Positions 1 through 64,000 of a stretch of 64,000 nt of DNA are shown piece after piece; position 1 is the stretch's first letter; the number at the start of each line of letters is the position of its first letter. The position numbers and the translations under genes were made by a program. The DNA lies in contig JANQID010000024.1 of NCBI GenBank assembly GCA_028282325.1, positions 1 to 64,000 on the forward strand. Direction: 5' to 3'. Source of the DNA: Chloroflexaceae bacterium (GTDB lineage: Bacteria; Chloroflexota; Chloroflexia; Chloroflexales; Chloroflexaceae). Under the pieces are notes generated by a model that saw nothing but the letters and a program-made list of their open reading frames with translations, was not told where the DNA came from and made no database searches.

Positions 1-17
1 CCAGGCGCGCGGACTGT

Positions 18-92
18 CGCGGCGTGGAGCAGTGGCAGCTCGTCGGGCTCATAACCCGAAGGTCGCAGGTTCGAATCCTGCCGCCGCTACCA
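18..92 (+). tRNA. Initiator tRNA-Met (CAT anticodon)
   Basis: A full cloverleaf can be folded: 7-nt acceptor arms, D stem GAGC/GCTC, anticodon stem TCGGG/CCCGA around loop CTCATAA, a 5-nt variable loop, T stem GCAGG/CCTGC and an encoded CCA at 90-92. Three consecutive G-C pairs in the anticodon stem and an unpaired first acceptor position (C1 opposite U72) are the hallmarks of the initiator rather than the elongator tRNA. Bacterial initiators usually have C1-A72, so C1-U72 is a small variation with the same effect. Confidence 0.95.
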
Positions 93-122
93 GAGAATAA
101 TTCAGATCTACAATACATAGTT

Positions 123-155
123 ACTCCCGGTACCATAAGGTGTCGGGAGTTTTTG
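123..155 (+). terminator. Rho-independent terminator after the tRNA
   Basis: A 7-bp inverted repeat (ACTCCCG at 123-129, CGGGAGT at 144-150) is followed at once by a run of T. It lies 30 nt after the tRNA CCA end and separates the tRNA from the hydrogenase operon. Confidence 0.8.
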
Positions 156-250
156 TGTTGTGCCTGTTTCTGGCGTCTGGAAGCCTTACGGACGGTTTCA
201 GGTTCGTAACTGGATGTTGCTGTTTCTTCTCACTGCCGATCAGGGCGATA

Positions 251-259
251 TGTTATGAT
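251..259 (+). promoter_or_regulatory. Possible extended -10 promoter of the hox operon
   Basis: TGTTATGAT fits an extended -10 element (TG, one base, TATGAT). It lies 85 nt before the hoxE start in the only gap ahead of the operon. No good -35 was found at the right distance, so this is a weak call. Confidence 0.35.
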
Positions 260-344
260 GCGGCGGGTTTGGTTTTGATAGATCGAATTACTTCCGCTTA
301 GCCATCCTCAGGGTTTGGCTTTCCTCGATGATGAGGTATGTACT

Positions 345-881
345 ATGTCTGCTTCTTCCGGCCATACCACGGATAATCCCACAATGCCCAGAGCGTCTCA
401 TTTGAGCGGCGATAACCGCTTTAAGGTTTTGAATGCCACGATGAAACGTTATCAGTATCAGGCTGATGCGCTTATCGAGGTGCTGCATAAAGCGCAAGAG
501 CTGTTTGGCTTTCTCGATCCGGATCTGCTGATCTATATCGCCCATAGCTTGAAGTTGCCACCCAGCCGGGTGTATGGCGTGGCGACGTTTTATCACTTCT
601 TCTCGCTGAAGCCGCAAGGCGAGCATACCTGTGCTGTATGCCTGGGAACCGCATGCTATGTCCGCGGCGCCGCAGCACTTTTATCATCGATTGAGGATGA
701 GATCGGGGTGAAGTCAGGTGAAACAACGCCGGATGGCCAACTCTCGTTGGTAACGGCGCGTTGCCTGGGAGCATGCGGGATAGCGCCGGTTGTCGTCTTT
801 GATGAAATGGTTGCTGGTCATCAGACATTTGAAACGGTTCTTGAACACCTGAAAGGCTGGCGCACCTATGGAACTCGCTGA
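345..881 (+). CDS. hoxE: Bidirectional [NiFe] hydrogenase diaphorase subunit HoxE
   Basis: HoxE is the small NuoE-like [2Fe-2S] subunit of the NAD-linked cytoplasmic hydrogenase and works in the diaphorase module with HoxF and HoxU. The 178-residue product has the thioredoxin-like ferredoxin ligand pattern: C99-x4-C104 (CLGTAC) and C140-x3-C144 (CLGAC). The ATG at 345 is preferred because GATGAGG lies just upstream; an in-frame ATG at 315 would add ten residues unlike the family. The 3' end overlaps hoxF by 14 nt, so the two are probably translationally coupled. The presence of HoxE is typical of the pentameric HoxEFUYH form found in cyanobacteria and some Chloroflexota. Confidence 0.93.
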
Positions 882-2469
882 GCTGCTTGATATTGCTGAA
901 GAATGGCAGAAAGCCCAGAAGCCAATCCGCATTTGTTGCTGCACTTCAACGGCATGTCAACCGACAGTCTCGCTGGCTATCAAACAAGCTTTGGAAGAAG
1001 CCGTCGCCGCCGAGGACCTTGAGGATCAAGTGCAGGTATGCGGGGTCGGCTGCCTGGGACTTTGCGGTAAAGGCCCACTGGTCAAAATTGAGCCTGATGA
1101 GATTGTATACGAGCAGGTTTCGCCTGACCAGGCGCCTTCAATCGTTGCGGCGTTGAAGGGCGAAACGTCCGCCGCCAGCAAATTAGAGCCAGAGCATCCA
1201 TTTTTTACGCGGCAGATGAAGGTTGTTCTGGAGCATAGCGGCAATATCGATCCAGAGCGGATTGAAGATTATATCCGGGTTGGCGGCTATCAGGCGCTTT
1301 ATCACGCGCTCCACGAGATGACGACTGACGAAGTTGTTGATGCCATGGTTTCCAGTGGGCTGCGCGGACGAGGCGGAGCCGGCTATCCGACGGGACTGAA
1401 ATGGGCGACGGTGGCCAAATCACGCGGCGAACGCAAGTTTGTCGTATGCAATGGCGATGAGGGTGACCCAGGCGCATTTATGGATCGTAGCATTTTGGAG
1501 AGCGATCCGCATCGTGTGCTTGAAGGCATGGCTATTGCGGCCTATACAGTTGGGGCTGATCAGGGATTTCTCTATATTCGTGGCGAATATCCACTGGCGA
1601 TCAAACGTTTGCAGAAGGCGATCCAGCAAGGCAAGCGGATGGGCTTGCTGGGAACGCAGATCTTTGAAACCAGTTTTAACTTTCGTGTTGATATTCGCAT
1701 TGGCGCCGGCGCGTTCGTTTGCGGCGAAGAAACCGCGTTGATGGCGTCGATTGAAGGCGGACGCGGTACACCGCGTCCACGCCCGCCGTACCCTGCGGAG
1801 AGCGGGTTGTGGGGCTATCCGACGTTGGTCAATAATGTTGAAACGTTTGCGAATGTGGCGTCGATCATACGGAACGGCCCAAAGTGGTTTGCTGACATTG
1901 GCACGGAAGGTAGCAAAGGCACCAAGGTGTTTGCCCTGACCGGACAGATTGCGAACACTGGTTTGATTGAAGTTCCGATGGGAACGCCATTGCGCGAAAT
2001 AGTTGAGGATATTGGAGGCGGAGCGCCTGGGTATGGATCGGTCAAGGCGGTGCAAACCGGCGGACCGTCGGGTGGCTGCATTCCTGCGGATTTGTTCGAT
2101 ACGTCATTGGATTATGAATCGCTGTTCCGAATCGGATCGATTATGGGCTCTGGCGGTATGGTCGTTATGGACGAGACTACCAGCATGATCGATGTCGCGG
2201 ATTTCTATGTTGAGTTTTGTATGGATGAGTCGTGCGGCAAATGCGTTCCCTGCCGGGTAGGTACGCAGCAAATGCACCAACTTCTGACGAAGATTCGTTC
2301 GGGCGAAGCGACGCGGGATGATCTAGATCGGCTGGAGGAACTCTGCGATGTGGTCAGGCACACCAGCTTTTGTGGTCTTGGTCAATCGGCGCCAAACCCA
2401 GTATTAAGCACGCTGCGCTACTTCCGCAATGAGTATGAAGCGCTATTGTCCGATCACGATGTAGTCTGA
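868..2469 (+). CDS. hoxF: Bidirectional hydrogenase diaphorase subunit HoxF (NADH/FMN binding)
   Basis: HoxF is the NuoF-like flavoprotein that exchanges electrons with NAD(H) through FMN. The 533-residue product has an N-terminal thioredoxin-like [2Fe-2S] domain (C25-x4-C30, C62-x3-C66), the glycine-rich dinucleotide loop [13 protein letters not shown] near residue 165, the flavin/NADH region [16 protein letters not shown] near 285, and the [4Fe-4S] motif SCGKCVPC near 455 with its fourth cysteine in TSFCGLG near 500. Length and domain order match cyanobacterial HoxF. The gene overlaps hoxE by 14 nt and is followed 40 nt later by hoxU. Confidence 0.95.
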
Positions 2470-2509
2470 ATTCTATAAGGTGCGCGTCGTTGCAAAGAGG
2501 ACAAGCATT

Positions 2510-3241
2510 ATGACAGTTAAAACGCTCACCATTGATGACAAGCTCGTCAGTGCCCGCGAGCAAGATACCATATTGGATGTGGCGCGTGAGTCGGGCATTC
2601 CGATTCCTACCTTGTGCCATCTCGATGGGGTGAAAGATGTTGGCGCATGTCGCCTGTGTCTGGTTGAGATTGCCAGTGGCTCGCCGGATCGCCCGAATCG
2701 ACTCCAGCCCGCGTGTGTGACAAAAGTTGTCGAGGGCATGGTCGTCTATACAGCGACCGAGCGCTTGAAAAAATACCGGCGTATGATCGTCGAGTTGCTG
2801 TTTTCAGAACGCAACCATATCTGCTCGGTCTGTGTCGCCAATGGTCATTGCGAATTGCAAGACATCGCGATCACTGTGGGGATGGATCACGTGCGCTACG
2901 AGTATGTGTCGCCGTTGTGCGAGGTTGATATTACCCACGGATTGTTTGGCGTCGATCAGAATCGCTGCATTCTCTGTACACGATGCGTACGTGTGTGCGA
3001 CGAGATTGAGGGAGCGCATACTTGGGACGTGGCTGGTCGCGGCATAGGCGCGCGTGTGATTACCGATCTGCATCAGTCTTGGGGCGAGGCGCGGAGTTGT
3101 ACTTCGTGCGGGAAGTGCGTTCTTGCTTGCCCAACCGGGGCAATCTTCCGCCAGGGTGCTACCGTCGCCGAGATGGATCGCGATCGCTCGCGATTGTCTG
3201 TTTTAATGACCGCACGGGAGAAACGTGAATGGATCGGTTAA
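2510..3241 (+). CDS. hoxU: Bidirectional hydrogenase diaphorase subunit HoxU
   Basis: HoxU is the iron-sulphur wire between HoxF and the hydrogenase module and resembles the N-terminus of NuoG. The 243-residue product has a [2Fe-2S] plant-type ferredoxin domain (C36, C47, C50, C69), a His/Cys cluster (H103, C105, C108, C114) and two C-terminal [4Fe-4S] motifs, [11 protein letters not shown] and [12 protein letters not shown]. The ATG at 2510 is preceded by AGAGGA at 2496-2501; an earlier in-frame GTG at 2480 lacks this. The 3' end overlaps the hoxY start by 13 nt. Confidence 0.94.
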
Positions 3242-3774
3242 CACTGGCGACAATCTGGCTCGGCGGCTGCTCAGGCTGCCATATGTCGTTTCTGGATATG
3301 GATGAATGGTTGATTGCCCTCGCCGAACGGGTGGAAGTTGTCTACAGCCCGTTCGCCGATGTCAAGACCTATCCGGATAATGTGCATGTTGCGTTAATCG
3401 AAGGTGCGATTGCAAATGATGATCACCTGAAATTGATCCAGCAAGCGCGCCGGTGTACGGATCTGCTTATCGCTTTTGGTGACTGTGCTGTCACGGGCAA
3501 TGTAACGGCGCTGCGCAATCCACTGAGCAGCGTACAAGATATCTTGCAGTACGTCTATGTTGAAGCATCGGATATCGAGAATACGCCGCCCGACGAAGCC
3601 GGTATCGTGCCGCCCTTGCTCGATCGCGTTGTTCCGGTGCATGCTGTCGTTCCGGTCGATGTGTATTTGCCAGGATGTCCGCCGCCAGCCGATCGTATTC
3701 GCGCCGTCCTGGAACGTTTGTTGGTCGGTGAAGCATTGCAACTGGCCGGGCGCGAGTTGATCAAATTTGGCTGA
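3229..3774 (+). CDS. hoxY: [NiFe] hydrogenase small subunit HoxY
   Basis: HoxY is the small hydrogenase subunit carrying the proximal [4Fe-4S] cluster next to the NiFe site. The 181-residue protein begins almost directly with [10 protein letters not shown] (C14, C17); the other two ligands are in FGDCAVTGN near 86 and LPGCPPPAD near 150. It lacks a twin-arginine leader and the extra cluster-binding C-terminal domain of periplasmic uptake enzymes, as expected for a cytoplasmic group 3d enzyme. The start overlaps the end of hoxU. Confidence 0.95.
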
Positions 3775-3822
3775 TGGCAGCATAGTGTAACAACAGAGTA
3801 GGACTTTCTGAAAGAGGCAAGC

Positions 3823-5244
3823 ATGACCCAGCGCATTATGATCGACCCGGTAACGCGGATTGAAGGCCACGCCAAGATCAGCATTCATCTTGATGATGCC
3901 GGTCAAGTGGAAGATGTGCGTTTTCACGTCACTGAGTTTCGCGGCTTCGAGCGCTTTTGCGAAGGGCGACCGCTCTGGGAGATGCCCGGTATTACGGCGC
4001 GCATCTGTGGCATATGTCCGGTCAGTCATTTGCTGGCCTCAGCCAAGGCTGGCGATCAGATTCTGGCGGTTATGGTTCCTCCGGCGGCGGATACATTGCG
4101 ACGCCTGATGAATCTAGGGCAGATTATTCAGTCGCACGCGCTCAGTTTCTTTCATCTCAGCGCGCCCGATTTTGTGTTGGGTATGGAAAGCGAGCCGGCG
4201 AAACGGAATATCTTTGGTCTAATTGCTGAGGATCCTGCGTTTGCTCGCAGCGGCATTCGGTTGCGTCAGTTTGGCCAGGAGATCATCGAGATGCTTGGCG
4301 GCCAACGTATCCACCCGGCCTGGGCAACGCCGGGCGGCGTGCGTTCGTCGTTGCAGAAGTCCGATCTCGAACAGATCCGCGAGCACTTGCCGGAAGTGCG
4401 CGCCACGGCGATCAATGCCATCGGGCATTTTAAGCGCATGCTGGAGCAATATCGCGAGGAGTCGCAAATCTTTGGCAACTTCTCGACATTGTTTCTCGGC
4501 CTGGTCGGGCCGGATGGCGCGTGGGAGCACTACGATGGCCGTCTTCGCTTCGTTGATAGTGCCGGAAACTGCATTGCCGAGCGACTTGACCCGGCGGATT
4601 ATAAGAAGTTTGTCGGCGAGGCGGTTGAATCGTGGTCATATCTGAAGTTTCCGTATTATCGCCCGATGGGCTATCCTGACGGAATCTATCGAGTAGGGCC
4701 GCTGGCACGATTGAATGTCTGCTCATACATCGGCACGCCGTTGGCCGATAAGGAGTTGCGCGAATTCCGCTCGCTTGGTCACGGTGCGGTGTCGTCGTCA
4801 TTCTTCTACCACTATGCGCGCATAATCGAAATCCTGGCGGCAATTGAAAAGATCGAGGCGATGCTTGATGATCCGAATCTGATGTCGAGTCGATTGCGCG
4901 CCAGCGCCGGGATCAACCGGCTTGAAGGCGTCGGCGTCAGTGAGGCGCCGCGCGGAACGCTTTTCCACCATTATCATGTGGATGAGCATGGTCTGATCAA
5001 AAAAGTAAATCTGGTGATTGCCACAGGGCAGAATAACCTGGCTATGAATCGCACAGTGGCGCAAATTGCGCGCCATTATATCCGTGGAACTGACATCTCA
5101 GAAGGTATGCTCAATCGAATTGAGGCCGGCATCCGCGCGTTCGATCCCTGCCTAAGTTGTTCAACCCATGCTGTTGGTATGATGCCGCTGCACGTGGAAT
5201 TGATCGGGCCGGGCGGCGAGGTGCTTGATGAAGTGCAGCGATGA
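3823..5244 (+). CDS. hoxH: [NiFe] hydrogenase large subunit HoxH (precursor)
   Basis: HoxH binds the NiFe(CN)2CO catalytic centre. The 473-residue protein starts with the family signature [12 protein letters not shown] and has the two nickel-binding cysteine pairs: [10 protein letters not shown] near residues 60-69 and DPCLSCSTH at the C-terminal end (C443, C446). A 24-residue tail follows H449; in this family such a tail is removed after the His by a dedicated endopeptidase once nickel is inserted. That protease is encoded by the next gene, which overlaps by 4 nt. Its ATG is preceded by a weak Shine-Dalgarno (AAAGAGG). Confidence 0.95.
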
Positions 5245-5759
5245 GGGTGCGCACGCTGGTCATCGGTTATGGCAACGATCTGCGCGGCGATGATGCAGCC
5301 GGCCAGGTTGTTGCGCGTACAGTGAATGATTGGGCGTTGCCCGGCGTGCGTGCGCTGGCGGTGCATCAATTGGTACCCGAATTAGCCGAACCGGTCGCCG
5401 CTGCGGGCCGTGTGATCTTTGTGGATGCGTATCGAGCGACGCTGAGCAACCTCTACGAAGGCGAATGTCGCGCACGGAGGCGCTGGATTGAACCCTCTGA
5501 TGCGCACATTTCGCTTGGCCACGTGGGCGATCCCGCCGGTCTGCTGGCGCTCGCTGCAGCATTGTATGGATGTGATTCGGGAGCGTGGTTGATCACCATT
5601 CCGGCGCTTGACTTTTCGTTTGGCTCGGATCTGTCGCCCATAACGGCGCGTGAAGTTGCCGCTGCATTACAGTTTGTGCGCGCGTTGGTCGAGAGTGAGA
5701 TGAGCGGAGAAACCGATGCGCAAGGTACAACGCGCGCCAGCGACAGTGAACGCTCGTGA
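5241..5759 (+). CDS. hoxW: HoxH maturation endopeptidase (HoxW/HyaD family)
   Basis: This 172-residue protein belongs to the hydrogenase maturation protease family (M52), which clips the C-terminal tail of the large subunit after nickel insertion. It starts with the characteristic [15 protein letters not shown], and the probable nickel-contact residues are D17, D62 (IFVDAYR) and H94 (SLGHVG), matching the spacing known for HybD. Its ATG overlaps the hoxH stop (ATGA), and its 3' end overlaps hypF by 44 nt. The symbol is assigned from context; HyaD-type naming is equally possible. Confidence 0.88.
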
Positions 5760-8082
5760 CCCGCGCTTCCGGTTACGGTTGGAAATTCGCGGAATGGTAC
5801 AAGGCGTTGGCTTTCGTCCGTTTGTTTATCGTCTGGCGACTGAGCTAGAACTGGTGGGTTGGGTCAACAATACGTCTCGCGGCGTGTTTGTCGAGGTCGA
5901 AGGCTCGTCCGATCGCCTGGAGCGCTTCTTGAGTCGGGTTGTCGCCGAACCGCCGCCGCGCGCCAGTATCCAGAGTCTCGAGTCGGCGTGGCTTGATCCG
6001 GTCGGCTATCAGGTTTTTGAGGTGCGTCACAGCCACGAAAGCGGCGCGAAAACCGCATTAATGTTGCCTGACATCGCGCCTTGTCCCGATTGCCTCCGCG
6101 AACTGTTCGATCCGTCTGATCGCCGCTATCGCTATCCCTTCATCAATTGCACCAACTGCGGACCGCGTTTCAGCATCATCGAGGCATTGCCATACGATCG
6201 CCCGCATACGGCGATGCACGGCTTCACGATGTGCTCGGCGTGCCAGGCTGAGTATGATGATCCGCGTGACCGGCGCTTTCATGCTCAACCGAATGCCTGT
6301 CCGCGTTGTGGCCCGCACCTTGAGTTACAGGATGCGACCGGACGTGTGCTGGCGTCGGATTCTATCGGCGGCAATGCGATCACCGCAGCGGCAGATGCGA
6401 TTCGACAAGGGCGGATCGTCGCGATCAAGGGCGTGGGCGGTTTTCAACTGGTGGTTGATGCGCGTGATGCAGGGGCAGTAAGGCGACTGCGTGAGCGCAA
6501 ACGGCGGGTTGCCAAACCGTTCGCGCTGATGTATCCGACCCTGGCGCAAGCTGCGTTGGATTGTATGATCGACCCGGTCGAGTCGCGACTGCTGCTTTCG
6601 CCGGCTGCGCCGATTGTATTGCTTCGCTGCCAATCGCATGCGAACGTTGCGGCCAATGTTGCGCCCGGCAATCCCTACCTTGGCGTGATGCTGCCTTCCT
6701 CACCGCTGCATCACCTGCTGATGGACGAATTGGGCTTTGCGATAGTCGCCACGAGCGGCAATCGCTCCGAAGAGCCGATCTGCATTGACGAGTATGAAGC
6801 GTTGGAGCGACTGGCCGACATTGCCGACCTGTTTCTCATTCACAACCGCCCGATTGTGCGCCACGTCGATGACTCGGTGGCGCGGGTGGTGTTGAGGCGT
6901 GAAATGGTTATCCGGCGTGCGCGTGGCTACGCCCCGTTACCGGCATCCGTGCGCGCGCCGCTGCCGATGTTGCTTGCGACGGGTGGCCAGCAAAAGAATG
7001 CGCTGGCGTTTGCGCTGGACGCCGACATCTTGCTGAGTCAGCATATCGGCGATCTGGAAACCGTTCCCGCGCTTGACGCATGTGAGCGTTCGGCGCGCGA
7101 CTTCAGTCGTTTGTACGATTTGCGTCTGACTGCCGTCGCCTGCGATCTCCACCCTGATTACCGTTCGACGCGCCTGGCGGAGACGCTGGCGCGTGAGCAT
7201 AGCTGCCCTGTGGTTCGTGTGCAGCATCACTATGCGCATGTTCTCGCCGCTATGGCTGACAACGATCTCGGCGAGACAGCGTTGGGTGTGGCCTGGGATG
7301 GCACCGGCTATGGCACGGATGGTACGGTATGGGGCGGCGAGTTTTTGCATGTCACCGCGCAGGGTTTCGAGCGTGCGGCGCATCTGCGTACCTTTCGGTT
7401 GCCCGGCGGCGACAAGGCGGTCGTCGAACCGCGTCGAACGGCGTTAGGTCTGCTCTACGAGCTGTTCGACGGCGATTTGACGGCGGTCAATGATCTGGCG
7501 CCCATCCGGTCATTCACGCGCCAGGAGTCGGCGATCCTCACAACGATGCTTGCACGTGGTCTCAATGCGCCGCGCACTTCTAGCGCCGGACGGTTGTTTG
7601 ATGCAATTGCCGCCATCGCAGACATATGCCAGGTCACGCAGTTTGAGGGCCAGGCGGCGATGGAATTGGAGTTCGCGTTGGATGAAACAGCTGTCGCTAC
7701 GCCCGCATACCCCTTCGTTTTAGTAGAACGCGACGGTGTAATAGTGATCGATTGGGCGCCACTTGTGCGTGCGGTGATCGCCGCTGCCCGCACTCGAACG
7801 CCTGTTGCGCAGATCGCTGCGGCTTTCCACGAAGCGCTGGCGGCGATGATCGTCGCTGTGGCCCAGCGGGTTGGCGAAGAGCGAGTTGTACTGACCGGCG
7901 GATGCTTTCAAAATGTATATCTGACAAAACGCGTGGTACAATTACTGCAAGCGGCGGGATTTCGACCCTACTGGCATCAGCGCGTTCCGCCGAACGATGG
8001 CGGGTTAGCGCTCGGCCAGATCGTGGCTGCGGCGCGCGAGTTACGGGAGGAGGAAGCGAATGTGCCTGGGGATACCGGGTAA
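5716..8082 (+). CDS. hypF: Carbamoyltransferase HypF, hydrogenase cyanide-ligand synthesis
   Basis: HypF turns carbamoyl phosphate into the carbamoyl group that HypE dehydrates to the cyanide ligands of the NiFe site. The 788-residue protein has all the domains: N-terminal acylphosphatase (MVQGVGFRPFVYR, residues about 15-100), two zinc-finger modules (CPDC near 122 with CTNC, CSAC near 173 with CPRC), a YrdC-like domain (about 220-400) and a Kae1-like C-terminal domain with the metal-site motif HHYAHVLAAM near 503. Length is normal for the family. The start lies inside the hoxW reading frame and the end overlaps hypC by 23 nt. Confidence 0.95.
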   Translation: MRKVQRAPATVNARDPRFRLRLEIRGMVQGVGFRPFVYRLATELELVGWVNNTSRGVFVEVEGSSDRLERFLSRVVAEPPPRASIQSLESAWLDPVGYQVFEVRHSHESGAKTALMLPDIAPCPDCLRELFDPSDRRYRYPFINCTNCGPRFSIIEALPYDRPHTAMHGFTMCSACQAEYDDPRDRRFHAQPNACPRCGPHLELQDATGRVLASDSIGGNAITAAADAIRQGRIVAIKGVGGFQLVVDARDAGAVRRLRERKRRVAKPFALMYPTLAQAALDCMIDPVESRLLLSPAAPIVLLRCQSHANVAANVAPGNPYLGVMLPSSPLHHLLMDELGFAIVATSGNRSEEPICIDEYEALERLADIADLFLIHNRPIVRHVDDSVARVVLRREMVIRRARGYAPLPASVRAPLPMLLATGGQQKNALAFALDADILLSQHIGDLETVPALDACERSARDFSRLYDLRLTAVACDLHPDYRSTRLAETLAREHSCPVVRVQHHYAHVLAAMADNDLGETALGVAWDGTGYGTDGTVWGGEFLHVTAQGFERAAHLRTFRLPGGDKAVVEPRRTALGLLYELFDGDLTAVNDLAPIRSFTRQESAILTTMLARGLNAPRTSSAGRLFDAIAAIADICQVTQFEGQAAMELEFALDETAVATPAYPFVLVERDGVIVIDWAPLVRAVIAAARTRTPVAQIAAAFHEALAAMIVAVAQRVGEERVVLTGGCFQNVYLTKRVVQLLQAAGFRPYWHQRVPPNDGGLALGQIVAAARELREEEANVPGDTG

Positions 8083-8326
8083 GATTGTGAGCGTTGCCGG
8101 TGACGATCCGCTGATACGGATGGGGCGCGTACAATTTGGCGGCGTGGTCAAAGAGGTGAGCCTGGCTTATGTGCCGGAAGCGCACGTCGGCGACTATGTG
8201 GTCGTTCACGTCGGTTTTGCGATTAGCGTTGTGGACGAGGAAGAAGCTAACCAGACGTTTGCCTATCTGCGCGAAATCGGCGAGTTGAGCGAGCTTGATA
8301 CGACCGGATTCGAGGGCGCGGTATGA
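8060..8326 (+). CDS. hypC: Hydrogenase assembly chaperone HypC
   Basis: HypC is the small chaperone that carries the Fe(CN)2CO unit with HypD and delivers it to the large-subunit precursor. The 88-residue product opens with the diagnostic MCLGIPGKI, whose Cys2 is the iron ligand, and has the usual beta-barrel sequence with [14 protein letters not shown] in the middle. A good GGGAGGAGG lies just upstream inside hypF. It overlaps hypF by 23 nt and hypD by 4 nt (ATGA). Confidence 0.94.
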
Positions 8327-9408
8327 GGTTCATCGACGAATATCGCGATGCCCAGGCCGCCGAAGAGTACGCGCAGGCCACCGCTCGGATAACGACGCGA
8401 CCCTGGACGATTATGGAGATCTGCGGCGGGCAGACCCACGCGATCGTCAAATTTGGCGTAGATGCGCTGCTGCCCGATGGGATCACGCTGGTGCATGGCC
8501 CCGGCTGCCCGGTGTGCGTCACACCCATCGAGTTGATCGACAAGGCGACAACGATTGCGGCGCGTCCTGATGTAATCTTCTGCTCATTCGGCGATATGCT
8601 GCGCGTGCCTGGTTCCGACACTGACTTGCTCGCGGTGAAGGCGCGCGGCGGCGATGTGCGAATCGTCTACTCGCCGCTCGACGCGCTGGCGCTGGCGCGC
8701 GCCAATCCCGATCGGCAAGTGGTCTTTTTCGCCGTCGGCTTCGAGACAACCGCCCCGGCAAACGCAATGGCCGTCTACCAGGCGAAGCGGCAAGGCGTCG
8801 AAAATTTCACGATCCTGGTCTCGCACGTGTTGGTGCCGCCGGCGATGCAGGCGCTGCTTGGCGCGGCGGACAACCAGGTGCAAGGCTTCCTGGCGGCGGG
8901 ACATGTCTGCGCGGTGATGGGCTACACCGAATACGAGCCAATCGCGCGCACGTACAACGTGCCGATCGTTGTCACCGGCTTTGAGCCGGTCGATATTCTC
9001 CAGGGCGTCTATATGTGCGTTCGGCAGCTTGAAGAAGGACGCGCAGAGGTCGAGAATCAGTACAGCCGCGTGGTGCGCCACGAGGGCAATCTCCCGGCCC
9101 AGCAGATCGTCGGCGCGGTATTTGAAGTCGTGTCGCGCAAGTGGCGAGGCATCGGCGCAATACCGCAGAGCGGTCTGGGGTTGCGGGCGGACTACGCCGC
9201 GTTCGATGCCGATCAGCGCTTTGATCTGACGGATTACACCGCGCAAGAATCCGCCGAGTGCATCAGCGGCGAGATTATGCGCGGCGTCAAGAAGCCGCAC
9301 GACTGCCCGGTATTCAGCGTACGCTGCACGCCCGAACGTCCCCTCGGCGCGCCGATGGTTTCGTCCGAAGGCGCGTGCGCGGCGTATTTCCGCTACCGTC
9401 AGCGATAA
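8323..9408 (+). CDS. hypD: Hydrogenase maturation scaffold HypD
   Basis: HypD is the [4Fe-4S] protein on which the Fe(CN)2CO group is built together with HypC. The 361-residue sequence has the conserved [12 protein letters not shown] (C34), [11 protein letters not shown] (C62, C65), [10 protein letters not shown] and the C-terminal cysteine cluster ([18 protein letters not shown]). It is the last gene of the hox-hyp operon: a hairpin follows 40 nt downstream. hypE, hypA and hypB, which are also needed for a NiFe centre, are not in the window. Confidence 0.95.
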
Positions 9409-9448
9409 AAGAGACGAAAAGACCTGACCGATTTTCAAAAAAGGTGCT

Positions 9449-9492
9449 CAAGCGGCGCTGCTCTGGTATCTCTAACCTGCGCCGCTTGTTTC
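9449..9492 (+). terminator. Terminator of the hox-hyp operon
   Basis: A 10-bp perfect inverted repeat (CAAGCGGCGC at 9449-9458 and GCGCCGCTTG at 9479-9488) is followed by TTTC. It sits 40 nt after the hypD stop. The rest of 9409-9612 shows nothing else recognisable. Confidence 0.6.
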
Positions 9493-9612
9493 AACGCATC
9501 ACCCTGTGGATCGGGAAGGCTACCACCGATTCTGTCCCGGGTCTTCCCTCGCCTACGAAATGTAGTAGCTGCTCCGGGAAATCCTGGAGAGCCAAAAACC
9601 TTTGTTAGCTTC

Positions 9613-9641
9613 ATGACACCAGATGGAATATGGTGTATACT
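9613..9641 (+). promoter_or_regulatory. Sigma-70-type promoter of the phaE-phaC operon
   Basis: ATGACA (9613-9618) and TATACT (9636-9641), separated by exactly 17 nt, form a strong housekeeping-type promoter 51 nt before the start of the phaE-like gene. Confidence 0.7.
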
Positions 9642-9692
9642 GTGGTATCCCCAGCATATGTGCGGTAGCTTTGAATGCCGAAGGAGATCTGC

Positions 9693-10229
9693 ATGAGCCA
9701 GAACCAAAGCGAGGGCTTTGACTTCACCGATCCTGTCGGTATCTGGCGATCATTTCGCGACGCAAACCTGGACGCCTGGGCCAAAGCAATGACCCAGTTC
9801 GTGAGTACCGACACTTTCGCCCAGGCCCTTGGTGCCCAACTCGACACCTATCTCGCCACATCAGGTCCATTCCAAAAAGCCGTCGAACAGTACATGGAAG
9901 CGTACCTGGCCAATCTGAACATGCCGTCACGAGGTGAAGTCATCTCAATGGCGCGACGGATGACCAACCTTGAGATGCGCATTGACGACATGGAGGTCAA
10001 GATCGACCAATTGCTGAACGCGCTCTCCGCAGTGAATGCAGGTGACGGGACGCCTGGCGTGAGTGGATCGACGATTGAAGCAAAGCTTCAGCAGCTCGAT
10101 ACACGAATGGAGGAAATCATCGAGGCCGTGCAATCGGCCAACGCCGCGACTCAGAAACCTGCCACAACGTCCAAATCGCGTAGCCGTAAGGCATCTTCGG
10201 GAGAATCTTCTGAGGAAGGCGCCTCATAG
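9693..10229 (+). CDS. phaE: Short PhaE-like subunit of class III PHA synthase
   Basis: The 178-residue protein is mostly alpha-helical and hydrophilic. It starts FDFTDPVGIWRSFRDANLDA, has a central NMPSRGEV segment and a heptad-like stretch (residues about 80-115, MTNLEMRIDDMEVKIDQLL) that looks like a coiled coil, and ends in a Ser/Lys-rich tail. These traits and its position before phaC fit the PhaE partner that activates class III PhaC; it is about half the length of the well-studied purple-bacterial PhaE. The ATG at 9693 follows AAGGAG at 9679-9684. Assignment rests on context plus the motif pattern, so a phasin-like granule protein remains possible. Confidence 0.75.
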   Translation: MSQNQSEGFDFTDPVGIWRSFRDANLDAWAKAMTQFVSTDTFAQALGAQLDTYLATSGPFQKAVEQYMEAYLANLNMPSRGEVISMARRMTNLEMRIDDMEVKIDQLLNALSAVNAGDGTPGVSGSTIEAKLQQLDTRMEEIIEAVQSANAATQKPATTSKSRSRKASSGESSEEGAS

Positions 10230-10239
10230 GAACAGGCTG

Positions 10240-10305
10240 ATGCGATGGATTGAGCGGGCTTACGAGCCTGTCTTGAAAGGTTATCAGACATTATTCGGCT
10301 TATAA
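10240..10305 (+). CDS. Putative 21-residue micro-ORF between phaE and phaC
   Basis: An ATG at 10240 opens 21 codons rich in aromatic and charged residues (it starts MRWIERAYEPVLKGY and ends FGL), closed by TAA at 10303. AGGA at 10228-10231 lies 8 nt upstream, overlapping the phaE stop, so coupled translation is plausible. The peptide could form a short amphipathic helix. It is too short to classify and may be chance or a leader peptide; no homologue can be claimed from the sequence alone. Confidence 0.3.
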   Translation: MRWIERAYEPVLKGYQTLFGL

Positions 10306-10324
10306 CACCTGAAGGAGCAGGTCA

Positions 10325-11440
10325 ATGACGACAACACCTAACCAGTCGCCATCCGCGCTTAATACGGAGGCGATGACTAGGCGCTTGTACGAAGAATTAG
10401 AGCGAATCTACAAATCAGCGCAAACAACCAACCGGCTGGTCAGCGGGCGGGACAATGTAAAAGTTGGGCAGACTCCGAAGGAGAAAATCTGGTCGCTCAA
10501 TAAAACAACGCTTTACCGCTACATTCCCCAGGTTCCGCCTGAGAAACGTCAGCGAGTTCCCCTGCTACTAGTATTCGCGCTTATCAATCGCCCCTACATT
10601 TTTGACCTGCGCCCCGGTAACAGCTTTGTTGAGCATATGATCCATCGCGGCTTCGATATCTACTTGCTCGATTGGGGAACGCCCGGCCCGGAGGATGTGC
10701 ATCTCAAGTTTGATGATTTCGCTCTGGATCTTCTCCCGCGCGCCATTCGCAGAGTGCAAGCCCATTCGGGCTCCCACGATTTTAGTCTGCTGGGTTGGTG
10801 TATCGGTGCGACGATTACGACCCTCTACGCAGCAGGGCGATCTGATGACGGTCTACGCAATTTGGTCATCCTGACTGCTCCGCTCGACTTCTCCGATAAA
10901 GAGGCCGGACCCTTCAATCGCTGGCTCAACACCGAGTTCTACAATGTTGATGCGCTGGTGAATCAGATGGGCAACATCCCCGGTCCGATGATCGACTGGG
11001 GAACGCGTATGCTGAAGCCTGTCGAGAACTTCATCAGCAACTATCTCCGCCTGTGGGATAATCTGGATGACCCGGCTATCGTTGAGTCATGGCAGGCTAT
11101 GAATACTTGGGTCAATGATAACGTCTCTTTCCCTGGAGCAGCCTTCCGCCAGTGGGTCGTCGAGTTCTTCCGCGAGAACCGGCTGATGGAAGACACTCTG
11201 GTGATGGGTGGTCAGAAGATACTTCTCAAAAACATCAAAGCCTCATTCCTCAACGTTGTCGCCGATCGTGATCACATCGTCCCGACGTGCCAGTCCACCA
11301 CGGTGATGGATCGTATCGGCAGCGCCGACAAGGAGCTTCTGGTAATGCGTGGCGGCCACATCGGCATTATGGCCGGCAGCGGCGCACGCAAGCGGCTCTG
11401 GCCGCAGATCGAAGATTGGCTCGAGGCCAGAAGCAAGTAA
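10325..11440 (+). CDS. phaC: Class III poly(3-hydroxyalkanoate) synthase PhaC
   Basis: PhaC polymerises (R)-3-hydroxyacyl-CoA into PHA granules. The 371-residue alpha/beta-hydrolase carries the lipase-like box GWCIGA with the catalytic Cys159, the catalytic Asp in VVADRDHIV near residue 316 and the catalytic His in RGGHIGIM near 344; FDIYLLDWGTPGPED is also typical. The short length (about 370 rather than about 590 residues) is the class III form that needs PhaE, encoded just upstream. GAAGGAG lies 8 nt before the ATG. The phaB gene follows after 149 nt. Confidence 0.93.
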   Translation: MTTTPNQSPSALNTEAMTRRLYEELERIYKSAQTTNRLVSGRDNVKVGQTPKEKIWSLNKTTLYRYIPQVPPEKRQRVPLLLVFALINRPYIFDLRPGNSFVEHMIHRGFDIYLLDWGTPGPEDVHLKFDDFALDLLPRAIRRVQAHSGSHDFSLLGWCIGATITTLYAAGRSDDGLRNLVILTAPLDFSDKEAGPFNRWLNTEFYNVDALVNQMGNIPGPMIDWGTRMLKPVENFISNYLRLWDNLDDPAIVESWQAMNTWVNDNVSFPGAAFRQWVVEFFRENRLMEDTLVMGGQKILLKNIKASFLNVVADRDHIVPTCQSTTVMDRIGSADKELLVMRGGHIGIMAGSGARKRLWPQIEDWLEARSK

Positions 11441-11589
11441 TGCCAAAGCTGATGCAAGACCTGGCAGGTTCCTAGGATCTGTCAGGTCTGAAGAATCTAG
11501 CCGAATCGATTTCTCGACACAGATCACGGGGAAGTTAAGCGGGCGCTCTTAATGAAGAGGGCGCATTCTGCAATGTGAGGAGAATTCTT

Positions 11590-12330
11590 ATGCGTCTGAA
11601 AGACAAGGTCGCTTTTATTACCGGTGCGGGGCAGGGTATTGGAAAAATGACGGCGTTGACTTTCGCTCGCGAAGGCGCGAAAGTTGTCGTGGCTGATATC
11701 AAGCAAGAAGGCGTCGATGCTGCTGTCGCCGAGATTGCCGCCAATGGCGGCGGCGCCTTGGGCGTCAACGTCAATGTTGCAGATGCGGCATCGGTTGAAG
11801 CAGCGGTTAAAAAGGCGCTTGAATGGGGCGGAAAAATCGATGTTCTGGTCAACAACGCCGGCATTACCCGCGACTCTCGTATGGTGAAGATGTCTGAGGA
11901 ACAGTGGGATGCTGTCATCGCCGTAAACTTGAAGGGCGTCTGGCTCTGCACCCGCGCCGTTGCTCAGCATATGGTTGAACAAGGCAGCGGCAGCATTGTT
12001 AATACCAGCTCGATTGTCGGCGTCCACGGCAACTTTGGCCAGACCAACTATGCCGCCACTAAAGCTGGCGTTATTGGTATGACCAAGACATGGGTGCGTG
12101 AGCTTGGACCGAAGGGCATTCGCGTCAATGCCGTCGCTCCTGGTTTTACGCAGACCGATATGATTTCCACCGTTCCGCAGAAGGTGCTGGACGATATTGC
12201 TGAAAAGACGCCGCTCCGCCGGTTGGCGCGCCCCGAAGATATTGCGAACGCGTATCTGTTCTTCGCTTCTGATGATTCGAGCTTTGTCAGCGGCGTTGTT
12301 CTGCAAGTTGACGGCGGCCTGTTGTTCTAG
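11590..12330 (+). CDS. phaB: Acetoacetyl-CoA reductase PhaB (SDR family)
   Basis: PhaB reduces acetoacetyl-CoA to (R)-3-hydroxybutyryl-CoA, the monomer for PhaC. The 246-residue protein is a classical SDR: cofactor loop TGAGQGIG at 11-18, NNAG at 88-91, catalytic Ser about 140, Y154 and K158 (YAATK). FabG, the fatty-acid ketoacyl-ACP reductase, has the same fold and motifs; the position between phaC and phaA favours PhaB. ATG 11590 has GAGGAG 7 nt upstream, better than the in-frame codon at 11575. A strong terminator follows. Confidence 0.85.
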   Translation: MRLKDKVAFITGAGQGIGKMTALTFAREGAKVVVADIKQEGVDAAVAEIAANGGGALGVNVNVADAASVEAAVKKALEWGGKIDVLVNNAGITRDSRMVKMSEEQWDAVIAVNLKGVWLCTRAVAQHMVEQGSGSIVNTSSIVGVHGNFGQTNYAATKAGVIGMTKTWVRELGPKGIRVNAVAPGFTQTDMISTVPQKVLDDIAEKTPLRRLARPEDIANAYLFFASDDSSFVSGVVLQVDGGLLF

Positions 12331-12361
12331 CGCTGGCTCAATAGTCAATTGGCAGCGGTAT

Positions 12362-12399
12362 GGGCGGAGAGAGGCTCTGTATGCTCTCCGCCCGTTTTT
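12362..12399 (+). terminator. Strong rho-independent terminator after phaB
   Basis: A perfect 10-bp stem (GGGCGGAGAG at 12362-12371, CTCTCCGCCC at 12384-12393) is followed by GTTTTTC. It ends the phaE-phaC-phaB unit 30 nt after phaB and implies that phaA has its own promoter. Confidence 0.88.
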
Positions 12400-12425
12400 C
12401 GCCGTTCTATATCATTCCGTTTCCA

Positions 12426-12449
12426 TATAATGATCATATGTGATATGAT
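12426..12449 (+). promoter_or_regulatory. phaA promoter -10 box with adjoining palindromic operator
   Basis: TATAAT at 12426-12431 is a consensus -10 box. Two bases further begins a perfect palindrome, ATCATAT-GTG-ATATGAT (12433-12449), in the position of a repressor site covering the transcription start. It lies 140 nt before phaA, after the phaB terminator. No convincing -35 was seen, which would suit an activated promoter. Confidence 0.5.
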
Positions 12450-12588
12450 TGAAACACAGAACGCAGCCACCAGTCCTCCGTTGCTCGCAATCTTTGCATC
12501 ACACCTGCATCCCTCTTCCCTGTGTGGCGAGCGTATGTGTTCTTCCTAGTTCTTAGCATCGTATTCTGGGTACTGGAGGTGTTCGACG

Positions 12589-13776
12589 ATGAGTAGTGCA
12601 CGTGAAGTGGTGATTCTTAGCGGCGTTCGGACAGCGATCGGGGGCTATAACGGAGGATTGAAGGACTTTGCAGCCAGTGATCTTGGCGCGATGGTCGTTC
12701 GCGAATCGGTCAGCCGGGCTGGAGTAGCTCCTGAAGACATCGGGCATGTTGTTTTTGGAAATGTGATCCACACCGATGTCCGCGATCACTATCTGTCTCG
12801 CGTCGCCTGCATCAACGGGGGCCTTCCCGTTGAGACCCCGGCGCTGACGTTGAATCGCCTGTGTGGTAGCGGTTTGCAAGCGATCCTCACGGCGGCGCAT
12901 GGCATTATGCTCGGCGATTATGATGCTGCGGTAGGCGGCGGCGCCGAGGTGATGAGCCACGTGCCCTATTGGTCGCCGGGAATGCGCTGGGGAGCGCGGA
13001 TGAACAACACACAGATGATCGACGCAATGGTCGGCACGTTGACTGATCCATTCGAGAATATCCATATGGGAATCACTGCCGAGAACGTGGCGAAGAAGTA
13101 CGGCGTCAGCCGCGAGGATCAGGATGCGCTTGCCGTCGAAAGCCATAGCCGGGCGTCGGCGGCAGTCGACAACGGCTATTTCAAGGATCAGATTCTGCCG
13201 GTCGAAGTGAAGGTGAAGCGAGACATTGTTCCGTTCGACATCGACGAGAACGTTCGTCGTGACACATCGCTCGATCGGATGGCCAAATTGCGACCGGTTT
13301 TCGACCCTCAAGGCACGGTTACTGCCGGCAACGCTTCCAGCATCAACGATGCTGCGGCTGCTGTTGTGTTGATGGACGCTGAGACTGCGCAGAAGCGCGG
13401 CTTGAAGCCGATGGCCCGACTGGTTGACTACGCGGTCACTGCTGTCGAGCCAAAATATATGGGCATCGGCCCGATCCCCGCGATCCGCAAAGTGCTTGAG
13501 CGCGCCAATATGAGCATTGCCGATATGGACTTGATCGAGCTCAATGAGGCGTTCGCGGCTCAGGCGCTGGCAGTTGTTCGCGAACTTGAACTGCCAATGG
13601 ACAAGACCAATCCAAACGGCAGCGGCATTTCGCTTGGCCACCCGATTGGCGCAACGGGAGCGATACTCACCGTCAAGGCGATCTATGAGTTGCAGCGCGC
13701 TGGTGGTCGTTACGCACTGATATCGATGTGCATTGGCGGCGGTCAGGGTATTGCGGCTATTCTTGAACGAATCTAG
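12589..13776 (+). CDS. phaA: Acetyl-CoA C-acetyltransferase PhaA (thiolase)
   Basis: PhaA condenses two acetyl-CoA to acetoacetyl-CoA, the first step to PHB. The 395-residue thiolase has the nucleophilic C92 in RLCGSGLQA, the family motif NEAFAAQ, the catalytic His in GHPIGATGA near 350 and the second Cys in SMCIGGGQG near 381. GGAGG lies about 10 nt before the ATG. Biosynthetic and degradative thiolases cannot be separated by motif; the length and PHA context favour the biosynthetic enzyme. Confidence 0.92.
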   Translation: MSSAREVVILSGVRTAIGGYNGGLKDFAASDLGAMVVRESVSRAGVAPEDIGHVVFGNVIHTDVRDHYLSRVACINGGLPVETPALTLNRLCGSGLQAILTAAHGIMLGDYDAAVGGGAEVMSHVPYWSPGMRWGARMNNTQMIDAMVGTLTDPFENIHMGITAENVAKKYGVSREDQDALAVESHSRASAAVDNGYFKDQILPVEVKVKRDIVPFDIDENVRRDTSLDRMAKLRPVFDPQGTVTAGNASSINDAAAAVVLMDAETAQKRGLKPMARLVDYAVTAVEPKYMGIGPIPAIRKVLERANMSIADMDLIELNEAFAAQALAVVRELELPMDKTNPNGSGISLGHPIGATGAILTVKAIYELQRAGGRYALISMCIGGGQGIAAILERI

Positions 13777-13785
13777 ATGATAATA

Positions 13786-13826
13786 TTAGCTGCGCCACAC
13801 CAGGAAACCTCGTGCGGCGCAGCTAA
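13786..13826 (+). terminator. Inverted repeat terminator after phaA
   Basis: TTAGCTGCGCC (13786-13796) and GGCGCAGCTAA (13816-13826) form a perfect 11-bp stem 10 nt after the phaA stop. The T run is poor; the near-symmetric ends could serve both phaA and the convergent phasin gene. Confidence 0.6.
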
Positions 13827-13955
13827 CGTTTCACTTGCAGCATAGAGGGGCTGACGCGCGAGCGGTGTGAAGCGAGAAGCGATTGACACGGAAGAGCGAC
13901 TAGATCTGCCATAAACAAAAACAGCTGACGCAAATGCGGATCGTGCGGCGTATGG

Positions 13956-14255
13956 CTATTTGTCGTTCACTCGCGAGAGAATGTCCTGCACGCTATCAGC
14001 GTAGCCCTTCCACACTTGCATCATCTCCTTGGCCAACTGATGCTGGGTCTTGAGCGTATCTTCCATCGCCTGCTCAGTTGAGCCGCGCAGACTTCGGTTG
14101 TAATTCCAGTTCTTGAGCACAACATCAAAAGCCATGTCAGTGCTGGCGGCCAGTAGCTCATTCCATGTACGCATTGTTTTGACGGCGGCTTCGCGCGCAT
14201 CCTGGTACTGTTTGAAGATCTGGCCCTGTAGGTCGTGACCATCTTCGTTTGACAT
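13956..14255 (-). CDS. Phasin-like small helical protein
   Basis: This 99-residue protein is predicted to be all helix, without Cys or membrane segments, and has features of phasins: QIFKQYQDAREAAVKTMRTW, then ELLAASTDMAFDVVLKNW, then a glutamine-rich stretch. Phasins coat PHA granules. The ATG at 14255 has an ideal GGAGGAA; an in-frame codon 12 residues upstream does not. It faces phaA and is divergent from the large regulator at 14465. Motif evidence alone is modest; the PHA context makes phasin the best call. Confidence 0.65.
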   Translation of the reverse strand: MSNEDGHDLQGQIFKQYQDAREAAVKTMRTWNELLAASTDMAFDVVLKNWNYNRSLRGSTEQAMEDTLKTQHQLAKEMMQVWKGYADSVQDILSRVNDK

Positions 14256-14300
14256 GCCGTTCCTCCAAAATATAGCTATAGCGGTTAACAAAGTATTGTA

Positions 14301-14315
14301 TGTGCTGACCGCACA
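14301..14315. promoter_or_regulatory. Palindrome in the phasin/regulator intergenic region
   Basis: TGTGC-TGACC-GCACA is a 5-bp-arm inverted repeat 45 nt upstream of the phasin start, in the 209-nt space shared with the divergent regulator. It is a candidate operator; short arms make chance possible. Confidence 0.35.
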
Positions 14316-14464
14316 AATTTATTTATGTGATACAGTATGATTATGATATACGGAAATTCGCGTCGAGGGAGCGACACTAACAACATTCGCTAGTTATGGT
14401 AGCTTCACGAGTTACAGGTCAGTTCAATCAGCACTCGGATAGTCAGGGCAGCCAGGAGCTTTTG

Positions 14465-17400
14465 ATGACGCGTCTGGCGCCTCCTCCTCAGCAGGCGCGA
14501 CTCATTCAACGCCCCCGTGTGGCTAATTTATTGTCTGCGGCAATTGATTACCCGCTTACGCTGGTGATGGCTCCGCCTGGCAGCGGCAAAACCACTGCGC
14601 TAGCAAGCTTTGCTATGCATAGCGGCTGGAACTCGGCCTGGTGCCGTATGACGCCATCGGATCAGCCAGCATCGCTCGTGCTGCATCTGGCGGCGGCGTT
14701 TCGCCCCATCATTCAGTTGGATGAGCAGCACATTCGGCAGGAACTCGCGCGAACTAGGATGAGCGCCGCCGCCGCTCTTGATGTGCTGGTCAATGAGCTG
14801 GCGACTTCGTTGCCCGACGAAACTTTTTTAATCCTCGAAGAATATCAGTATGCTGATCAAGATGCCGAGCTACGGCGCTTGATCGAGCGGCTGATAGATA
14901 TCCAACCGGCCAGCTTGCACGTCCTGCTCTCGACGCGCTCTGAGCCGACGATCGGGACATTTGCTACCGTGCGCGCTCGTGGTGAGGTTCTGCGCATCGG
15001 GCAGCGCGATCTGTCATTCACCCCTGATGAAATGCGCGAATTGTTTATTCTGTCCGGGCACAATCCGCCGTCCGAAACTGAGATCGAGAATCTGGTTGCG
15101 GCCTACCGCGGCTGGCCGCTGGCGCTCCAGATGATCTTGACCGACTGGGAAACGATCGGGGCTTCGTGGTCGCCAGAATCGCTCCACATATCTTATCAAG
15201 CCCTTCTCGATGAGTATTTGCTGCAACAGGCTCTCGATAATCAGCCTTTGGAGGTGCAGCATTTCCTCTTGCATACCGCCGGTCTGCGCTGGATCGACCC
15301 CGACGCCTGCACGACTTTTCTGAATCCTATCGATGTGCGGACGATGATTGAGACGGTGCAGCAGCGTTATCTGTTCGTAGAGATGCTTCCCGGCGGTGTG
15401 CTGCGTTATCAGCCTCTTTTCCAGGCGTTTCTCAATCGACTGGCTGCCCGGCGGTTGCCGAACTATCGCGAATTGCATAGCCGTTTTGCTGAACATTACC
15501 AGGAACGCGACGATTCAGAAAACGCTATCTATCATTTGCTGGAGGCCGATGACACGGAGCGGGCTGCACATCTGCTGGCGACCATAGCTGATAAATGGAT
15601 CGCCCAGAACAAAGGGGATGCACTGCTTACCTGGCTCAATCGGCTGCCGGCGGAACACCGGAAACGTCCGGCGCTCCTTGAAGCCAGTGCAACAGCCTAT
15701 CGGCAGTTAGGGTTTTTTGAGTATGCGCTGCGGCTCTATCAGGAAGCAGAGAAAGCTTTTCTGCAAGAGGATAACCGTGATGGCCGCGTGCGTGCGCTGC
15801 GTGGACAAGCCGAAGTCTACCTGGATACAGTGCAGCCGGCGCCTGCCGTTGCATTGCTCAAGCAAGCGCTGAAGTCATTGCCAAAGGATCGGGTTGTAGA
15901 GCGCGCCGATATTTTGCGCCTTCAAGCTGAGAATTGGGCCAATCGCGGACGAGCTGACGTAGCATTGCTGCTGGAAAAAGCTGCCGCCCGCCTTGTCGAA
16001 TCGGGAGCGCAACGTCCGGCATCAATGGTTCTCTCATCCGCTCAACCGTCGGATAGTAGCGGCGCCGCGCTTTTGCCGCCACGCCTTCTCCTGCGTAGCG
16101 GGCGCCTGATCGAGGCGCGCGATCAGATCGAAGCCTGGTTGGGGTTGCGTCTGCCCAATCAAGAGCTTTCTGATACGATCACTGAAATAGCCTCCGGCAG
16201 CGCCGCCCATCGCGAGCCGTTATTGTTGCTTGCCTTGATCTACGCATTGTTGGGCAATGGAGCCAGAGCGCTGGCAATGGCGCGTCGCGGCTTGCTGGAA
16301 GCTCAGCAGGGCAAGTCGCAGATGACCGAGGCTATTGCGCTTATGCGCGTTGGCCATGCGAAGCAGATCTTATCATCCACGTTCGCATTTGATGAGACCA
16401 CCCTGCATTTATATCAACAATCGCTGGCGTTGGTCCAGCGTGCCGGCGTTATCCGTACGCGCGCCGAAGTATGTCTCGGCCTGACGCTTCTGTATGGACA
16501 CAGCGGCGATCTGGCCACCGCCGAAGTGCATGCGCAGGAAGGCATCCAGATCGCCGAGGCGTCTGGCGATACCTGGATCGTCGCGTGGACGATGGTCTCA
16601 ATCGGCGGCGCCGCCGTGAGCGCTGGCAACGAGCGCGCCCACGAGTGGCTGGATCAAGCGTTGCAACGCTTTGTGCGCGGGGGCGACGCTTATGGCGAAG
16701 CGCTGGTCGCATTGTGGAAGACGCTGGCGTATACGCATTCCGGCGCCCATCAGCAACGCGATGAATGCATCATCAGATTGCTGACACTCGTCAAGCAGTA
16801 CGGCTACGAGAGCTTGCTCACTGCTCCTACGTTGTATGGGCCGCGCGATATGGCTATGCTGGCGCAATTACTCTTGCGCGCGCGCGCGTTGCCGGAATAT
16901 ATGACATTTGCGCAGCAGTTGCTTCGCCATGGTTTTCCGTCTATCGCCACTGACGATACGGTCGAAGAGTACCATCCTGGCTATACGCTGCGTGTGCAGA
17001 TGCTCGGCAACTTTCGCGTCTGGCGCGGCTGGCATGAAATTCAAGCGCGTGAGTGGCAACGTGAAAAGGCTCGCCAGTTGTTCCAGCTTTTGCTCACTTA
17101 TCGGGGAACGTGGCTCCAACGCGAGCAGATTTGTGCATGGCTCTGGCCTGACAGCGATCTCGATGCCGCTGAGCGGCAGTTCAAAGTTACCCTGAACGCG
17201 CTCAACGCCGCCCTGGAACCGCAACGTCCGCCGCGCACCGCACCGTTTTTCATTCATCGCCAGGGTCTCGCATACAGCTTTGCGCCTTCCTATGGCTGCT
17301 GGATCGACGTTGATGAGTTTGAACTCCGCGCCACCGGTACACTGGCACAAAATGACCCGGAGTTTGCCCGTCGCAGCGGTCAGATTGCGATTCAGCTCTA

Positions 17401-17749
17401 TCGGGGCGATTATCTTGCCGAGTCGTTGTATGACGCATGGACCCTGGAAGAGCGTGAGCGTTTGTTGGCACGCTTTCTTGCTACTGCAACAACCCATGCA
17501 ACGCGCCTGGCCGATAACGGCGAGTTTCAGGACGTGATCCAACTCTGCGAGCAAGTGTTGCGACGTGATCGTTGCTACGAAGAGGCTTATCAGGTATTGA
17601 TTCGGGCTCATTCGCGCTCCGGCAGCCGATCACAGGCATTGCGCAGCTATACCCGCTGCGTCCAGGCGCTCAGCGAAGATCTTGGCATCGAGCCGTTGCC
17701 GGAAACGACCAGCCTCTATGAGCGCATCAAGCGCAACGAGCAGTTGTGA
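14465..17749 (+). CDS. STAND ATPase / TPR / BTAD transcriptional regulator
   Basis: A 1094-residue regulator of the MalT-AfsR type. Near the N-terminus is a Walker A loop (MAPPGSGKTT, residues about 35-44) and a Walker B-like segment (ETFLILEEYQYAD). The middle is made of TPR-like helical repeats. The C-terminal 250 residues hold a winged-helix and bacterial transcriptional activation domain starting near LGNFRVWRGWHEIQARE and ending with ALRSYTRCVQALSEDLGIEP. The LuxR HTH of MalT is absent. ATG 14465 has AGGAG 6 nt before it; an in-frame ATG at 14396 lacks one. Such proteins are ligand- or partner-sensing switches; PHA control is inferred only from divergence with the phasin. Confidence 0.85.
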   Translation: MTRLAPPPQQARLIQRPRVANLLSAAIDYPLTLVMAPPGSGKTTALASFAMHSGWNSAWCRMTPSDQPASLVLHLAAAFRPIIQLDEQHIRQELARTRMSAAAALDVLVNELATSLPDETFLILEEYQYADQDAELRRLIERLIDIQPASLHVLLSTRSEPTIGTFATVRARGEVLRIGQRDLSFTPDEMRELFILSGHNPPSETEIENLVAAYRGWPLALQMILTDWETIGASWSPESLHISYQALLDEYLLQQALDNQPLEVQHFLLHTAGLRWIDPDACTTFLNPIDVRTMIETVQQRYLFVEMLPGGVLRYQPLFQAFLNRLAARRLPNYRELHSRFAEHYQERDDSENAIYHLLEADDTERAAHLLATIADKWIAQNKGDALLTWLNRLPAEHRKRPALLEASATAYRQLGFFEYALRLYQEAEKAFLQEDNRDGRVRALRGQAEVYLDTVQPAPAVALLKQALKSLPKDRVVERADILRLQAENWANRGRADVALLLEKAAARLVESGAQRPASMVLSSAQPSDSSGAALLPPRLLLRSGRLIEARDQIEAWLGLRLPNQELSDTITEIASGSAAHREPLLLLALIYALLGNGARALAMARRGLLEAQQGKSQMTEAIALMRVGHAKQILSSTFAFDETTLHLYQQSLALVQRAGVIRTRAEVCLGLTLLYGHSGDLATAEVHAQEGIQIAEASGDTWIVAWTMVSIGGAAVSAGNERAHEWLDQALQRFVRGGDAYGEALVALWKTLAYTHSGAHQQRDECIIRLLTLVKQYGYESLLTAPTLYGPRDMAMLAQLLLRARALPEYMTFAQQLLRHGFPSIATDDTVEEYHPGYTLRVQMLGNFRVWRGWHEIQAREWQREKARQLFQLLLTYRGTWLQREQICAWLWPDSDLDAAERQFKVTLNALNAALEPQRPPRTAPFFIHRQGLAYSFAPSYGCWIDVDEFELRATGTLAQNDPEFARRSGQIAIQLYRGDYLAESLYDAWTLEERERLLARFLATATTHATRLADNGEFQDVIQLCEQVLRRDRCYEEAYQVLIRAHSRSGSRSQALRSYTRCVQALSEDLGIEPLPETTSLYERIKRNEQL

Positions 17750-17853
17750 TATTATGTTGTCTTTACACAGCCCGCTCATGCGTGTATCTTCGCTGCAGCA
17801 TCGTCTGGAGCTAATCTTTTGGCATCCGCCCGTACATCGTCCAAATATGTAAA

Positions 17854-18267
17854 ATGAAAGATATTATGCGTCTCGTTCGTGCAGTACACGGCGACTTCGG
17901 CGCAGCGTATTTGCCGTTGCTTATCGTAATTGCGGCGATCTGGTTCACGGTGACCTGGAAACCTGATGCGCCGCGCGGTTGGCCGACTCGCATATTCCTA
18001 ATCCTGGTCGATCTCCAGGCGACGTTGGGAATACTCTACTGGGCATATTTAATCTTTCTTGCAACCTCGGCGGGCATCAATTCAGAATATATCCAGTTTC
18101 CCTTTATCTTGCATCCGATTCTGGGTCTGGTCTCCGCCGCCGTGGCGCATATGGCAACCGGTCAGCGTGGTATGTTCAGCCGTTTGGGTCGCTGGGCGGC
18201 GCTGGTTGGGCTTGCCATTTTGTTGGCGCTCGTGATCGGCGGGGCGTTGATCGCACGGATGGCGTAG
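17854..18267 (+). CDS. Conserved-looking membrane protein, four TM helices
   Basis: The 137-residue product has four hydrophobic segments (about residues 19-32, 47-70, 83-99 and 115-135) joined by short loops. No known domain is recognised. A second in-frame ATG at 17866 is possible as start. It is 104 nt after the big regulator, on the same strand, and ends before a hairpin shared with the convergent creatininase gene. Confidence 0.6.
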   Translation: MKDIMRLVRAVHGDFGAAYLPLLIVIAAIWFTVTWKPDAPRGWPTRIFLILVDLQATLGILYWAYLIFLATSAGINSEYIQFPFILHPILGLVSAAVAHMATGQRGMFSRLGRWAALVGLAILLALVIGGALIARMA

Positions 18268-18284
18268 GCGACGCCAACAACATA

Positions 18285-18312
18285 GGGTATGGCAAGAATG
18301 TCGGCCATACCC
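18285..18312. terminator. Hairpin between convergent genes
   Basis: GGGTATGGC (18285-18293) and GCCATACCC (18304-18312) form a 9-bp stem in the 109-nt gap between two converging genes. Neither side has a T run, so it is a possible bidirectional terminator only. Confidence 0.4.
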
Positions 18313-18376
18313 TGAGCTCTCAACTGATAATCGATGACCGCGTGTGTGATACAGCGTAGCGGCTTCATATGGCGCT

Positions 18377-19186
18377 CTACAGATTGGCAATATCTTTCCA
18401 CCAATCTGCGCTGGCCTGGTCAACCGAAGTGGAATTGCGGCAGTAGCGATTTACGTACGAGTTGTAGCGCGAACGCCGCCGTTCGTACAGCGCATACAGA
18501 CGCGCCGGGCTTTTATCGTTCAGCAGTTGCTCCACCGCGCCGACAATCCGTTCCACCCCTAGATTGATAATTCGTTCGCCGAGCGACATTGATGCTGTGC
18601 CGCGCGGATCACGACCGATTACCGCGCTCTCTCCCGGCGTCAGAGGATCATCTCCGAGTGCGCTGAGATCAACCAGATCAGGGCGTAACGCCAGTATCTG
18701 GGAGGTTTCCCACATTGCGGCGTGATCGAGCATCTCTTCATCAACCAGAGCCAATGGCGGCAGTGCCAACACCAGGAGATCGCTCTGGCACATCACCTCT
18801 TCGGCGGCATCCATTAACACCAGTTCATGGCCTTGTGAATATTGGCCGCTGACAATAACCGCTATACGCCACCGGAGCTTGCCTATGCTTGCCAAAATGT
18901 CATCCCATAGTTTGTGGATGACCTGGCTGTCGACCGAGACGGTGTCGCCTTGCGGAATGGCCGCGATCGACCACCAGGTAGTCGGCATAAGCACGCCGCC
19001 TGTGCGTTGAACCAGCCGCTCAGCCACTTTCTCGGCAATCAGACCGTCGAGACCCAGCGGCAAATGCGGTCCATGCCATTCCAGTGAGCCCCATGGCAAA
19101 TATACAATGGGCGTATTGGCGCGTATCGCATTCAAGGCGTCGGGGCGCAGCTCCGTATAACGTCCCCAGGTAAGCTTGTCTGTCAC
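18377..19186 (-). CDS. Creatininase-family amidohydrolase (divergent)
   Basis: The 269-residue protein has the creatininase-fold start YLPWGSLEWHGPHLPLGLD near residues 29-47 (metal ligands E and H, D) and the later ETSQILALRPDLVDL helix. Family members hydrolyse cyclic amides such as creatinine or act in FAPy and mycofactocin-type reactions. The usual NGHGGN metal/active loop is replaced by VSGQYSQGHE, and the GHAGEXET motif by DHAAMWETS, so the substrate is unknown. It follows hisS by 11 nt on the same strand, suggesting cotranscription. Confidence 0.75.
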   Translation of the reverse strand: MTDKLTWGRYTELRPDALNAIRANTPIVYLPWGSLEWHGPHLPLGLDGLIAEKVAERLVQRTGGVLMPTTWWSIAAIPQGDTVSVDSQVIHKLWDDILASIGKLRWRIAVIVSGQYSQGHELVLMDAAEEVMCQSDLLVLALPPLALVDEEMLDHAAMWETSQILALRPDLVDLSALGDDPLTPGESAVIGRDPRGTASMSLGERIINLGVERIVGAVEQLLNDKSPARLYALYERRRSRYNSYVNRYCRNSTSVDQASADWWKDIANL

Positions 19187-19197
19187 GATGCTTCCTC

Positions 19198-20697
19198 CTA
19201 CTTTTGGGCGCCTGTATGCTCATGTGATGCTACAACCGTTGCGATTTCATCAAGCTTAATTCGGCGTTCAATCCGGTCATTAAGATTGCGCCAGACCACT
19301 TCGCCACGCTCGCGCTCTTCGGCGCCGACGATTGCGGCATAAGCAACGCCGCGGCGCGCCGCATCGCGTAAGTTGTTGGTCACGGTGCGACCTCGAACGT
19401 CTGTTGTTGCAATAACATCGTGGGTGCGCAACCGCCGGGCGACCTCGAGCGCATAGGGGTAATCTTCGTCTTCGACGGGTACGATCAAGACCTCGCTGCG
19501 CGTTGCGACAATGGGCGATCTCCCGCTCGGCAAAGCGGCGGATACACGCTCCAGGCCATAGGCGAACCCTACGGCGGGAGCTGGTTGTCGACCGCCCAGC
19601 GCCGAGACCAGGTCGTCGTAGCGGCCGCCGCCGCACAACTGCATGTCATCGGCGTCATACATCTCAAAAATCATCCCGGTGTAGTAATGTAACCCGCGCC
19701 CCATGCCAAAATCGAGCACGATGCGATCACGAGACACGTTGTGTGCTTCGAGCAACGCCAGGATCGCGCGCACTTCATCGAGCGTCGTCGTATCGGCCCC
19801 GGTTTCAGAGAGAAGCGCTGCCGCCTGCGGCAATGTTTCAGCAGGGGCGCCGCGAATCTGGCTGAGACGGTGAACCAGATCCAGTGCGCGCTCAACCTGC
19901 GGTTGCTGATCGCCCCGCCGCAGCTTACGCAGCAAACGTCCGACGATTTCCTCTGGCGAGCGGGTGCCGAAGGCGAGATCAACCTGAACTGTCGGGAGTA
20001 GCTTTAACAACAACTCGGATGCTTGGGCGTCATCCATACGTTCAAGCAGGGTCGGGTCGATTGGCAATTCACCGCGAGCTTCCTGGAGGCGTGTGCGTAC
20101 GACGTCAATGCCCTGGGTGCGGAGTCGTTCGAGTTCCCACACGAGTCGGCCCTGGGTGCGTTCGGCCAGATCGAAGCGTGAGAGCAGATTGCGTACCAGT
20201 CCGATATGTCCCAGCACAATTGTGTAGTCATGAATGCCTGTGGCTTCCAGCCCGGCGCAGGCCAGCGCCAGAACCTCGGCGTCGGCGCGCGGCCCGGCGC
20301 TGCCGATAATCTCTACGCCAATCTGAGTGAATTGGCGATACGTATGCCGTTGCGGTCGCTCATAGCGGAACACCGGGCCGCTATAGCTCAATCGCAGCGG
20401 CAGCGGCTGATCCTGTAAATGCGCCACGTAGGCGCGCAATACCGATGCTGTCCACTCAGGACGCAACGCCAGATTGCGCCCGCCGAACGTAAACTCATAG
20501 ACCTTTCCGACCAGCTCTTCGCCCAACTTGCGCAGATAGAGATCACGCTGTTCGATGATCGGCAGGTCGATCTGGGTGTAGCCGTAGTTTGTCAACACGG
20601 CTTCGATCTGCGCCTGGGTCCATAATAAATTCTGGCGATCCGCGGGCAAAGTATCGCGCATTCCACGAACGACTTCAATTGGCGCGCTCATATTCAC
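19198..20697 (-). CDS. hisS: Histidyl-tRNA synthetase
   Basis: HisRS charges tRNA-His. The product of about 499 residues has class II motif 1 (VRGMRDTLPADR), motif 2 (FRYERPQRHTYRQFTQIG), the histidine A loop region GRGLHYYTGMIFEMY, CGGGRYDDL and the C-terminal anticodon-binding domain. It is longer than E. coli HisS (about 424), mainly through an insertion in the middle. GTG 20697 is chosen because GAGGG sits 6-7 nt upstream; ATG 20691 is an alternative two codons later, and a TTG at 20709 is unlikely. The creatininase gene follows in the same direction. Confidence 0.94.
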   Translation of the reverse strand: MNMSAPIEVVRGMRDTLPADRQNLLWTQAQIEAVLTNYGYTQIDLPIIEQRDLYLRKLGEELVGKVYEFTFGGRNLALRPEWTASVLRAYVAHLQDQPLPLRLSYSGPVFRYERPQRHTYRQFTQIGVEIIGSAGPRADAEVLALACAGLEATGIHDYTIVLGHIGLVRNLLSRFDLAERTQGRLVWELERLRTQGIDVVRTRLQEARGELPIDPTLLERMDDAQASELLLKLLPTVQVDLAFGTRSPEEIVGRLLRKLRRGDQQPQVERALDLVHRLSQIRGAPAETLPQAAALLSETGADTTTLDEVRAILALLEAHNVSRDRIVLDFGMGRGLHYYTGMIFEMYDADDMQLCGGGRYDDLVSALGGRQPAPAVGFAYGLERVSAALPSGRSPIVATRSEVLIVPVEDEDYPYALEVARRLRTHDVIATTDVRGRTVTNNLRDAARRGVAYAAIVGAEERERGEVVWRNLNDRIERRIKLDEIATVVASHEHTGAQK

Positions 20698-21019
20698 AGT
20701 AACCCTCAATTCTCTTTAGCTCCGCCCGGTATACGCACATCTTCATCACGCTGTCTCAATCGGTCTGTCCTTGCGCATAAGGTATTGTACTCGATCTGCC
20801 CTAGCAGAACAAGACACTGAAACTGATGCGGCCTCAAAAAAGCCATTACGCTGCCCTCCTGTCGCTTGTGAAATAGAACGGGCATGCTATCGGGCAACGG
20901 CGGAGCTTTTGCGTGCTCCATAGTATACGACCATTCCGACAAGAGGCGGTATAGCGCGTGTTGACGGCGCGACGCCAACCGGGATGCGGTATAATCGAGA
21001 AATGCGCCAGAAGTGATGC

Positions 21020-21158
21020 TACCAAACAATATGGGAGACACCGCATGGGGTCATTCTGAGCGCAGCGAAGAATCTCCGATTCCCCCAACGCCGAGACCCT
21101 GACTCTGAGCGAAGCGAAGGGGAAGGGTGATATGCGGCATACTCATCATCGTTTGGTA
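21020..21158. mobile_element. MITE-like element, copy A (complete)
   Basis: A 139-bp non-coding element with terminal inverted repeats TACCAAAC / GTTTGGTA, extended on both sides by GC. A second inverted match (CCGCAT / ATGCGG) lies inside at symmetric distance, and the left part carries the block TCATTCTGAGCGCAGCGAAG. The same length and ends occur in copy D at 38384-38522. No clear target duplication is seen here (TGC left, GCG right). It fills the 486-nt hisS-phaJ gap just before the phaJ ribosome-binding site; the remaining sequence (20698-21017) shows nothing recognisable. Confidence 0.8.
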
Positions 21159-21183
21159 GCGACAATCAGAGGAGGAACTGTAT

Positions 21184-21582
21184 ATGGCTCAGATCGAAAT
21201 TGGGCAACGCGCCAGCTTTCGCAAAACCATTACCGAGGCTGATGTCATCCTGTTCGCGGGAGTCACTGGCGATCTGAATCCGATCCATATCGATGACGCA
21301 ACAGCGCGCGAGACTCGCTTCGGACGCCGTATCGCCCATGGAATGCTCGCCGCCGGAATGATCTCCGCCGTGCTCGGCCTACAACTTCCCGGTCCGGGCA
21401 GCGTATATCTCAGCCAGTCGCTTGCCTTCAAACGCCCGATTTTCATCGGCGACACCGTCACCGCGACTGTGGAGGTGACGAAAGCGCGCGAAGACAAGCC
21501 GATCGTTACCCTGCGCACCACAGTCGTCAATGAGCAAGATGAGTTGCTTGTCGAAGGCGAAGCGGTCGTGATGATGACATAG
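21184..21582 (+). CDS. phaJ: (R)-specific enoyl-CoA hydratase, MaoC/PhaJ family
   Basis: The 132-residue single hot-dog protein carries the hydratase-2 motif VTGDLNPIHIDDATARET with catalytic D30 and H35, the positions found in Aeromonas PhaJ. The enzyme hydrates trans-2-enoyl-CoA to (R)-3-hydroxyacyl-CoA and can feed fatty-acid carbon into PHA. It lies 7.4 kb from the phaC cluster in this window. Ribosome site GAGGAGG precedes ATG 21184; the MITE ends 25 nt upstream, so the promoter is either inside the MITE or beyond it. An EamA gene follows by 44 nt. Confidence 0.85.
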   Translation: MAQIEIGQRASFRKTITEADVILFAGVTGDLNPIHIDDATARETRFGRRIAHGMLAAGMISAVLGLQLPGPGSVYLSQSLAFKRPIFIGDTVTATVEVTKAREDKPIVTLRTTVVNEQDELLVEGEAVVMMT

Positions 21583-21626
21583 CGACTCGCGTCAGCATAC
21601 CGCTCGATGCGTCGCCAGGAGGATGT

Positions 21627-22541
21627 ATGCCGCTTCGCCCAATGATGCCCTATGTCATTTTATTCACCGGCGTGCTGATCGCATCAACGGCGTCAATTCT
21701 CATTCGGCTGGCTCAGCAGGGCGGAATGCCTTCGTTAAGCATCGCCGCCGGTCGGTTGGCGCTGGCGGCATTGATCCTGACGCCAATCGCCTGGTCGCAC
21801 GCTCGACGTGAATTATACACGCTGCGACGCCGCGACATAGCGCTGGGCTTAACTTCGGGCGCGTTTCTCGCCGCACACTTCGCAGCCTGGATCGGTTCGC
21901 TGGCCTATACATCAGTGGCCAGCAGCGTTGCGATCGTCACTACGCATCCGATCTGGATCGGGCTGGCCTCAGTGCTGGTGTTTCGTGAACATCTGCGGTG
22001 GGATGTGATGAGCGGCATTGCTACGACCCTGATCGGCGGCCTTCTGATCGCTTTGAGCGATGGCAGCGCAGCAACCCAGGCCCAGTATGCGAACCCGACT
22101 CTGGGAAATGGTATGGCGCTGCTGGGCGCGTTGGCCGTCACCGGCTATTTTCTCATTGGGCGCAACCTGCGGCAGCGCATCTCCCTGCTGGCGTACATCT
22201 GGCTGGTCTACACCAGCGCCGCAGCGTTTCTCCTTTTCGTCGTTCTGGCGTTGCGAATACCGCTGCTCGGCTTCTCGCCGCTGGTCTACCTCAGCATCAT
22301 CGGGCTAGCCGTTGGACCGCAGCTGCTGGGCCATACGGCATTCAACTGGGCATTGCGCTATCTTTCGGCCACGTTCATCGCTGTGGCGATCCTGGGTGAG
22401 CCGGTTGGCTCCGCGCTGTTGGCATTGGCTCTATTTGGGGAGCAATTCGCGCCGCTGCAGTTGTTGGGCTTTGTCGTGCTCCTAACCGGAATCTACTTCT
22501 CCATGATGTTTGAACGACGGGGGCAGAAAGCCAGGCAGTGA
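21627..22541 (+). CDS. EamA (DMT) family transporter
   Basis: The 304-residue protein has ten hydrophobic segments arranged as two EamA repeats, with the typical SLAYTSVASSVAIVTTHP in the first repeat and NWALRYLSATFIAVAILGEP in the second, both family hallmarks. Such proteins export small metabolites such as amino acids. The substrate cannot be told. AGGAGG lies before the ATG, 44 nt after phaJ, so cotranscription is possible. Confidence 0.88.
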   Translation: MPLRPMMPYVILFTGVLIASTASILIRLAQQGGMPSLSIAAGRLALAALILTPIAWSHARRELYTLRRRDIALGLTSGAFLAAHFAAWIGSLAYTSVASSVAIVTTHPIWIGLASVLVFREHLRWDVMSGIATTLIGGLLIALSDGSAATQAQYANPTLGNGMALLGALAVTGYFLIGRNLRQRISLLAYIWLVYTSAAAFLLFVVLALRIPLLGFSPLVYLSIIGLAVGPQLLGHTAFNWALRYLSATFIAVAILGEPVGSALLALALFGEQFAPLQLLGFVVLLTGIYFSMMFERRGQKARQ

Positions 22542-22786
22542 AGCCGGCGCCGATCTCGCGAAGCCATATAGCGGCATTATTGTGCGTTTTCGAGTATGAT
22601 ACCGCTGGCAATTGTGGTATCATAGTAAGCACTTTCAAGCTGTTCATGCTATGAATATTCGCGCATTCTACGCCTGATATTGCCAGATAGATAGTATCAG
22701 CGTGGTTTTAACTCCGGCCTGATGATAATGAGTGCAGCGTCGGAACTACACTTCATGGCGCGTATGCAGATGGCGGAACAGGATAG

Positions 22787-23815
22787 ATGACAGAAGTAGG
22801 GAGCAACCAGGCAATGCGGATTGGTGTTTCCGCACTTACCTTTAGTTATCAATGCGGCTTGCTTGGGCAAGGCACCAGTCGCGAGGTCTCGCATCCAATG
22901 ACCGTCGATGACTTGATGGTATTGGCGTCGCGCGCCGGATTGCAGAGCGTCGAGTTCCCGGTTGCGATGTTGCCTGATCTTTCATCGGATCGGCTCGATG
23001 CCCTCCACGCTCGTCTCATCTCCAGCGGTCTGATCGCCGTGCTCACTAGCGAAGCGGTGTATGTTCCGCATCTGGAGCAGGTCATCCCGGCGGCGGCTCG
23101 GCTCGGTGTGCGTGTGCTGCGAGTGTTGTTGAGCGATGCGATCGAGGGTGTGCGCGGCGGTGTTTCCGGCGGATGGGAAGCGCACATCGACGAGATGATC
23201 AAACGGCTGCAACACCTTCGCCCGCTCGCCGAACAGTACAACGTCTGCCTGGCAGTTGAGAATCACCAGGATGCTCGATCCGAGGATCTGTTGCGTGTCT
23301 GCGCCGAAGTCGGCGGCGATCACATCGGCGTCGCCTTCGATCCCGTCAATGCGCTCATCGTGGCAGAAGATCCGCTCACGGCATTGGAAGCGCTTGGCGC
23401 GCATATTCGCGGTATTCATCTGGCCGACTACCTCGTCTATCCATCTGACGAAGGCTACCGTCTCGTGCGCTGTGCGTTGGGCGAGGGCGGGATGGATTTC
23501 CGCGTTTTCTTCGATCGCGTGCGCAGTATCGCTCCCAACGTCTTTTGTCAGATCGAACTGGTTTCGCACAACGCCCGTCATGTGCGGCTATTGACGAACG
23601 AATGGTGGGAAGGCTATGGGCCGCGTGATGTGCGTGCATTGCTGCCGATGCTGCGGTTGATGGCCCAGAATCTGCGCATCCTCGATGACGACTGGCGCAC
23701 ACCCTGGGAACGCGGCGCTTCAGAAGCGATGATCAAGTTATACGAAGATCAGCAATTCGCCGATAGTATCGCCTATTTACGCTCAATCGGCGCGCTGGAG
23801 CGCGAGCGTTTCTAG
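22787..23815 (+). CDS. Sugar phosphate isomerase/epimerase-like TIM barrel protein
   Basis: The 342-residue protein is an AP-endonuclease-2-type TIM barrel: it starts MRIGVSALTFSYQ, and metal-ligand motifs are LAVENHQDARSE, GVAFDPVNAL, HIRGIHLADYL and FCQIELVSHNA. Members isomerise or epimerise sugars or sugar derivatives; the precise reaction is unknown. Two starts are possible, ATG 22787 and ATG 22814 with GGGAG upstream; the second would begin directly at the barrel. No neighbour gives the substrate. The upstream gap 22542-22786 holds no feature I recognise. Confidence 0.75.
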   Translation: MTEVGSNQAMRIGVSALTFSYQCGLLGQGTSREVSHPMTVDDLMVLASRAGLQSVEFPVAMLPDLSSDRLDALHARLISSGLIAVLTSEAVYVPHLEQVIPAAARLGVRVLRVLLSDAIEGVRGGVSGGWEAHIDEMIKRLQHLRPLAEQYNVCLAVENHQDARSEDLLRVCAEVGGDHIGVAFDPVNALIVAEDPLTALEALGAHIRGIHLADYLVYPSDEGYRLVRCALGEGGMDFRVFFDRVRSIAPNVFCQIELVSHNARHVRLLTNEWWEGYGPRDVRALLPMLRLMAQNLRILDDDWRTPWERGASEAMIKLYEDQQFADSIAYLRSIGALERERF

Positions 23816-23886
23816 GGAATTGGCAAAGGCCGTCGCCCCATGCTACAATCTTGCCGGAACAACGACTTGTTGATGGAGCGATATAT

Positions 23887-24036
23887 ATGGACGTATTAGC
23901 TCTGGTTCTGCGCTACGGGTTCCTTCCCATCTTTGCGATTGAGGTCTTCTTGATTGTTCGGGCGCTCGTGCAACTGGCTCGTGACAAAGCTCGCGCCGCC
24001 GAGACGGAGATCCTGGCGAACGGAAACGAGGAGTAG
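23887..24036 (+). CDS. Small single-pass membrane protein (49 aa)
   Basis: A 49-residue product: one hydrophobic helix (LALVLRYGFLPIFAIEVFLI, residues 4-23) followed by a charged cytoplasmic-type tail. ATG 23887 has GGAG about 9 nt upstream. It stops four nt before the GTG of the metallophosphoesterase, whose ribosome site GAGGAG is inside this gene, so coupling is likely. It may anchor or regulate the phosphoesterase; no domain is recognised. Confidence 0.6.
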   Translation: MDVLALVLRYGFLPIFAIEVFLIVRALVQLARDKARAAETEILANGNEE

Positions 24037-24040
24037 CTTC

Positions 24041-24895
24041 GTGCGCTATCGGTTGATGCACATCTCTGACTTACATGCCGGCCCGCCGTTTAACCCGCGC
24101 ATTGCCGAACTGGTTGCGCAACAGGCCCACGATATGCAGCCCGATCTGCTAGTTATCTCCGGCGATCTGGTGCAACGCGCCGATTTTGCGCGTCAGTGGA
24201 GGGCAATTACTGCGTATCTAGCGACATTGCCCCAACCCCAGCTAATCGTCCCCGGCAACCATGACGTCCCCCTCTTCAATCCCGTCAATCGCCTGTTTTT
24301 CTCACTCAGCCGCTATCGCCGCTATATTTCGACCAACATCAACCCGGTGTTCGAGCTTCCTGGCCTGGCGGTCGTCGGCGGGAACACCGCCCACGGCTTG
24401 ACCGTCGATGGCGGCTACCTGAGTCGTGAACAACAGGCGGCGTTTGAACACATCTTTGCCGGCTTCGATCAGGACACCTGCAAAGTTGCGGTGATGCATC
24501 ACCCGCCGCTTGAAACGCCGGGCGATAGGCGCAATCGGGCTATCACCAACGCCAACGCCGCTATCCAGATGCTGGATCGCTGCGATGTCGAGTTGGTGTT
24601 GTGCGGACATGTTCACATTTCTTACATCGGCAATACGCTGGATGTGCGCAATGATCTCCGCCGGGGAACCATCGTATGTCAAAGCGGTACAACCACATCG
24701 CGCCGGGGGCATGGTCGTGAACGTGGTCTGAATTCCTTTAACGTGATCGAGATCGACCGGCGGACTATTCGCATCCTTCAGAACCTCTACCAGCCCAATG
24801 TCGGTCGCTTCGTTCCTGTCGCCGAACATGTCTACCCGCGCCGTACCTCAGGCGTTGATGAACTTCCAGCCGCCGAGCGCGTGCTGGAACCATAG
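24041..24895 (+). CDS. Calcineurin-like metallophosphoesterase
   Basis: The 284-residue protein shows the full metallophosphoesterase motif set in order: HISDLHAG (D, H), VISGDLV (GD), VPGNHDVP (GNHD), MHHPP and CGHVH. It resembles Icc/CpdA-type phosphodiesterases, which cleave cyclic nucleotides or phospholipid-type esters. GTG 24041 is selected since GAGGAG lies 8 nt upstream and the barrel begins ten residues later; frames further upstream overlap the small membrane protein. Substrate unknown. Confidence 0.83.
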   Translation: MRYRLMHISDLHAGPPFNPRIAELVAQQAHDMQPDLLVISGDLVQRADFARQWRAITAYLATLPQPQLIVPGNHDVPLFNPVNRLFFSLSRYRRYISTNINPVFELPGLAVVGGNTAHGLTVDGGYLSREQQAAFEHIFAGFDQDTCKVAVMHHPPLETPGDRRNRAITNANAAIQMLDRCDVELVLCGHVHISYIGNTLDVRNDLRRGTIVCQSGTTTSRRGHGRERGLNSFNVIEIDRRTIRILQNLYQPNVGRFVPVAEHVYPRRTSGVDELPAAERVLEP

Positions 24896-24972
24896 CACGG
24901 TGGACTTCACCAGGACGCTCGTCGTGATGCACCGCGCGTATCCGTCTGCGGCGAGCGTTGGCATCATCCGTT

Positions 24973-25623
24973 ATGATCGATTGGTCTCATCAACTTGAGC
25001 GCGTGCGGCGCGCTCTGGCCGACCCGACCCCTGTGCATTGGGAGGATCTCTTGCTGATGCGCAGCCGCGATGGCTCGCTGGCGCGCCAGATGCAGCCGGC
25101 GCCGGGCGTTGAGCCGCGACCAGCTGCCGCGTTGCTCTTGCTCTACCCCCACGACAACGAACTCTGGTTTCCGCTCACGGTTCGCAGTTCGGCGCTGCCG
25201 TTGCATCGTGGCGAGGTTTCGCTGCCCGGCGGCGGCGTGGACTCGGGTGACGCCGGCGTCGTCGGCGCGGCGCTGCGCGAGGCGCAGGAGGAGATCGGCG
25301 TTTATCCCGACGCCGTCGAAATCCTCGGCACACTGGCTGCGTTCTACATACCGCCGAGCAACTTCCAGCTTACGCCGGTGGTTGGCTTTACTCCGATGCC
25401 GTTTGACATTCGCGCCAACCCTGCCGAGGTCGAAGCAGTCTTCAGCGTGGCATTGAACCAGTTGCTCGATCCGGCAACGGTGGAAACCGAAGAGTGGGAA
25501 CATCGCAATCTCCGCCTTCAGGCGCCATTCTTCGCCCTGCACGGCTACAAAGTTTGGGGCGCGACCGCCTTGCTGCTGAGCGAGTTGGTTGCACGACTTC
25601 GTCGACTCACTCCACACGAATAG
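24973..25623 (+). CDS. Nudix hydrolase, CoA pyrophosphatase type
   Basis: The product of 216 residues has a Nudix box starting GGGVDSGDAG and ending REAQEEIGV, preceded by RGEVSLPGG, the pattern of the NudL/YeaB group that cleaves CoA and CoA derivatives. The C-terminal part keeps EVEAVFSVALNQLLDP, also typical. ATG 24973 (MIDWSHQLER) is preferred over an upstream TTG at 24958. The HAD gene follows on the same strand at 25739. Confidence 0.85.
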   Translation: MIDWSHQLERVRRALADPTPVHWEDLLLMRSRDGSLARQMQPAPGVEPRPAAALLLLYPHDNELWFPLTVRSSALPLHRGEVSLPGGGVDSGDAGVVGAALREAQEEIGVYPDAVEILGTLAAFYIPPSNFQLTPVVGFTPMPFDIRANPAEVEAVFSVALNQLLDPATVETEEWEHRNLRLQAPFFALHGYKVWGATALLLSELVARLRRLTPHE

Positions 25624-25738
25624 TCTGGGTTGTGGTAGGATGCGTGCGGCAATATGCGGCTTCGCGTCGCGGCGTGCTGCAATGAAGGCTGAAACCGATG
25701 GCTTGAGAGACGAGAGAGAAGGAAAAAGGGAGAAGAGA

Positions 25739-26395
25739 ATGACCCAATCACTACGGGCGGTGCTCTGGGATATGGACGGAACGCTTCTCGACTCGGCGGA
25801 GTACCACTGGCTCGCCTGGCGCGATACGATGGCCGCTGAAGACTTTCCCTTGACGTATGAGGTATTCGCGACAACATTCGGCCAGCGCAACGATACCATT
25901 CTGCGCGGCTACTTCGGGGCGGATTTTTCGCCGGACGAGATCACGCGCATCAGTGACGTCAAGGAGCGGCATTACCGCGAACTGGTGCGCACACGCGGCG
26001 TCGAGTTGCTGCCCGGTGTTGGCGGCTGGCTGGAACGCTTGCACAACGCCGGCTGGCGTCAAGCGATCGCGTCGGCAGCGCCGCGCAAGAATATCGAGGC
26101 GATTCTGGATGCGTTGCGCATCGACAACTATTTTGCCGCCATCGTGTCGGCGGAAGACGTGCAACGGGGCAAGCCCGATCCGCACGTCTTTCTGCTTGCC
26201 GCCGAACGCCTGGGGGTTCCGCCCGCCCGCTGCATCGTGGTCGAGGATGCGCCTGCCGGGATTGAGGGCGCTCGCCGGGCGCGTATGGCGGCGATTGGGG
26301 TGCGCTCGTCGCATGGTTCATTGAATGCTGATCGCGAGGTCGATACACTCAACGAATTGCCTGACGACACGTTTGATTCGTTCGTTCCGGCCTAG
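25739..26395 (+). CDS. HAD-family phosphatase, beta-phosphoglucomutase-like
   Basis: The 218-residue protein has HAD motif I WDMDGTLLDS at residues 10-19, motif II (ASAAPRKN), the motif III lysine in GKPDPHVFLLA and motif IV VVEDAPAGIEGA. It belongs to the subfamily of beta-phosphoglucomutases and sugar phosphatases. ATG 25739 is preceded by AAGGGAGAAG; an open frame continues upstream but shows no domain. It converges on phnX, ending 23 nt from it. Confidence 0.85.
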   Translation: MTQSLRAVLWDMDGTLLDSAEYHWLAWRDTMAAEDFPLTYEVFATTFGQRNDTILRGYFGADFSPDEITRISDVKERHYRELVRTRGVELLPGVGGWLERLHNAGWRQAIASAAPRKNIEAILDALRIDNYFAAIVSAEDVQRGKPDPHVFLLAAERLGVPPARCIVVEDAPAGIEGARRARMAAIGVRSSHGSLNADREVDTLNELPDDTFDSFVPA

Positions 26396-26418
26396 CGTAC
26401 CAGGAATACTGCTCTCTG

Positions 26419-27243
26419 CTACGGCTGTTCGCCCTGGCGGAGGCGCGCTTCAATGGCGTCCAGTATCGGTGGAGCATCGACGATGCTTTCCACGACATAG
26501 TGAGCCCCGGCTTGACGCATCCGGCGCTCGATGCGCTCCAGTCGCGTCGCCAGATCGTTGGGGGCGAGGGCGGCGGCTTCGCTCAAGCCCAGTTCGTTGC
26601 CGGTCCGTGACAGACCGATTGTCCACATCCCAGCATTAAGGCCTTCTTCGATGTCGGGGATCGTATCGCCAACCTTCACCAGTGCAGCCGGCGGATAGAC
26701 CTGAAGCTGCTGCGCAGCTTGCAGCGCCATCCACGGTGCCGGGCGACCGGCGACAACCTCGTTCGCGCAAACAATCGCATCCGGCGCATAGCCGCGCTCG
26801 GCAACCTCCGGCGCGAGGGCATCCATAATCTGGCGGCTATAGCCGGTCGTCGAGCCGATCCGCATCCCGCGCGCGCGACAGAGCGCTACTGTGTCGCGGG
26901 TTCCCGGAATCAAGTCGGGATAGTCGAGAACGCAGCGCCGTTGCAAATCCACCGATGTTTGGAACAGCGCTTCGATATCATCCTCACTCGCTGCCCGCCT
27001 ATGAACAGACTGCCACGCGCCGGCGACGCTTTCCATCTGCGCAATGGCCCGGATATGATCCTTCTTCGCCATTCCCATCGGTGCGCGGGCTTGCTCAATC
27101 GTTATTGCCACGCCGCGCGCTTTGAAAATCTCGACGAAAACGGCGACCGGCGCAAAACAGCCGTAATCGACGGTAGTCCCGGCCCAATCGAAGATGATGC
27201 CTCTCAGCGGCCCCGCGTATGATCGGCGATAGATGAATTCCAT
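26419..27243 (-). CDS. phnX: Phosphonoacetaldehyde hydrolase (phosphonatase)
   Basis: PhnX breaks the C-P bond of phosphonoacetaldehyde, giving acetaldehyde and phosphate; it is the second step of 2-aminoethylphosphonate use. The 274-residue HAD protein has the nucleophile D19 in IIFDWAGTTVDYG, the Schiff-base lysine K60 in PMGMAKKDHI and the late motif KVGDTIPDIEEG. These three together are specific for phosphonatase. The gene lies 21 nt after phnW and is certainly in the same operon. Confidence 0.95.
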   Translation of the reverse strand: MEFIYRRSYAGPLRGIIFDWAGTTVDYGCFAPVAVFVEIFKARGVAITIEQARAPMGMAKKDHIRAIAQMESVAGAWQSVHRRAASEDDIEALFQTSVDLQRRCVLDYPDLIPGTRDTVALCRARGMRIGSTTGYSRQIMDALAPEVAERGYAPDAIVCANEVVAGRPAPWMALQAAQQLQVYPPAALVKVGDTIPDIEEGLNAGMWTIGLSRTGNELGLSEAAALAPNDLATRLERIERRMRQAGAHYVVESIVDAPPILDAIEARLRQGEQP

Positions 27244-27264
27244 AAGCCTTCTTTTCCTGTTTCA

Positions 27265-28413
27265 TCAAGCTTCAAGGACAGGCGTCAAAGCAACGCCCAT
27301 CTCCTCCAGCGTCGCTTGAATCGCGCCAAGCAGCCCCCGCACATCGGCCTCGAAGATGCGACCGATCGTCCCGATCCGGAAGCAGTCAGCGTTGCCGACC
27401 TTGCCGGGGTAGATGATGTAGCCGCGGTCGTGCAGCAGCGCGTAAAATGTGGCAAAATCGAAGCGCGGGTGGTTCGGATAGACGAACGAGGTGATGATGT
27501 AGCTCTGGCGTTCCGGTTGCAGATATTCCTGGAAGCCAAGCGCCCGCATACCTGCGATCAACGTTGCGTAGTTGGCCCGATAACGCGCAGCGCGCCCGAC
27601 TACGCCGCCCTCGGCTTCAAGTTCCAGCAACGCCTGGCGGAAGGCCAACAGAGTATGCGTCGGCGGGGTGAAGCGAAACTGGCGGCTGCGTTCGAGTTCG
27701 CGCCACTGGGCGAGCAGATCGAGGCTGAGGCTGCGCGCCCAGCCTTCGGTAGCGACGAGCGTGTCGCGGCGAGCCAGCACAAACGCGAAGCCCGGCACGC
27801 CTTCGATGCACTTGTTGGCCGATGATATCAGATAATCGATGCCGGCCGCGGCAATATCCAGCGGAATCGCGCCAAAGCTGCTCATCGCGTCCACGATGAA
27901 GGTTTTACCGGCGGCGTTGGCAATCGACCCGATGGCTTCGATCGGATTGATCAGGCCGCTGGTTGTCTCACAATGCACTGCTGCAATATGAGTAATCGCG
28001 GGATCATCGGCCAGCGCCTGCCTGACCTGGTCGAGATCGGACGGGGCGTCTTCAGGATCGGAAACCGCGCAGTAGTCGATGCGGAGCACACGAGCGATCT
28101 GCTCAATGCGCCGGCCATAAGCGCCGTTTGTCACTGCCAGCAGCTTGCCGGCGGGCGGAATGACCGAACCGATGACCGACTCGATGCCAAATGTTCCGCT
28201 GCCTTGCATCAACACGGTCGTGTAGTCGTCGGCGGAGAGGTCGGCAACCCGCAGCAACCGCTGCCGAATGTCTTGCACCGCCTCCAGGAAGAGTGTATCT
28301 CGCGATCCGAGATCCTGGAGCATCGCCTGCTTCACGGTGCGACTCGTCGTTAACGGCCCCGGCGTAAACAGCAATCCATCGCGTGCGGCGGAGATGGTTG
28401 TCTTGTTTGTCAT
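27265..28413 (-). CDS. phnW: 2-Aminoethylphosphonate-pyruvate transaminase
   Basis: PhnW moves the amino group of 2-aminoethylphosphonate to pyruvate, making phosphonoacetaldehyde for PhnX. The 382-residue class V aminotransferase starts with the family motif [15 protein letters not shown], has [10 protein letters not shown] near 71, the PLP-contact D175 ([10 protein letters not shown]) and the PLP lysine K201 in [13 protein letters not shown]. Its promoter region is shared with the divergent GntR/UTRA gene. No phosphonate transporter is seen here. Confidence 0.95.
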
Positions 28414-28502
28414 TCATTTCTTCCGTATAATAGAAGCTTACGCTGTCCAATGCAGCCCTATCGAGCGTATGGAATAAATGGTTATACTCGAATTTTGGTA
28501 TA

Positions 28503-28516
28503 TTGGTATAGACCAA
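28503..28516. promoter_or_regulatory. GntR/UTRA operator in the phnW-regulator gap
   Basis: TTGGT-ATAG-ACCAA is a perfect inverted repeat that matches the GGTATAGACC-type sites of HutC/NagR-subfamily GntR regulators. A half copy, TTTTGGTATA, lies just to the left (28493-28502). It sits in the 134-nt gap between phnW and the regulator gene, 32 nt before the latter's ATG, so it could control both directions. Confidence 0.75.
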
Positions 28517-28547
28517 TTTGGTGGCAGTATAGCATGAGGAATGTGAA

Positions 28548-29324
28548 ATGTCTAACCCAGGCGGGGATGATCACTGCGTATCGGCGGTGCCACGCTACGT
28601 CCAGATCGCCGAAGCGTTGATCGAGCGGATCGAGTCGGGCGAACTGGCTGCGGGCAGTCGTCTGCCGGCTGAACGCGAATTGAGCAAACAGTTCGGCGTG
28701 ACGCGTATGACACTGCGCCAGGCGCTGAATATGCTCGATAAACAGGGGCTGCTGACTCGTCGCCAGGGAGATGGCACCTACGTTGCGCTGCCGCGTATCG
28801 AGCGCGCCGCCGGGCATCTATTTCCGTTCAGCATCGAGATGCGCCACCGCGGGTATACGCCGAGCGCGCGGGTTATTCTGCTGGAACAACGCGCGGCTGA
28901 AGCGTCCGTGGCCAACACGATGGGCTTTGCGGTCGGCGCGCCGGTTTACTACAGCCATCGGCTGCGCCTGATCAATCAAGAGCCGGTAATGTTGGAGAAG
29001 TTTTACGTTCCGGTGCAGCGCTTCCCCGACTTTGATCGCCACAACCTGAGTGATCATTCGATCTACGAGGTTATGGCAACGGTATATGGCGTTGCGATTA
29101 GCCAGGCTCGCCAGAGCCTGGAACCGGTCGCCGCTACGTCCTATGAGGCCGATCTGCTCGCGGTCAGTCCTGGCACGCCGTTGATGCTGGAGCGCCGATT
29201 GACCTACGACGCATCCGGTCTAGTTGTGGAGTATAGCAAAGACCTCTATCGAGGCGACCGATTTCGCTTCGTCACCGATCTGGCGCCGTTTGGCAGCGGG
29301 CCGCCCTCGCAGAGCCGGGTCTAA
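28548..29324 (+). CDS. GntR-family regulator with UTRA domain (phn regulator)
   Basis: The 258-residue protein has an N-terminal GntR winged helix (PRYVQIAEALIERIESGEL through LPAERELSKQFGVTRMTLRQ, residues about 15-85) and a C-terminal UTRA ligand domain (about 100-245; HRLRLINQEPVMLEKFYVP, TPLMLERRLTY). It is divergent to phnW-phnX, with a matching palindrome between them, so it probably represses phosphonate genes until an effector binds. The effector is unknown; PhnF-like is a fair label. Confidence 0.88.
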   Translation: MSNPGGDDHCVSAVPRYVQIAEALIERIESGELAAGSRLPAERELSKQFGVTRMTLRQALNMLDKQGLLTRRQGDGTYVALPRIERAAGHLFPFSIEMRHRGYTPSARVILLEQRAAEASVANTMGFAVGAPVYYSHRLRLINQEPVMLEKFYVPVQRFPDFDRHNLSDHSIYEVMATVYGVAISQARQSLEPVAATSYEADLLAVSPGTPLMLERRLTYDASGLVVEYSKDLYRGDRFRFVTDLAPFGSGPPSQSRV

Positions 29325-29346
29325 ATATTGGATGGTTACGAAAGAA

Positions 29347-29376
29347 TAGCGCCGCTGCATCGTAGCAGCGGCGCTA
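29347..29376 (+). terminator. Hairpin after the GntR gene
   Basis: A perfect 12-bp stem (TAGCGCCGCTGC / GCAGCGGCGCTA) with a 6-nt loop lies 22 nt after the regulator stop. There is no T run, so its terminator role is likely but not certain. Confidence 0.6.
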
Positions 29377-29420
29377 ATATGCGATAATTCTGAGATACTA
29401 TCAGTTTCGATTGTGAAGCG

Positions 29421-29449
29421 AGCGGCAGGCGCATATTGCGCCTGCCGCT
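29421..29449 (-). terminator. Hairpin after the subtilase gene
   Basis: A perfect 12-bp stem (AGCGGCAGGCGC / GCGCCTGCCGCT) with a 5-nt loop lies 13 nt beyond the stop of the protease gene on the minus strand. It lacks a clear T run. Confidence 0.6.
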
Positions 29450-29462
29450 GTGGTGAGCCGAG

Positions 29463-32400
29463 CTACCTTTGGACAATTGGCAGGTAGGTCAGGTAGTCCG
29501 GGGATGAACCCTTGGGCGCTGGCGTCGATGTGACAGTGGGCTGTGGTGTTGCCGTAGCAGTTGGATCGGGCGGATTGTCGGTTATCAAAACCGAGCCGTG
29601 ATCCGCAACCCCCGGAAGTTCGCCGCCTTGCGAGTCGCTAAATGACAACGTCACAAAGTCAACGGCGGCTTCTGTGTCACGGGTTGGCGTGTCGCTCGCA
29701 GTGAAGGTGATAGTTGCAATCGTGCCGTCGGTGAATTGCGGGAACGGCGGTGGTGCAATGGGCGGGTTAAACACCAGGCTGAGTTCACCGTCCGTCTCAT
29801 TCGCATCGAATGTAACCGATGCAATCGTACCCGTCGGCAGATTAAACGTTATTGCATCAGGCACGCCATTGCTATCGCTATCCGTCGGGTCGAAGGTGAG
29901 CAAGGTTTCATCGTAGTTGATGATGAAGTCTATCCCAACGATATCTGCGCCGTTGGTTGTGAGATTGACTGGCACAACCACTTGATCGCCAGGCATCACC
30001 GGAATATTGTCAGGAATAGCGATCTCCGGCTCGCCAAGCTCCGGTGCAACGCCGGGTCGGACGCCTGCTACGGCGTTATTGTTATTACCCGAAATGATCA
30101 AGATGATCGACGTGATGTCCCCGGCTTCGATACGGGTATTCTGGTTGGCGTCACAGCCCACCGGGTTGCCAGGGAACGTTCCTCCAGGCGTGTCTTCGGC
30201 AAGGTCGCCGTCGCCGTCGTAGATTTCCAGAATCGCTGCCGTGATGTCGCTCGAACCGACGACCCCATTGCCGTTGCAGTCGCCAAGGAGTCCGGATTGA
30301 ATCTTAACTGATCCATCGACTGGGATGCCATCGACTGCATTGCCGTTCGTGTCGCCGAAAGAAGGCGCCGGATCGTTAGAGAATTCGACCGGCACGATGA
30401 TCGTGCTGCCATAACCCGGTTGACACGCCTGAGTTGATCGCACGGTGAAACGCATCGTTACCAGCACGCCATCAGGCAACGTAGAGAATGGCACGGAGCT
30501 ATCCACGATCGCGAAGTCTAGCTCGCCATCGGTATCGCTGGCGTTGAAGCTGACCGAGCGTGAGAATTGCGACGGTACACTGAATATGATGTCATCGGGA
30601 ATGCCATCGTTGTTTCCATCGGAAGGATCGAAAATCAAGCACGCCTGCGTGTAGTTCACCGAGAAGATCGCCGAAGCCAAGTTGAAGCCATTGCCGGTAA
30701 GAATGATTGGCACATCAACCGGCGCACCGACCGTGCCTGGAATGTTGCTGGGGATCGTCAAGACGCTGCCGTTCTGCACAACCAGCGTCACCGGTACGGT
30801 CACCGGATTCTCATCTGGATCATTGCTGGAGATGACAATGTTGGCGTTATAGGTTCCCGCCGCAAGATCCGTCGAGTCGAAGGTCAGCGTTATCTGCTGA
30901 CTGCCGCCGGCGCTGACTGAGCCGCTGTTTGGCGCGACGCTGAGCCAGGTTATGCCGCTGCCGGCAGCCGCGACTGCATTATAACAATCAATTCTTCCGT
31001 AGCCGTACGTATAATCGGGACCCGAAGCGCCAAGGTCTGCCGTCGTGCTGGTAAGGATATTCTCAACGGCTTCGACGCTAGTGCCCGGCGCCTCGGCAAG
31101 AATCAAGGCCGCACAACCGGCGGTATGCGGGCTGGCCATCGATGTGCCGTTGTAGGTGGCATACCCTCCATCTTCAACCGACGAGCGGATCGATTTACCT
31201 GGCGCAGTAACATCCGGTTTCGTCTCACCGGTAACCGGCGAGGGACCGCGGGCGCTGAACGAAGCAATCACATCACCGCTATCAGTCGCACCGCTGGCAA
31301 AGCTTTCGGCATAGCTTCCCGGCGAGCCCACGCTTCCCGATCCGGCTGCTCCGTTGTTTCCTGCCGAGAAGGCCGGGAAAATGCCTGCTGCTCGCCAGGC
31401 GTTGACCGAAGCTTGATACCAGGTATCGCTGCCATTATTGCTGCCCCAGGAGTTGTTGACAATGTTCGGGCGCTTGCTTGCATCGCCGTTTCCGGGCGAT
31501 CCGCCAATCGGGAACGGCGCCAGCACCCACTCGGCAGCAGCCAGGAGATCGCTGCCGGAGCAAGAGCTGCTCGCGCACCCTTTCGCCGCAATCCATTGCG
31601 CATCAGGAGCGACGCCGATTTGATTGCTGCCGCCGTCATCGCCGACCATCGTGCCCATCGTGTGCGTCCCGTGCCCATTGTTATCGTTGGGCGCGCTTGG
31701 ATAGGTGCCGGTCGGATCAAACCAGTTATAGTCGTGGCTGCCGGTCGTCGTGCCGCGGTATTGGCTTGACAATGCTGCATGGCTGCGTAGAACGCCGGTG
31801 TCGATGTTTGCGACGACGACCCCCTCACCGCGGTTGTTGAAATCGCTCCAGACATCGTTCGCTCTGATCTTGTCAATGCCCCACTCGACCCCATCGACCT
31901 GGCTATCGGTTTCAGGCTCAATGACCGGATCGGGGATCGCGTAGTTCTCAACGGCTTCAATGTAGGCGACATCCGGGCGGGCGGCAAGTTCGTTGATAGT
32001 ATTGAGGCCGCCGTGAACCAGAATGGCATTGACGATGTAGTACGACTCATAGCTTGCAGCATCGCCGCTCTGGATCTGGGTATCGAGCAAACGTGTCAGA
32101 CTGGCCTGGCTGCGTCTGGCCGTATTCCAAAGCGTTTCGTAGACATATTGCCCACGCTCGTTCCAGTCACTGATGGTGTAGGCATGGCTCAGGTCGGCCT
32201 GCTCCGTCAGATAGACCAGAACATCGCCCTGCCCATCAGGCGCTGCTGCGATCTCCTGGCGAAGCCCCGCTTCGACTTTTTCCTCCCGGAAGCTCAGGGG
32301 CTGACCGGCGACACCGGCGCCGGTAATGGCAATATTGAAGTTGAGCGGGCCATTTCCAACATTGCCGATGGTCATCGTGCGGGTTTCGTTCTGCCCCGGC

Positions 32401-34691
32401 GGCATTGAGACCGAGAACGACGTTGGATCGACCGTGATGTCGGGTTGTTGTTGCGTTTCAACATTCTTGCGAATCTCGATGCTATCGATCCAGGGACCTT
32501 CGTAGTTAACAATATAGTCACTCTGGAAGACCCAGGCCACCCAGACTGTAGAGTCGCCCGTATAGCCATCATAATTCACATCGTAGGACGTCCAGTCTGA
32601 TGAACCATCCCAAAAGATGCCGTTGAAGTTATTTCCATCGCTTGATACGCCAAAGAAGATGCTGTCATAGTTGGTTTCGATCTGCCGCCACATTTTGAAG
32701 AGGGTATCGGCCTGAGTGGCGTTGCTCAGGTCAAATGGACCGTAGATCATCCAGCTATTCATATAGGGCGGATATTTTGATGTTGCCGGATCAAGTCCGT
32801 TGGCGCCGCCATCCGCCGGCCAGCCGGCCCAGGAACCGGCATACGGCCGGTAATCATCGTCGTCCCATAAGAACTCACAGCCGTCGTCGCTCCCATCAAG
32901 CAACTCCCAACCGCTGGTCGGGAACATTCCCTCGAAAGTTTCTGCGTCGATGACTTGCCAGTTATTCGGCTGTGCATCACCCTGCGCAATATCCACCGGC
33001 TGCTGATCGTCAGTAGCGGCAGTTGCGGTTGCATCGGGACGACTCAGCGAACCGGCGCGGCCAATTGACCCAGATTCAATCTCGACTATCGGGCCTTGTG
33101 GAGCATAGTACGCGCGCATCGAGGCAGCGGTCACTTCACCCTGATCGCCGGGAACAAGGTCACGCACTATGAGGCGCCACTCGCCTTCCGCCGACTCGCC
33201 TTCAAAAGCCGTCAGGCCCAGCGCGTTGCCCAGGGTTGTGCCCTGAAGCGCCGTTCCTTGATCCCAGAGGGTTTCGCTGACGTCACTATTCGCTTTCGTC
33301 AGGCGCACCTCCAGTTGATCAGGATCGGGATGATCAAGACGGTACTTCACATACGCCTGATCGACCGTGCCATTCGCCGGGGCGTTGGGGTCGCTCAGAG
33401 GAAGCTCCAGCCAGCTTCCATCGTCGGGAATGGTACGATCGGCGGCAGCCGTGTATGGCCCGCAGAACGTCACATCCTTCGTGACCGAGATGTTATCAAC
33501 GAATGGTCCGTCATCAAGCACCGATGCGTCGCTATAGAATTTCCAGCCTACCCAGACGGTGCTATCGCCAACCCAATCGGCCATTCCAACGGTTATTTGC
33601 GTCCAGTCGGCGTAGCCATCCCAGTAATAACCATAGAAATTCGTCCCGTTCCCCGATACCCCGAAGAATGCATAGTCGTAACTGACTTCGATCTCGCGCC
33701 AGAGATAAAATATAGTTTCGGCATCGTTTGCATCGCTCAAGTCAAACGGGCCGTACACCATCCACGTATTCATATTATTGGGATAGTAATAATAATAGGG
33801 ATCGAGACCATCGGCGCCACCGTTGGCCGGCCAGGCCGACCAACTGCCGCCAAACGGTTTGTAATCGTCGTCATCCCAATAGCGCTGATAGCCATCATCA
33901 CTCAAATCGTAGAGCGTCCAGCCATTGGATGGAAATGCTCCTTCAAAGCCTTCGTAGAGGATGGTCTGGGTAGTCTGGAGCGACTCATCGCCGGTTTCTC
34001 CAGGGGCTTTTACGTCGTGATCTGGCGCAGACTCGGATTCCATTTCCCAAACCGGCGCCGGAAGGGATTGTACGCCCGGTTGTGCGCTGCCATCATCGCC
34101 GCGTAGTTCAGGCAGATCAACCGTAGCGTCGTAGGAGATGACCATGCTCACGCTAGCGCTTTGGCCCGCTAGGTCAGTACTCTGGGGATTCAGTTGAACC
34201 GTCCACGCGCCGGCTACGTCGGCGCCATCCAGGCCGTGGAAGGTGTCCTGGGTTCGATTGAGTGTAATATCGCCGCTATCGCTATCAGCGGTTTTCGATC
34301 CAGATGGCGCTTGCACGGATTGCATATCCGCATTGAGAGCTACGCGAACTGCATTGGTCTCGGGCGCTGCGACGAAGGCGTCAATTGGTAAGCCGGTATT
34401 GCCTTCGATGCTCACCTTCAGATCGACGCCGGCTACAACCGCGCCCTGAGGCACATCCTCAATATTCAGAGTCGCGATCGCTCCGTCTTCTCCTATAATG
34501 ATACCTTCCTGGAAAGCGTGGGTGACCAGGCGCTGCGTTGCCGCAGGCTGAGCTGGGGCCATTGGGGGTGTGGGGGATTGTAGAGCCGGTTTTGTTGACA
34601 GAGCAATCCCGAAAGAAGTACTGCCTATCAACAACGTTGCCCCGATCAGCGTGAGGAATACGTACAGAACTCGTCGTGTTGCACCGTTCAA
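29463..34691 (-). CDS. Secreted subtilase (S8) with P-domains, cohesin modules and dockerin
   Basis: A 1742-residue exported protease. After a signal peptide (RVLYVFLTLIGATLLIG) come two P-domain-like regions (about 57-190 and 410-527), two repeated Asp-rich beta domains that begin EGFEGAFPSNGW and TFEGMFPTSGW (about 243 and 580), a BACON-like region near 750, an I9-type propeptide (about 820-920), and the S8 domain with D in NIDTGVLRSH near 961, H in GHGTHTMGT near 1005 and S in GTSMASPHTAG near 1183. Then follow cohesin-like modules (about 1310-1435 and 1557-1680) on either side of a dockerin-like repeat (GDCNGNGVVGSSDI; CDANQNTRIEAGDI), a Thr/Pro linker and the tail YLTYLPIVQR. Substrate unknown. 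Confidence 0.87.
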   Translation of the reverse strand: MNGATRRVLYVFLTLIGATLLIGSTSFGIALSTKPALQSPTPPMAPAQPAATQRLVTHAFQEGIIIGEDGAIATLNIEDVPQGAVVAGVDLKVSIEGNTGLPIDAFVAAPETNAVRVALNADMQSVQAPSGSKTADSDSGDITLNRTQDTFHGLDGADVAGAWTVQLNPQSTDLAGQSASVSMVISYDATVDLPELRGDDGSAQPGVQSLPAPVWEMESESAPDHDVKAPGETGDESLQTTQTILYEGFEGAFPSNGWTLYDLSDDGYQRYWDDDDYKPFGGSWSAWPANGGADGLDPYYYYYPNNMNTWMVYGPFDLSDANDAETIFYLWREIEVSYDYAFFGVSGNGTNFYGYYWDGYADWTQITVGMADWVGDSTVWVGWKFYSDASVLDDGPFVDNISVTKDVTFCGPYTAAADRTIPDDGSWLELPLSDPNAPANGTVDQAYVKYRLDHPDPDQLEVRLTKANSDVSETLWDQGTALQGTTLGNALGLTAFEGESAEGEWRLIVRDLVPGDQGEVTAASMRAYYAPQGPIVEIESGSIGRAGSLSRPDATATAATDDQQPVDIAQGDAQPNNWQVIDAETFEGMFPTSGWELLDGSDDGCEFLWDDDDYRPYAGSWAGWPADGGANGLDPATSKYPPYMNSWMIYGPFDLSNATQADTLFKMWRQIETNYDSIFFGVSSDGNNFNGIFWDGSSDWTSYDVNYDGYTGDSTVWVAWVFQSDYIVNYEGPWIDSIEIRKNVETQQQPDITVDPTSFSVSMPPGQNETRTMTIGNVGNGPLNFNIAITGAGVAGQPLSFREEKVEAGLRQEIAAAPDGQGDVLVYLTEQADLSHAYTISDWNERGQYVYETLWNTARRSQASLTRLLDTQIQSGDAASYESYYIVNAILVHGGLNTINELAARPDVAYIEAVENYAIPDPVIEPETDSQVDGVEWGIDKIRANDVWSDFNNRGEGVVVANIDTGVLRSHAALSSQYRGTTTGSHDYNWFDPTGTYPSAPNDNNGHGTHTMGTMVGDDGGSNQIGVAPDAQWIAAKGCASSSCSGSDLLAAAEWVLAPFPIGGSPGNGDASKRPNIVNNSWGSNNGSDTWYQASVNAWRAAGIFPAFSAGNNGAAGSGSVGSPGSYAESFASGATDSGDVIASFSARGPSPVTGETKPDVTAPGKSIRSSVEDGGYATYNGTSMASPHTAGCAALILAEAPGTSVEAVENILTSTTADLGASGPDYTYGYGRIDCYNAVAAAGSGITWLSVAPNSGSVSAGGSQQITLTFDSTDLAAGTYNANIVISSNDPDENPVTVPVTLVVQNGSVLTIPSNIPGTVGAPVDVPIILTGNGFNLASAIFSVNYTQACLIFDPSDGNNDGIPDDIIFSVPSQFSRSVSFNASDTDGELDFAIVDSSVPFSTLPDGVLVTMRFTVRSTQACQPGYGSTIIVPVEFSNDPAPSFGDTNGNAVDGIPVDGSVKIQSGLLGDCNGNGVVGSSDITAAILEIYDGDGDLAEDTPGGTFPGNPVGCDANQNTRIEAGDITSIILIISGNNNNAVAGVRPGVAPELGEPEIAIPDNIPVMPGDQVVVPVNLTTNGADIVGIDFIINYDETLLTFDPTDSDSNGVPDAITFNLPTGTIASVTFDANETDGELSLVFNPPIAPPPFPQFTDGTIATITFTASDTPTRDTEAAVDFVTLSFSDSQGGELPGVADHGSVLITDNPPDPTATATPQPTVTSTPAPKGSSPDYLTYLPIVQR

Positions 34692-34909
34692 GATCCTCTC
34701 CTTTCAACATTGCCAGATCGTGGTAGTCTGGCGTCGCAGCAGGTTAAGCGAGCTGGGAAAGAAACTGCGATGGTGGCAAGACTATTCCGACTTCGAAACA
34801 GGTGATATGAGCGGATTGTAAAGAGGTAAGGATGTAGGTAAGGACAGGAACAGTGTACGACAATACATAGCTGCTTGTCACCCCGCAAACCCAGTATTTT
34901 TTTGCAAAT

Positions 34910-35153
34910 TTGCGGCAGTTTAGCGACTTTACTTCTGTATCAACCGTCAGTCGGAGACGCTTTTTGATTAGAGCAGCGGGCGTGAGCGTGGCGGCTCTGG
35001 ATGGCTGGGCGATGCAGCCGCCGCCCCTGAAATTCATCGAACGAAGTTACGGCGATGCGGCTGCCAGCAGGGCAGTACTCGTAGCTTACGCGAGCCAGTA
35101 CGGCTCGACGAGGGGGCGTGGCCGATGCTATCGCCGCAGCCTTGTATGAGGAC
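34910..35153 (+). pseudogene. Flavodoxin-like protein, 5' half (split pseudogene)
   Basis: The frame has a twin-arginine-like segment (SRRRFLIRAAGVSVAAL) followed by the flavodoxin start AVLVAYASQYGST. A one-base frameshift near 35116 is needed to continue as GVADAIAAALYED, the expected helix after the FMN phosphate loop. The sequence then stops at GAC (35151-35153), exactly where a MITE copy begins. The missing rest lies at 38526-38748. The start codon is uncertain (TTG at 34910 or further upstream). The gene cannot make a functional protein. Confidence 0.75.
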
Positions 35154-35217
35154 TACCAAACAATATTGGAGGCACCGCATGCGGTCATTCTGAGCGCAGC
35201 GAAGAATCTCAGATTCC
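35138..35217. repeat. 80-bp direct repeat, left copy
   Basis: Positions 35138-35217 are identical to 38368-38447, 3230 bp apart. The repeat consists of the last 16 bp of the flavodoxin 5' half plus the first 64 bp of the MITE. It marks the left edge of the inserted island. Confidence 0.9.
35154..35217. mobile_element. MITE-like element, copy B (left end only)
   Basis: Starts with the same TACCAAAC end as the complete copies and continues through the block TCATTCTGAGCGCAGCGAAG, then breaks off at 35217. The right half with its inverted repeat is absent; protease-like sequence follows. Confidence 0.8.
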
Positions 35218-35283
35218 GGGGCGGAGCACGATACTTCACATACACCTGATCGACGGTGCCATTCGCCGGGGCGTTGGGATCAT
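35218..35283 (-). pseudogene. Fragment of a P-domain protease gene
   Basis: The minus strand encodes GTVDQVYVKYR, matching GTVDQAYVKYR of the protease at 29463-34691 (its region near 33340). Nearly the same block occurs at 38250-38315. It is a scrap of a paralogue, joined directly to a MITE end, with no start or stop. Confidence 0.7.
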
Positions 35284-35365
35284 CTGCTCATCGAGATCAT
35301 CGAGGGTTCCGCTCTTGCGAGCGGTCAAATACTTCTCAAAGAAGCGATCGAACGCTGGCTTCTCC
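35283..35365 (-). repeat. Duplicated 3' end of the TPR gene (83 bp)
   Basis: Positions 35283-35365 repeat 35425-35507, which lies inside the TPR gene, with one mismatch and an offset of 142 bp. It encodes part of the C-terminus (EKPAFDRFFEKYLTARKSG) on the minus strand and lies beyond the TPR stop codon, so it is not translated as part of it. Confidence 0.88.
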
Positions 35366-36478
35366 TTATCGAGCGTTTTCGATATAAGACCATGCTTCAC
35401 CATTCGGTTGGAACATCGGGAGCGTCTGCTCATCGAGATCATCGAGGGTTCCGCTCTTGCGAGCGGTCAAATACTTCTCAAAGAAGCGATCGAACGCCGG
35501 CTTCTCCTGGTTGTATTCTGCAAGCTTTGATATGAAAGCCACAGCGTTTTTTGCTTTGACCCGCGGCACATTAAATGCCTGTACTATAGAAACAATGCCG
35601 AACAAAATTCCTAACAATATAAGGGAGCCACAAGCGGTAGTCGCGGCGGACGGCATAGCGCCATACATTAGCGTAACACACATCATTGACACAAGTGTTA
35701 GCAGTATTATAGACACTCCGACTGCAATTAGCTTGAAGTTGGTCTTTGGTTGGGTGTCTTCCTGCGTATACAGCGTCGTCATACCCTGCTGGTAAAGCGT
35801 TTGTGCGGTGTCCAGATAGGCATTGTAAGCTTTTCGGACGTACCCTAGTGATTCTACCTCTCGATCATCATCCTCAGCCTGATCCGACTGTCCCAGCTCT
35901 TTATAGGACGCAGCACGGAGTTCTCTCAGCTCTGCATCACTTTGCCGCAAGGCAATGGCTTCGGAAAAATCAGCAACCGCTTTCGCATGGTCTCCCGTCA
36001 AGAAGGCATGCAACATGCCTCGCAATTTGTAGCCATAAGGCGATTTCGGATCAAGCGTGATCGCCCGCGAATAATCAGCCAGGGCTTTGTCAGTTTTTTG
36101 CATTTTAGTATATAGAGTTCCCCGCTCACGATAGTTCGCTGCGTCACCAGGATTAATGCGCACCGCCTCATTGAAGTTGATAAGAGCTTCTTCATAATCA
36201 CCTAACCTCCTCAACGCAATGCCCCGGCAGAAGTAGCCTGTATCTTGCCTTGGTTCGATCTGTACGCAGGCAGTGAAGTCACGTATCGAACCGGCAATGT
36301 CGCCCTTAGCCAGGTAGCACCATCCCCTATGCATATGCATATCCATATGCACCTGTTCTGAGTCATTCTCCATTCCAAGTGCTTGAATATGCTGAAGTGC
36401 CTCGCTTAGATTCTGAATGGCCTCATCATGACGATCCATGAATCGCAGAGCAACTCCAGCAATATAATAGCCGCCCAT
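35366..36478 (-). CDS. TPR protein with two C-terminal membrane helices
   Basis: A 370-residue protein, not recognised as a known family. The first 230 residues are tetratricopeptide repeats (GYFCRGIALRRLGDYEEALI, YRERGTLYTKMQKTDKALAD and others). Two hydrophobic helices follow (about 255-277 and 287-310: LIAVGVSIILLTLVSMMCV and CGSLILLGILFGIVSIVQA), then a charged C-terminal domain. The ATG overlaps the stop of the upstream 99-aa gene (ATGA), so translation is coupled. Base composition is more AT-rich than nearby core genes, and the gene is inside the repeat-flanked island. Role unknown; TPRs imply protein binding at the membrane. Confidence 0.78.
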   Translation of the reverse strand: MGGYYIAGVALRFMDRHDEAIQNLSEALQHIQALGMENDSEQVHMDMHMHRGWCYLAKGDIAGSIRDFTACVQIEPRQDTGYFCRGIALRRLGDYEEALINFNEAVRINPGDAANYRERGTLYTKMQKTDKALADYSRAITLDPKSPYGYKLRGMLHAFLTGDHAKAVADFSEAIALRQSDAELRELRAASYKELGQSDQAEDDDREVESLGYVRKAYNAYLDTAQTLYQQGMTTLYTQEDTQPKTNFKLIAVGVSIILLTLVSMMCVTLMYGAMPSAATTACGSLILLGILFGIVSIVQAFNVPRVKAKNAVAFISKLAEYNQEKPAFDRFFEKYLTARKSGTLDDLDEQTLPMFQPNGEAWSYIENAR

Positions 36479-36777
36479 CAGTGCCTCTTTATCTCTTTTA
36501 GTTGCTGAGCCAATGCTAATCCTGTGTCATAGTCACCGTCGTTAATGGCATTCCGCGCTTTAATGACGGTATCCTGCAATTGGCGATCCTTGTTTGCCTG
36601 GTGTCGCGCGACCGCACCGCCAATTAACACCCCCGCAATCCCAACAGCGGTGCCAATACCTTTGCCGATATCTTCAGCTTCCTCTGCGGCCGTTTTCTCG
36701 CGCGTGGTGACGTGATAGCGCTCTCCAAACAAGGATCTATGTTCGCGGGTCACATATCTATCACCCTTGTTACCCAT
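36478..36777 (-). CDS. Small protein with glycine-zipper-like hydrophobic segment
   Basis: A 99-residue protein with a charged N-terminus, a glycine-rich hydrophobic stretch (GKGIGTAVGIAGVLIGGAVA, about residues 39-58) and a helical, lysine-rich C-terminus. The Gly spacing resembles glycine zippers, which pack in membranes. GGGAGGACAG lies before the ATG. Its stop overlaps the TPR start, so the two form one operon. No family is recognised. Confidence 0.65.
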   Translation of the reverse strand: MGNKGDRYVTREHRSLFGERYHVTTREKTAAEEAEDIGKGIGTAVGIAGVLIGGAVARHQANKDRQLQDTVIKARNAINDGDYDTGLALAQQLKEIKRH

Positions 36778-36813
36778 TCCTGTCCTCCCTACTGGTATAA
36801 GCCCGTATCAATG

Positions 36814-36826
36814 CATTGTCGCATTG
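36814..36826. promoter_or_regulatory. Putative XRE operator near the small-protein gene
   Basis: CATTGTCGCATTG matches 12 of 13 bases of CATTGTCGCAATG at 37007-37019, which is the core of a perfect palindrome near the XRE gene. It lies 37 nt upstream of the 99-aa gene start on the minus strand. It is a candidate shared operator. Confidence 0.5.
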
Positions 36827-37004
36827 TGCGTCCACAATCATTGATTGCTCTAAGTGCTACTGTGGCCCGGCGTAGAAATGCCTTATTGTTGTACCCAGAC
36901 AGGGTACTATCGAAGCAAAATCGGATAATGACAAACAATTCTTTGAAGTCTTTTTGTGTTACAATAATGGACATATATATGGAGGCTTGAAACACAGTAT
37001 AGAG

Positions 37005-37021
37005 GCCATTGTCGCAATGGC
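37005..37021. promoter_or_regulatory. Palindromic operator upstream of the XRE gene (site 1)
   Basis: GCCATTG-TCG-CAATGGC is a perfect 7-bp-arm palindrome in the 314-nt gap between the small-protein operon and the XRE gene, 71 nt before its start. Its core recurs at 36814-36826. Confidence 0.6.
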
Positions 37022-37031
37022 AAGTCCGTTA

Positions 37032-37048
37032 ATGCAACATTGTTGCAT
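37032..37048. promoter_or_regulatory. Palindromic operator upstream of the XRE gene (site 2)
   Basis: ATGCAACA-T-TGTTGCAT is a perfect 8-bp-arm palindrome 44 nt before the XRE start and 11 nt after site 1. Arrays of palindromes here are typical of autoregulation by helix-turn-helix proteins. Confidence 0.6.
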
Positions 37049-37091
37049 ATCATACACGACCGAGCAGCCTCCTGGCGCAGAGGAATGCCAT

Positions 37092-38123
37092 ATGACCGAG
37101 CGCGCCCCGCTTCCCGAAACGCCTGCCATCATTTCCCATCTCGGCGAGCTGCTGCGCCGGGCGCGGCAGGCGCGCGGACTTTCTCAGGCTGACATTGCGC
37201 GGGCCTGCGGCGTGCATCGCTCGACAATCCTGCACTTCGAGGAGCATGGCCAGCTCTTTCGCTTGCGCGAGACCTATCTGCGCTACGTGCAGGCGCTCGA
37301 AGCCGCATCGGTCGGCAGCCCCGACTTGCCGATCAATCCCTCCCGGCGCGCGCTCCTGCACGATCTCTTCGACCACGCCCAGCGCCCGCGCATCGCCCAG
37401 GACGAGGCGCACCTGGCCGCCATCAGCTTCGGTGCCACCCGCGACAGCAACGCCCCGGCCCTGTGCGCGCTGCTCGATGACCTTCAACGCCAGCCGTTCC
37501 CGGCGGCGCTCTTCGATGAACTCGGTTTTGCGCATGCCTTGAACGGGGCGGTGTTCAAGCTGTTCGGCGCGAATCCCGCCGATCCGTACTACCAGACCTG
37601 GGAAGCCTGGCACGCCTTCGCGACCAAGCTGCCGCGCGCCTCGCCGGTGCGGCGGTCGTATACCGCCTTCGAGAACGCCGACCTGTTCTTTACCGCCGCG
37701 CTTTATCAGTTCGTGGAACGTATGCACGCCTACCGCTACCTGTTCACGCGCCAGATGCGCGCGCTCCAGGCGCGCCTGGCGGCCCTGGCCCGGCGCGAAC
37801 GCTATCCGTCATACGAAGCCGGCTGGCGGCTGGTCAGCGCGCTGCAAGTCATCCCCGGCATCGACGAAGCATTGCGCCTGGTGCGCTTCGAGGATGATTA
37901 CCTCTTGCTCAGCATTGCGCCCCAACTGCCCTGCCGCGTGCAGCTACGCGGAAACGGTGTGATCTGGTATACCCCGGTAATCTGGCGACCGCAGGGGGCG
38001 CTGTCCGAACAGGCGCTGGCCTCCTTCCAGGACAGCCGCCTGTTCTTCGCGGCGGACTTCGATCGCCACAACGCCTTCCACGTCAACGCCTGGCCGGAGT
38101 TGCGGGAGCTGTGGCACGGCTGA
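37092..38123 (+). CDS. XRE-family helix-turn-helix regulator with unknown C-terminal domain
   Basis: A 343-residue protein. Residues about 14-70 form an XRE-type HTH (LGELLRRARQARGLSQADIA, then ACGVHRSTILHFEEHG). The remaining 270 residues are rich in aromatic and Arg residues and match no domain I know; the closest thought, MmyB-type ligand domains, was not supported by motifs. ATG 37092 has AGAGGA 8 nt upstream; longer in-frame versions cross the palindromic operators. It is notably GC-rich compared with the TPR gene next to it, so the two may have different origins. Confidence 0.78.
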   Translation: MTERAPLPETPAIISHLGELLRRARQARGLSQADIARACGVHRSTILHFEEHGQLFRLRETYLRYVQALEAASVGSPDLPINPSRRALLHDLFDHAQRPRIAQDEAHLAAISFGATRDSNAPALCALLDDLQRQPFPAALFDELGFAHALNGAVFKLFGANPADPYYQTWEAWHAFATKLPRASPVRRSYTAFENADLFFTAALYQFVERMHAYRYLFTRQMRALQARLAALARRERYPSYEAGWRLVSALQVIPGIDEALRLVRFEDDYLLLSIAPQLPCRVQLRGNGVIWYTPVIWRPQGALSEQALASFQDSRLFFAADFDRHNAFHVNAWPELRELWHG

Positions 38124-38145
38124 GGATCAATCCTCAGGTCGAGTA

Positions 38146-38184
38146 ATTCTCAACTGCTGGTTGGGAACGTTCCCTCGAATGTTT
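38146..38184 (-). pseudogene. Fragment of a P-domain protease gene, left of MITE C
   Basis: The sequence CTCAACTGCTGGTTGGGAAC and its continuation match, with a few changes, the protease gene near 32905-32945. It stops where MITE copy C begins. With the piece at 38240-38367, in the same order as the full gene, it represents a broken paralogue. Confidence 0.65.
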
Positions 38185-38185
38185 C

Positions 38186-38240
38186 TACCAAACAATATTG
38201 GAGGCACCGCATGCGGTCATTCTGAGCGCAGCGAAGAATC
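38186..38240. mobile_element. MITE-like element, copy C (left end only)
   Basis: Begins with the TACCAAAC end and includes the block TCATTCTGAGCGCAGCGAAG, then passes into protease-derived sequence at about 38241. Its junction with the following sequence is almost the same as that of copy B, so both derive from one rearrangement that was later copied. Confidence 0.75.
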
Positions 38241-38367
38241 CCCGGCTCCGGGGCGGAGCACGATACTTCACATACACCTGATCGACGGTGCCATTCGCCG
38301 GGGCGTTGGGACCATCCAGTGGAATCGCCAGCCAGTCTCTATTATCGGGGATGACGCGAACAGTGGT
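38241..38367 (-). pseudogene. Fragment of a P-domain protease gene, right of MITE C
   Basis: Matches the protease gene region near 33330-33456, including the stretch that encodes GTVDQVYVKYR on the minus strand and the following Trp-containing segment, at clearly reduced identity. No frame remains open over the whole piece. It runs straight into the right 80-bp repeat. Confidence 0.65.
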
Positions 38368-38447
38368 AGCCTTGTATGAGGACTACCAAACAATATTGGA
38401 GGCACCGCATGCGGTCATTCTGAGCGCAGCGAAGAATCTCAGATTCC
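38368..38447. repeat. 80-bp direct repeat, right copy
   Basis: Identical to 35138-35217. It holds the last 16 bp of the flavodoxin 5' half followed by the left 64 bp of MITE copy D. It marks the right edge of the island. Confidence 0.9.
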
Positions 38448-38522
38448 AATAACGCCGAGACCCTTCACTCCGCCTGCGGCTCCGTTCAGGGTGACGTGCG
38501 GCGTGTTTATCATCATTTGGTA
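38384..38522. mobile_element. MITE-like element, copy D (complete, with target duplication)
   Basis: A 139-bp copy, the same length as copy A, with ends TACCAAA / TTTGGTA. It is flanked on both sides by GAC (38381-38383 and 38523-38525), and removing the element plus one GAC joins the flavodoxin reading frame as YED-GIAADVR. This gives a 3-bp target duplication and shows that the element inserted into a coding gene. No ORF is inside, so mobilisation needs a transposase elsewhere. Confidence 0.85.
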
Positions 38523-38525
38523 GAC

Positions 38526-38748
38526 GGCATCGCAGCCGACGTTCGTCGGGTCGATAGCGTGGCGGATCTCAGCGCCTACCGCGCCGCGATCATCGACGCG
38601 CCGGTATACTCAGGATTACAGCAAGATGTCGCAGGCGAATCAGGCCCTCTACCGGATCTTCGCGACCGAGAGCAGCGACGGCGATTATCGCGATTTCGCG
38701 GCGATCGGCGCGTGGGCCAAAGCGTTGCGCCCTCGTCTGGTCGAGTAA
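38526..38748 (+). pseudogene. Flavodoxin-like protein, 3' half (split pseudogene)
   Basis: The frame begins GIAADVRRVDSVADLSAYRA and continues AAIIDAPVYSG, the expected second part of a flavodoxin domain after the 5' half at 34910-35153. An internal deletion and frame change at about 38620 joins it to the C-terminal end DYRDFAAIGAWAKALRPRL, closed by TAA at 38746. So this gene is broken by a MITE, a 3.2-kb island, an internal deletion and a frameshift. Confidence 0.75.
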
Positions 38749-38790
38749 TCCGGACGTGGGCTGCGATCTACCTAACTCCAGGCGAATCAA

Positions 38791-38828
38791 ACAGGCGACG
38801 CGGGAACATCTCCCCCGTCGCCTGTTTC
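38791..38828 (+). terminator. Terminator beyond the flavodoxin pseudogene
   Basis: ACAGGCGACG (38791-38800) pairs with CGTCGCCTGT (38816-38825) and the stem is extended by GGG/CCC with a bulge; TTTC follows. It lies 43 nt after the pseudogene stop and 34 nt before the end of the convergent glycosyltransferase gene. Confidence 0.65.
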
Positions 38829-38861
38829 GCCACTGCAACACTTATGGCAGTTGCTGCGCGC

Positions 38862-39824
38862 TTATTGCAACACGCTTCGATCTCCAAGCTCGTCGATTAG
38901 ACCCTGATAGTAGCGTAGGTTAAACAGCGCGCTGTATGATGCCTGACTCAGGCGTTCGATCCGGGCTACCTGGGCGACCCTGGCTGCCAGACGCAACGCC
39001 CACATAGTCGCCCCGCTTAACAATTTGCGATCAAGACACAGCTTCACGAGCATTTGCGCCAATGGATGGCGATAAGAGAACTCCTCGCGTACAGCGTCGA
39101 GAATCCAGTCCTGCCCTTTGGTGTGTGCAAAAAGTGCGTCATTGCGGCCATATGTATAGGGAATAGCGAACCAGGAACGAAAACTGCGTTCGGCGTAGTG
39201 ATAGCCAATTGCTTGCGAATTGAAAATAAATGTTAACCCGCGATCGGCCAGCCGGTAGGCCAGTTCAACATCCTCTGCTCGCCGCAGCGTCTCATCGAAG
39301 CCGCCCGCAGCCTGAATATGAGCCCGTCGCAACGAGGTATTGCCGGTATAGAATTGACGGGCTGTGGGCGCCCAGTCGCCGTTCTCCATTGCGCGGTACT
39401 GCTTCATTAACATAGCCTGTTCCCAACGCACCCAGGGCGCCATTGTGAAGTCATCCGGCGTCAGCATAGGCCCCAGGACAATTACTTCTTCGTCGTGTGC
39501 GGTATGCACGCACATATGCTCCGCGATCAACTGCTCGGCAGGTACGACGTCGTCATCGATAAACAGTGCAAACTCGCCTTGCGCGGCTTGTATGCCACGA
39601 TTGCGCGCCGCCGCTGGCCCTTGATTAGTCTGAACGACCAGTTGCATATTCAGCGGCGTTTGAAGCGAACGCAGATACTCGTGGGTTCCGTCGGTAGATC
39701 CATCGGAAACAATGACCACTTCAACGCTGGGTAACGGATATTTTTGGCGCTCCAAAGCGGACAATACGCGCTTGAGACGATCAACGCGATTATAGGTAGG
39801 AATGATGATACTAACAGCGCTCAT
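38862..39824 (-). CDS. Family 2 glycosyltransferase
   Basis: The 320-residue protein is a GT-A fold family 2 enzyme: VSIIIPTYNRVDRLKRVLSA at the N-terminus, VVIVSDGSTDGT, AAARNRGIQAAQGE and the metal-binding IDDDVVP. The acceptor-side motif AEDVELAYRL stands near residue 185. It would add a sugar to a glycan or lipid, acceptor unknown. Its start overlaps the stop of the upstream glycosyltransferase by 4 nt (ATGA), so the pair is an operon. No membrane segment is obvious. Confidence 0.86.
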   Translation of the reverse strand: MSAVSIIIPTYNRVDRLKRVLSALERQKYPLPSVEVVIVSDGSTDGTHEYLRSLQTPLNMQLVVQTNQGPAAARNRGIQAAQGEFALFIDDDVVPAEQLIAEHMCVHTAHDEEVIVLGPMLTPDDFTMAPWVRWEQAMLMKQYRAMENGDWAPTARQFYTGNTSLRRAHIQAAGGFDETLRRAEDVELAYRLADRGLTFIFNSQAIGYHYAERSFRSWFAIPYTYGRNDALFAHTKGQDWILDAVREEFSYRHPLAQMLVKLCLDRKLLSGATMWALRLAARVAQVARIERLSQASYSALFNLRYYQGLIDELGDRSVLQ

Positions 39825-40837
39825 CCGTGATTACTCCGATATAAAGCGGAAGCGCTATCAACAGGATAGCGCAGACCCTTTGCAAACCCAACCCAGGGAT
39901 AGTAGAGCTGTGACAGTCCGACCAAAACCTTTTTCATGCTGCGCCACTTGATCGCGCCTGATAGCGTCTGGCGTATTCCCTGGCTCAACAACCACTCAAT
40001 GAAGAGTGCAATCGCGCCGACATCGCCGCTGCGCATATATTTTGCAACCGCTGCTCCGGTGCCGATGCCATAGTTGCGATAACTTTGCTGAACGCCTTCC
40101 CATGTCTGCCAATGGCAGTGATATACTGTTGCGTCGGGTGTGTAAACAATCTGACCGCCGCGCCGGAGCGCACGATACCCAATATCGCGCTCGTCCCACG
40201 AGCCGAGCGGGCCGCCTGCCCCCAATAGCTCGTCGAATCCGCACAGGGTTTGGAAATGCTCGCGGCGCACCGCCATATTATGGCCGTGACCGAAGGCGAG
40301 ATTAAACCGATTGTTTTTGTAGACTTCACGCCACGGCGTCTCTTTCAAAGCGAGAACAACCTGCTCGTTATGTCGAACGTTCGGAGATATTTCAGTAGAA
40401 TCTGGCTTGTCACCCGGCAGCACACGTCCAAAAACAAACCAGGTTTCTGGCGCTCTGAATTCTTGAATTAATGCCTCGATCCAATTTGGCGCCACAATGC
40501 AATCATCGTTAGTAAACAAAATGTAGGGAGCCGAGCCAAAAGTCGAACCAACATTACGTGTAGGCGCTAACCCACGTAGCGGCATACGATGGTAGTGAAC
40601 GCGAGGATCGACTTGGACATAACGAGCGACGCATTTTTCAGTAAGATCATTTTCACTTTGATCAAATACCCACAGGTTGAAGTTCCAATGCGCACTCTGG
40701 CAAATGCTTGCAATCGTGCGATCAATTTGACAACCTCGCCGATAGGTGGAAATCACAACATCAACCGGTATGTCCCGCATAATCTTAAGGCAATACATCG
40801 CATCAGCCGATGTCGAGTACGCCTTTCTCCTTTCCAC
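39821..40837 (-). CDS. Family 2 glycosyltransferase
   Basis: A second GT2 enzyme of up to 338 residues. Motifs: DVVISTYRRG near the N-terminus, LAPTRNVGSTFGSAPYILFTNDDC (DD metal site) and SWDERDIGYRALRRGG. AC-terminal hydrophobic amphipathic part follows. The start is unclear: GTG 40837 opens the frame, but the best ribosome site (AAAGGAG) lies just inside it, and ATG 40798 is also possible. Forms a two-gene unit with the next gene, likely for surface polysaccharide or glycolipid synthesis. Confidence 0.83.
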   Translation of the reverse strand: MERRKAYSTSADAMYCLKIMRDIPVDVVISTYRRGCQIDRTIASICQSAHWNFNLWVFDQSENDLTEKCVARYVQVDPRVHYHRMPLRGLAPTRNVGSTFGSAPYILFTNDDCIVAPNWIEALIQEFRAPETWFVFGRVLPGDKPDSTEISPNVRHNEQVVLALKETPWREVYKNNRFNLAFGHGHNMAVRREHFQTLCGFDELLGAGGPLGSWDERDIGYRALRRGGQIVYTPDATVYHCHWQTWEGVQQSYRNYGIGTGAAVAKYMRSGDVGAIALFIEWLLSQGIRQTLSGAIKWRSMKKVLVGLSQLYYPWVGFAKGLRYPVDSASALYRSNHG

Positions 40838-40997
40838 ACATTATTGGCAGAAGTTTGCGAATGTATCACCTCTTAGTATTAGTATAGGGAAGACTGTAAG
40901 CTGAGCATTACAGCGCCGCTTCAGAAGTAACAAAAGTGAAATCAGTGACATTGCAACGACCAGCGATGTTTGAGCATAAACAGTGAATACATACGTT

Positions 40998-41804
40998 TTA
41001 ACGTGGATCGGCGGAGGAATTGCTTGTCGTGGCGTTTTGCTTGCTGACACGATATTCGCGGGCGATATGTTCAAGAAACAGCTCGGCGTCGCCGCTTGAG
41101 GGCAAACCAAGTCGGGCGCGTAACCCATAGGCGAGTTGTGCGCCAAGATGCTGGCGGCTTGCCAATTCCAGATCGCCGCGCCGACGCAGGAACTCCTGGA
41201 TCAGATCGTAATCTGCATCGGTGACGAGGTGGAGATTCGGAATCAACGGCGTATCGGGCGCATCGGCAGGTCGAGGGCTGTGATCGGATGGTTCGGTATG
41301 GCGCGAGATACTTTCAAGCGTAATGCCACGCTGTTCTTTTACCACGAGAGAACCGGCGGCCAGGTCGCCCAGTCGGCGCGCTCGCGAATCAACAAACATA
41401 GTCAGCACGCCGATACCGTAGAAACCGGGTAGAAAGTCGATGAAGCGTACCAGATTGCGAATGGCCGATATGGCGAAGGTGATTGGTCGTCCGCCCTCAC
41501 GCACCACACGAAGGCCGATGATGCGCTTGCCCGGCGTCTGACCGTTCCAGATCATCTCAAACAGGATGTAGTAGCCCCACAAGAAGATGAATGAGAGGAT
41601 CGCCCACGCTGCGATGAAGATGTTGCCGGCCATAGAGCTATCAGTTTGTTGTCCGGCAACAAAGACGATGAAAAGAATCGCTATTTGCAGCAACGCCAGA
41701 AGCAGCGAATCGACGATGGCGGCGAGAAATCGTGAGCCGATGCCCGCAATATGATAGGCGAATTCGATATTCTCCGGCGTGTCGATAGTATAGCGTTCGT
41801 CCAT
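40998..41804 (-). CDS. RDD-family membrane protein
   Basis: The 268-residue protein has the RDD domain signature: GIGSRFLAAIVDSLLLALLQ, then TPGKRIIGLRVVREGGRPIT and a third part with RARRLGDLAAGSLVV. Three to four membrane helices are in residues about 24-135, followed by a soluble C-terminal region of about 100 residues. RDD proteins have been proposed to be ion transport- or stress-related; the function is not settled. It begins 13 nt after the phosphatase gene, so cotranscription is likely. Confidence 0.85.
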   Translation of the reverse strand: MDERYTIDTPENIEFAYHIAGIGSRFLAAIVDSLLLALLQIAILFIVFVAGQQTDSSMAGNIFIAAWAILSFIFLWGYYILFEMIWNGQTPGKRIIGLRVVREGGRPITFAISAIRNLVRFIDFLPGFYGIGVLTMFVDSRARRLGDLAAGSLVVKEQRGITLESISRHTEPSDHSPRPADAPDTPLIPNLHLVTDADYDLIQEFLRRRGDLELASRQHLGAQLAYGLRARLGLPSSGDAELFLEHIAREYRVSKQNATTSNSSADPR

Positions 41805-41817
41805 AGTAACGGCAATT

Positions 41818-42510
41818 TTATGGATTCCAATCTAGGGGTAGGGGCCGCGCGGCGTCGTCAGGCGGGATCGATATCAGGTCGGGCATATCGACGGCTTGTT
41901 CCAGGTGACGTGTATCGTTGAGCAGCGCTATTTGCCATGCCCCGTTGTGGTGCTGCAATATTGTTATCGATGTATTGGCGATATGCGGCAACTCTTTCCA
42001 GCGCGTGCTATCGAAACCATACACATGCGCCAGCATCATACGAATCACGCCGCCATGCGAGACAAGCGCCATCGTTTCACCGGAGTGTCGGGCGACGAGC
42101 GCTTCGATAGCGGTGACGACGCGATTGCGTAGTGCGCTGAGGGTTTCGGCTCCGCCGCGGGGAATGTCTTGCCCGCGTTCCAGTAGTTCAAATTCGACCG
42201 GGTAGCGCGATCGGATCTCGTCGCGAGTCAGACCGCTCCAAGATCCCAGATCGATCTCACGGAGCGGGGGCAACAACTGCACGGGAACTCGCACGGCGGC
42301 GCCGATCTCCCATGCGGTCTGGTAGGCGCGGGTAAGATCGCTACTATATATAACATCAAAGCGCGCACCCGCAGTGCTCAGATGCTGGGCTAGCAGAGAA
42401 GCTTGCGTGCGCCCAATGTCGTTCAATGGCACATCGGTGTGACCTTGCCAGCGCCCGGTGACATTCCATTCAGTTTCACCGTGCCGTATCAAGTAGACGG
42501 TCGTGAGCAT
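41818..42510 (-). CDS. Histidine phosphatase family protein (phosphoglycerate mutase-like)
   Basis: The 230-residue protein has the RHG motif at the N-terminus (TVYLIRHGETEWN), the conserved R in SSDLTRAYQTA, the acid E in LREIDLGSWSGL and the second His in VSHGGVIRMML. It is a cofactor-independent broad phosphatase or PGM-like enzyme, such as the alpha-ribazole phosphatase CobC type; substrate unknown. First gene of a unit with the RDD gene. Confidence 0.87.
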   Translation of the reverse strand: MLTTVYLIRHGETEWNVTGRWQGHTDVPLNDIGRTQASLLAQHLSTAGARFDVIYSSDLTRAYQTAWEIGAAVRVPVQLLPPLREIDLGSWSGLTRDEIRSRYPVEFELLERGQDIPRGGAETLSALRNRVVTAIEALVARHSGETMALVSHGGVIRMMLAHVYGFDSTRWKELPHIANTSITILQHHNGAWQIALLNDTRHLEQAVDMPDLISIPPDDAARPLPLDWNP

Positions 42511-42648
42511 CGAAACTCCTTCGTACTCATGGCGTATATTTCACAGCAACAGCATGCATCATACCATTGTCGTGGCTATATTGACAAATGACATTCGGCA
42601 ACGTAGGATGCTATACAGCTTTCACGTTTCGCAACTTAGTATGCCGAC

Positions 42649-44262
42649 ATGACCACATATATTCTCTACAATGGCCCTATTTACACGCTGAATCCGGCGC
42701 AACCGCGTGCACAGGCGATAGCTGTTCGCGATGGCCGTATCGTCGCTGTCGGCAGCGAAGGCAAGGTCTATGCCGCGGTCGGATCAAACGTGGAGGGCGT
42801 AAATTTGCGCGGGCGAGCGGTGATTCCCGGCCTGACCGACGCGCATGTGCATATCACCTGGTATGGATTGGCTGCGCAGCAGGTGCGCCTGGATGGAGTG
42901 CAACAGTATGCTGAAGCGCTTGAGCGTATTGCGGCGTACGCGGCGTCGGCGCCGCCAGGGGCCTGGGTGCGCGGCAGCGGCTGGAATCATATCGCCTGGG
43001 GCGGTCAGTGGCCGACGCGTGACGATCTCGACCGCGTATGCGCTGATCACCCGGCGTTTATCGTGCGCAAAGACGGCCATTCGGCATGGGTCAATAGTCG
43101 GGCGTTAGCGTTTGCCGGCATCAATGATGACACCTCCGCCCCGCCTGGAGGTCAGATCCAGCGGGATCACACCGGGCGCGCCACCGGTATTCTTCTCGAA
43201 TCGGCGCAAGATCTCGTGCGGCGTGCGATCCCGCTCCCCGGTCCGCGTCAGCGGCAGGATGCGTTGCAGGCGGCGCTGACTGAAGCGTTGAGTTATGGTC
43301 TCACCAGTCTGCATATTCCTCCCAGCCCCAATAACAGTGATGGCGGCGAGACGCTGTCTGATTTGCAGATCTTGCGCAAGCGCGGAGATCTGACGGTGCG
43401 TTGCCTGGCTCATATGGCGCTCCCCGATCTTGATGCCGCAATGACCCTCGGTATCCGCAGCGGTCTCGGCGACCATTGGCTGCGTATCGGCGGCGTAAAG
43501 ATCTTTGCCGACGGATCACTTGGGTCTGAAACCGCCGAAATGCTTACCTATTATGAGGGGCGCCGTCACCAGGGGATTGCGACCATCGAGACTGAGGAAC
43601 TCCATTCGGCGGTTCAGCGAGCGAATGAGGCTGGAATCAGCGTGGTCATCCACGCTATTGGCGATGCTGCCAACCGCAAAGTATTAGATGCGATTGCACA
43701 GGCACAAACCATGCTGACAGATGTGCCGTCTGCGTTGGCATTGCCGAATCGTATCGAGCATGCCCAGGTGTTACATCCGCGCGATATTTCCCGGTTCGCC
43801 GAGTTGAATATCGTTGCGTCGATGCAGCCGATCCATGCGACGAGCGACATTGATATGGCAGAAGAGTTATGGGGCAAGCGTTGCACATATGCCTACGCTT
43901 TCCGTACACTCCTTAATGCTGGGGCGACTCTGGCCTTCGGTTCTGACGCTCCGGTTGAGTCGCTCAATCCCTGGCGCGGCATTCATGCGGCAACCACGCG
44001 CCAGCGAATCGACGGAACTCCGCCTGGCGGCTGGTATCCTGAACAGCGTTTGAGCCTTGTCGAAGCATTGTCCGGCTTTTGCATCGGCCCGGCGATTGCC
44101 AGTGGCGAAGCTAACGTGAAAGGCATATTGGCGCCGGGCATGCTTGCCGATCTTGTGGTGCTCTCGGTCAACCCCTTCGCAATCGATCCCTCTGACCTTC
44201 ACGCGATACACGTTGATCTTACAATGGTTGATGGACGGATTATGTACGAACGACAACCTTGA
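42649..44262 (+). CDS. YtcJ-like metal-dependent amidohydrolase
   Basis: The 537-residue protein belongs to the amidohydrolase superfamily: the first metal site is LTDAHVHITWYG, another is VIHAIGDAANRKVLDA, followed by NRIEHAQVLHP and the catalytic Asp in AFGSDAPVESLNPW. The N-terminal small domain and the C-terminal VNPFAIDPSDL complete the composite beta domain. The YtcJ/AepA-type group acts on amide-containing compounds of unknown identity. It is followed 67 nt later by an MFS gene that could move its substrate. Confidence 0.86.
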   Translation: MTTYILYNGPIYTLNPAQPRAQAIAVRDGRIVAVGSEGKVYAAVGSNVEGVNLRGRAVIPGLTDAHVHITWYGLAAQQVRLDGVQQYAEALERIAAYAASAPPGAWVRGSGWNHIAWGGQWPTRDDLDRVCADHPAFIVRKDGHSAWVNSRALAFAGINDDTSAPPGGQIQRDHTGRATGILLESAQDLVRRAIPLPGPRQRQDALQAALTEALSYGLTSLHIPPSPNNSDGGETLSDLQILRKRGDLTVRCLAHMALPDLDAAMTLGIRSGLGDHWLRIGGVKIFADGSLGSETAEMLTYYEGRRHQGIATIETEELHSAVQRANEAGISVVIHAIGDAANRKVLDAIAQAQTMLTDVPSALALPNRIEHAQVLHPRDISRFAELNIVASMQPIHATSDIDMAEELWGKRCTYAYAFRTLLNAGATLAFGSDAPVESLNPWRGIHAATTRQRIDGTPPGGWYPEQRLSLVEALSGFCIGPAIASGEANVKGILAPGMLADLVVLSVNPFAIDPSDLHAIHVDLTMVDGRIMYERQP

Positions 44263-44329
44263 CTCCTTCATCATTGACCAATGCGTTTTGCGTCGAATGT
44301 AAATCCTATACTTTGAAAAGCGCTGTAAT

Positions 44330-45574
44330 ATGTTTCGCAATCGCCTATATCTTGCCGCAGTGAGCGGCCATTTTGCCGTTGACATGCTCAATAGCATCGG
44401 GGCGGTGTTGTTGGCGATTCTGGTCGTCCCGTTCGGATTGACGAACGCCCAGATCGGAGCGGCTCTGACGATGTATATGCTGGTCGGTTCGTTGTCGCAA
44501 CCGCCAGCCGGATGGCTTTCTGATCGGTTTCAGCTTGATGGTCGTTCGGTGGCGTTGGCTGGAGCAGGCGTGGCGTGGATGGCGTTGTGTTTCAGTATCG
44601 TTGCGTTCGCTCAAAGTTGGGTCATAATCCTGCCCTTTTTTCTGCTCGCCGCGCTGGGTAGCGGTGTGTTTCACCCGATTGGCACAGCCCTGGCGCCGGT
44701 CGCCCATCCTGAGCGCGCGACCAGCGCAACGGCGGTCTTCTTCTTTTGTGGTCAGATGGGATTAGCTCTTGGTCCTATGTTGGGCGGGGTGCTATTCAGT
44801 AACGCGGGAGTATTAGGCGTTCTGCCGTTGAGCGCGTTGGCTTTGGGTCCTGTGGCTCTCGCATTCTGGGCTGCCCGAAGCCTTCCGTTGGCTCGCGGCG
44901 CCGCGACGCCAACCGTAGCGCAACTGCGCCGTGAGACTCCGCGCATATCCTGGTCCACAATCACGTTGCTCGTTATTGCTGCATTTGTACTGCTGACGGC
45001 TCTACGCTCCGCGAGCCAGATGATCTACCAATCGTTTTTGCCTAAATTGTTCGCCGATCGTGGATGGGATCCAACACTTTATGGAGCGTTGGCCGGAACG
45101 TTTATGGCGGCGGCGGCTGTTGGCAACGTGGCGTTTGGTTATATCGCCGATCGCTTTGGTATGCGTGCGGCGACGGTCTTGCCGATGCTGTTGAGCGTTC
45201 CTGCCGGGTTGACCTGTCTTCTTGCGCCGTCAACCACAGTTGCATTTGCGGCTAGCGCGCTCACGGGCGGGATGATCGGCGGGCAACACAGTGTGTTGGT
45301 GATGCATGCCCAGCGCCTTTTGCCAACCGGCCAGGGGCTTGCCGCCGGAGTATTCCTAAGCTTTACCTTCGCTTCCGGGGCTGCGGGTGCCTGGGCGACC
45401 GGGCTTGCAGCTGATCGATATGGTTTGCTTCTGGTGATGCAAGCAGCGGCATGGCTGGGCGTCCCATCCGCATTGTTGGCGCTTACCCTGCCGGGCCGTA
45501 AGCGGCCTGTCGGCGCAGAGGCTATTGAGCGCGCTGGCTCGGTGTTTGAAGGCGATTCGTCTGTACAGTCATAA
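44330..45574 (+). CDS. MFS transporter, fosmidomycin resistance (Fsr)-like
   Basis: The 414-residue protein has 12 hydrophobic helices in two halves. Motifs PPAGWLSDRFQLDGR after helix 2 and GSGVFHPIGTALAP between helices 4 and 5 are those of the Fsr/FsmR exporters. Function as an efflux pump is inferred from family. It is close to the amidohydrolase and ends 13 nt before the convergent isomerase-like gene. Confidence 0.85.
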   Translation: MFRNRLYLAAVSGHFAVDMLNSIGAVLLAILVVPFGLTNAQIGAALTMYMLVGSLSQPPAGWLSDRFQLDGRSVALAGAGVAWMALCFSIVAFAQSWVIILPFFLLAALGSGVFHPIGTALAPVAHPERATSATAVFFFCGQMGLALGPMLGGVLFSNAGVLGVLPLSALALGPVALAFWAARSLPLARGAATPTVAQLRRETPRISWSTITLLVIAAFVLLTALRSASQMIYQSFLPKLFADRGWDPTLYGALAGTFMAAAAVGNVAFGYIADRFGMRAATVLPMLLSVPAGLTCLLAPSTTVAFAASALTGGMIGGQHSVLVMHAQRLLPTGQGLAAGVFLSFTFASGAAGAWATGLAADRYGLLLVMQAAAWLGVPSALLALTLPGRKRPVGAEAIERAGSVFEGDSSVQS

Positions 45575-45587
45575 TCATGACCGCGCG

Positions 45588-46361
45588 CTAACGCTGACTC
45601 ATTGCCAGAACTGCATTCAAACTGGCGGCTGAATCGATGAGCGGCGTGTACTCCAAACCAATATACCCTGGATATGCTCGTTCGCGCAGGAGTTTAAAGA
45701 TCGGCGCGAAGTTGATATCGCCCGTGCCTGGCTCGTGACGACCGGGCGCATCGGCAATCTGAATATATCCGATCAGATCGAGATGGTTGCGAAGCTGTGC
45801 GAGCGGATCTCCTCCGCTCATATGCTGATGATACACATCGAAGAGCAAACGCACGTGTGGATCATTGATTTCACGAATTATCTGAAAACCTTCGTCGAAT
45901 GAGTGCAAATATTCACCGGGGTGATCGACCAGATTCAACGGCTCAAGAACCAACGTCACGTCGGCGTCGGCAGCGATCTCGGAAGCCTGCCACAGTCCTT
46001 CGATAAGATGCGCCCGCTGTTCTCTATGTGATATGCCGGGCACTTCCGGGCCGCTATGGACAATTAAGTGCGCGCATGAGAGATCGACTGCCAGCGATGC
46101 AGCGCGCGTTATATCATTGAGCAATTGTGGTCGTTGCGACGGATCGACGAGTGAGGCGACACTGCCCTGAAATGCGCTCACCGTTAGTCGTAGCAAAGAA
46201 CTCAGGGCCTGCGTAATATTCATATCTTTGCCCTGGCGCGTTACGAACTCGAAGGATTGGAAACCCATATCGGCGATATGCTCCAGACGCTGCTCAAAAG
46301 GCATACCGGTGAAAATGGTTTCGATGCAGACTGAGAAACGAAGTGGTGAACGCTCACTCAT
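45588..46361 (-). CDS. Hydroxypyruvate isomerase-like TIM-barrel protein
   Basis: The 257-residue protein matches the Hyi group: VCIETIFTGMPFEQRLEHIA at the start, and metal ligands in LVLEPLNLVDHPGEY, LLFDVYHQHMSGGDP, QIADAPGRHEPGTGDINF and YIGLEYTP. Such enzymes interconvert hydroxypyruvate and tartronate semialdehyde or related sugar acids. The PGRHEPGTGEI-like motif is quite specific for this branch, but substrate switching is common, so the exact reaction is open. Confidence 0.85.
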   Translation of the reverse strand: MSERSPLRFSVCIETIFTGMPFEQRLEHIADMGFQSFEFVTRQGKDMNITQALSSLLRLTVSAFQGSVASLVDPSQRPQLLNDITRAASLAVDLSCAHLIVHSGPEVPGISHREQRAHLIEGLWQASEIAADADVTLVLEPLNLVDHPGEYLHSFDEGFQIIREINDPHVRLLFDVYHQHMSGGDPLAQLRNHLDLIGYIQIADAPGRHEPGTGDINFAPIFKLLRERAYPGYIGLEYTPLIDSAASLNAVLAMSQR

Positions 46362-46521
46362 AGCTGTACCTTAACTTGTTATCTGAAATGCATTTCATAT
46401 CCAGTGGAGTCTAGCGCCAGTGCGGAGGTTTGGCACGAGACGCTGGCGTCAGCAATCCACGTGCAGTCAGAAAACGAACCTCTCTATTGTACCGCAGATC
46501 GCCGTCGGCACTATTGACGCT

Positions 46522-47313
46522 TTATACATCTTGCGGCTCATGCCACGAGAATGTGCGTGCGAGCATTGGCTCGACGAGCCACGGCGCCAGGCGTGACAGC
46601 ATAATTTGCAAGCGATCGGCAAGGGTGACATAGGCGACGCGTGGCTCGCGACGCGCGGCGCGCAACAGTGCGCGCGCTACCCGATCAGGCGATACGCCGC
46701 GGGGGGCGATACGTCGATGTTCGCTCCCGCTGCCGAGGCGGTGTGTAGCAAAATCGGTGCGGGTCGTTCCCGGTCGAAATAGCGTCACCGCGATCCCGCT
46801 GCCGTGCAACTCTATGCGCAATGCCTCGGTGAGCCGATCAAGAGCGGCTTTCGCAGCGGCATATCCGCCCAGGTATGGAAGCGCCTGAATTCCCAGCACC
46901 GATGACACATTGATAATCTGACCCCGCTCCTGATGTTTCATGTGAGGAATGGCGGCCTGGATAGTGTGCAACGGGCCAGACACATCGACCTGTATGATGC
47001 GATCCAGGTCGGCGGGGGAGATTGAGGCGACCGGCCCGGCTAGCCCGATCCCGGCATTATTGATAAGAATGTCGAGCCGCCCATGCGCAGCGATAGCTTG
47101 TTCGATCAAGGCATGCGCCTGAGCAACGTCACCGAGATCGGCGGGCAAGGCCAGCGGTCGCCCTGGTAATTGCGCGGCCAACTGCTCCAGCCGATCCGCC
47201 GAGCGCGCCGCCAGCACAACATCGGCGCCGGCCTGGGCAAAAACTCGCGCTGCTGCCGCGCCAATGCCGCTCGACGCCCCGGTGATAATTACAACTTTGT
47301 TTTGAGGGTCCAT
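46522..47313 (-). CDS. Short-chain dehydrogenase/reductase (SDR)
   Basis: The 263-residue protein is a classical SDR: TGASSGIGAAAA at 11-22, NNAGIG, catalytic NVSSVLG, and YAAAKAALDRL with Y and K. The fold binds NAD(P)H. A hydrophobic C-terminal part (RLAPWLVEPMLARTFSW) resembles DltE-like SDRs with lipid- or membrane-associated substrates. It starts 33 nt after HMG-CoA lyase on the same strand, so may be in its operon. Substrate unknown. Confidence 0.85.
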   Translation of the reverse strand: MDPQNKVVIITGASSGIGAAAARVFAQAGADVVLAARSADRLEQLAAQLPGRPLALPADLGDVAQAHALIEQAIAAHGRLDILINNAGIGLAGPVASISPADLDRIIQVDVSGPLHTIQAAIPHMKHQERGQIINVSSVLGIQALPYLGGYAAAKAALDRLTEALRIELHGSGIAVTLFRPGTTRTDFATHRLGSGSEHRRIAPRGVSPDRVARALLRAARREPRVAYVTLADRLQIMLSRLAPWLVEPMLARTFSWHEPQDV

Positions 47314-47346
47314 AGAGTTATTAGTTGGTTAGCTAGGCAAGGGATC

Positions 47347-48285
47347 TCACGCCGTCTTCTCAAGGTGCTTGCAGATTCCAGCCTTAATCGTCTGACCGGG
47401 CACCACATGCCCCAGCATATGTTCGAGCATACGGGCGGAATCCATCAAGGCGTGCAGATCGAGGCCGGTCTCGATGCCCATTTCGTGAAGCATATGGGTA
47501 AGATCTTCGGTGCAGAGGTTGCCGGGAGCGCCGGGTGCGAAGGGACAGCCGCCGATGCCGCCAATGCTGCTGTCAAACTCGGTGACACCGACCTGTAATG
47601 CGGCCAGGATATTCGCCAGTCCCGCCCCGCGCGCGCTATGCAGGTGCAGTCGCAACGACTGATTGGGAAAACGCTCGCGGAACGCCAACACCGTGCGCTG
47701 CACCAGCGTGGGATACGCCATACCGGTGGTATCGCCGAATGTGAGCTGCCCCGCGCCGAGATTCAACAGCCGCTCGCTGAGATCAAGCACATACGTAATC
47801 GGAACATCGCCTTCGAAGGGGCACCCGAAGGCCACCGACAATACCACTTCAAACCACTTGCCGGCCTCGCGCACGATCCGTGCCACTTCAGGCATCAGGC
47901 TCAGCGATTGGGCGACGCTCATATTGACATTGCTCTGATTGTGGCTCTCGCTGGCGCTCAGAAACATCATCACCGAGTCAACATCAGCCTCGATCGCGCG
48001 TAACGCACCTTTGACATTCGGAACAATCGCGCTGTAAATAATGCCCTCGCGGCGCTGCAACCTCGCGAAGACTTCGGAAGTGTCCGCCATTTGCGGCACG
48101 TTCTGGGGACGAACGAATGACCCGACTTCGATGTGGCTCAAACCGGTCTGGCTTAATGCATAAATCAGGCGAATTTTGTCATCGGTTGAGAGGATGGCGT
48201 CTTCGTTTTGCAAACCGTCACGCGGACCGACTTCACGGATAATCACGCGACTCGGCAATGTTGGCATTGATGTCTTGGTTGTCAT
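47347..48285 (-). CDS. mvaB: Hydroxymethylglutaryl-CoA lyase
   Basis: The enzyme cleaves HMG-CoA to acetyl-CoA and acetoacetate, the last step of leucine degradation. The 312-residue TIM barrel has the start motif REVGPRDGLQNE with the catalytic Arg, SFVRPQNVPQMAD, metal-ligand HLHSARGAGLANI and the lyase-specific GGCPFAPGAPGN with the catalytic Cys. This last motif separates it from 2-isopropylmalate and homocitrate synthases. Acetoacetate could also feed the PHA pathway. Confidence 0.92.
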   Translation of the reverse strand: MTTKTSMPTLPSRVIIREVGPRDGLQNEDAILSTDDKIRLIYALSQTGLSHIEVGSFVRPQNVPQMADTSEVFARLQRREGIIYSAIVPNVKGALRAIEADVDSVMMFLSASESHNQSNVNMSVAQSLSLMPEVARIVREAGKWFEVVLSVAFGCPFEGDVPITYVLDLSERLLNLGAGQLTFGDTTGMAYPTLVQRTVLAFRERFPNQSLRLHLHSARGAGLANILAALQVGVTEFDSSIGGIGGCPFAPGAPGNLCTEDLTHMLHEMGIETGLDLHALMDSARMLEHMLGHVVPGQTIKAGICKHLEKTA

Positions 48286-48647
48286 AGTTATTGGTATGAT
48301 CCTCTCAATAGGGGAAACTGGCGGTAAATTATATGTACACGATATGCATGGTAGATAAGATGGGAATGATTGTCAAACGCGCTTGCCAATTACGCTTTGC
48401 CCAGATGCACAGCGCGAAAATCAGTGTCGGCGTGTGTGTTATACTCTTCCCTGGCATAGAAGATTGCAAGCCGATACGGCGTATGCTGACTGATCGTAGA
48501 GCATTCCTACACGATGGTACAACCGGTGAGGCACGACAAGACGCGAACGGAGGCGTTTGTTGCGTCGGAAACGTTGCGCCTGATAGGCTTTAAAGACTTT
48601 GCATAACATATCAGATAGGATTGCTATATAGACAGGGAGCGCAACTT
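48286..48647. other. Intergenic region between mvaB and glgX
   Basis: This 362-nt divergent gap carries no convincing gene. A possible extended -10 (TGTTATACT, 48437-48445) points toward glgX, and on the other strand TATAAT (about 48330) points toward mvaB. Neither has a good -35. An 86-codon frame here has no ribosome site or family features. Confidence 0.4.
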
Positions 48648-50807
48648 ATGACCAGACCGGTCTGGCCGGGCAAACCTTATCCATTGGGAGCAACCTGGGA
48701 TGGATATGGCGTGAATTTCGCATTGTTCTCGGAAAATGCCGAGCGTGTTGAGTTATGTCTATTTGATTCCAGCGATGCATTGAACGAGAACGAACGCATT
48801 ATGATGTCTGAACAGACCGATATGGTCTGGCATACTTACATCCCGCGACTGGTGCCGGGGCAACTCTATGGCTATCGGGTTTATGGGCCGTATGAACCTT
48901 TGGAGGGTCATCGCTTTAACCCGAACAAACTTGTGCTTGACCCCTATGCCAAGGCGATTAGCGGAACAAAACGTTGGGACGATGCGGTATTTGGCTATAA
49001 GATCGGTCATCCCCATGGCGACTTGAGCTTTGATGCACGCGACAGCGCACCTTATATGCCGCGCTGCGTGGTCATCGATGATGCGTTTCCCTGGGGCGAT
49101 GATCGTCCTCCGGCAACGCCGCTGCACAAATCCGTTATCTATGAAATGCACGTCAAAGGATTCACCCAACTGTGTCCGGATATCCCGGCAGAATTGCGCG
49201 GATCCTACGCGGCGCTGACTGAACCGGCTGTCATTACGTATCTCCAATCACTGGGTGTCACAGCGGTTGAGTTGATGCCGGTTCATCAATACGTCAATGA
49301 TCGCCACCTCGTCGATCGCGGCCTGAGCAACTATTGGGGGTATAACACATTTGCCTTCTTCGCCCCGGAGGTGCGCTATAGCAGCAGCGGCTTTATGGGT
49401 GAGCAAGTGCGCGAATTTAAAGCGATGGTCAAAGCCCTGCACAATGCCGGCATCGAAGTTATTCTCGATGTAGTATACAACCATACCGGCGAGGGCAACC
49501 ATATGGGGCCAACACTCTCGCTGCGCGGGATTGACAACCAGGCGTACTACCGGCTGGTTACTGATGCGCCGCGTTATTATATGGACTATACCGGTACCGG
49601 AAACAGCCTCAACATGCTGCATACGCGCGTCTTGCAGCTTATTATGGATAGCCTGCGCTACTGGGTGACCGAGATGCATGTCGATGGTTTCCGCTTTGAC
49701 CTGGCGGCGACGTTGGCCCGCGGGTTACACGAGGCTGATCGGCTCTCGGCTTTCTTCGATATTATTCATCAGGATCCAGTAATCTCGCAGGTGAAGCTTA
49801 TCGCCGAACCGTGGGACGTTGGGCCGGGCGGCTATCAGGTCGGCAACTTCCCAGTGCTCTGGTCGGAATGGAATGGCAAATATCGCGATACGGTGCGGCG
49901 GTTCTGGCGCGGCGATGAGAGTCAGGTCGCCGAGATGGCCTATCGATTAACGGGCTCCAGTGACCTCTATCAGCACAATGGGCGGCGTCCCTATGCCAGC
50001 ATCAATTTCGTCACCGCGCACGATGGCTTCACGCTGCGCGATCTGGTGAGCTATAACGAGAAGCATAACCACGCCAATGGTGAAGACAATCACGACGGCG
50101 ATGATCACAACAATAGCTGGAATTGCGGCTTCGAAGGCCCAACCAATGACCCGGCGATCAATGCGCTGCGCGCTCAGCAGCAGCGTAACTTTATGGCCAC
50201 GCTGCTGCTTTCGCAAGGTGTACCGATGATCCTCGGCGGCGACGAGAGCGGGCGCACGCAGATGGGCAATAATAACGCTTATTGCCAGGACAACGAGATA
50301 GGCTGGGTCAACTGGGATCTCGATGAAAATGGATTGGATCTGCTGGAATTCACCCGGCGGCTGATCCGCATTCGCAACGAGTATCCAATTTTGCATCGGC
50401 GGCGCTTTTTTATCGGGCGCTCCATTCACGGCGGCAATGTGCATGACATCATATGGCTATGCCCCGATGGCAAGGAGATGTCCGATGAAGCGTGGAACAA
50501 CAGCATGATGCGCTCCCTGGGCATGCTGCTTGATGGCCGGGCGATGGATGTCTATGACGAATGGGGTCAGCCAATCAGCCATGATATGTTGTTGCTGATG
50601 ATGTTGAACGCTAACCTGGATCCAGTTCCGTTTATGTTGCCCGACAAACTGGACTCACACCCGTGGGAACTGATCGTCGATACGACAATGCCAAAATACG
50701 ACGAGATGCTGGAATTTGACGCTGGCGACGTCTACAATCTGCAAGGGCGCTCGCTCGTATTGATGCGCCAACGCCTGGAAGAGACGGAGGCGAACGGGAA
50801 CGGCTGA
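48648..50807 (+). CDS. glgX: Glycogen debranching enzyme GlgX (GH13)
   Basis: GlgX removes short branches from glycogen after phosphorylase action. The 719-residue protein has an N-terminal CBM48-like domain and GH13 motifs: [13 protein letters not shown], the nucleophile region [14 protein letters not shown], the acid [17 protein letters not shown] and [19 protein letters not shown], the last typical of the GlgX/isoamylase branch. ATG 48648 has GGGAG 8-10 nt before it; an in-frame codon at 48621 lacks it. Begins the glucan cluster and is followed 29 nt later by an esterase. Confidence 0.93.
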
Positions 50808-50836
50808 TGCCGTTGCAGATCAGAGGAGTATGGCAT

Positions 50837-51796
50837 ATGGCTCATTTTGATTTGTCGCTCGATGCGCTTTGGAAGTATAGTCCGCCGCACACCAGGCAGC
50901 CGGACTTTGATCGATTTTGGCAAGAAACGTTGGACGCTGCTGTGCAACAACCGCTCAACCCGCTCTTGGAACCGCTTGAGTCGCCCTATCGCAACGTAAA
51001 CCTGTTTCGCGCCAGCTTCAGCGGGTGGGGCGGCGCATCCATCGTCGGCGTCTATGCTACGCCGCTCGGCGATGGCCCGTTTCCCGGCGTCGTGCTCTAC
51101 CACGGTTACGCATCGCGTCGCCCCGAAACGTTCCACCTGCTCGGCTGGATCTTGCAAGGTTACGCTGTGCTGGCCATTGATATACGCGGTCAGAGCGGCG
51201 AGAGCAGCGATAGCGGCGGTTATTCCGGCGGCCACGCGTTGGGACTCTTAACGCTGGGCATTGGCGACCCGCGCGATTACTACTATCGGGGGGTCTACAT
51301 TGACGCCGTGCGCGCCGTAGATGTGTTGGCCGATCTCCCAGAAGTTGATGCAGCCCGAATCGGACTCGCCGGCGCCAGTCAGGGCGGTGCGTTGACGCTG
51401 GCGGCCGCCGCCCTCGTCGGATCGCGGGTGCGCGCCGCTGTCGCCGAGATCCCGTTTCTCTGCAACTTCGAGCGTGCCGCCACCCTGGTCGATACCGAGC
51501 CGTATAGTGAAATCGGGCGCTATTGCCGTCAAAGCGGAGCCGATAGCGCGCTAGTTTTTCGCACATTGAGCTATTTTGACTGTATGAATCTGACCGACCG
51601 CATTAGTGCGGCGACGCTCGTCACCTGCGGACTGATGGATGACATCTGCCCGCCATCAACCATCTTTGCTGCGTACAATGCCATCAGTGCGCCGAAAGAC
51701 ATCTTTGTTGCACCGTTTGGCGAACACACGACCTTCCCTGGCGTCCTTGACATGCGTGCACGCTGGTTCGCCGAACGCTTACAACCTATGCCCTAG
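50837..51796 (+). CDS. Acetyl xylan esterase / cephalosporin deacetylase family (CE7)
   Basis: The 319-residue alpha/beta-hydrolase has the CE7 pattern: RGQSGESSD, the nucleophile elbow GLAGASQGGALTLAA, the Asp in CGLMDDICPPST and the His in FGEHTTFPG. CE7 enzymes deacetylate xylooligosaccharides and other small acetylated compounds. ATG 50837 is preceded by AGAGGAG. It is unusual between glgX and glgE; it may act on acetylated sugars imported as food or be an unrelated passenger. Confidence 0.85.
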   Translation: MAHFDLSLDALWKYSPPHTRQPDFDRFWQETLDAAVQQPLNPLLEPLESPYRNVNLFRASFSGWGGASIVGVYATPLGDGPFPGVVLYHGYASRRPETFHLLGWILQGYAVLAIDIRGQSGESSDSGGYSGGHALGLLTLGIGDPRDYYYRGVYIDAVRAVDVLADLPEVDAARIGLAGASQGGALTLAAAALVGSRVRAAVAEIPFLCNFERAATLVDTEPYSEIGRYCRQSGADSALVFRTLSYFDCMNLTDRISAATLVTCGLMDDICPPSTIFAAYNAISAPKDIFVAPFGEHTTFPGVLDMRARWFAERLQPMP

Positions 51797-51837
51797 TAGA
51801 CGCCGTCAGGCGGCCTATGTATAGGCTGTCCATTCGT

Positions 51838-51866
51838 TTGACAAGCCTGTCACCGTTCTGTACAAT
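51838..51866 (+). promoter_or_regulatory. Sigma-70-type promoter before glgE
   Basis: TTGACA (51838-51843) and TACAAT (51861-51866) are separated by exactly 17 nt. The start of glgE lies about 130 nt downstream. This is the best promoter in the glucan cluster and suggests that glgE-treS-glgB-treZ can be transcribed apart from glgX. Confidence 0.75.
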
Positions 51867-51994
51867 CACAATCAGTTGTTGCAGCCATAGTACGCAAACT
51901 GTATATATGTTTCGCGTAGCATCGGCGGGGCGCGAAGGCGTTCGCTCTTGAATAGTCTTGCGCTGATGATGAATGCGCCAGGGAGAGACGGGTA

Positions 51995-54058
51995 ATGCCA
52001 GTTGAAGCAAAACGCAAACGAAGCGCGCCAAAGCAGAAACCTGATTATCCGCCGGACGGCATAAGCGATATTGGAGAGGGACGCAAGCGTACGATCATTG
52101 AAGGAGTTTCTCCCGAAATAGATGGCGGTCGTTATCCAATCAAGCGTGTGGTCGGCGACGATATTGTGGTTGAAGCCGATGTCTTCGGCGACGGTCACGA
52201 CGCAGTTTCTTGCGCAGTGATGTATCGCAAGATCGATGCTACGGAGTGGACGGAAATTCCTATGCGCGTGCTGGTGAACGACCGCTGGCGGGCGGAATTT
52301 ACGATGACTGAGATTGGTCGCCACATCTATACCATTAAGGCATGGGTGGACCGCTTTAAATCGTGGTCGCGTGATCTTGCCAAGCGCGTCGAGGCCGGCC
52401 AGGACGTCACGGTTGATTTACTGATCGGGGCTGAGTTGGTTGAAGAGGCCGCCGCGGCGACGGCCGAAACCAGCGCTGAATATGCTGCGATGCTGCAACA
52501 GTACGCGCAGAAGCTGCGCTCCGGCGGAAGCGTCGGCGTCCAGAGCGCGTTGGCGTCCGAGCTTGAATGGCTGATGTATCGCTATCTGCCGCGCCGTTTC
52601 GCCAATTGGTATGATCGCCAGTTGCCGCTCGTGGTTGATCGCGAGCGCGCACGCTTCAGCGCCTGGTACGAAATGTTCCCGCGCTCGTGCGCCCCGGAGG
52701 GCAATCGCCACGGCACGTTTAAAGATGTCGAGGCGCGTTTGCCCTATGTCGCATCGATGGGCTTTGACGTTCTGTATCTGCCGCCCATTCACCCAATCGG
52801 GCGCACCTTGCGCAAAGGCCGTAACAACAATGTCGCGTCGCAGCCTGGTGATGTCGGTAGCCCCTGGGCGATTGGCGCCGAAGAGGGCGGCCACAAGTCG
52901 ATTCATTCGGAACTCGGCACGCTGGACGATTTCCGGCATCTGGTTCAGCGGGCCAAAGAATATGGCATGGAAGTAGCGCTGGACATTGCATTCCAATGCT
53001 CGCCTGACCATCCCTATGTCAAAGAGCATCCGGAGTGGTTCCGCAAGCGCCCTGACGGCACTATTCAATATGCCGAGAATCCGCCGAAGAAATACCAGGA
53101 TATCTATCCGTTCGACTTTGAGACGGAAGATTGGCCGGGTCTCTGGAAAGAACTGAAGAGCATCTTCGATTTCTGGATCGCGCAGGGTGTGAAGATCTTT
53201 CGCGTGGACAACCCGCACACCAAAGCATTCGGCTTCTGGGAATGGTGCATTAATGCGATCAAACGCGAGCATCCCGGCGTGATCTTTCTCTCCGAAGCAT
53301 TCACACGCCCGAAGGTTATGTATCGGCTGGCTAAACTTGGCTTTACGCAGTCGTACACCTACTTCGCCTGGCGATCAACGGGCTGGGATCTAACCCAGTA
53401 CCTGATCGAGCTGACCCAGACCGAAGTGATAGAGTTCTTCCGCCCGAATTTCTGGCCCAACACGCCCGATATTTTGACCGAGCAACTCCAGATCGGCAAA
53501 CGCCCGACGTTTCTCACGCGTTTGGCGCTGGCGGCGACATTGACTGCCAACTACGGCATCTATGGCCCGGCCTTTGAACTGCGCGAGAACCGTCCGCTGG
53601 TACGCGGCAAGGAAGAGTATCTCGACTCGGAGAAATATGAAATTCGGCGCTGGGACATCGACAACCCGGAAAGCCTGAGAAACTACATCGCCCTGATTAA
53701 TCGTATCCGCAACGAGAACCCGGCGCTTCAACGCAACGATGGATTGCGCTTCCACCATGTTGACAACGATCAACTGCTCGTCTACAGCAAGAGCACGCCG
53801 AATCTCGACAATGTTCTGTTGATGGTGATCAACCTTGATCCGAACTATATCCAATCAGGATGGGTTGATTTGCCAATCGAGGAACTTGGCATTGACCCTC
53901 GCTTGCCTTATCAGATCCACGATCTGGTGAGCGATGTTCGTTATATGTGGAATGGCGTCCGTAACTATGTAGAACTCAACCCGGCGGTGATGCCAATCCA
54001 TATTTTCCGCATCCAGCGACGTACGCGCAGCGAGCGTGATTTTGACTACTACGTGTGA
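51995..54058 (+). CDS. glgE: Alpha-1,4-glucan:maltose-1-phosphate maltosyltransferase GlgE
   Basis: GlgE extends alpha-1,4-glucans with maltose from maltose-1-phosphate. The 687-residue protein has an N-terminal beta-domain (DIVVEADVFGDGHDAVSCAV) with a long helical insertion, then GH13 motifs: YVASMGFDVLYLPPIHPIG, the nucleophile D in FRVDNPHTKAF, the acid/base E in IFLSEAFTRPKVM and NYGIYGPAFELRENRPL, which together mark GlgE rather than amylases. It starts with AGGGAGAGACG before the ATG and is followed by the TreS-maltokinase gene that makes its donor. Confidence 0.94.
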   Translation: MPVEAKRKRSAPKQKPDYPPDGISDIGEGRKRTIIEGVSPEIDGGRYPIKRVVGDDIVVEADVFGDGHDAVSCAVMYRKIDATEWTEIPMRVLVNDRWRAEFTMTEIGRHIYTIKAWVDRFKSWSRDLAKRVEAGQDVTVDLLIGAELVEEAAAATAETSAEYAAMLQQYAQKLRSGGSVGVQSALASELEWLMYRYLPRRFANWYDRQLPLVVDRERARFSAWYEMFPRSCAPEGNRHGTFKDVEARLPYVASMGFDVLYLPPIHPIGRTLRKGRNNNVASQPGDVGSPWAIGAEEGGHKSIHSELGTLDDFRHLVQRAKEYGMEVALDIAFQCSPDHPYVKEHPEWFRKRPDGTIQYAENPPKKYQDIYPFDFETEDWPGLWKELKSIFDFWIAQGVKIFRVDNPHTKAFGFWEWCINAIKREHPGVIFLSEAFTRPKVMYRLAKLGFTQSYTYFAWRSTGWDLTQYLIELTQTEVIEFFRPNFWPNTPDILTEQLQIGKRPTFLTRLALAATLTANYGIYGPAFELRENRPLVRGKEEYLDSEKYEIRRWDIDNPESLRNYIALINRIRNENPALQRNDGLRFHHVDNDQLLVYSKSTPNLDNVLLMVINLDPNYIQSGWVDLPIEELGIDPRLPYQIHDLVSDVRYMWNGVRNYVELNPAVMPIHIFRIQRRTRSERDFDYYV

Positions 54059-54200
54059 CGTCCGCCTGTGCCCATGTGCGGTATAAACGGTTTCAGGAAG
54101 GAATGGGAGATCGCGCGCATATTTCTCGCAAGGGAAGTTTTGCGTCGCGATAATGTTGTTTATTGCACACCGATCTGCCTGGATCGGCCAGGATCTGTCT

Positions 54201-57200
54201 ATGGCGCGTAAAACAGCTGCGGCTTTCTCGATGGAGAGTGACCCGCTCTGGTACAAAGATGCGGTTATCTACGAGGTTCACGTTCGGGCATTTTTTGATA
54301 GCGACGGCGATGGCGTCGGCGATTTTCGCGGTCTGACCGAGAAGCTTGACTATTTGCAAGATCTTGGGGTGACAGCGGTCTGGCTTCTGCCGTTTTATCC
54401 TTCGCCCCTGCGTGATGATGGCTATGACATCGCCGATTACAATAGTGTTAATCCGTCATATGGCGCTTTGCAGGATGTAAAAACCTTCGTGCACGAAGCC
54501 CATCGGCGCGGTTTGCGTGTGATCACCGAGTTGGTGTGCAATCATACATCCGATCAGCATCCCTGGTTCCAGCGAGCGCGTCAGGCCAAACCGGGCAGCG
54601 CCGCACGTAATTTTTATGTTTGGAATGATACGTCTGAACAGTATAAAGACGCGCGGATTATCTTTAAGGACTTTGAATCGTCCAACTGGTCATGGGACGC
54701 AGTGGCTGGCGCATATTACTGGCACCGTTTCTACTCCCATCAACCCGACCTGAACTTCGATAACCCCCAGGTGCATAAAGCGATATTTCGCGCGATGGAC
54801 TTCTGGCTGAATATGGGTGTTGACGGCCTGCGGCTGGATGCTGTTCCCTATTTGTATGAGCGTGAGGGCACCAACTGCGAGAATCTTCCCGAAACGCATG
54901 CGTTTTTGCGGAAGCTGCGCCATCATGTTGATGAGAAATACCATAATCGCATGCTTCTGGCCGAGGCAAATCAATGGCCGGAAGATTCGGTCGCCTATTT
55001 TGGCGAAGGTGATGAATGCCATATGGCGTTCCACTTCCCGTTGATGCCGCGCCTGTTTATGTCGATCTATATGGAGGATCGTTTCCCGCTGATCGACATC
55101 CTGCGCCAGACGCCGGCTATTCCCGAAACCAGTCAGTGGGCGCTGTTTTTGCGCAATCACGACGAACTTACTCTGGAAATGGTAACAGACGAAGAACGTG
55201 ATTATATGTATCGGGTCTATGCGAAAGATCGTCGCGCGCGCATTAATCTTGGTATTCGGCGGCGCCTTTCGCCATTGCTCGGCAATCATCGGCGAAAAAT
55301 CGAGCTGATGAATGGGTTGCTGTTCTCATTGCCGGGCACGCCGGTACTGTACTATGGCGATGAAATCGGCATGGGCGACAATATCTATCTCGGCGATCGC
55401 AACGGGGTGCGCACACCAATGCAGTGGAGCGCTGACCGCAATGCCGGATTCTCGCGCGCCAATCCCCAGAAGTTATATCTGCCGATTATTATTGACCCGG
55501 AATATCATTATGAAACTGTCAATGTCGAAGCACATTCGAACAATCCCCACTCGCTGCTGTGGTGGATGAAGCGACTGATCGCCTTGCGCAAAAACCATAA
55601 AGCATTTGGCCGTGGCTCAATCGAACTCTTGCATCCGGAAAACCGCAAGGTGCTGGTGTTTACCCGTAGTTATGAAGATGAGCGCATTCTTGTCGTCGCC
55701 AACCTCTCGCGCTACGTTCAGTATGTCGAACTTGATCTGTCGCAATATCGCGGCATGATCCCGGTTGAAGCGTTCAGCAAAGGCGAGTTTCCTCCCATCG
55801 GCGAATTGCCCTACTTCCTGACTCTTGGGCCGCATTCGTTCTTCTGGTTCCTGCTTGAACCGCATAGCATTGAAGGTATCAGCATCGGTGTGGGCGATCC
55901 GTCCGAGTCGATACCGCTTATTACGGTCAGAGGCTCCTGGGAGCGGGTCGTTCAGGGCAAACAGCGCGTGGATCTTGAACGTATCTTACCGGGTTATATT
56001 CGCTTGCGGCGCTGGTTTGGAAGCAAGGCGCAACGTATTAAATCAATTCAGTTCCGTGAGGTTGTGCCGTTTCTGCATAACTCAACCAATGCGTTTTTGA
56101 CGATGGTCAATGTGAACTATATTGATCATGACCCGGAAACGTATATGATACCGCTATCGTTCGCAACGGGAGAGCGAGCGACGCAATTGCTGCGCGATTT
56201 CCCGCACACCGTGATTGCACGGCTCAACTTGATCGACAGCAATACGAAAGGCGTGCTCTACGATCCATTGATCGAGCGTAGCTTCTGCACCACCCTGTTT
56301 GAGATTATTGCTGGGCGGAGGCGGTTGCGCAGCGAACGGGGCGAAGTCATGGCTTCGGTGACGCGTGCGTTTCGCCAGATACGCAGCTCAAGCGATGATC
56401 CGCTTGAACCGGCGGTCGTACGCGCTGAGCAGAGCAACTCGTCAATCATCTATGGCAATCAGTTTATTTTGAAGCTCTTTCGCAAGCTCGATACAGGTGT
56501 CAACCCCGACCTGGAGATTGGGCGGTTCTTGACGGAAAAGACGGGGTTCAAGAATACGCCGCCGATTGCCGGAGCGCTCGAATATCAACCCAATGCCGCA
56601 AGCGAGCCGATTACGATGGCTATCTTGCAAGGTTTTGTCATCAACGAAGGAGACGCCTGGAGTTATACAATTGATACGCTTGGTCCCTACTATGACCATG
56701 CGATGACGCTTTCCTGGATGCGGGACGACAGCTTGGAAGCGGCATTGGAAGAATATGCTTCGACAACGACAAAATCCGAGAGTCTGAAGCTCCAGCTGCC
56801 GAATATGTCGATTCAGGCGATGCTCGACCGGCTCGATAGCGAACCGCCGCCGCTGGCGCTGGAAATGTTTGGCGCCTACCTAGAACAGGCGCGTTTGCTC
56901 GGCCAACGCACGGCTGAAATGCATCTGGCGCTCACCCAAAAAACGGACGATCCGGCTTTTGCCCCCGAACCGTTTTCGCGGCTCTATCAGCGTTCTATCT
57001 ATCAATCGGCGCGTAGTCTCGTGAGCCGGGTATTCCAGACGCTGCGACGCAATTTTGAAACGCTACCTGAAGATGTCCAACCGGAAGCCAGCGAGACGCT
57101 TGCGCAGGAAGAGGCCATTCTTGAACGTCTTCGCACCGTCATTGGTACGAAAATTACCGCGTTGCGCTCACGTTACCACGGGGATTATCACCTGGGCCAG

Positions 57201-57623
57201 GTGCTGAATACGGGCAAAGATTTTATGATTATCGATTTCGAGGGCGAGCCGGTACGCCCGCTAAGCGAGCGTCGGATCAATCGCTCGCCGCTCATCGATG
57301 TCGCGGGAATGCTGCGGTCGTTCTCTTACGCGGCGTACGCCGCGTTGCGCGATCAAACGCAAACCGCCGGCATTCGCGCTTCCCGGCTCGCTTCGCTTGA
57401 TCAATGGGCGAATTTCTGGAGCTTCTGGGTCAGTGTGACGTTTCTGAAGGCCTATTTAGAGACTGTGGATCAAGCGCCATTTCTGCCGCATAATCGGGCA
57501 GAACTACGTATCCTCCTTGAGGTGTACGTACTGGAGAAAGCCGCCTATGAACTCGGCTACGAGTTGAACCACCGTCCAGATTGGGTGTCCATCCCGCTGC
57601 GAGGTATTCTCCAGTTGTTATAA
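54201..57623 (+). CDS. treS: Trehalose synthase-maltokinase fusion (TreS-Pep2)
   Basis: A 1140-residue bifunctional enzyme. The N-terminal half (about 1-560) is GH13 trehalose synthase, with WYKDAVIYEVHVRAFFDSDG, the nucleophile D in VDGLRLDAVPYL, the acid E in LLAEANQWPEDS and FLRNHDELTLEM. The C-terminal half is maltokinase: HGDYHLGQVL and IIDFEGEP near residue 995-1015, kinase-like catalytic and metal motifs. It turns trehalose into maltose and phosphorylates it to maltose-1-phosphate for GlgE. ATG 54201 with AGGA 7 nt upstream is preferred; an in-frame ATG at 54153 lies in poorer context. Such fusions are known in the GlgE pathway. Confidence 0.94.
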   Translation: MARKTAAAFSMESDPLWYKDAVIYEVHVRAFFDSDGDGVGDFRGLTEKLDYLQDLGVTAVWLLPFYPSPLRDDGYDIADYNSVNPSYGALQDVKTFVHEAHRRGLRVITELVCNHTSDQHPWFQRARQAKPGSAARNFYVWNDTSEQYKDARIIFKDFESSNWSWDAVAGAYYWHRFYSHQPDLNFDNPQVHKAIFRAMDFWLNMGVDGLRLDAVPYLYEREGTNCENLPETHAFLRKLRHHVDEKYHNRMLLAEANQWPEDSVAYFGEGDECHMAFHFPLMPRLFMSIYMEDRFPLIDILRQTPAIPETSQWALFLRNHDELTLEMVTDEERDYMYRVYAKDRRARINLGIRRRLSPLLGNHRRKIELMNGLLFSLPGTPVLYYGDEIGMGDNIYLGDRNGVRTPMQWSADRNAGFSRANPQKLYLPIIIDPEYHYETVNVEAHSNNPHSLLWWMKRLIALRKNHKAFGRGSIELLHPENRKVLVFTRSYEDERILVVANLSRYVQYVELDLSQYRGMIPVEAFSKGEFPPIGELPYFLTLGPHSFFWFLLEPHSIEGISIGVGDPSESIPLITVRGSWERVVQGKQRVDLERILPGYIRLRRWFGSKAQRIKSIQFREVVPFLHNSTNAFLTMVNVNYIDHDPETYMIPLSFATGERATQLLRDFPHTVIARLNLIDSNTKGVLYDPLIERSFCTTLFEIIAGRRRLRSERGEVMASVTRAFRQIRSSSDDPLEPAVVRAEQSNSSIIYGNQFILKLFRKLDTGVNPDLEIGRFLTEKTGFKNTPPIAGALEYQPNAASEPITMAILQGFVINEGDAWSYTIDTLGPYYDHAMTLSWMRDDSLEAALEEYASTTTKSESLKLQLPNMSIQAMLDRLDSEPPPLALEMFGAYLEQARLLGQRTAEMHLALTQKTDDPAFAPEPFSRLYQRSIYQSARSLVSRVFQTLRRNFETLPEDVQPEASETLAQEEAILERLRTVIGTKITALRSRYHGDYHLGQVLNTGKDFMIIDFEGEPVRPLSERRINRSPLIDVAGMLRSFSYAAYAALRDQTQTAGIRASRLASLDQWANFWSFWVSVTFLKAYLETVDQAPFLPHNRAELRILLEVYVLEKAAYELGYELNHRPDWVSIPLRGILQLL

Positions 57624-57680
57624 GGTTGCGCACGAGCTGTTTGATATAGACAATATTATAAATGTTAGGAGACTGACGAC

Positions 57681-59720
57681 GTGACTGCTGACGAAAGTAC
57701 AATGACGCCTGGCGTCCAGGCTGATCAACCATCTGCTGACGCAATTGACGAGTCAACGAAAGCAACGCCGACTAAGCAGCCATCTGCGGCCATAACCGTG
57801 TCCGACGAGCCGACGGTGCGCTATGATGTGTCGCTGTTGACTAAAGATGACCTCTATCTTTTCAACGAAGGCAGCCATTTTCATCTTTACGAGAAGCTTG
57901 GCGCGCATCCTATGATTGTTGGTGGCGTCGAGGGAGTCTATTTCGCAGTCTGGGCGCCCAACGCTGATCGTGTTGCGGTTATGGGCGACTTTAATCATTG
58001 GAATCGCGAAAGTCACGACCTGCGAGCTCGTGATTTGTCGGGCGTCTGGGAGGGTTTCATTCCCAAATTGAGCAAAGGCGCCGTCTACAAGTACTACATT
58101 CATTCGCGCTATCACGGCTATCGGGTCGAGAAGTCCGATCCCTTTGCGAACTATTTTGAAGTTCCGCCCAAGTCGGCGTCGGTGGTATGGGATCAGGATT
58201 ATGTCTGGAATGATAGCCATTGGTTGCAGACGCGCGGACAGCGCAATCAGCTCAACGCCCCGATCTCGATCTATGAGGTCCACCTCGGTTCTTGGATGCG
58301 TAACCCTGAAGATAACCATTGCTGGCTTTCGTACCGCGAATTGGCGCCTCTGCTGGCGGACTATGTCAACCGCACCGGGTTTACTCACATCGAGCTCCTG
58401 CCGGTGATGGAGCACCCGTTCTTCGGTTCTTGGGGTTATCAATCTCTCGGCTACTTTGCTCCATCGAGCCGGTTTGGCACGCCCCAGGATTTTATGTACC
58501 TGGTCGATTATCTGCATCAGCATGACATTGGCGTCATCCTCGACTGGGTTCCTTCGCACTTCCCGACCGATCAGCACGGACTGGGGTATTTTGACGGCAC
58601 GCATCTTTATGAGCATGCCGACCCGCGCAAGGGCTTTCATCCCGACTGGGGCAGCTTTATTTTTAATTATGGCCGTGACGAGGTGCGTAGCTTCTTGATG
58701 AGCAGCGCGTTCTACTGGCTTGATCGTTTTCATATTGATGGCTTGCGGGTTGACGCCGTCGCATCGATGCTGTACCTGAACTACTCGCGCAAAGAAGGCG
58801 AGTGGATTCCGAACGAGTACGGCGGCAACGAGAATCTGGAGGCGATCTACTTCCTGCGCCGCTTCAACGAAGAGATCTACAAGAAGTATCCCGATGTGCA
58901 AACATTCGCCGAAGAGTCAACTGCGTGGCCGATGGTTTCCCGCCCGGTGTACCTGGGCGGGCTGGGCTTTGGCTTGAAGTGGGATATGGGCTGGATGCAC
59001 GATACGCTGATGTACGCCCATCGCGACCCTATCCACCGCCATTATCACCACAACGAGATGACTTTTCGCATGTTGTATGCATTCAACGAGAACTTCGTCC
59101 TGCCTATTTCGCACGACGAGGTGGTGCATGGCAAAGGGGCGTTGCTCGATAAAATGCCCGGTTCGGTCGAAGACAGGTTCGCCAATCTTCGTGCCGTGCT
59201 GAGCTATATGTTCGCCCAGCCGGCCAAAAAGCTGCTGTTTATGGGGTGTGAGTTTGGCCAATGGCGCGAGTGGAATCACGATGAAAGCCTGGACTGGCAT
59301 TTGCTTGAGTTTCCGTCTCATCAGGGCGTCCAACGGCTGGTTGGCGATCTGAACCGGCTGTATCGCTCTGAACCGGCGTTGCATGAACTCGATTGCGAAC
59401 CGGATGGCTTTATGTGGATTGATGCGAACGATGCAGATAACAGCTCCTACAGCTTCATTCGCATGGGTCGCTCAACCAACGATATTATCCTAGCCGTCTT
59501 CAATTTCACCCCGATGTTGCGACGCAACCATCGGATCGGCGTCCCCCGCTGCGGTTACTGGCGCGAGATCCTCAATAGCGACGCACACGAGTATTGGGGT
59601 TTTGGATATGGCAATATGGGCGGCGTCGATGCTTCGCCGCTGCCGTCGCATGATCGCCCGTGCTCGATCAATATTACGTTGCCGCCGCTGGGAGCAGTGT
59701 TCTTCAAGAATGAAGGGTAG
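57681..59720 (+). CDS. glgB: 1,4-alpha-glucan branching enzyme GlgB
   Basis: GlgB makes alpha-1,6 branches. The 679-residue protein has a non-conserved, low-complexity N-terminal tail (about 1-50), a CBM48 domain (YFAVWAPNADRVAVMGDFN) and GH13 motifs: LDWVPSHFP, the nucleophile region IDGLRVDAVASMLYLNYSR, the acid in FAEESTAWP and PISHDEVVHGKGALLDKMPG. The start is GTG 57681 with AGGAG 9 nt upstream. It is directly downstream of treS and upstream of treZ. Confidence 0.95.
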   Translation: MTADESTMTPGVQADQPSADAIDESTKATPTKQPSAAITVSDEPTVRYDVSLLTKDDLYLFNEGSHFHLYEKLGAHPMIVGGVEGVYFAVWAPNADRVAVMGDFNHWNRESHDLRARDLSGVWEGFIPKLSKGAVYKYYIHSRYHGYRVEKSDPFANYFEVPPKSASVVWDQDYVWNDSHWLQTRGQRNQLNAPISIYEVHLGSWMRNPEDNHCWLSYRELAPLLADYVNRTGFTHIELLPVMEHPFFGSWGYQSLGYFAPSSRFGTPQDFMYLVDYLHQHDIGVILDWVPSHFPTDQHGLGYFDGTHLYEHADPRKGFHPDWGSFIFNYGRDEVRSFLMSSAFYWLDRFHIDGLRVDAVASMLYLNYSRKEGEWIPNEYGGNENLEAIYFLRRFNEEIYKKYPDVQTFAEESTAWPMVSRPVYLGGLGFGLKWDMGWMHDTLMYAHRDPIHRHYHHNEMTFRMLYAFNENFVLPISHDEVVHGKGALLDKMPGSVEDRFANLRAVLSYMFAQPAKKLLFMGCEFGQWREWNHDESLDWHLLEFPSHQGVQRLVGDLNRLYRSEPALHELDCEPDGFMWIDANDADNSSYSFIRMGRSTNDIILAVFNFTPMLRRNHRIGVPRCGYWREILNSDAHEYWGFGYGNMGGVDASPLPSHDRPCSINITLPPLGAVFFKNEG

Positions 59721-59728
59721 GATAGCTG

Positions 59729-61693
59729 ATGGAGTTGGAGCGAGCATATCGTCTCCACGCTCTATATCGCGGCAATGACCCCGATTGGAAGGAACGCGGA
59801 GGCTCTATGATGCACGATTCAGGCGCGCTGCCGCATCCATATGCGCCGCTCGGCGCGGTCTACCTGGACGACCATCGCTGTCGTTTCACAGTGTGGGCGC
59901 CGCTTGCGCAACAGGTCACGGTGCATATTGTTGCGCCGCAGGATCGGGTTGCGCCTATGCAGCGCGACGAGCGCGGATACTTCCACGCGACGGTTGAAGA
60001 TGTTGCGCCGGGCAGTCGCTATGTCTATTGCATTGACGATGGCAAAGAGCGCCCCGATCCGGCGTCGCGTTTGCAGCCCGACGGCGTTCATCAGGCTTCG
60101 CAAGTCGTCGATCCTGCATTTGCCTGGGCCGATGCACATTGGAACGGCATTCTGTTACGCGATTATGTCGTCTATGAAGTACACGTTGGAACCTTCACGC
60201 CCGATGGAACGTTCGATGCGATCATTCCGCAGTTGCCGCAACTCAAGGAGCTTGGCGTTACGGCGATTGAGCTTATGCCGGCGGCGGCGTTTCCCGGCGA
60301 GCGCAACTGGGGCTACGATGGCGTCTATCTCTTCGCCATTCAGCAATCGTATGGAGGCCCGGACGGGCTGAAGCGGTTGGTTAACGCCTGTCATCAGCAA
60401 GGTATAGCCGTCGTGCTCGACGTGGTCTACAACCATCTGGGGCCGGAAGGCAACTACCTATGGGATTACGGTCCCTATTTCACCGATCACTACAAAACGC
60501 CCTGGGGGTCGGCGCTGAATTTCGACGGCGCCTACAGCGATGAGGTACGCCGCTTTTTTATCGCCAATGCGCTCTATTGGATCACCGAGTTTCACATCGA
60601 TGCGCTGCGACTCGATGCAGTACATGCGATCTACGACTTCTCGGCGGATCATATTCTGGCCGAAATGGCGCGCGCCGTACACAAACAGGCGGAACGCCTC
60701 AATCGGCGCGTCTACCTGATCGCCGAGAGCGATCTGAACGATGCGCGTTTGATCAGGCCGGCAGCGCTCGGTGGCTATCAACTCGATGCGCAGTGGAGCG
60801 ATGATTTCCATCACGCCGTGCATACGTTGCTCACCGGCGAACGCGATGGTTACTACGCCGATTTTGGGATGTTGGGCCATCTGGCGCAGACGCTGCGAAA
60901 TGGCTACGCCTACGCCGGGGACTATTCGGCCTATCGCCGGCGTCGTCACGGCAACTCGCCACGCGGGTGCGCAGCGCAACAATTTGTCGTCTGCACCCAG
61001 AACCACGATCAGATCGGTAATCGCGCGTTTGGCGATCGGCTCGCCGCGACGCTCTCATTCGATGCGCTCAAATTCGCCGCCGGGCTGATGATCTTCTCGC
61101 CCTTTATTCCGATGTTGTTTATGGGCGAGGAATATGGCGAGCAAGCGCCGTTTCAATATTTCACCAGCCACTCTGATCCCGATCTGATTATGGGGGTAAG
61201 CGAGGGACGCAAGCGCGAATTCGCCGCGTTTGCATGGCAAGGTGAAATTCCTGATCCCCAGGCTGAGGCCACTTTCCAACGATCGAAGTTGAACCACGCA
61301 CTGCGCGACCAGGGATGGCATCGGACGCTTCGTGATTTCTACCGCGAGTTGCTGCGCCTGCGTCGCTCCTGTCCGGCCCTGGCGGAACTCAACCTCGATC
61401 ATATGGGGGTCAATACATACGAACGCGAAGGGGTCATCTTCGTCCACCGCTGGAGCGAAGGCGGCGCCGATGCGGCCTGTCTCCTCTTCAACGTTCGCGA
61501 TACTGAAGCGACGCTGGTGCCGCCGTTTCCGCTCGGACGCTGGCGGAAAGAATTCGACTCGGCGGATGAGCGTTGGAGCGACCCCGCACATACTGATCCA
61601 AAGACGCAATTGCCGTGTGAATTGAACGCCGATGACTGGATTGTGCTAACGCTTGCTCCAAAGGCAGTTGCACTCTTTCGCTCCAACGGTTAA
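59729..61693 (+). CDS. treZ: Malto-oligosyltrehalose trehalohydrolase TreZ
   Basis: TreZ releases trehalose from maltooligosyltrehalose, whose maker TreY is not visible here. The 654-residue GH13 protein has CBM48-like YLDDHRCRFTVWAP, and motifs VLDVVYNHLGPEGNY, the nucleophile region HIDALRLDAVHAIYD, the acid LIAESDLND and CTQNHDQIGNRAFGDRL, which are typical of TreZ. Two starts are possible: ATG 59729 (AGGAT upstream) or ATG 59807/59810 (GGAGG upstream); the second removes 26-27 residues of no family likeness. It follows glgB by 8 nt. Confidence 0.9.
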   Translation: MELERAYRLHALYRGNDPDWKERGGSMMHDSGALPHPYAPLGAVYLDDHRCRFTVWAPLAQQVTVHIVAPQDRVAPMQRDERGYFHATVEDVAPGSRYVYCIDDGKERPDPASRLQPDGVHQASQVVDPAFAWADAHWNGILLRDYVVYEVHVGTFTPDGTFDAIIPQLPQLKELGVTAIELMPAAAFPGERNWGYDGVYLFAIQQSYGGPDGLKRLVNACHQQGIAVVLDVVYNHLGPEGNYLWDYGPYFTDHYKTPWGSALNFDGAYSDEVRRFFIANALYWITEFHIDALRLDAVHAIYDFSADHILAEMARAVHKQAERLNRRVYLIAESDLNDARLIRPAALGGYQLDAQWSDDFHHAVHTLLTGERDGYYADFGMLGHLAQTLRNGYAYAGDYSAYRRRRHGNSPRGCAAQQFVVCTQNHDQIGNRAFGDRLAATLSFDALKFAAGLMIFSPFIPMLFMGEEYGEQAPFQYFTSHSDPDLIMGVSEGRKREFAAFAWQGEIPDPQAEATFQRSKLNHALRDQGWHRTLRDFYRELLRLRRSCPALAELNLDHMGVNTYEREGVIFVHRWSEGGADAACLLFNVRDTEATLVPPFPLGRWRKEFDSADERWSDPAHTDPKTQLPCELNADDWIVLTLAPKAVALFRSNG

Positions 61694-61736
61694 GATAAAT
61701 ACAATCTGAATTCACCAACTGTCTCTTCCCGATGAA

Positions 61737-61774
61737 TGTACTTCCAGCAGTACATATGCACATAGGCGTGCATA
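61737..61774 (+). promoter_or_regulatory. Tandem hairpins between treZ and the GH57 gene
   Basis: Two adjacent inverted repeats: TGTACT-TCCAGC-AGTACA (61737-61754) and TATGCAC-ATAGGC-GTGCATA (61755-61774). They sit in the 146-nt gap before the last gene. There is no T run, so a processing site or regulator site is as likely as termination. Confidence 0.45.
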
Positions 61775-61839
61775 ACGCATCAATGTGCAGGCATTTGGTA
61801 TGCCTTCGAGAATTGAGATAGAGATGAGCGCGTAATACT

Positions 61840-64000
61840 ATGGAACGCTATATTTGCATTCACGGCCACTTTTATCAACCGCCCCGCGAAAATCCCTGGC
61901 TCGAAGATGTTGAGTTTCAGGAGTCGGCCTATCCCTTCCACGATTGGAACGAGCGCATCACCGAAGAATGCTATGAACCCAACGCGATGTCGCGTATTCT
62001 CGACAGCCAGAATCGCATCGTACGGATTGTAAACAACTATGCGCGGATCAGCTTCAACGTCGGTCCAACGCTGCTTGCCTGGATGGAACGGCAAAAGCCG
62101 CATGTCTACCAGGCGATCCTGGAGGCGGATCGCGAAAGCCGCGAGTTGTTCTCCGGACATGGCTCGGCTATTGCCCAGTGCTACAACCATATGATTATGC
62201 CGTTGGCCAACCGACGCGACAAGTACACCCAGATCGTGTGGGGCATTCGCGACTTCGAACACCGTTTTGGTCGTCATCCCGAAGGAATGTGGTTGCCGGA
62301 AACCGCCGTTGATCTCGAAGCGCTCGATATGATGGCCCAGGAAGGCATCGTGTTCACGATCCTCGAACCGGGCCAGGCGCGGCGGATTCGCCCTCCTGGC
62401 TCCAGCGCCTGGGAAGATGTCAGCGGCGGACGAGTCGACTCAACGCGCGCCTATAAAGTCAGACTGCCTTCAGGCAAGACGATCAGCGTCTTCTTCTACG
62501 ATGGGCCGGTCTCGCGCGCGGTGGCCTTCGAGCGCTTGCTCTCCAACGGCGTACACTTTGCCAATCGTATTGCCGGCCTGTTCAACAACCAGCGATCCTG
62601 GCCGCAGCTCGCCCACATCGCTACCGACGGCGAAACCTACGGTCATCATCATCGCTACGGCGATATGGCTCTGGCCTATGCGCTCCATTACATCGAGTCG
62701 CAGAATATCGCCCGGCTGACGAATTACGGTGAGTTTTTGGAACTGCATCCGCCAACCCACGAAGTGCAAATCATCGAGAATACCTCGTGGAGTTGCGCCC
62801 ACGGCATCGAACGCTGGCGGAGCAACTGCGGCTGCAATAGCGGTATGAACCCCGCCTGGAATCAATCCTGGCGCGCGCCGCTGCGTGGGTCGCTCGACTG
62901 GCTGCGCGACACGCTGATCCCGCACTTCGAGAAACTGGGACGCACGCTGGTGCGCGATTCGTGGGCGGCGCGCGACGATTACATCTCCGTTGTGCTTGAT
63001 CGTTCGGCGGATGCCATTGAGCGCTTCATTGAGCAACACGCTATCCGCACGCTCAAGCCGAGCGAGAAAACGACGCTCCTCAAATTGATGGAGATGCAAC
63101 GCCATACGATGCTGATGTATACCAGTTGCGGCTGGTTCTTCGACGAGCTATCCGGCATCGAGACCATTCAGGTCATTCAATATGCGGAACGAGCGTTGCA
63201 ACTCGGTCAGGAACTCTTCGGCAACGGATTTGAGGCGCAGTTCTTGGAGCGATTGGGGAAAGCGCCGAGCAATGTTTCGGCTTACAAGGACGGACGGCAT
63301 ATCTTCGTTCGCTTTGTCAAGCCGACCGTGGTCGATCTGCTGAAGGTCGGCGCGCACTATGCGATGAGTTCGCTCTTCGAGAACTACGAAGAACACGATA
63401 AGGTCTATTGCTACACGGTTGATCTGCAAGACTATCGCTTTCAGACGGCCGGCCGGGCGCGTATGGCGCTGGGTCGGGCACGCATTATGTCGGATGTGAC
63501 GCTGGAGTCGGTTGAGTTGTGCTTCGGTGTTCTCCACCTGGGCGACCATAATCTCAGCGGCGGCTTGCGTATTTTCAACAATGCCGAAACATATGCCCAG
63601 ATCACGCAAGAGATCGGCGAAACATTTGCCCGCGCCGATATTACCGGCGTTATTCGTATGCTCGACAGCCATTTCGCCAGCAAGACCTATTCGTTGCAGC
63701 TGCTCTTCCGTGATCAGCAGCGCAAGGTGTTGAACATGATCCTAGACACTAGTCTGGCAGAGGCGGAGGCGGCCTACCGCCAGATTTACGAATACCATGC
63801 CCCGCTTATGCGCTATCTCTCGAATCTGAATATGCCGATACCGCGCAGCTTCCAGATGTCCGCCGAGTTTGCGTTGAACACCGATCTACGGCGCGCGCTT
63901 GAAGCCGAGCATCTCGATCCGGAGAATATCACAGCGTTGCTCGATGAAGCCCAGCGCGCAGGGGTGACGCTTGACAAAGAAGGGCTGCGTTATACTCTTG
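61840..64000 (+). CDS. Glycoside hydrolase family 57 protein with DUF3536 (incomplete)
   Basis: The gene runs off the window; 720 codons are seen. The N-terminal GH57 part opens YICIHGHFYQPPRENPW, with the His/Gln motif of the family, then GMWLPETAVDLEALD with the probable catalytic Glu, and THIATDGETYGHHHRYGD-like metal/acid region (LAHIATDGETYGHHHRYG). A long C-terminal region from about residue 290 (SCAHGIERWRSNCGC) fits DUF3536. GH57 enzymes act on alpha-glucans as amylases, branching or 4-alpha-glucanotransferase enzymes, so it suits the neighbours. The exact activity is not known. Confidence 0.88.
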   Translation, partial: MERYICIHGHFYQPPRENPWLEDVEFQESAYPFHDWNERITEECYEPNAMSRILDSQNRIVRIVNNYARISFNVGPTLLAWMERQKPHVYQAILEADRESRELFSGHGSAIAQCYNHMIMPLANRRDKYTQIVWGIRDFEHRFGRHPEGMWLPETAVDLEALDMMAQEGIVFTILEPGQARRIRPPGSSAWEDVSGGRVDSTRAYKVRLPSGKTISVFFYDGPVSRAVAFERLLSNGVHFANRIAGLFNNQRSWPQLAHIATDGETYGHHHRYGDMALAYALHYIESQNIARLTNYGEFLELHPPTHEVQIIENTSWSCAHGIERWRSNCGCNSGMNPAWNQSWRAPLRGSLDWLRDTLIPHFEKLGRTLVRDSWAARDDYISVVLDRSADAIERFIEQHAIRTLKPSEKTTLLKLMEMQRHTMLMYTSCGWFFDELSGIETIQVIQYAERALQLGQELFGNGFEAQFLERLGKAPSNVSAYKDGRHIFVRFVKPTVVDLLKVGAHYAMSSLFENYEEHDKVYCYTVDLQDYRFQTAGRARMALGRARIMSDVTLESVELCFGVLHLGDHNLSGGLRIFNNAETYAQITQEIGETFARADITGVIRMLDSHFASKTYSLQLLFRDQQRKVLNMILDTSLAEAEAAYRQIYEYHAPLMRYLSNLNMPIPRSFQMSAEFALNTDLRRALEAEHLDPENITALLDEAQRAGVTLDKEGLRYTL

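Follow-up and report, generated by a model that had tools for sequence, protein, structure and literature searches.

Here we show that the 3.15-kb segment separating the two halves of a flavodoxin pseudogene in a Chloroflexaceae bacterium is the scar of an insertion and not a mobile island. The segment was probably joined to the chromosome by homologous recombination on one side and by microhomology on the other, at a MITE, a small transposon remnant, that was already resident in the flavodoxin gene. The window analysed here is the first 64,000 nucleotides (64 kb) of contig JANQID010000024.1, and the features of the locus are collected in Table 1.

The two flavodoxin pieces had been assigned to one protein in the first-pass annotation, and they do form a single Tat-signal protein: alignments of relatives run unbroken over the interruption, with 45% identity over residues 44-122 in genome G049 and 36% over residues 7-117 in genome G042. 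Deleting the 139-bp MITE at 38384-38522 together with one copy of its GAC target duplication (35151-35153 and 38523-38525) restores the reading frame at the site, where the flavodoxin flanks with a single GAC give a continuous ...VADAIAAALYED-GIAADVRRVDSVADLSAYRAAIIDAPVYSG, read as ...AAALYED followed by GIAADVRRV.... The full MITE copy flanked by flavodoxin on both sides and the GAC duplication bear out the earlier proposal that the MITE landed before the segment. Decay of the host gene by frameshift and deletion, also proposed earlier, is visible in both forms. There are three lesions. One is the MITE, another a +1 frameshift that lies in a G run near 35115, and the third is an internal deletion, of about 65 aa in comparison with L060 (estimated by eye), accompanied by a frame change after VYSG. 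A glycosyltransferase is encoded downstream of the 3' part, at 38862.

Table 1. Features of the interrupted flavodoxin locus (positions in the window)
Feature	Position	Strand	Remarks
Flavodoxin pseudogene, 5' part	34910-35153	+	Tat-like signal SRRRFL, flavodoxin motif VAYASQYGST
80-bp perfect direct repeat, left copy	35138-35217	+	16 bp flavodoxin + 64 nt MITE left half
MITE left half (copy 1)	35154-35217	+	like copy 3 to ATTCC, then like copy 2 (GGGGCGGAGC...); hybrid junction
Subtilase P-domain paralogue fragment, 63 bp	35218-35280	-	nearly identical to 38250-38312
Duplicated 3' end of TPR gene	35276-35366	-	97% to 35418-35508, spacing 142 bp
TPR-repeat gene	35366-36777	-	frameshift near 36478-36500, giving 370-aa and 99-aa frames
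XRE/HTH_31 DNA-binding protein gene	37092-38123	+	intact, 343 aa
Subtilase paralogue fragment	38139-38185	-	ETFEGTFPTS, in-frame stop; 83% to 32896-32943
MITE left half only (copy 2)	38186-38249	+	sits within subtilase paralogue fragment
Subtilase paralogue P-domain fragment	38250-38378	-	82% to 33339-33432; 79% over 33339-33457
80-bp perfect direct repeat, right copy	38368-38447	+	exact match to left copy
Complete MITE (copy 3), 139 bp	38384-38522	+	ends TACCAAAC...ATTTGGTA, GAC/GAC flanks
Flavodoxin pseudogene, 3' part	38523-38748	+	internal deletion and further frame change after VYSG

The element in the flavodoxin gene is a genuine MITE: it is non-coding, has terminal inverted repeats (a short perfect stretch of 8 bp with an imperfect continuation), duplicates its target site and is present in high copy number. 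A pattern for its left part matched 176 times (94 + 82) in the 4.6-Mb genome, the reversed control pattern not once. The ends are TACCAAAC/GTTTGGTA, complete copies running from TACCAAAC to (A/G)TTTGGTA with a modal length of 139 bp. A target duplication of 2-3 bp is present in 48 of the 58 inspected copies for which both ends were found, where about 1 in 16 would be expected by chance for a 2-bp duplication; GC is the commonest, and six of these 58, the flavodoxin copy among them, have GAC or GTC. Most copies in the genome match the flavodoxin copy at 86-95%, and MITE copies mostly differ by 5-13%. The DNA folds only moderately better than shuffled versions (z -2.3), and folding prediction does not yield a single long hairpin of simple form. 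In searches of 60 relatives only the core of the element (about positions 31-113 of 139) was matched at length, at about 71-93% identity, and among the matches listed for these relatives no full-length copy with TACCAAAC ends occurs outside the bacterium's own genome. This core, GTCATTCTGAGCGCAGCGAAGAATC ... CGTTCAGGGTGAC, occurs commonly within the family (relatives G001-G036). A further complete copy with a GC target duplication lies in the window at 21020-21158, many copies in the genome bear an extra tandem right-half unit of roughly 48 bp, and some form arrays (contigs C16, C49 and C131).

The direct repeat at the ends of the segment is identical at 80 of 80 positions, with exactly the limits first reported, and its composition of 16 bp of flavodoxin (35138-35153) followed by the first 64 nt of the MITE is likewise as described then. 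Exact repeats of at least 30 bp elsewhere in the 64-kb window are only nested repeats of this same locus, which places the 80-mer beyond chance. The ends of the island share a longer repeat still: the left end also matches the region around a second half-MITE (copy 2, 38186-38249) over 132 bp at 96%. Copy 2 had been overlooked in the first-pass annotation, and for that reason the structure of the left junction was missed as well. Copy 1 tracks the resident MITE to ATTCC and then, from TCC followed by GGGGCGGAGC, tracks copy 2 (TCC followed by GGGGCGGAGCACGATACTTC...) for 70 bp (69/70), the single difference lying near the far end of this stretch. At the left junction parts of two MITEs are combined into a hybrid, direct evidence of an exchange between them; a coincidental placement is not plausible. 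Smaller junctions in the segment also show short homologies, such as GGGA..ATC at 35276-35284.

The right junction has a different anatomy and lies outside the MITE. Here the subtilase fragment and flavodoxin share a 10-of-11-bp match, AGCC(T/G)TGTATG, at 38368-38378; the intact subtilase gene reads GCAGCCGTGTATG and flavodoxin GCAGCCTTGTATG (alignment of 33339-33457 with 38260-38378). An exchange confined to the MITE could not copy 16 bp of the host gene; their inclusion in the repeat is explained by a right joint at a microhomology that is not part of the element. The original suggestion that the segment entered by recombination at the MITE thus describes the left side, with its hybrid element, and fails for the right.

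In composition the segment is a patchwork: a frameshifted TPR gene, an intact HTH gene, and a half-MITE-bearing pseudogene fragment that represents a paralogue of the adjacent subtilase. The intact subtilase gene occupies 29463-34691 on the minus strand, adjacent to the flavodoxin locus. G+C content is 67% in the HTH gene and 50% in the TPR part. The final 95 bp of this HTH gene recur with 96% identity on another contig of the genome (C52, 36618-36712; L092), standing alone behind a probable otsB gene, the product of which looks like a trehalose-phosphatase from its translation. Immediately behind its stop codon the TPR gene is followed by a second copy of its own 3' end, spaced 142 bp from the first. 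A search of GTDB genome contigs returned no relatives of the HTH protein, and no Rfam family was found in 34000-40000. The rest of the genome contained no donor locus for the TPR or subtilase fragments. Among the island frames, which comprise only TPR, HTH and pseudogene fragments, no integrase, transposase or other recombinase was recognised. This speaks against classing the segment as a genomic island or integrative element, and the notion of a mobile island, given a cargo that consists partly of pseudogenes, is abandoned here.

From the two junctions, the anatomy of which is directly visible, we infer the following order of events and enzymology. That the 139-bp MITE inserted in the flavodoxin gene, duplicating GAC, is shown by the letters themselves. 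A segment carrying the TPR gene, the HTH gene and the subtilase paralogue fragment with its half-MITE would have arrived later. On the left, strand exchange between the resident MITE and the incoming half-MITE, over about 57 bp of identity, would have produced a hybrid MITE that passes directly into the subtilase fragment. On the right, illegitimate joining would have taken place at the 11-bp microhomology AGCC[T/G]TGTATG, 16 bp upstream of the MITE. The duplication of 80 bp would follow from the position of the right joint upstream of the left one. Such a process would be akin to homology-facilitated illegitimate recombination (HFIR) or, equally, to a replicative template switch with return. 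Several observations count against this history: 80 bp are duplicated, whereas the recipient normally loses DNA of similar length in classical HFIR; with no donor locus found elsewhere in the genome, origin and order are tentative; the exchange point in the hybrid MITE falls within only 3 bp common to both partners (TCC), after several mismatches; and the paralogue sequence at the right junction is deduced from the intact subtilase gene.

A second locus in the genome offers a parallel to part of this structure. On contig C69 (64250-64950; L143) a 27-bp host flank and about 66 nt of the MITE left half are duplicated in tandem beside a full MITE, with one mismatch in about 93 bp and no insert. 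When 103 copies were tested for duplication of the left flank, a non-MITE host flank duplicated together with a left half-MITE was found only at the flavodoxin locus and on C69, the remaining hits being mostly MITE-in-MITE tandems or the match of copy 2 to the subtilase gene. The C69 case therefore keeps two further readings in play. In one, breakage or slippage in the palindromic MITE would have created a tandem duplication of flank and left half, into the junction of which the segment was inserted later. We regard this as unlikely: C69 shows that such a duplication exists without an insert, but two separate steps leave unexplained both why the inserted DNA starts exactly where MITE copy 2 continues and why the right junction has a microhomology. 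In the other, palindromic MITEs would be recurrent points of breakage and capture, central breakage duplicating flank and left half and trapping foreign or distant DNA, a reading that we put forward very tentatively. Breaks at about nt 62-67 occur in 3 of 104 examined copies, two of them at the flavodoxin locus and the third on C69; other truncations in these 104 are scattered along the element, given which central breakage is only a suggestion.

The subtilase gene next door lies in the same orientation as the fragments, which are its paralogue, and a local tandem duplication of the region from flavodoxin through the MITE to the subtilase paralogue, followed by deletion between MITEs, could be imagined; it is rather improbable, because the island genes are not repeated downstream of the flavodoxin 3' part and further deletions would be needed. 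Still harder to sustain is a composite transposon, a unit at 35154-38522 from TACCAAAC to ATTTGGTA that jumped whole into flavodoxin. The unit is bounded by true MITE ends with GAC on either side, but 16 bp of flavodoxin (38368-38383) stand immediately before the inner full MITE, an arrangement impossible for a unit that came from elsewhere. The left MITE, moreover, is without its right half, so that the unit has neither two complete ends nor an interior free of host DNA, and no second copy of the whole exists in the genome. An assembly artefact at a high-copy repeat is very improbable, and a mis-join at the 80-bp repeat unlikely: many contigs do end within MITE copies, but in three independent groups (C75/C136/C64, C13/C17 and C23/C24) the contig ends overlap by exactly 99 bp. 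The assembly k was therefore about 99 and exceeded the length of the repeat; each junction is covered by its own unique k-mers, and the window contains no Ns.

As to age, the first-pass annotation had called the event not recent on account of the decayed host gene. For the loss of the gene this may be right, and the decay may be older than the insertion; for the island it is not supported, with the 80-mer intact at 80/80 and the subtilase piece at 69/70. The insertion probably postdates the bulk of the MITE spread, since the repeats are about 100% identical against the mostly 5-13% differences among MITE copies, and gene conversion between the repeats is also possible. RecA recombination across the 80-mer could delete the island. 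DNA and protein searches of 60 relatives, which belong to the same family and order but to other genera, yielded neither an empty nor a MITE-only site, and the island was not found a second time, either in these relatives or in the bacterium's own genome.

As a fossil, the locus shows clearly how short homology for splicing unrelated DNA into a chromosome can come from dispersed MITEs, and the traits of its junctions, namely the hybrid MITE, the microhomology and the short duplication, can still be read. It adds no new system and records ordinary processes; its value is that of a worked case, and it cautions that not every segment between direct repeats is a mobile island.

With bacterial MITEs such as Nezha, ERIC, RUP, NEMIS and similar elements (PMC3733652), the element described here has in common a length within 70-300 bp, no coding capacity, terminal inverted repeats, high copy number and target duplication. 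It is set apart by a target duplication of 2-3 bp, by 8-bp perfect inverted repeats that continue imperfectly, and by a palindromic core that also occurs in related genomes while, among the matches listed, the ends are confined to its own. MITE-mediated composite mobilisation likewise involves a segment between two MITE copies in the same orientation, but the left copy here is a half element and the internal 16-bp piece of host DNA excludes joint transposition. HFIR combines homology at one end with a micro-homology of 3-10 bp at the other (PMC3240628). The present locus departs from it in having a short duplication of recipient DNA in place of the usual deletion, and in being anchored on a dispersed MITE with no donor locus found in the genome. 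In a study directed at HFIR in E. coli, mostly duplications of the homologous locus were recovered, and these were ascribed to a single crossover of a circularised molecule (PMC3240628). What the locus shares with HFIR in Acinetobacter, pneumococcus, P. stutzeri and E. coli (PMC3240628) is an insert of kilobase size with homology at one end, where the hybrid MITE at 35154-35217 runs into the flank of copy 2, and microhomology at the other, as deduced for the paralogue through the intact subtilase gene.
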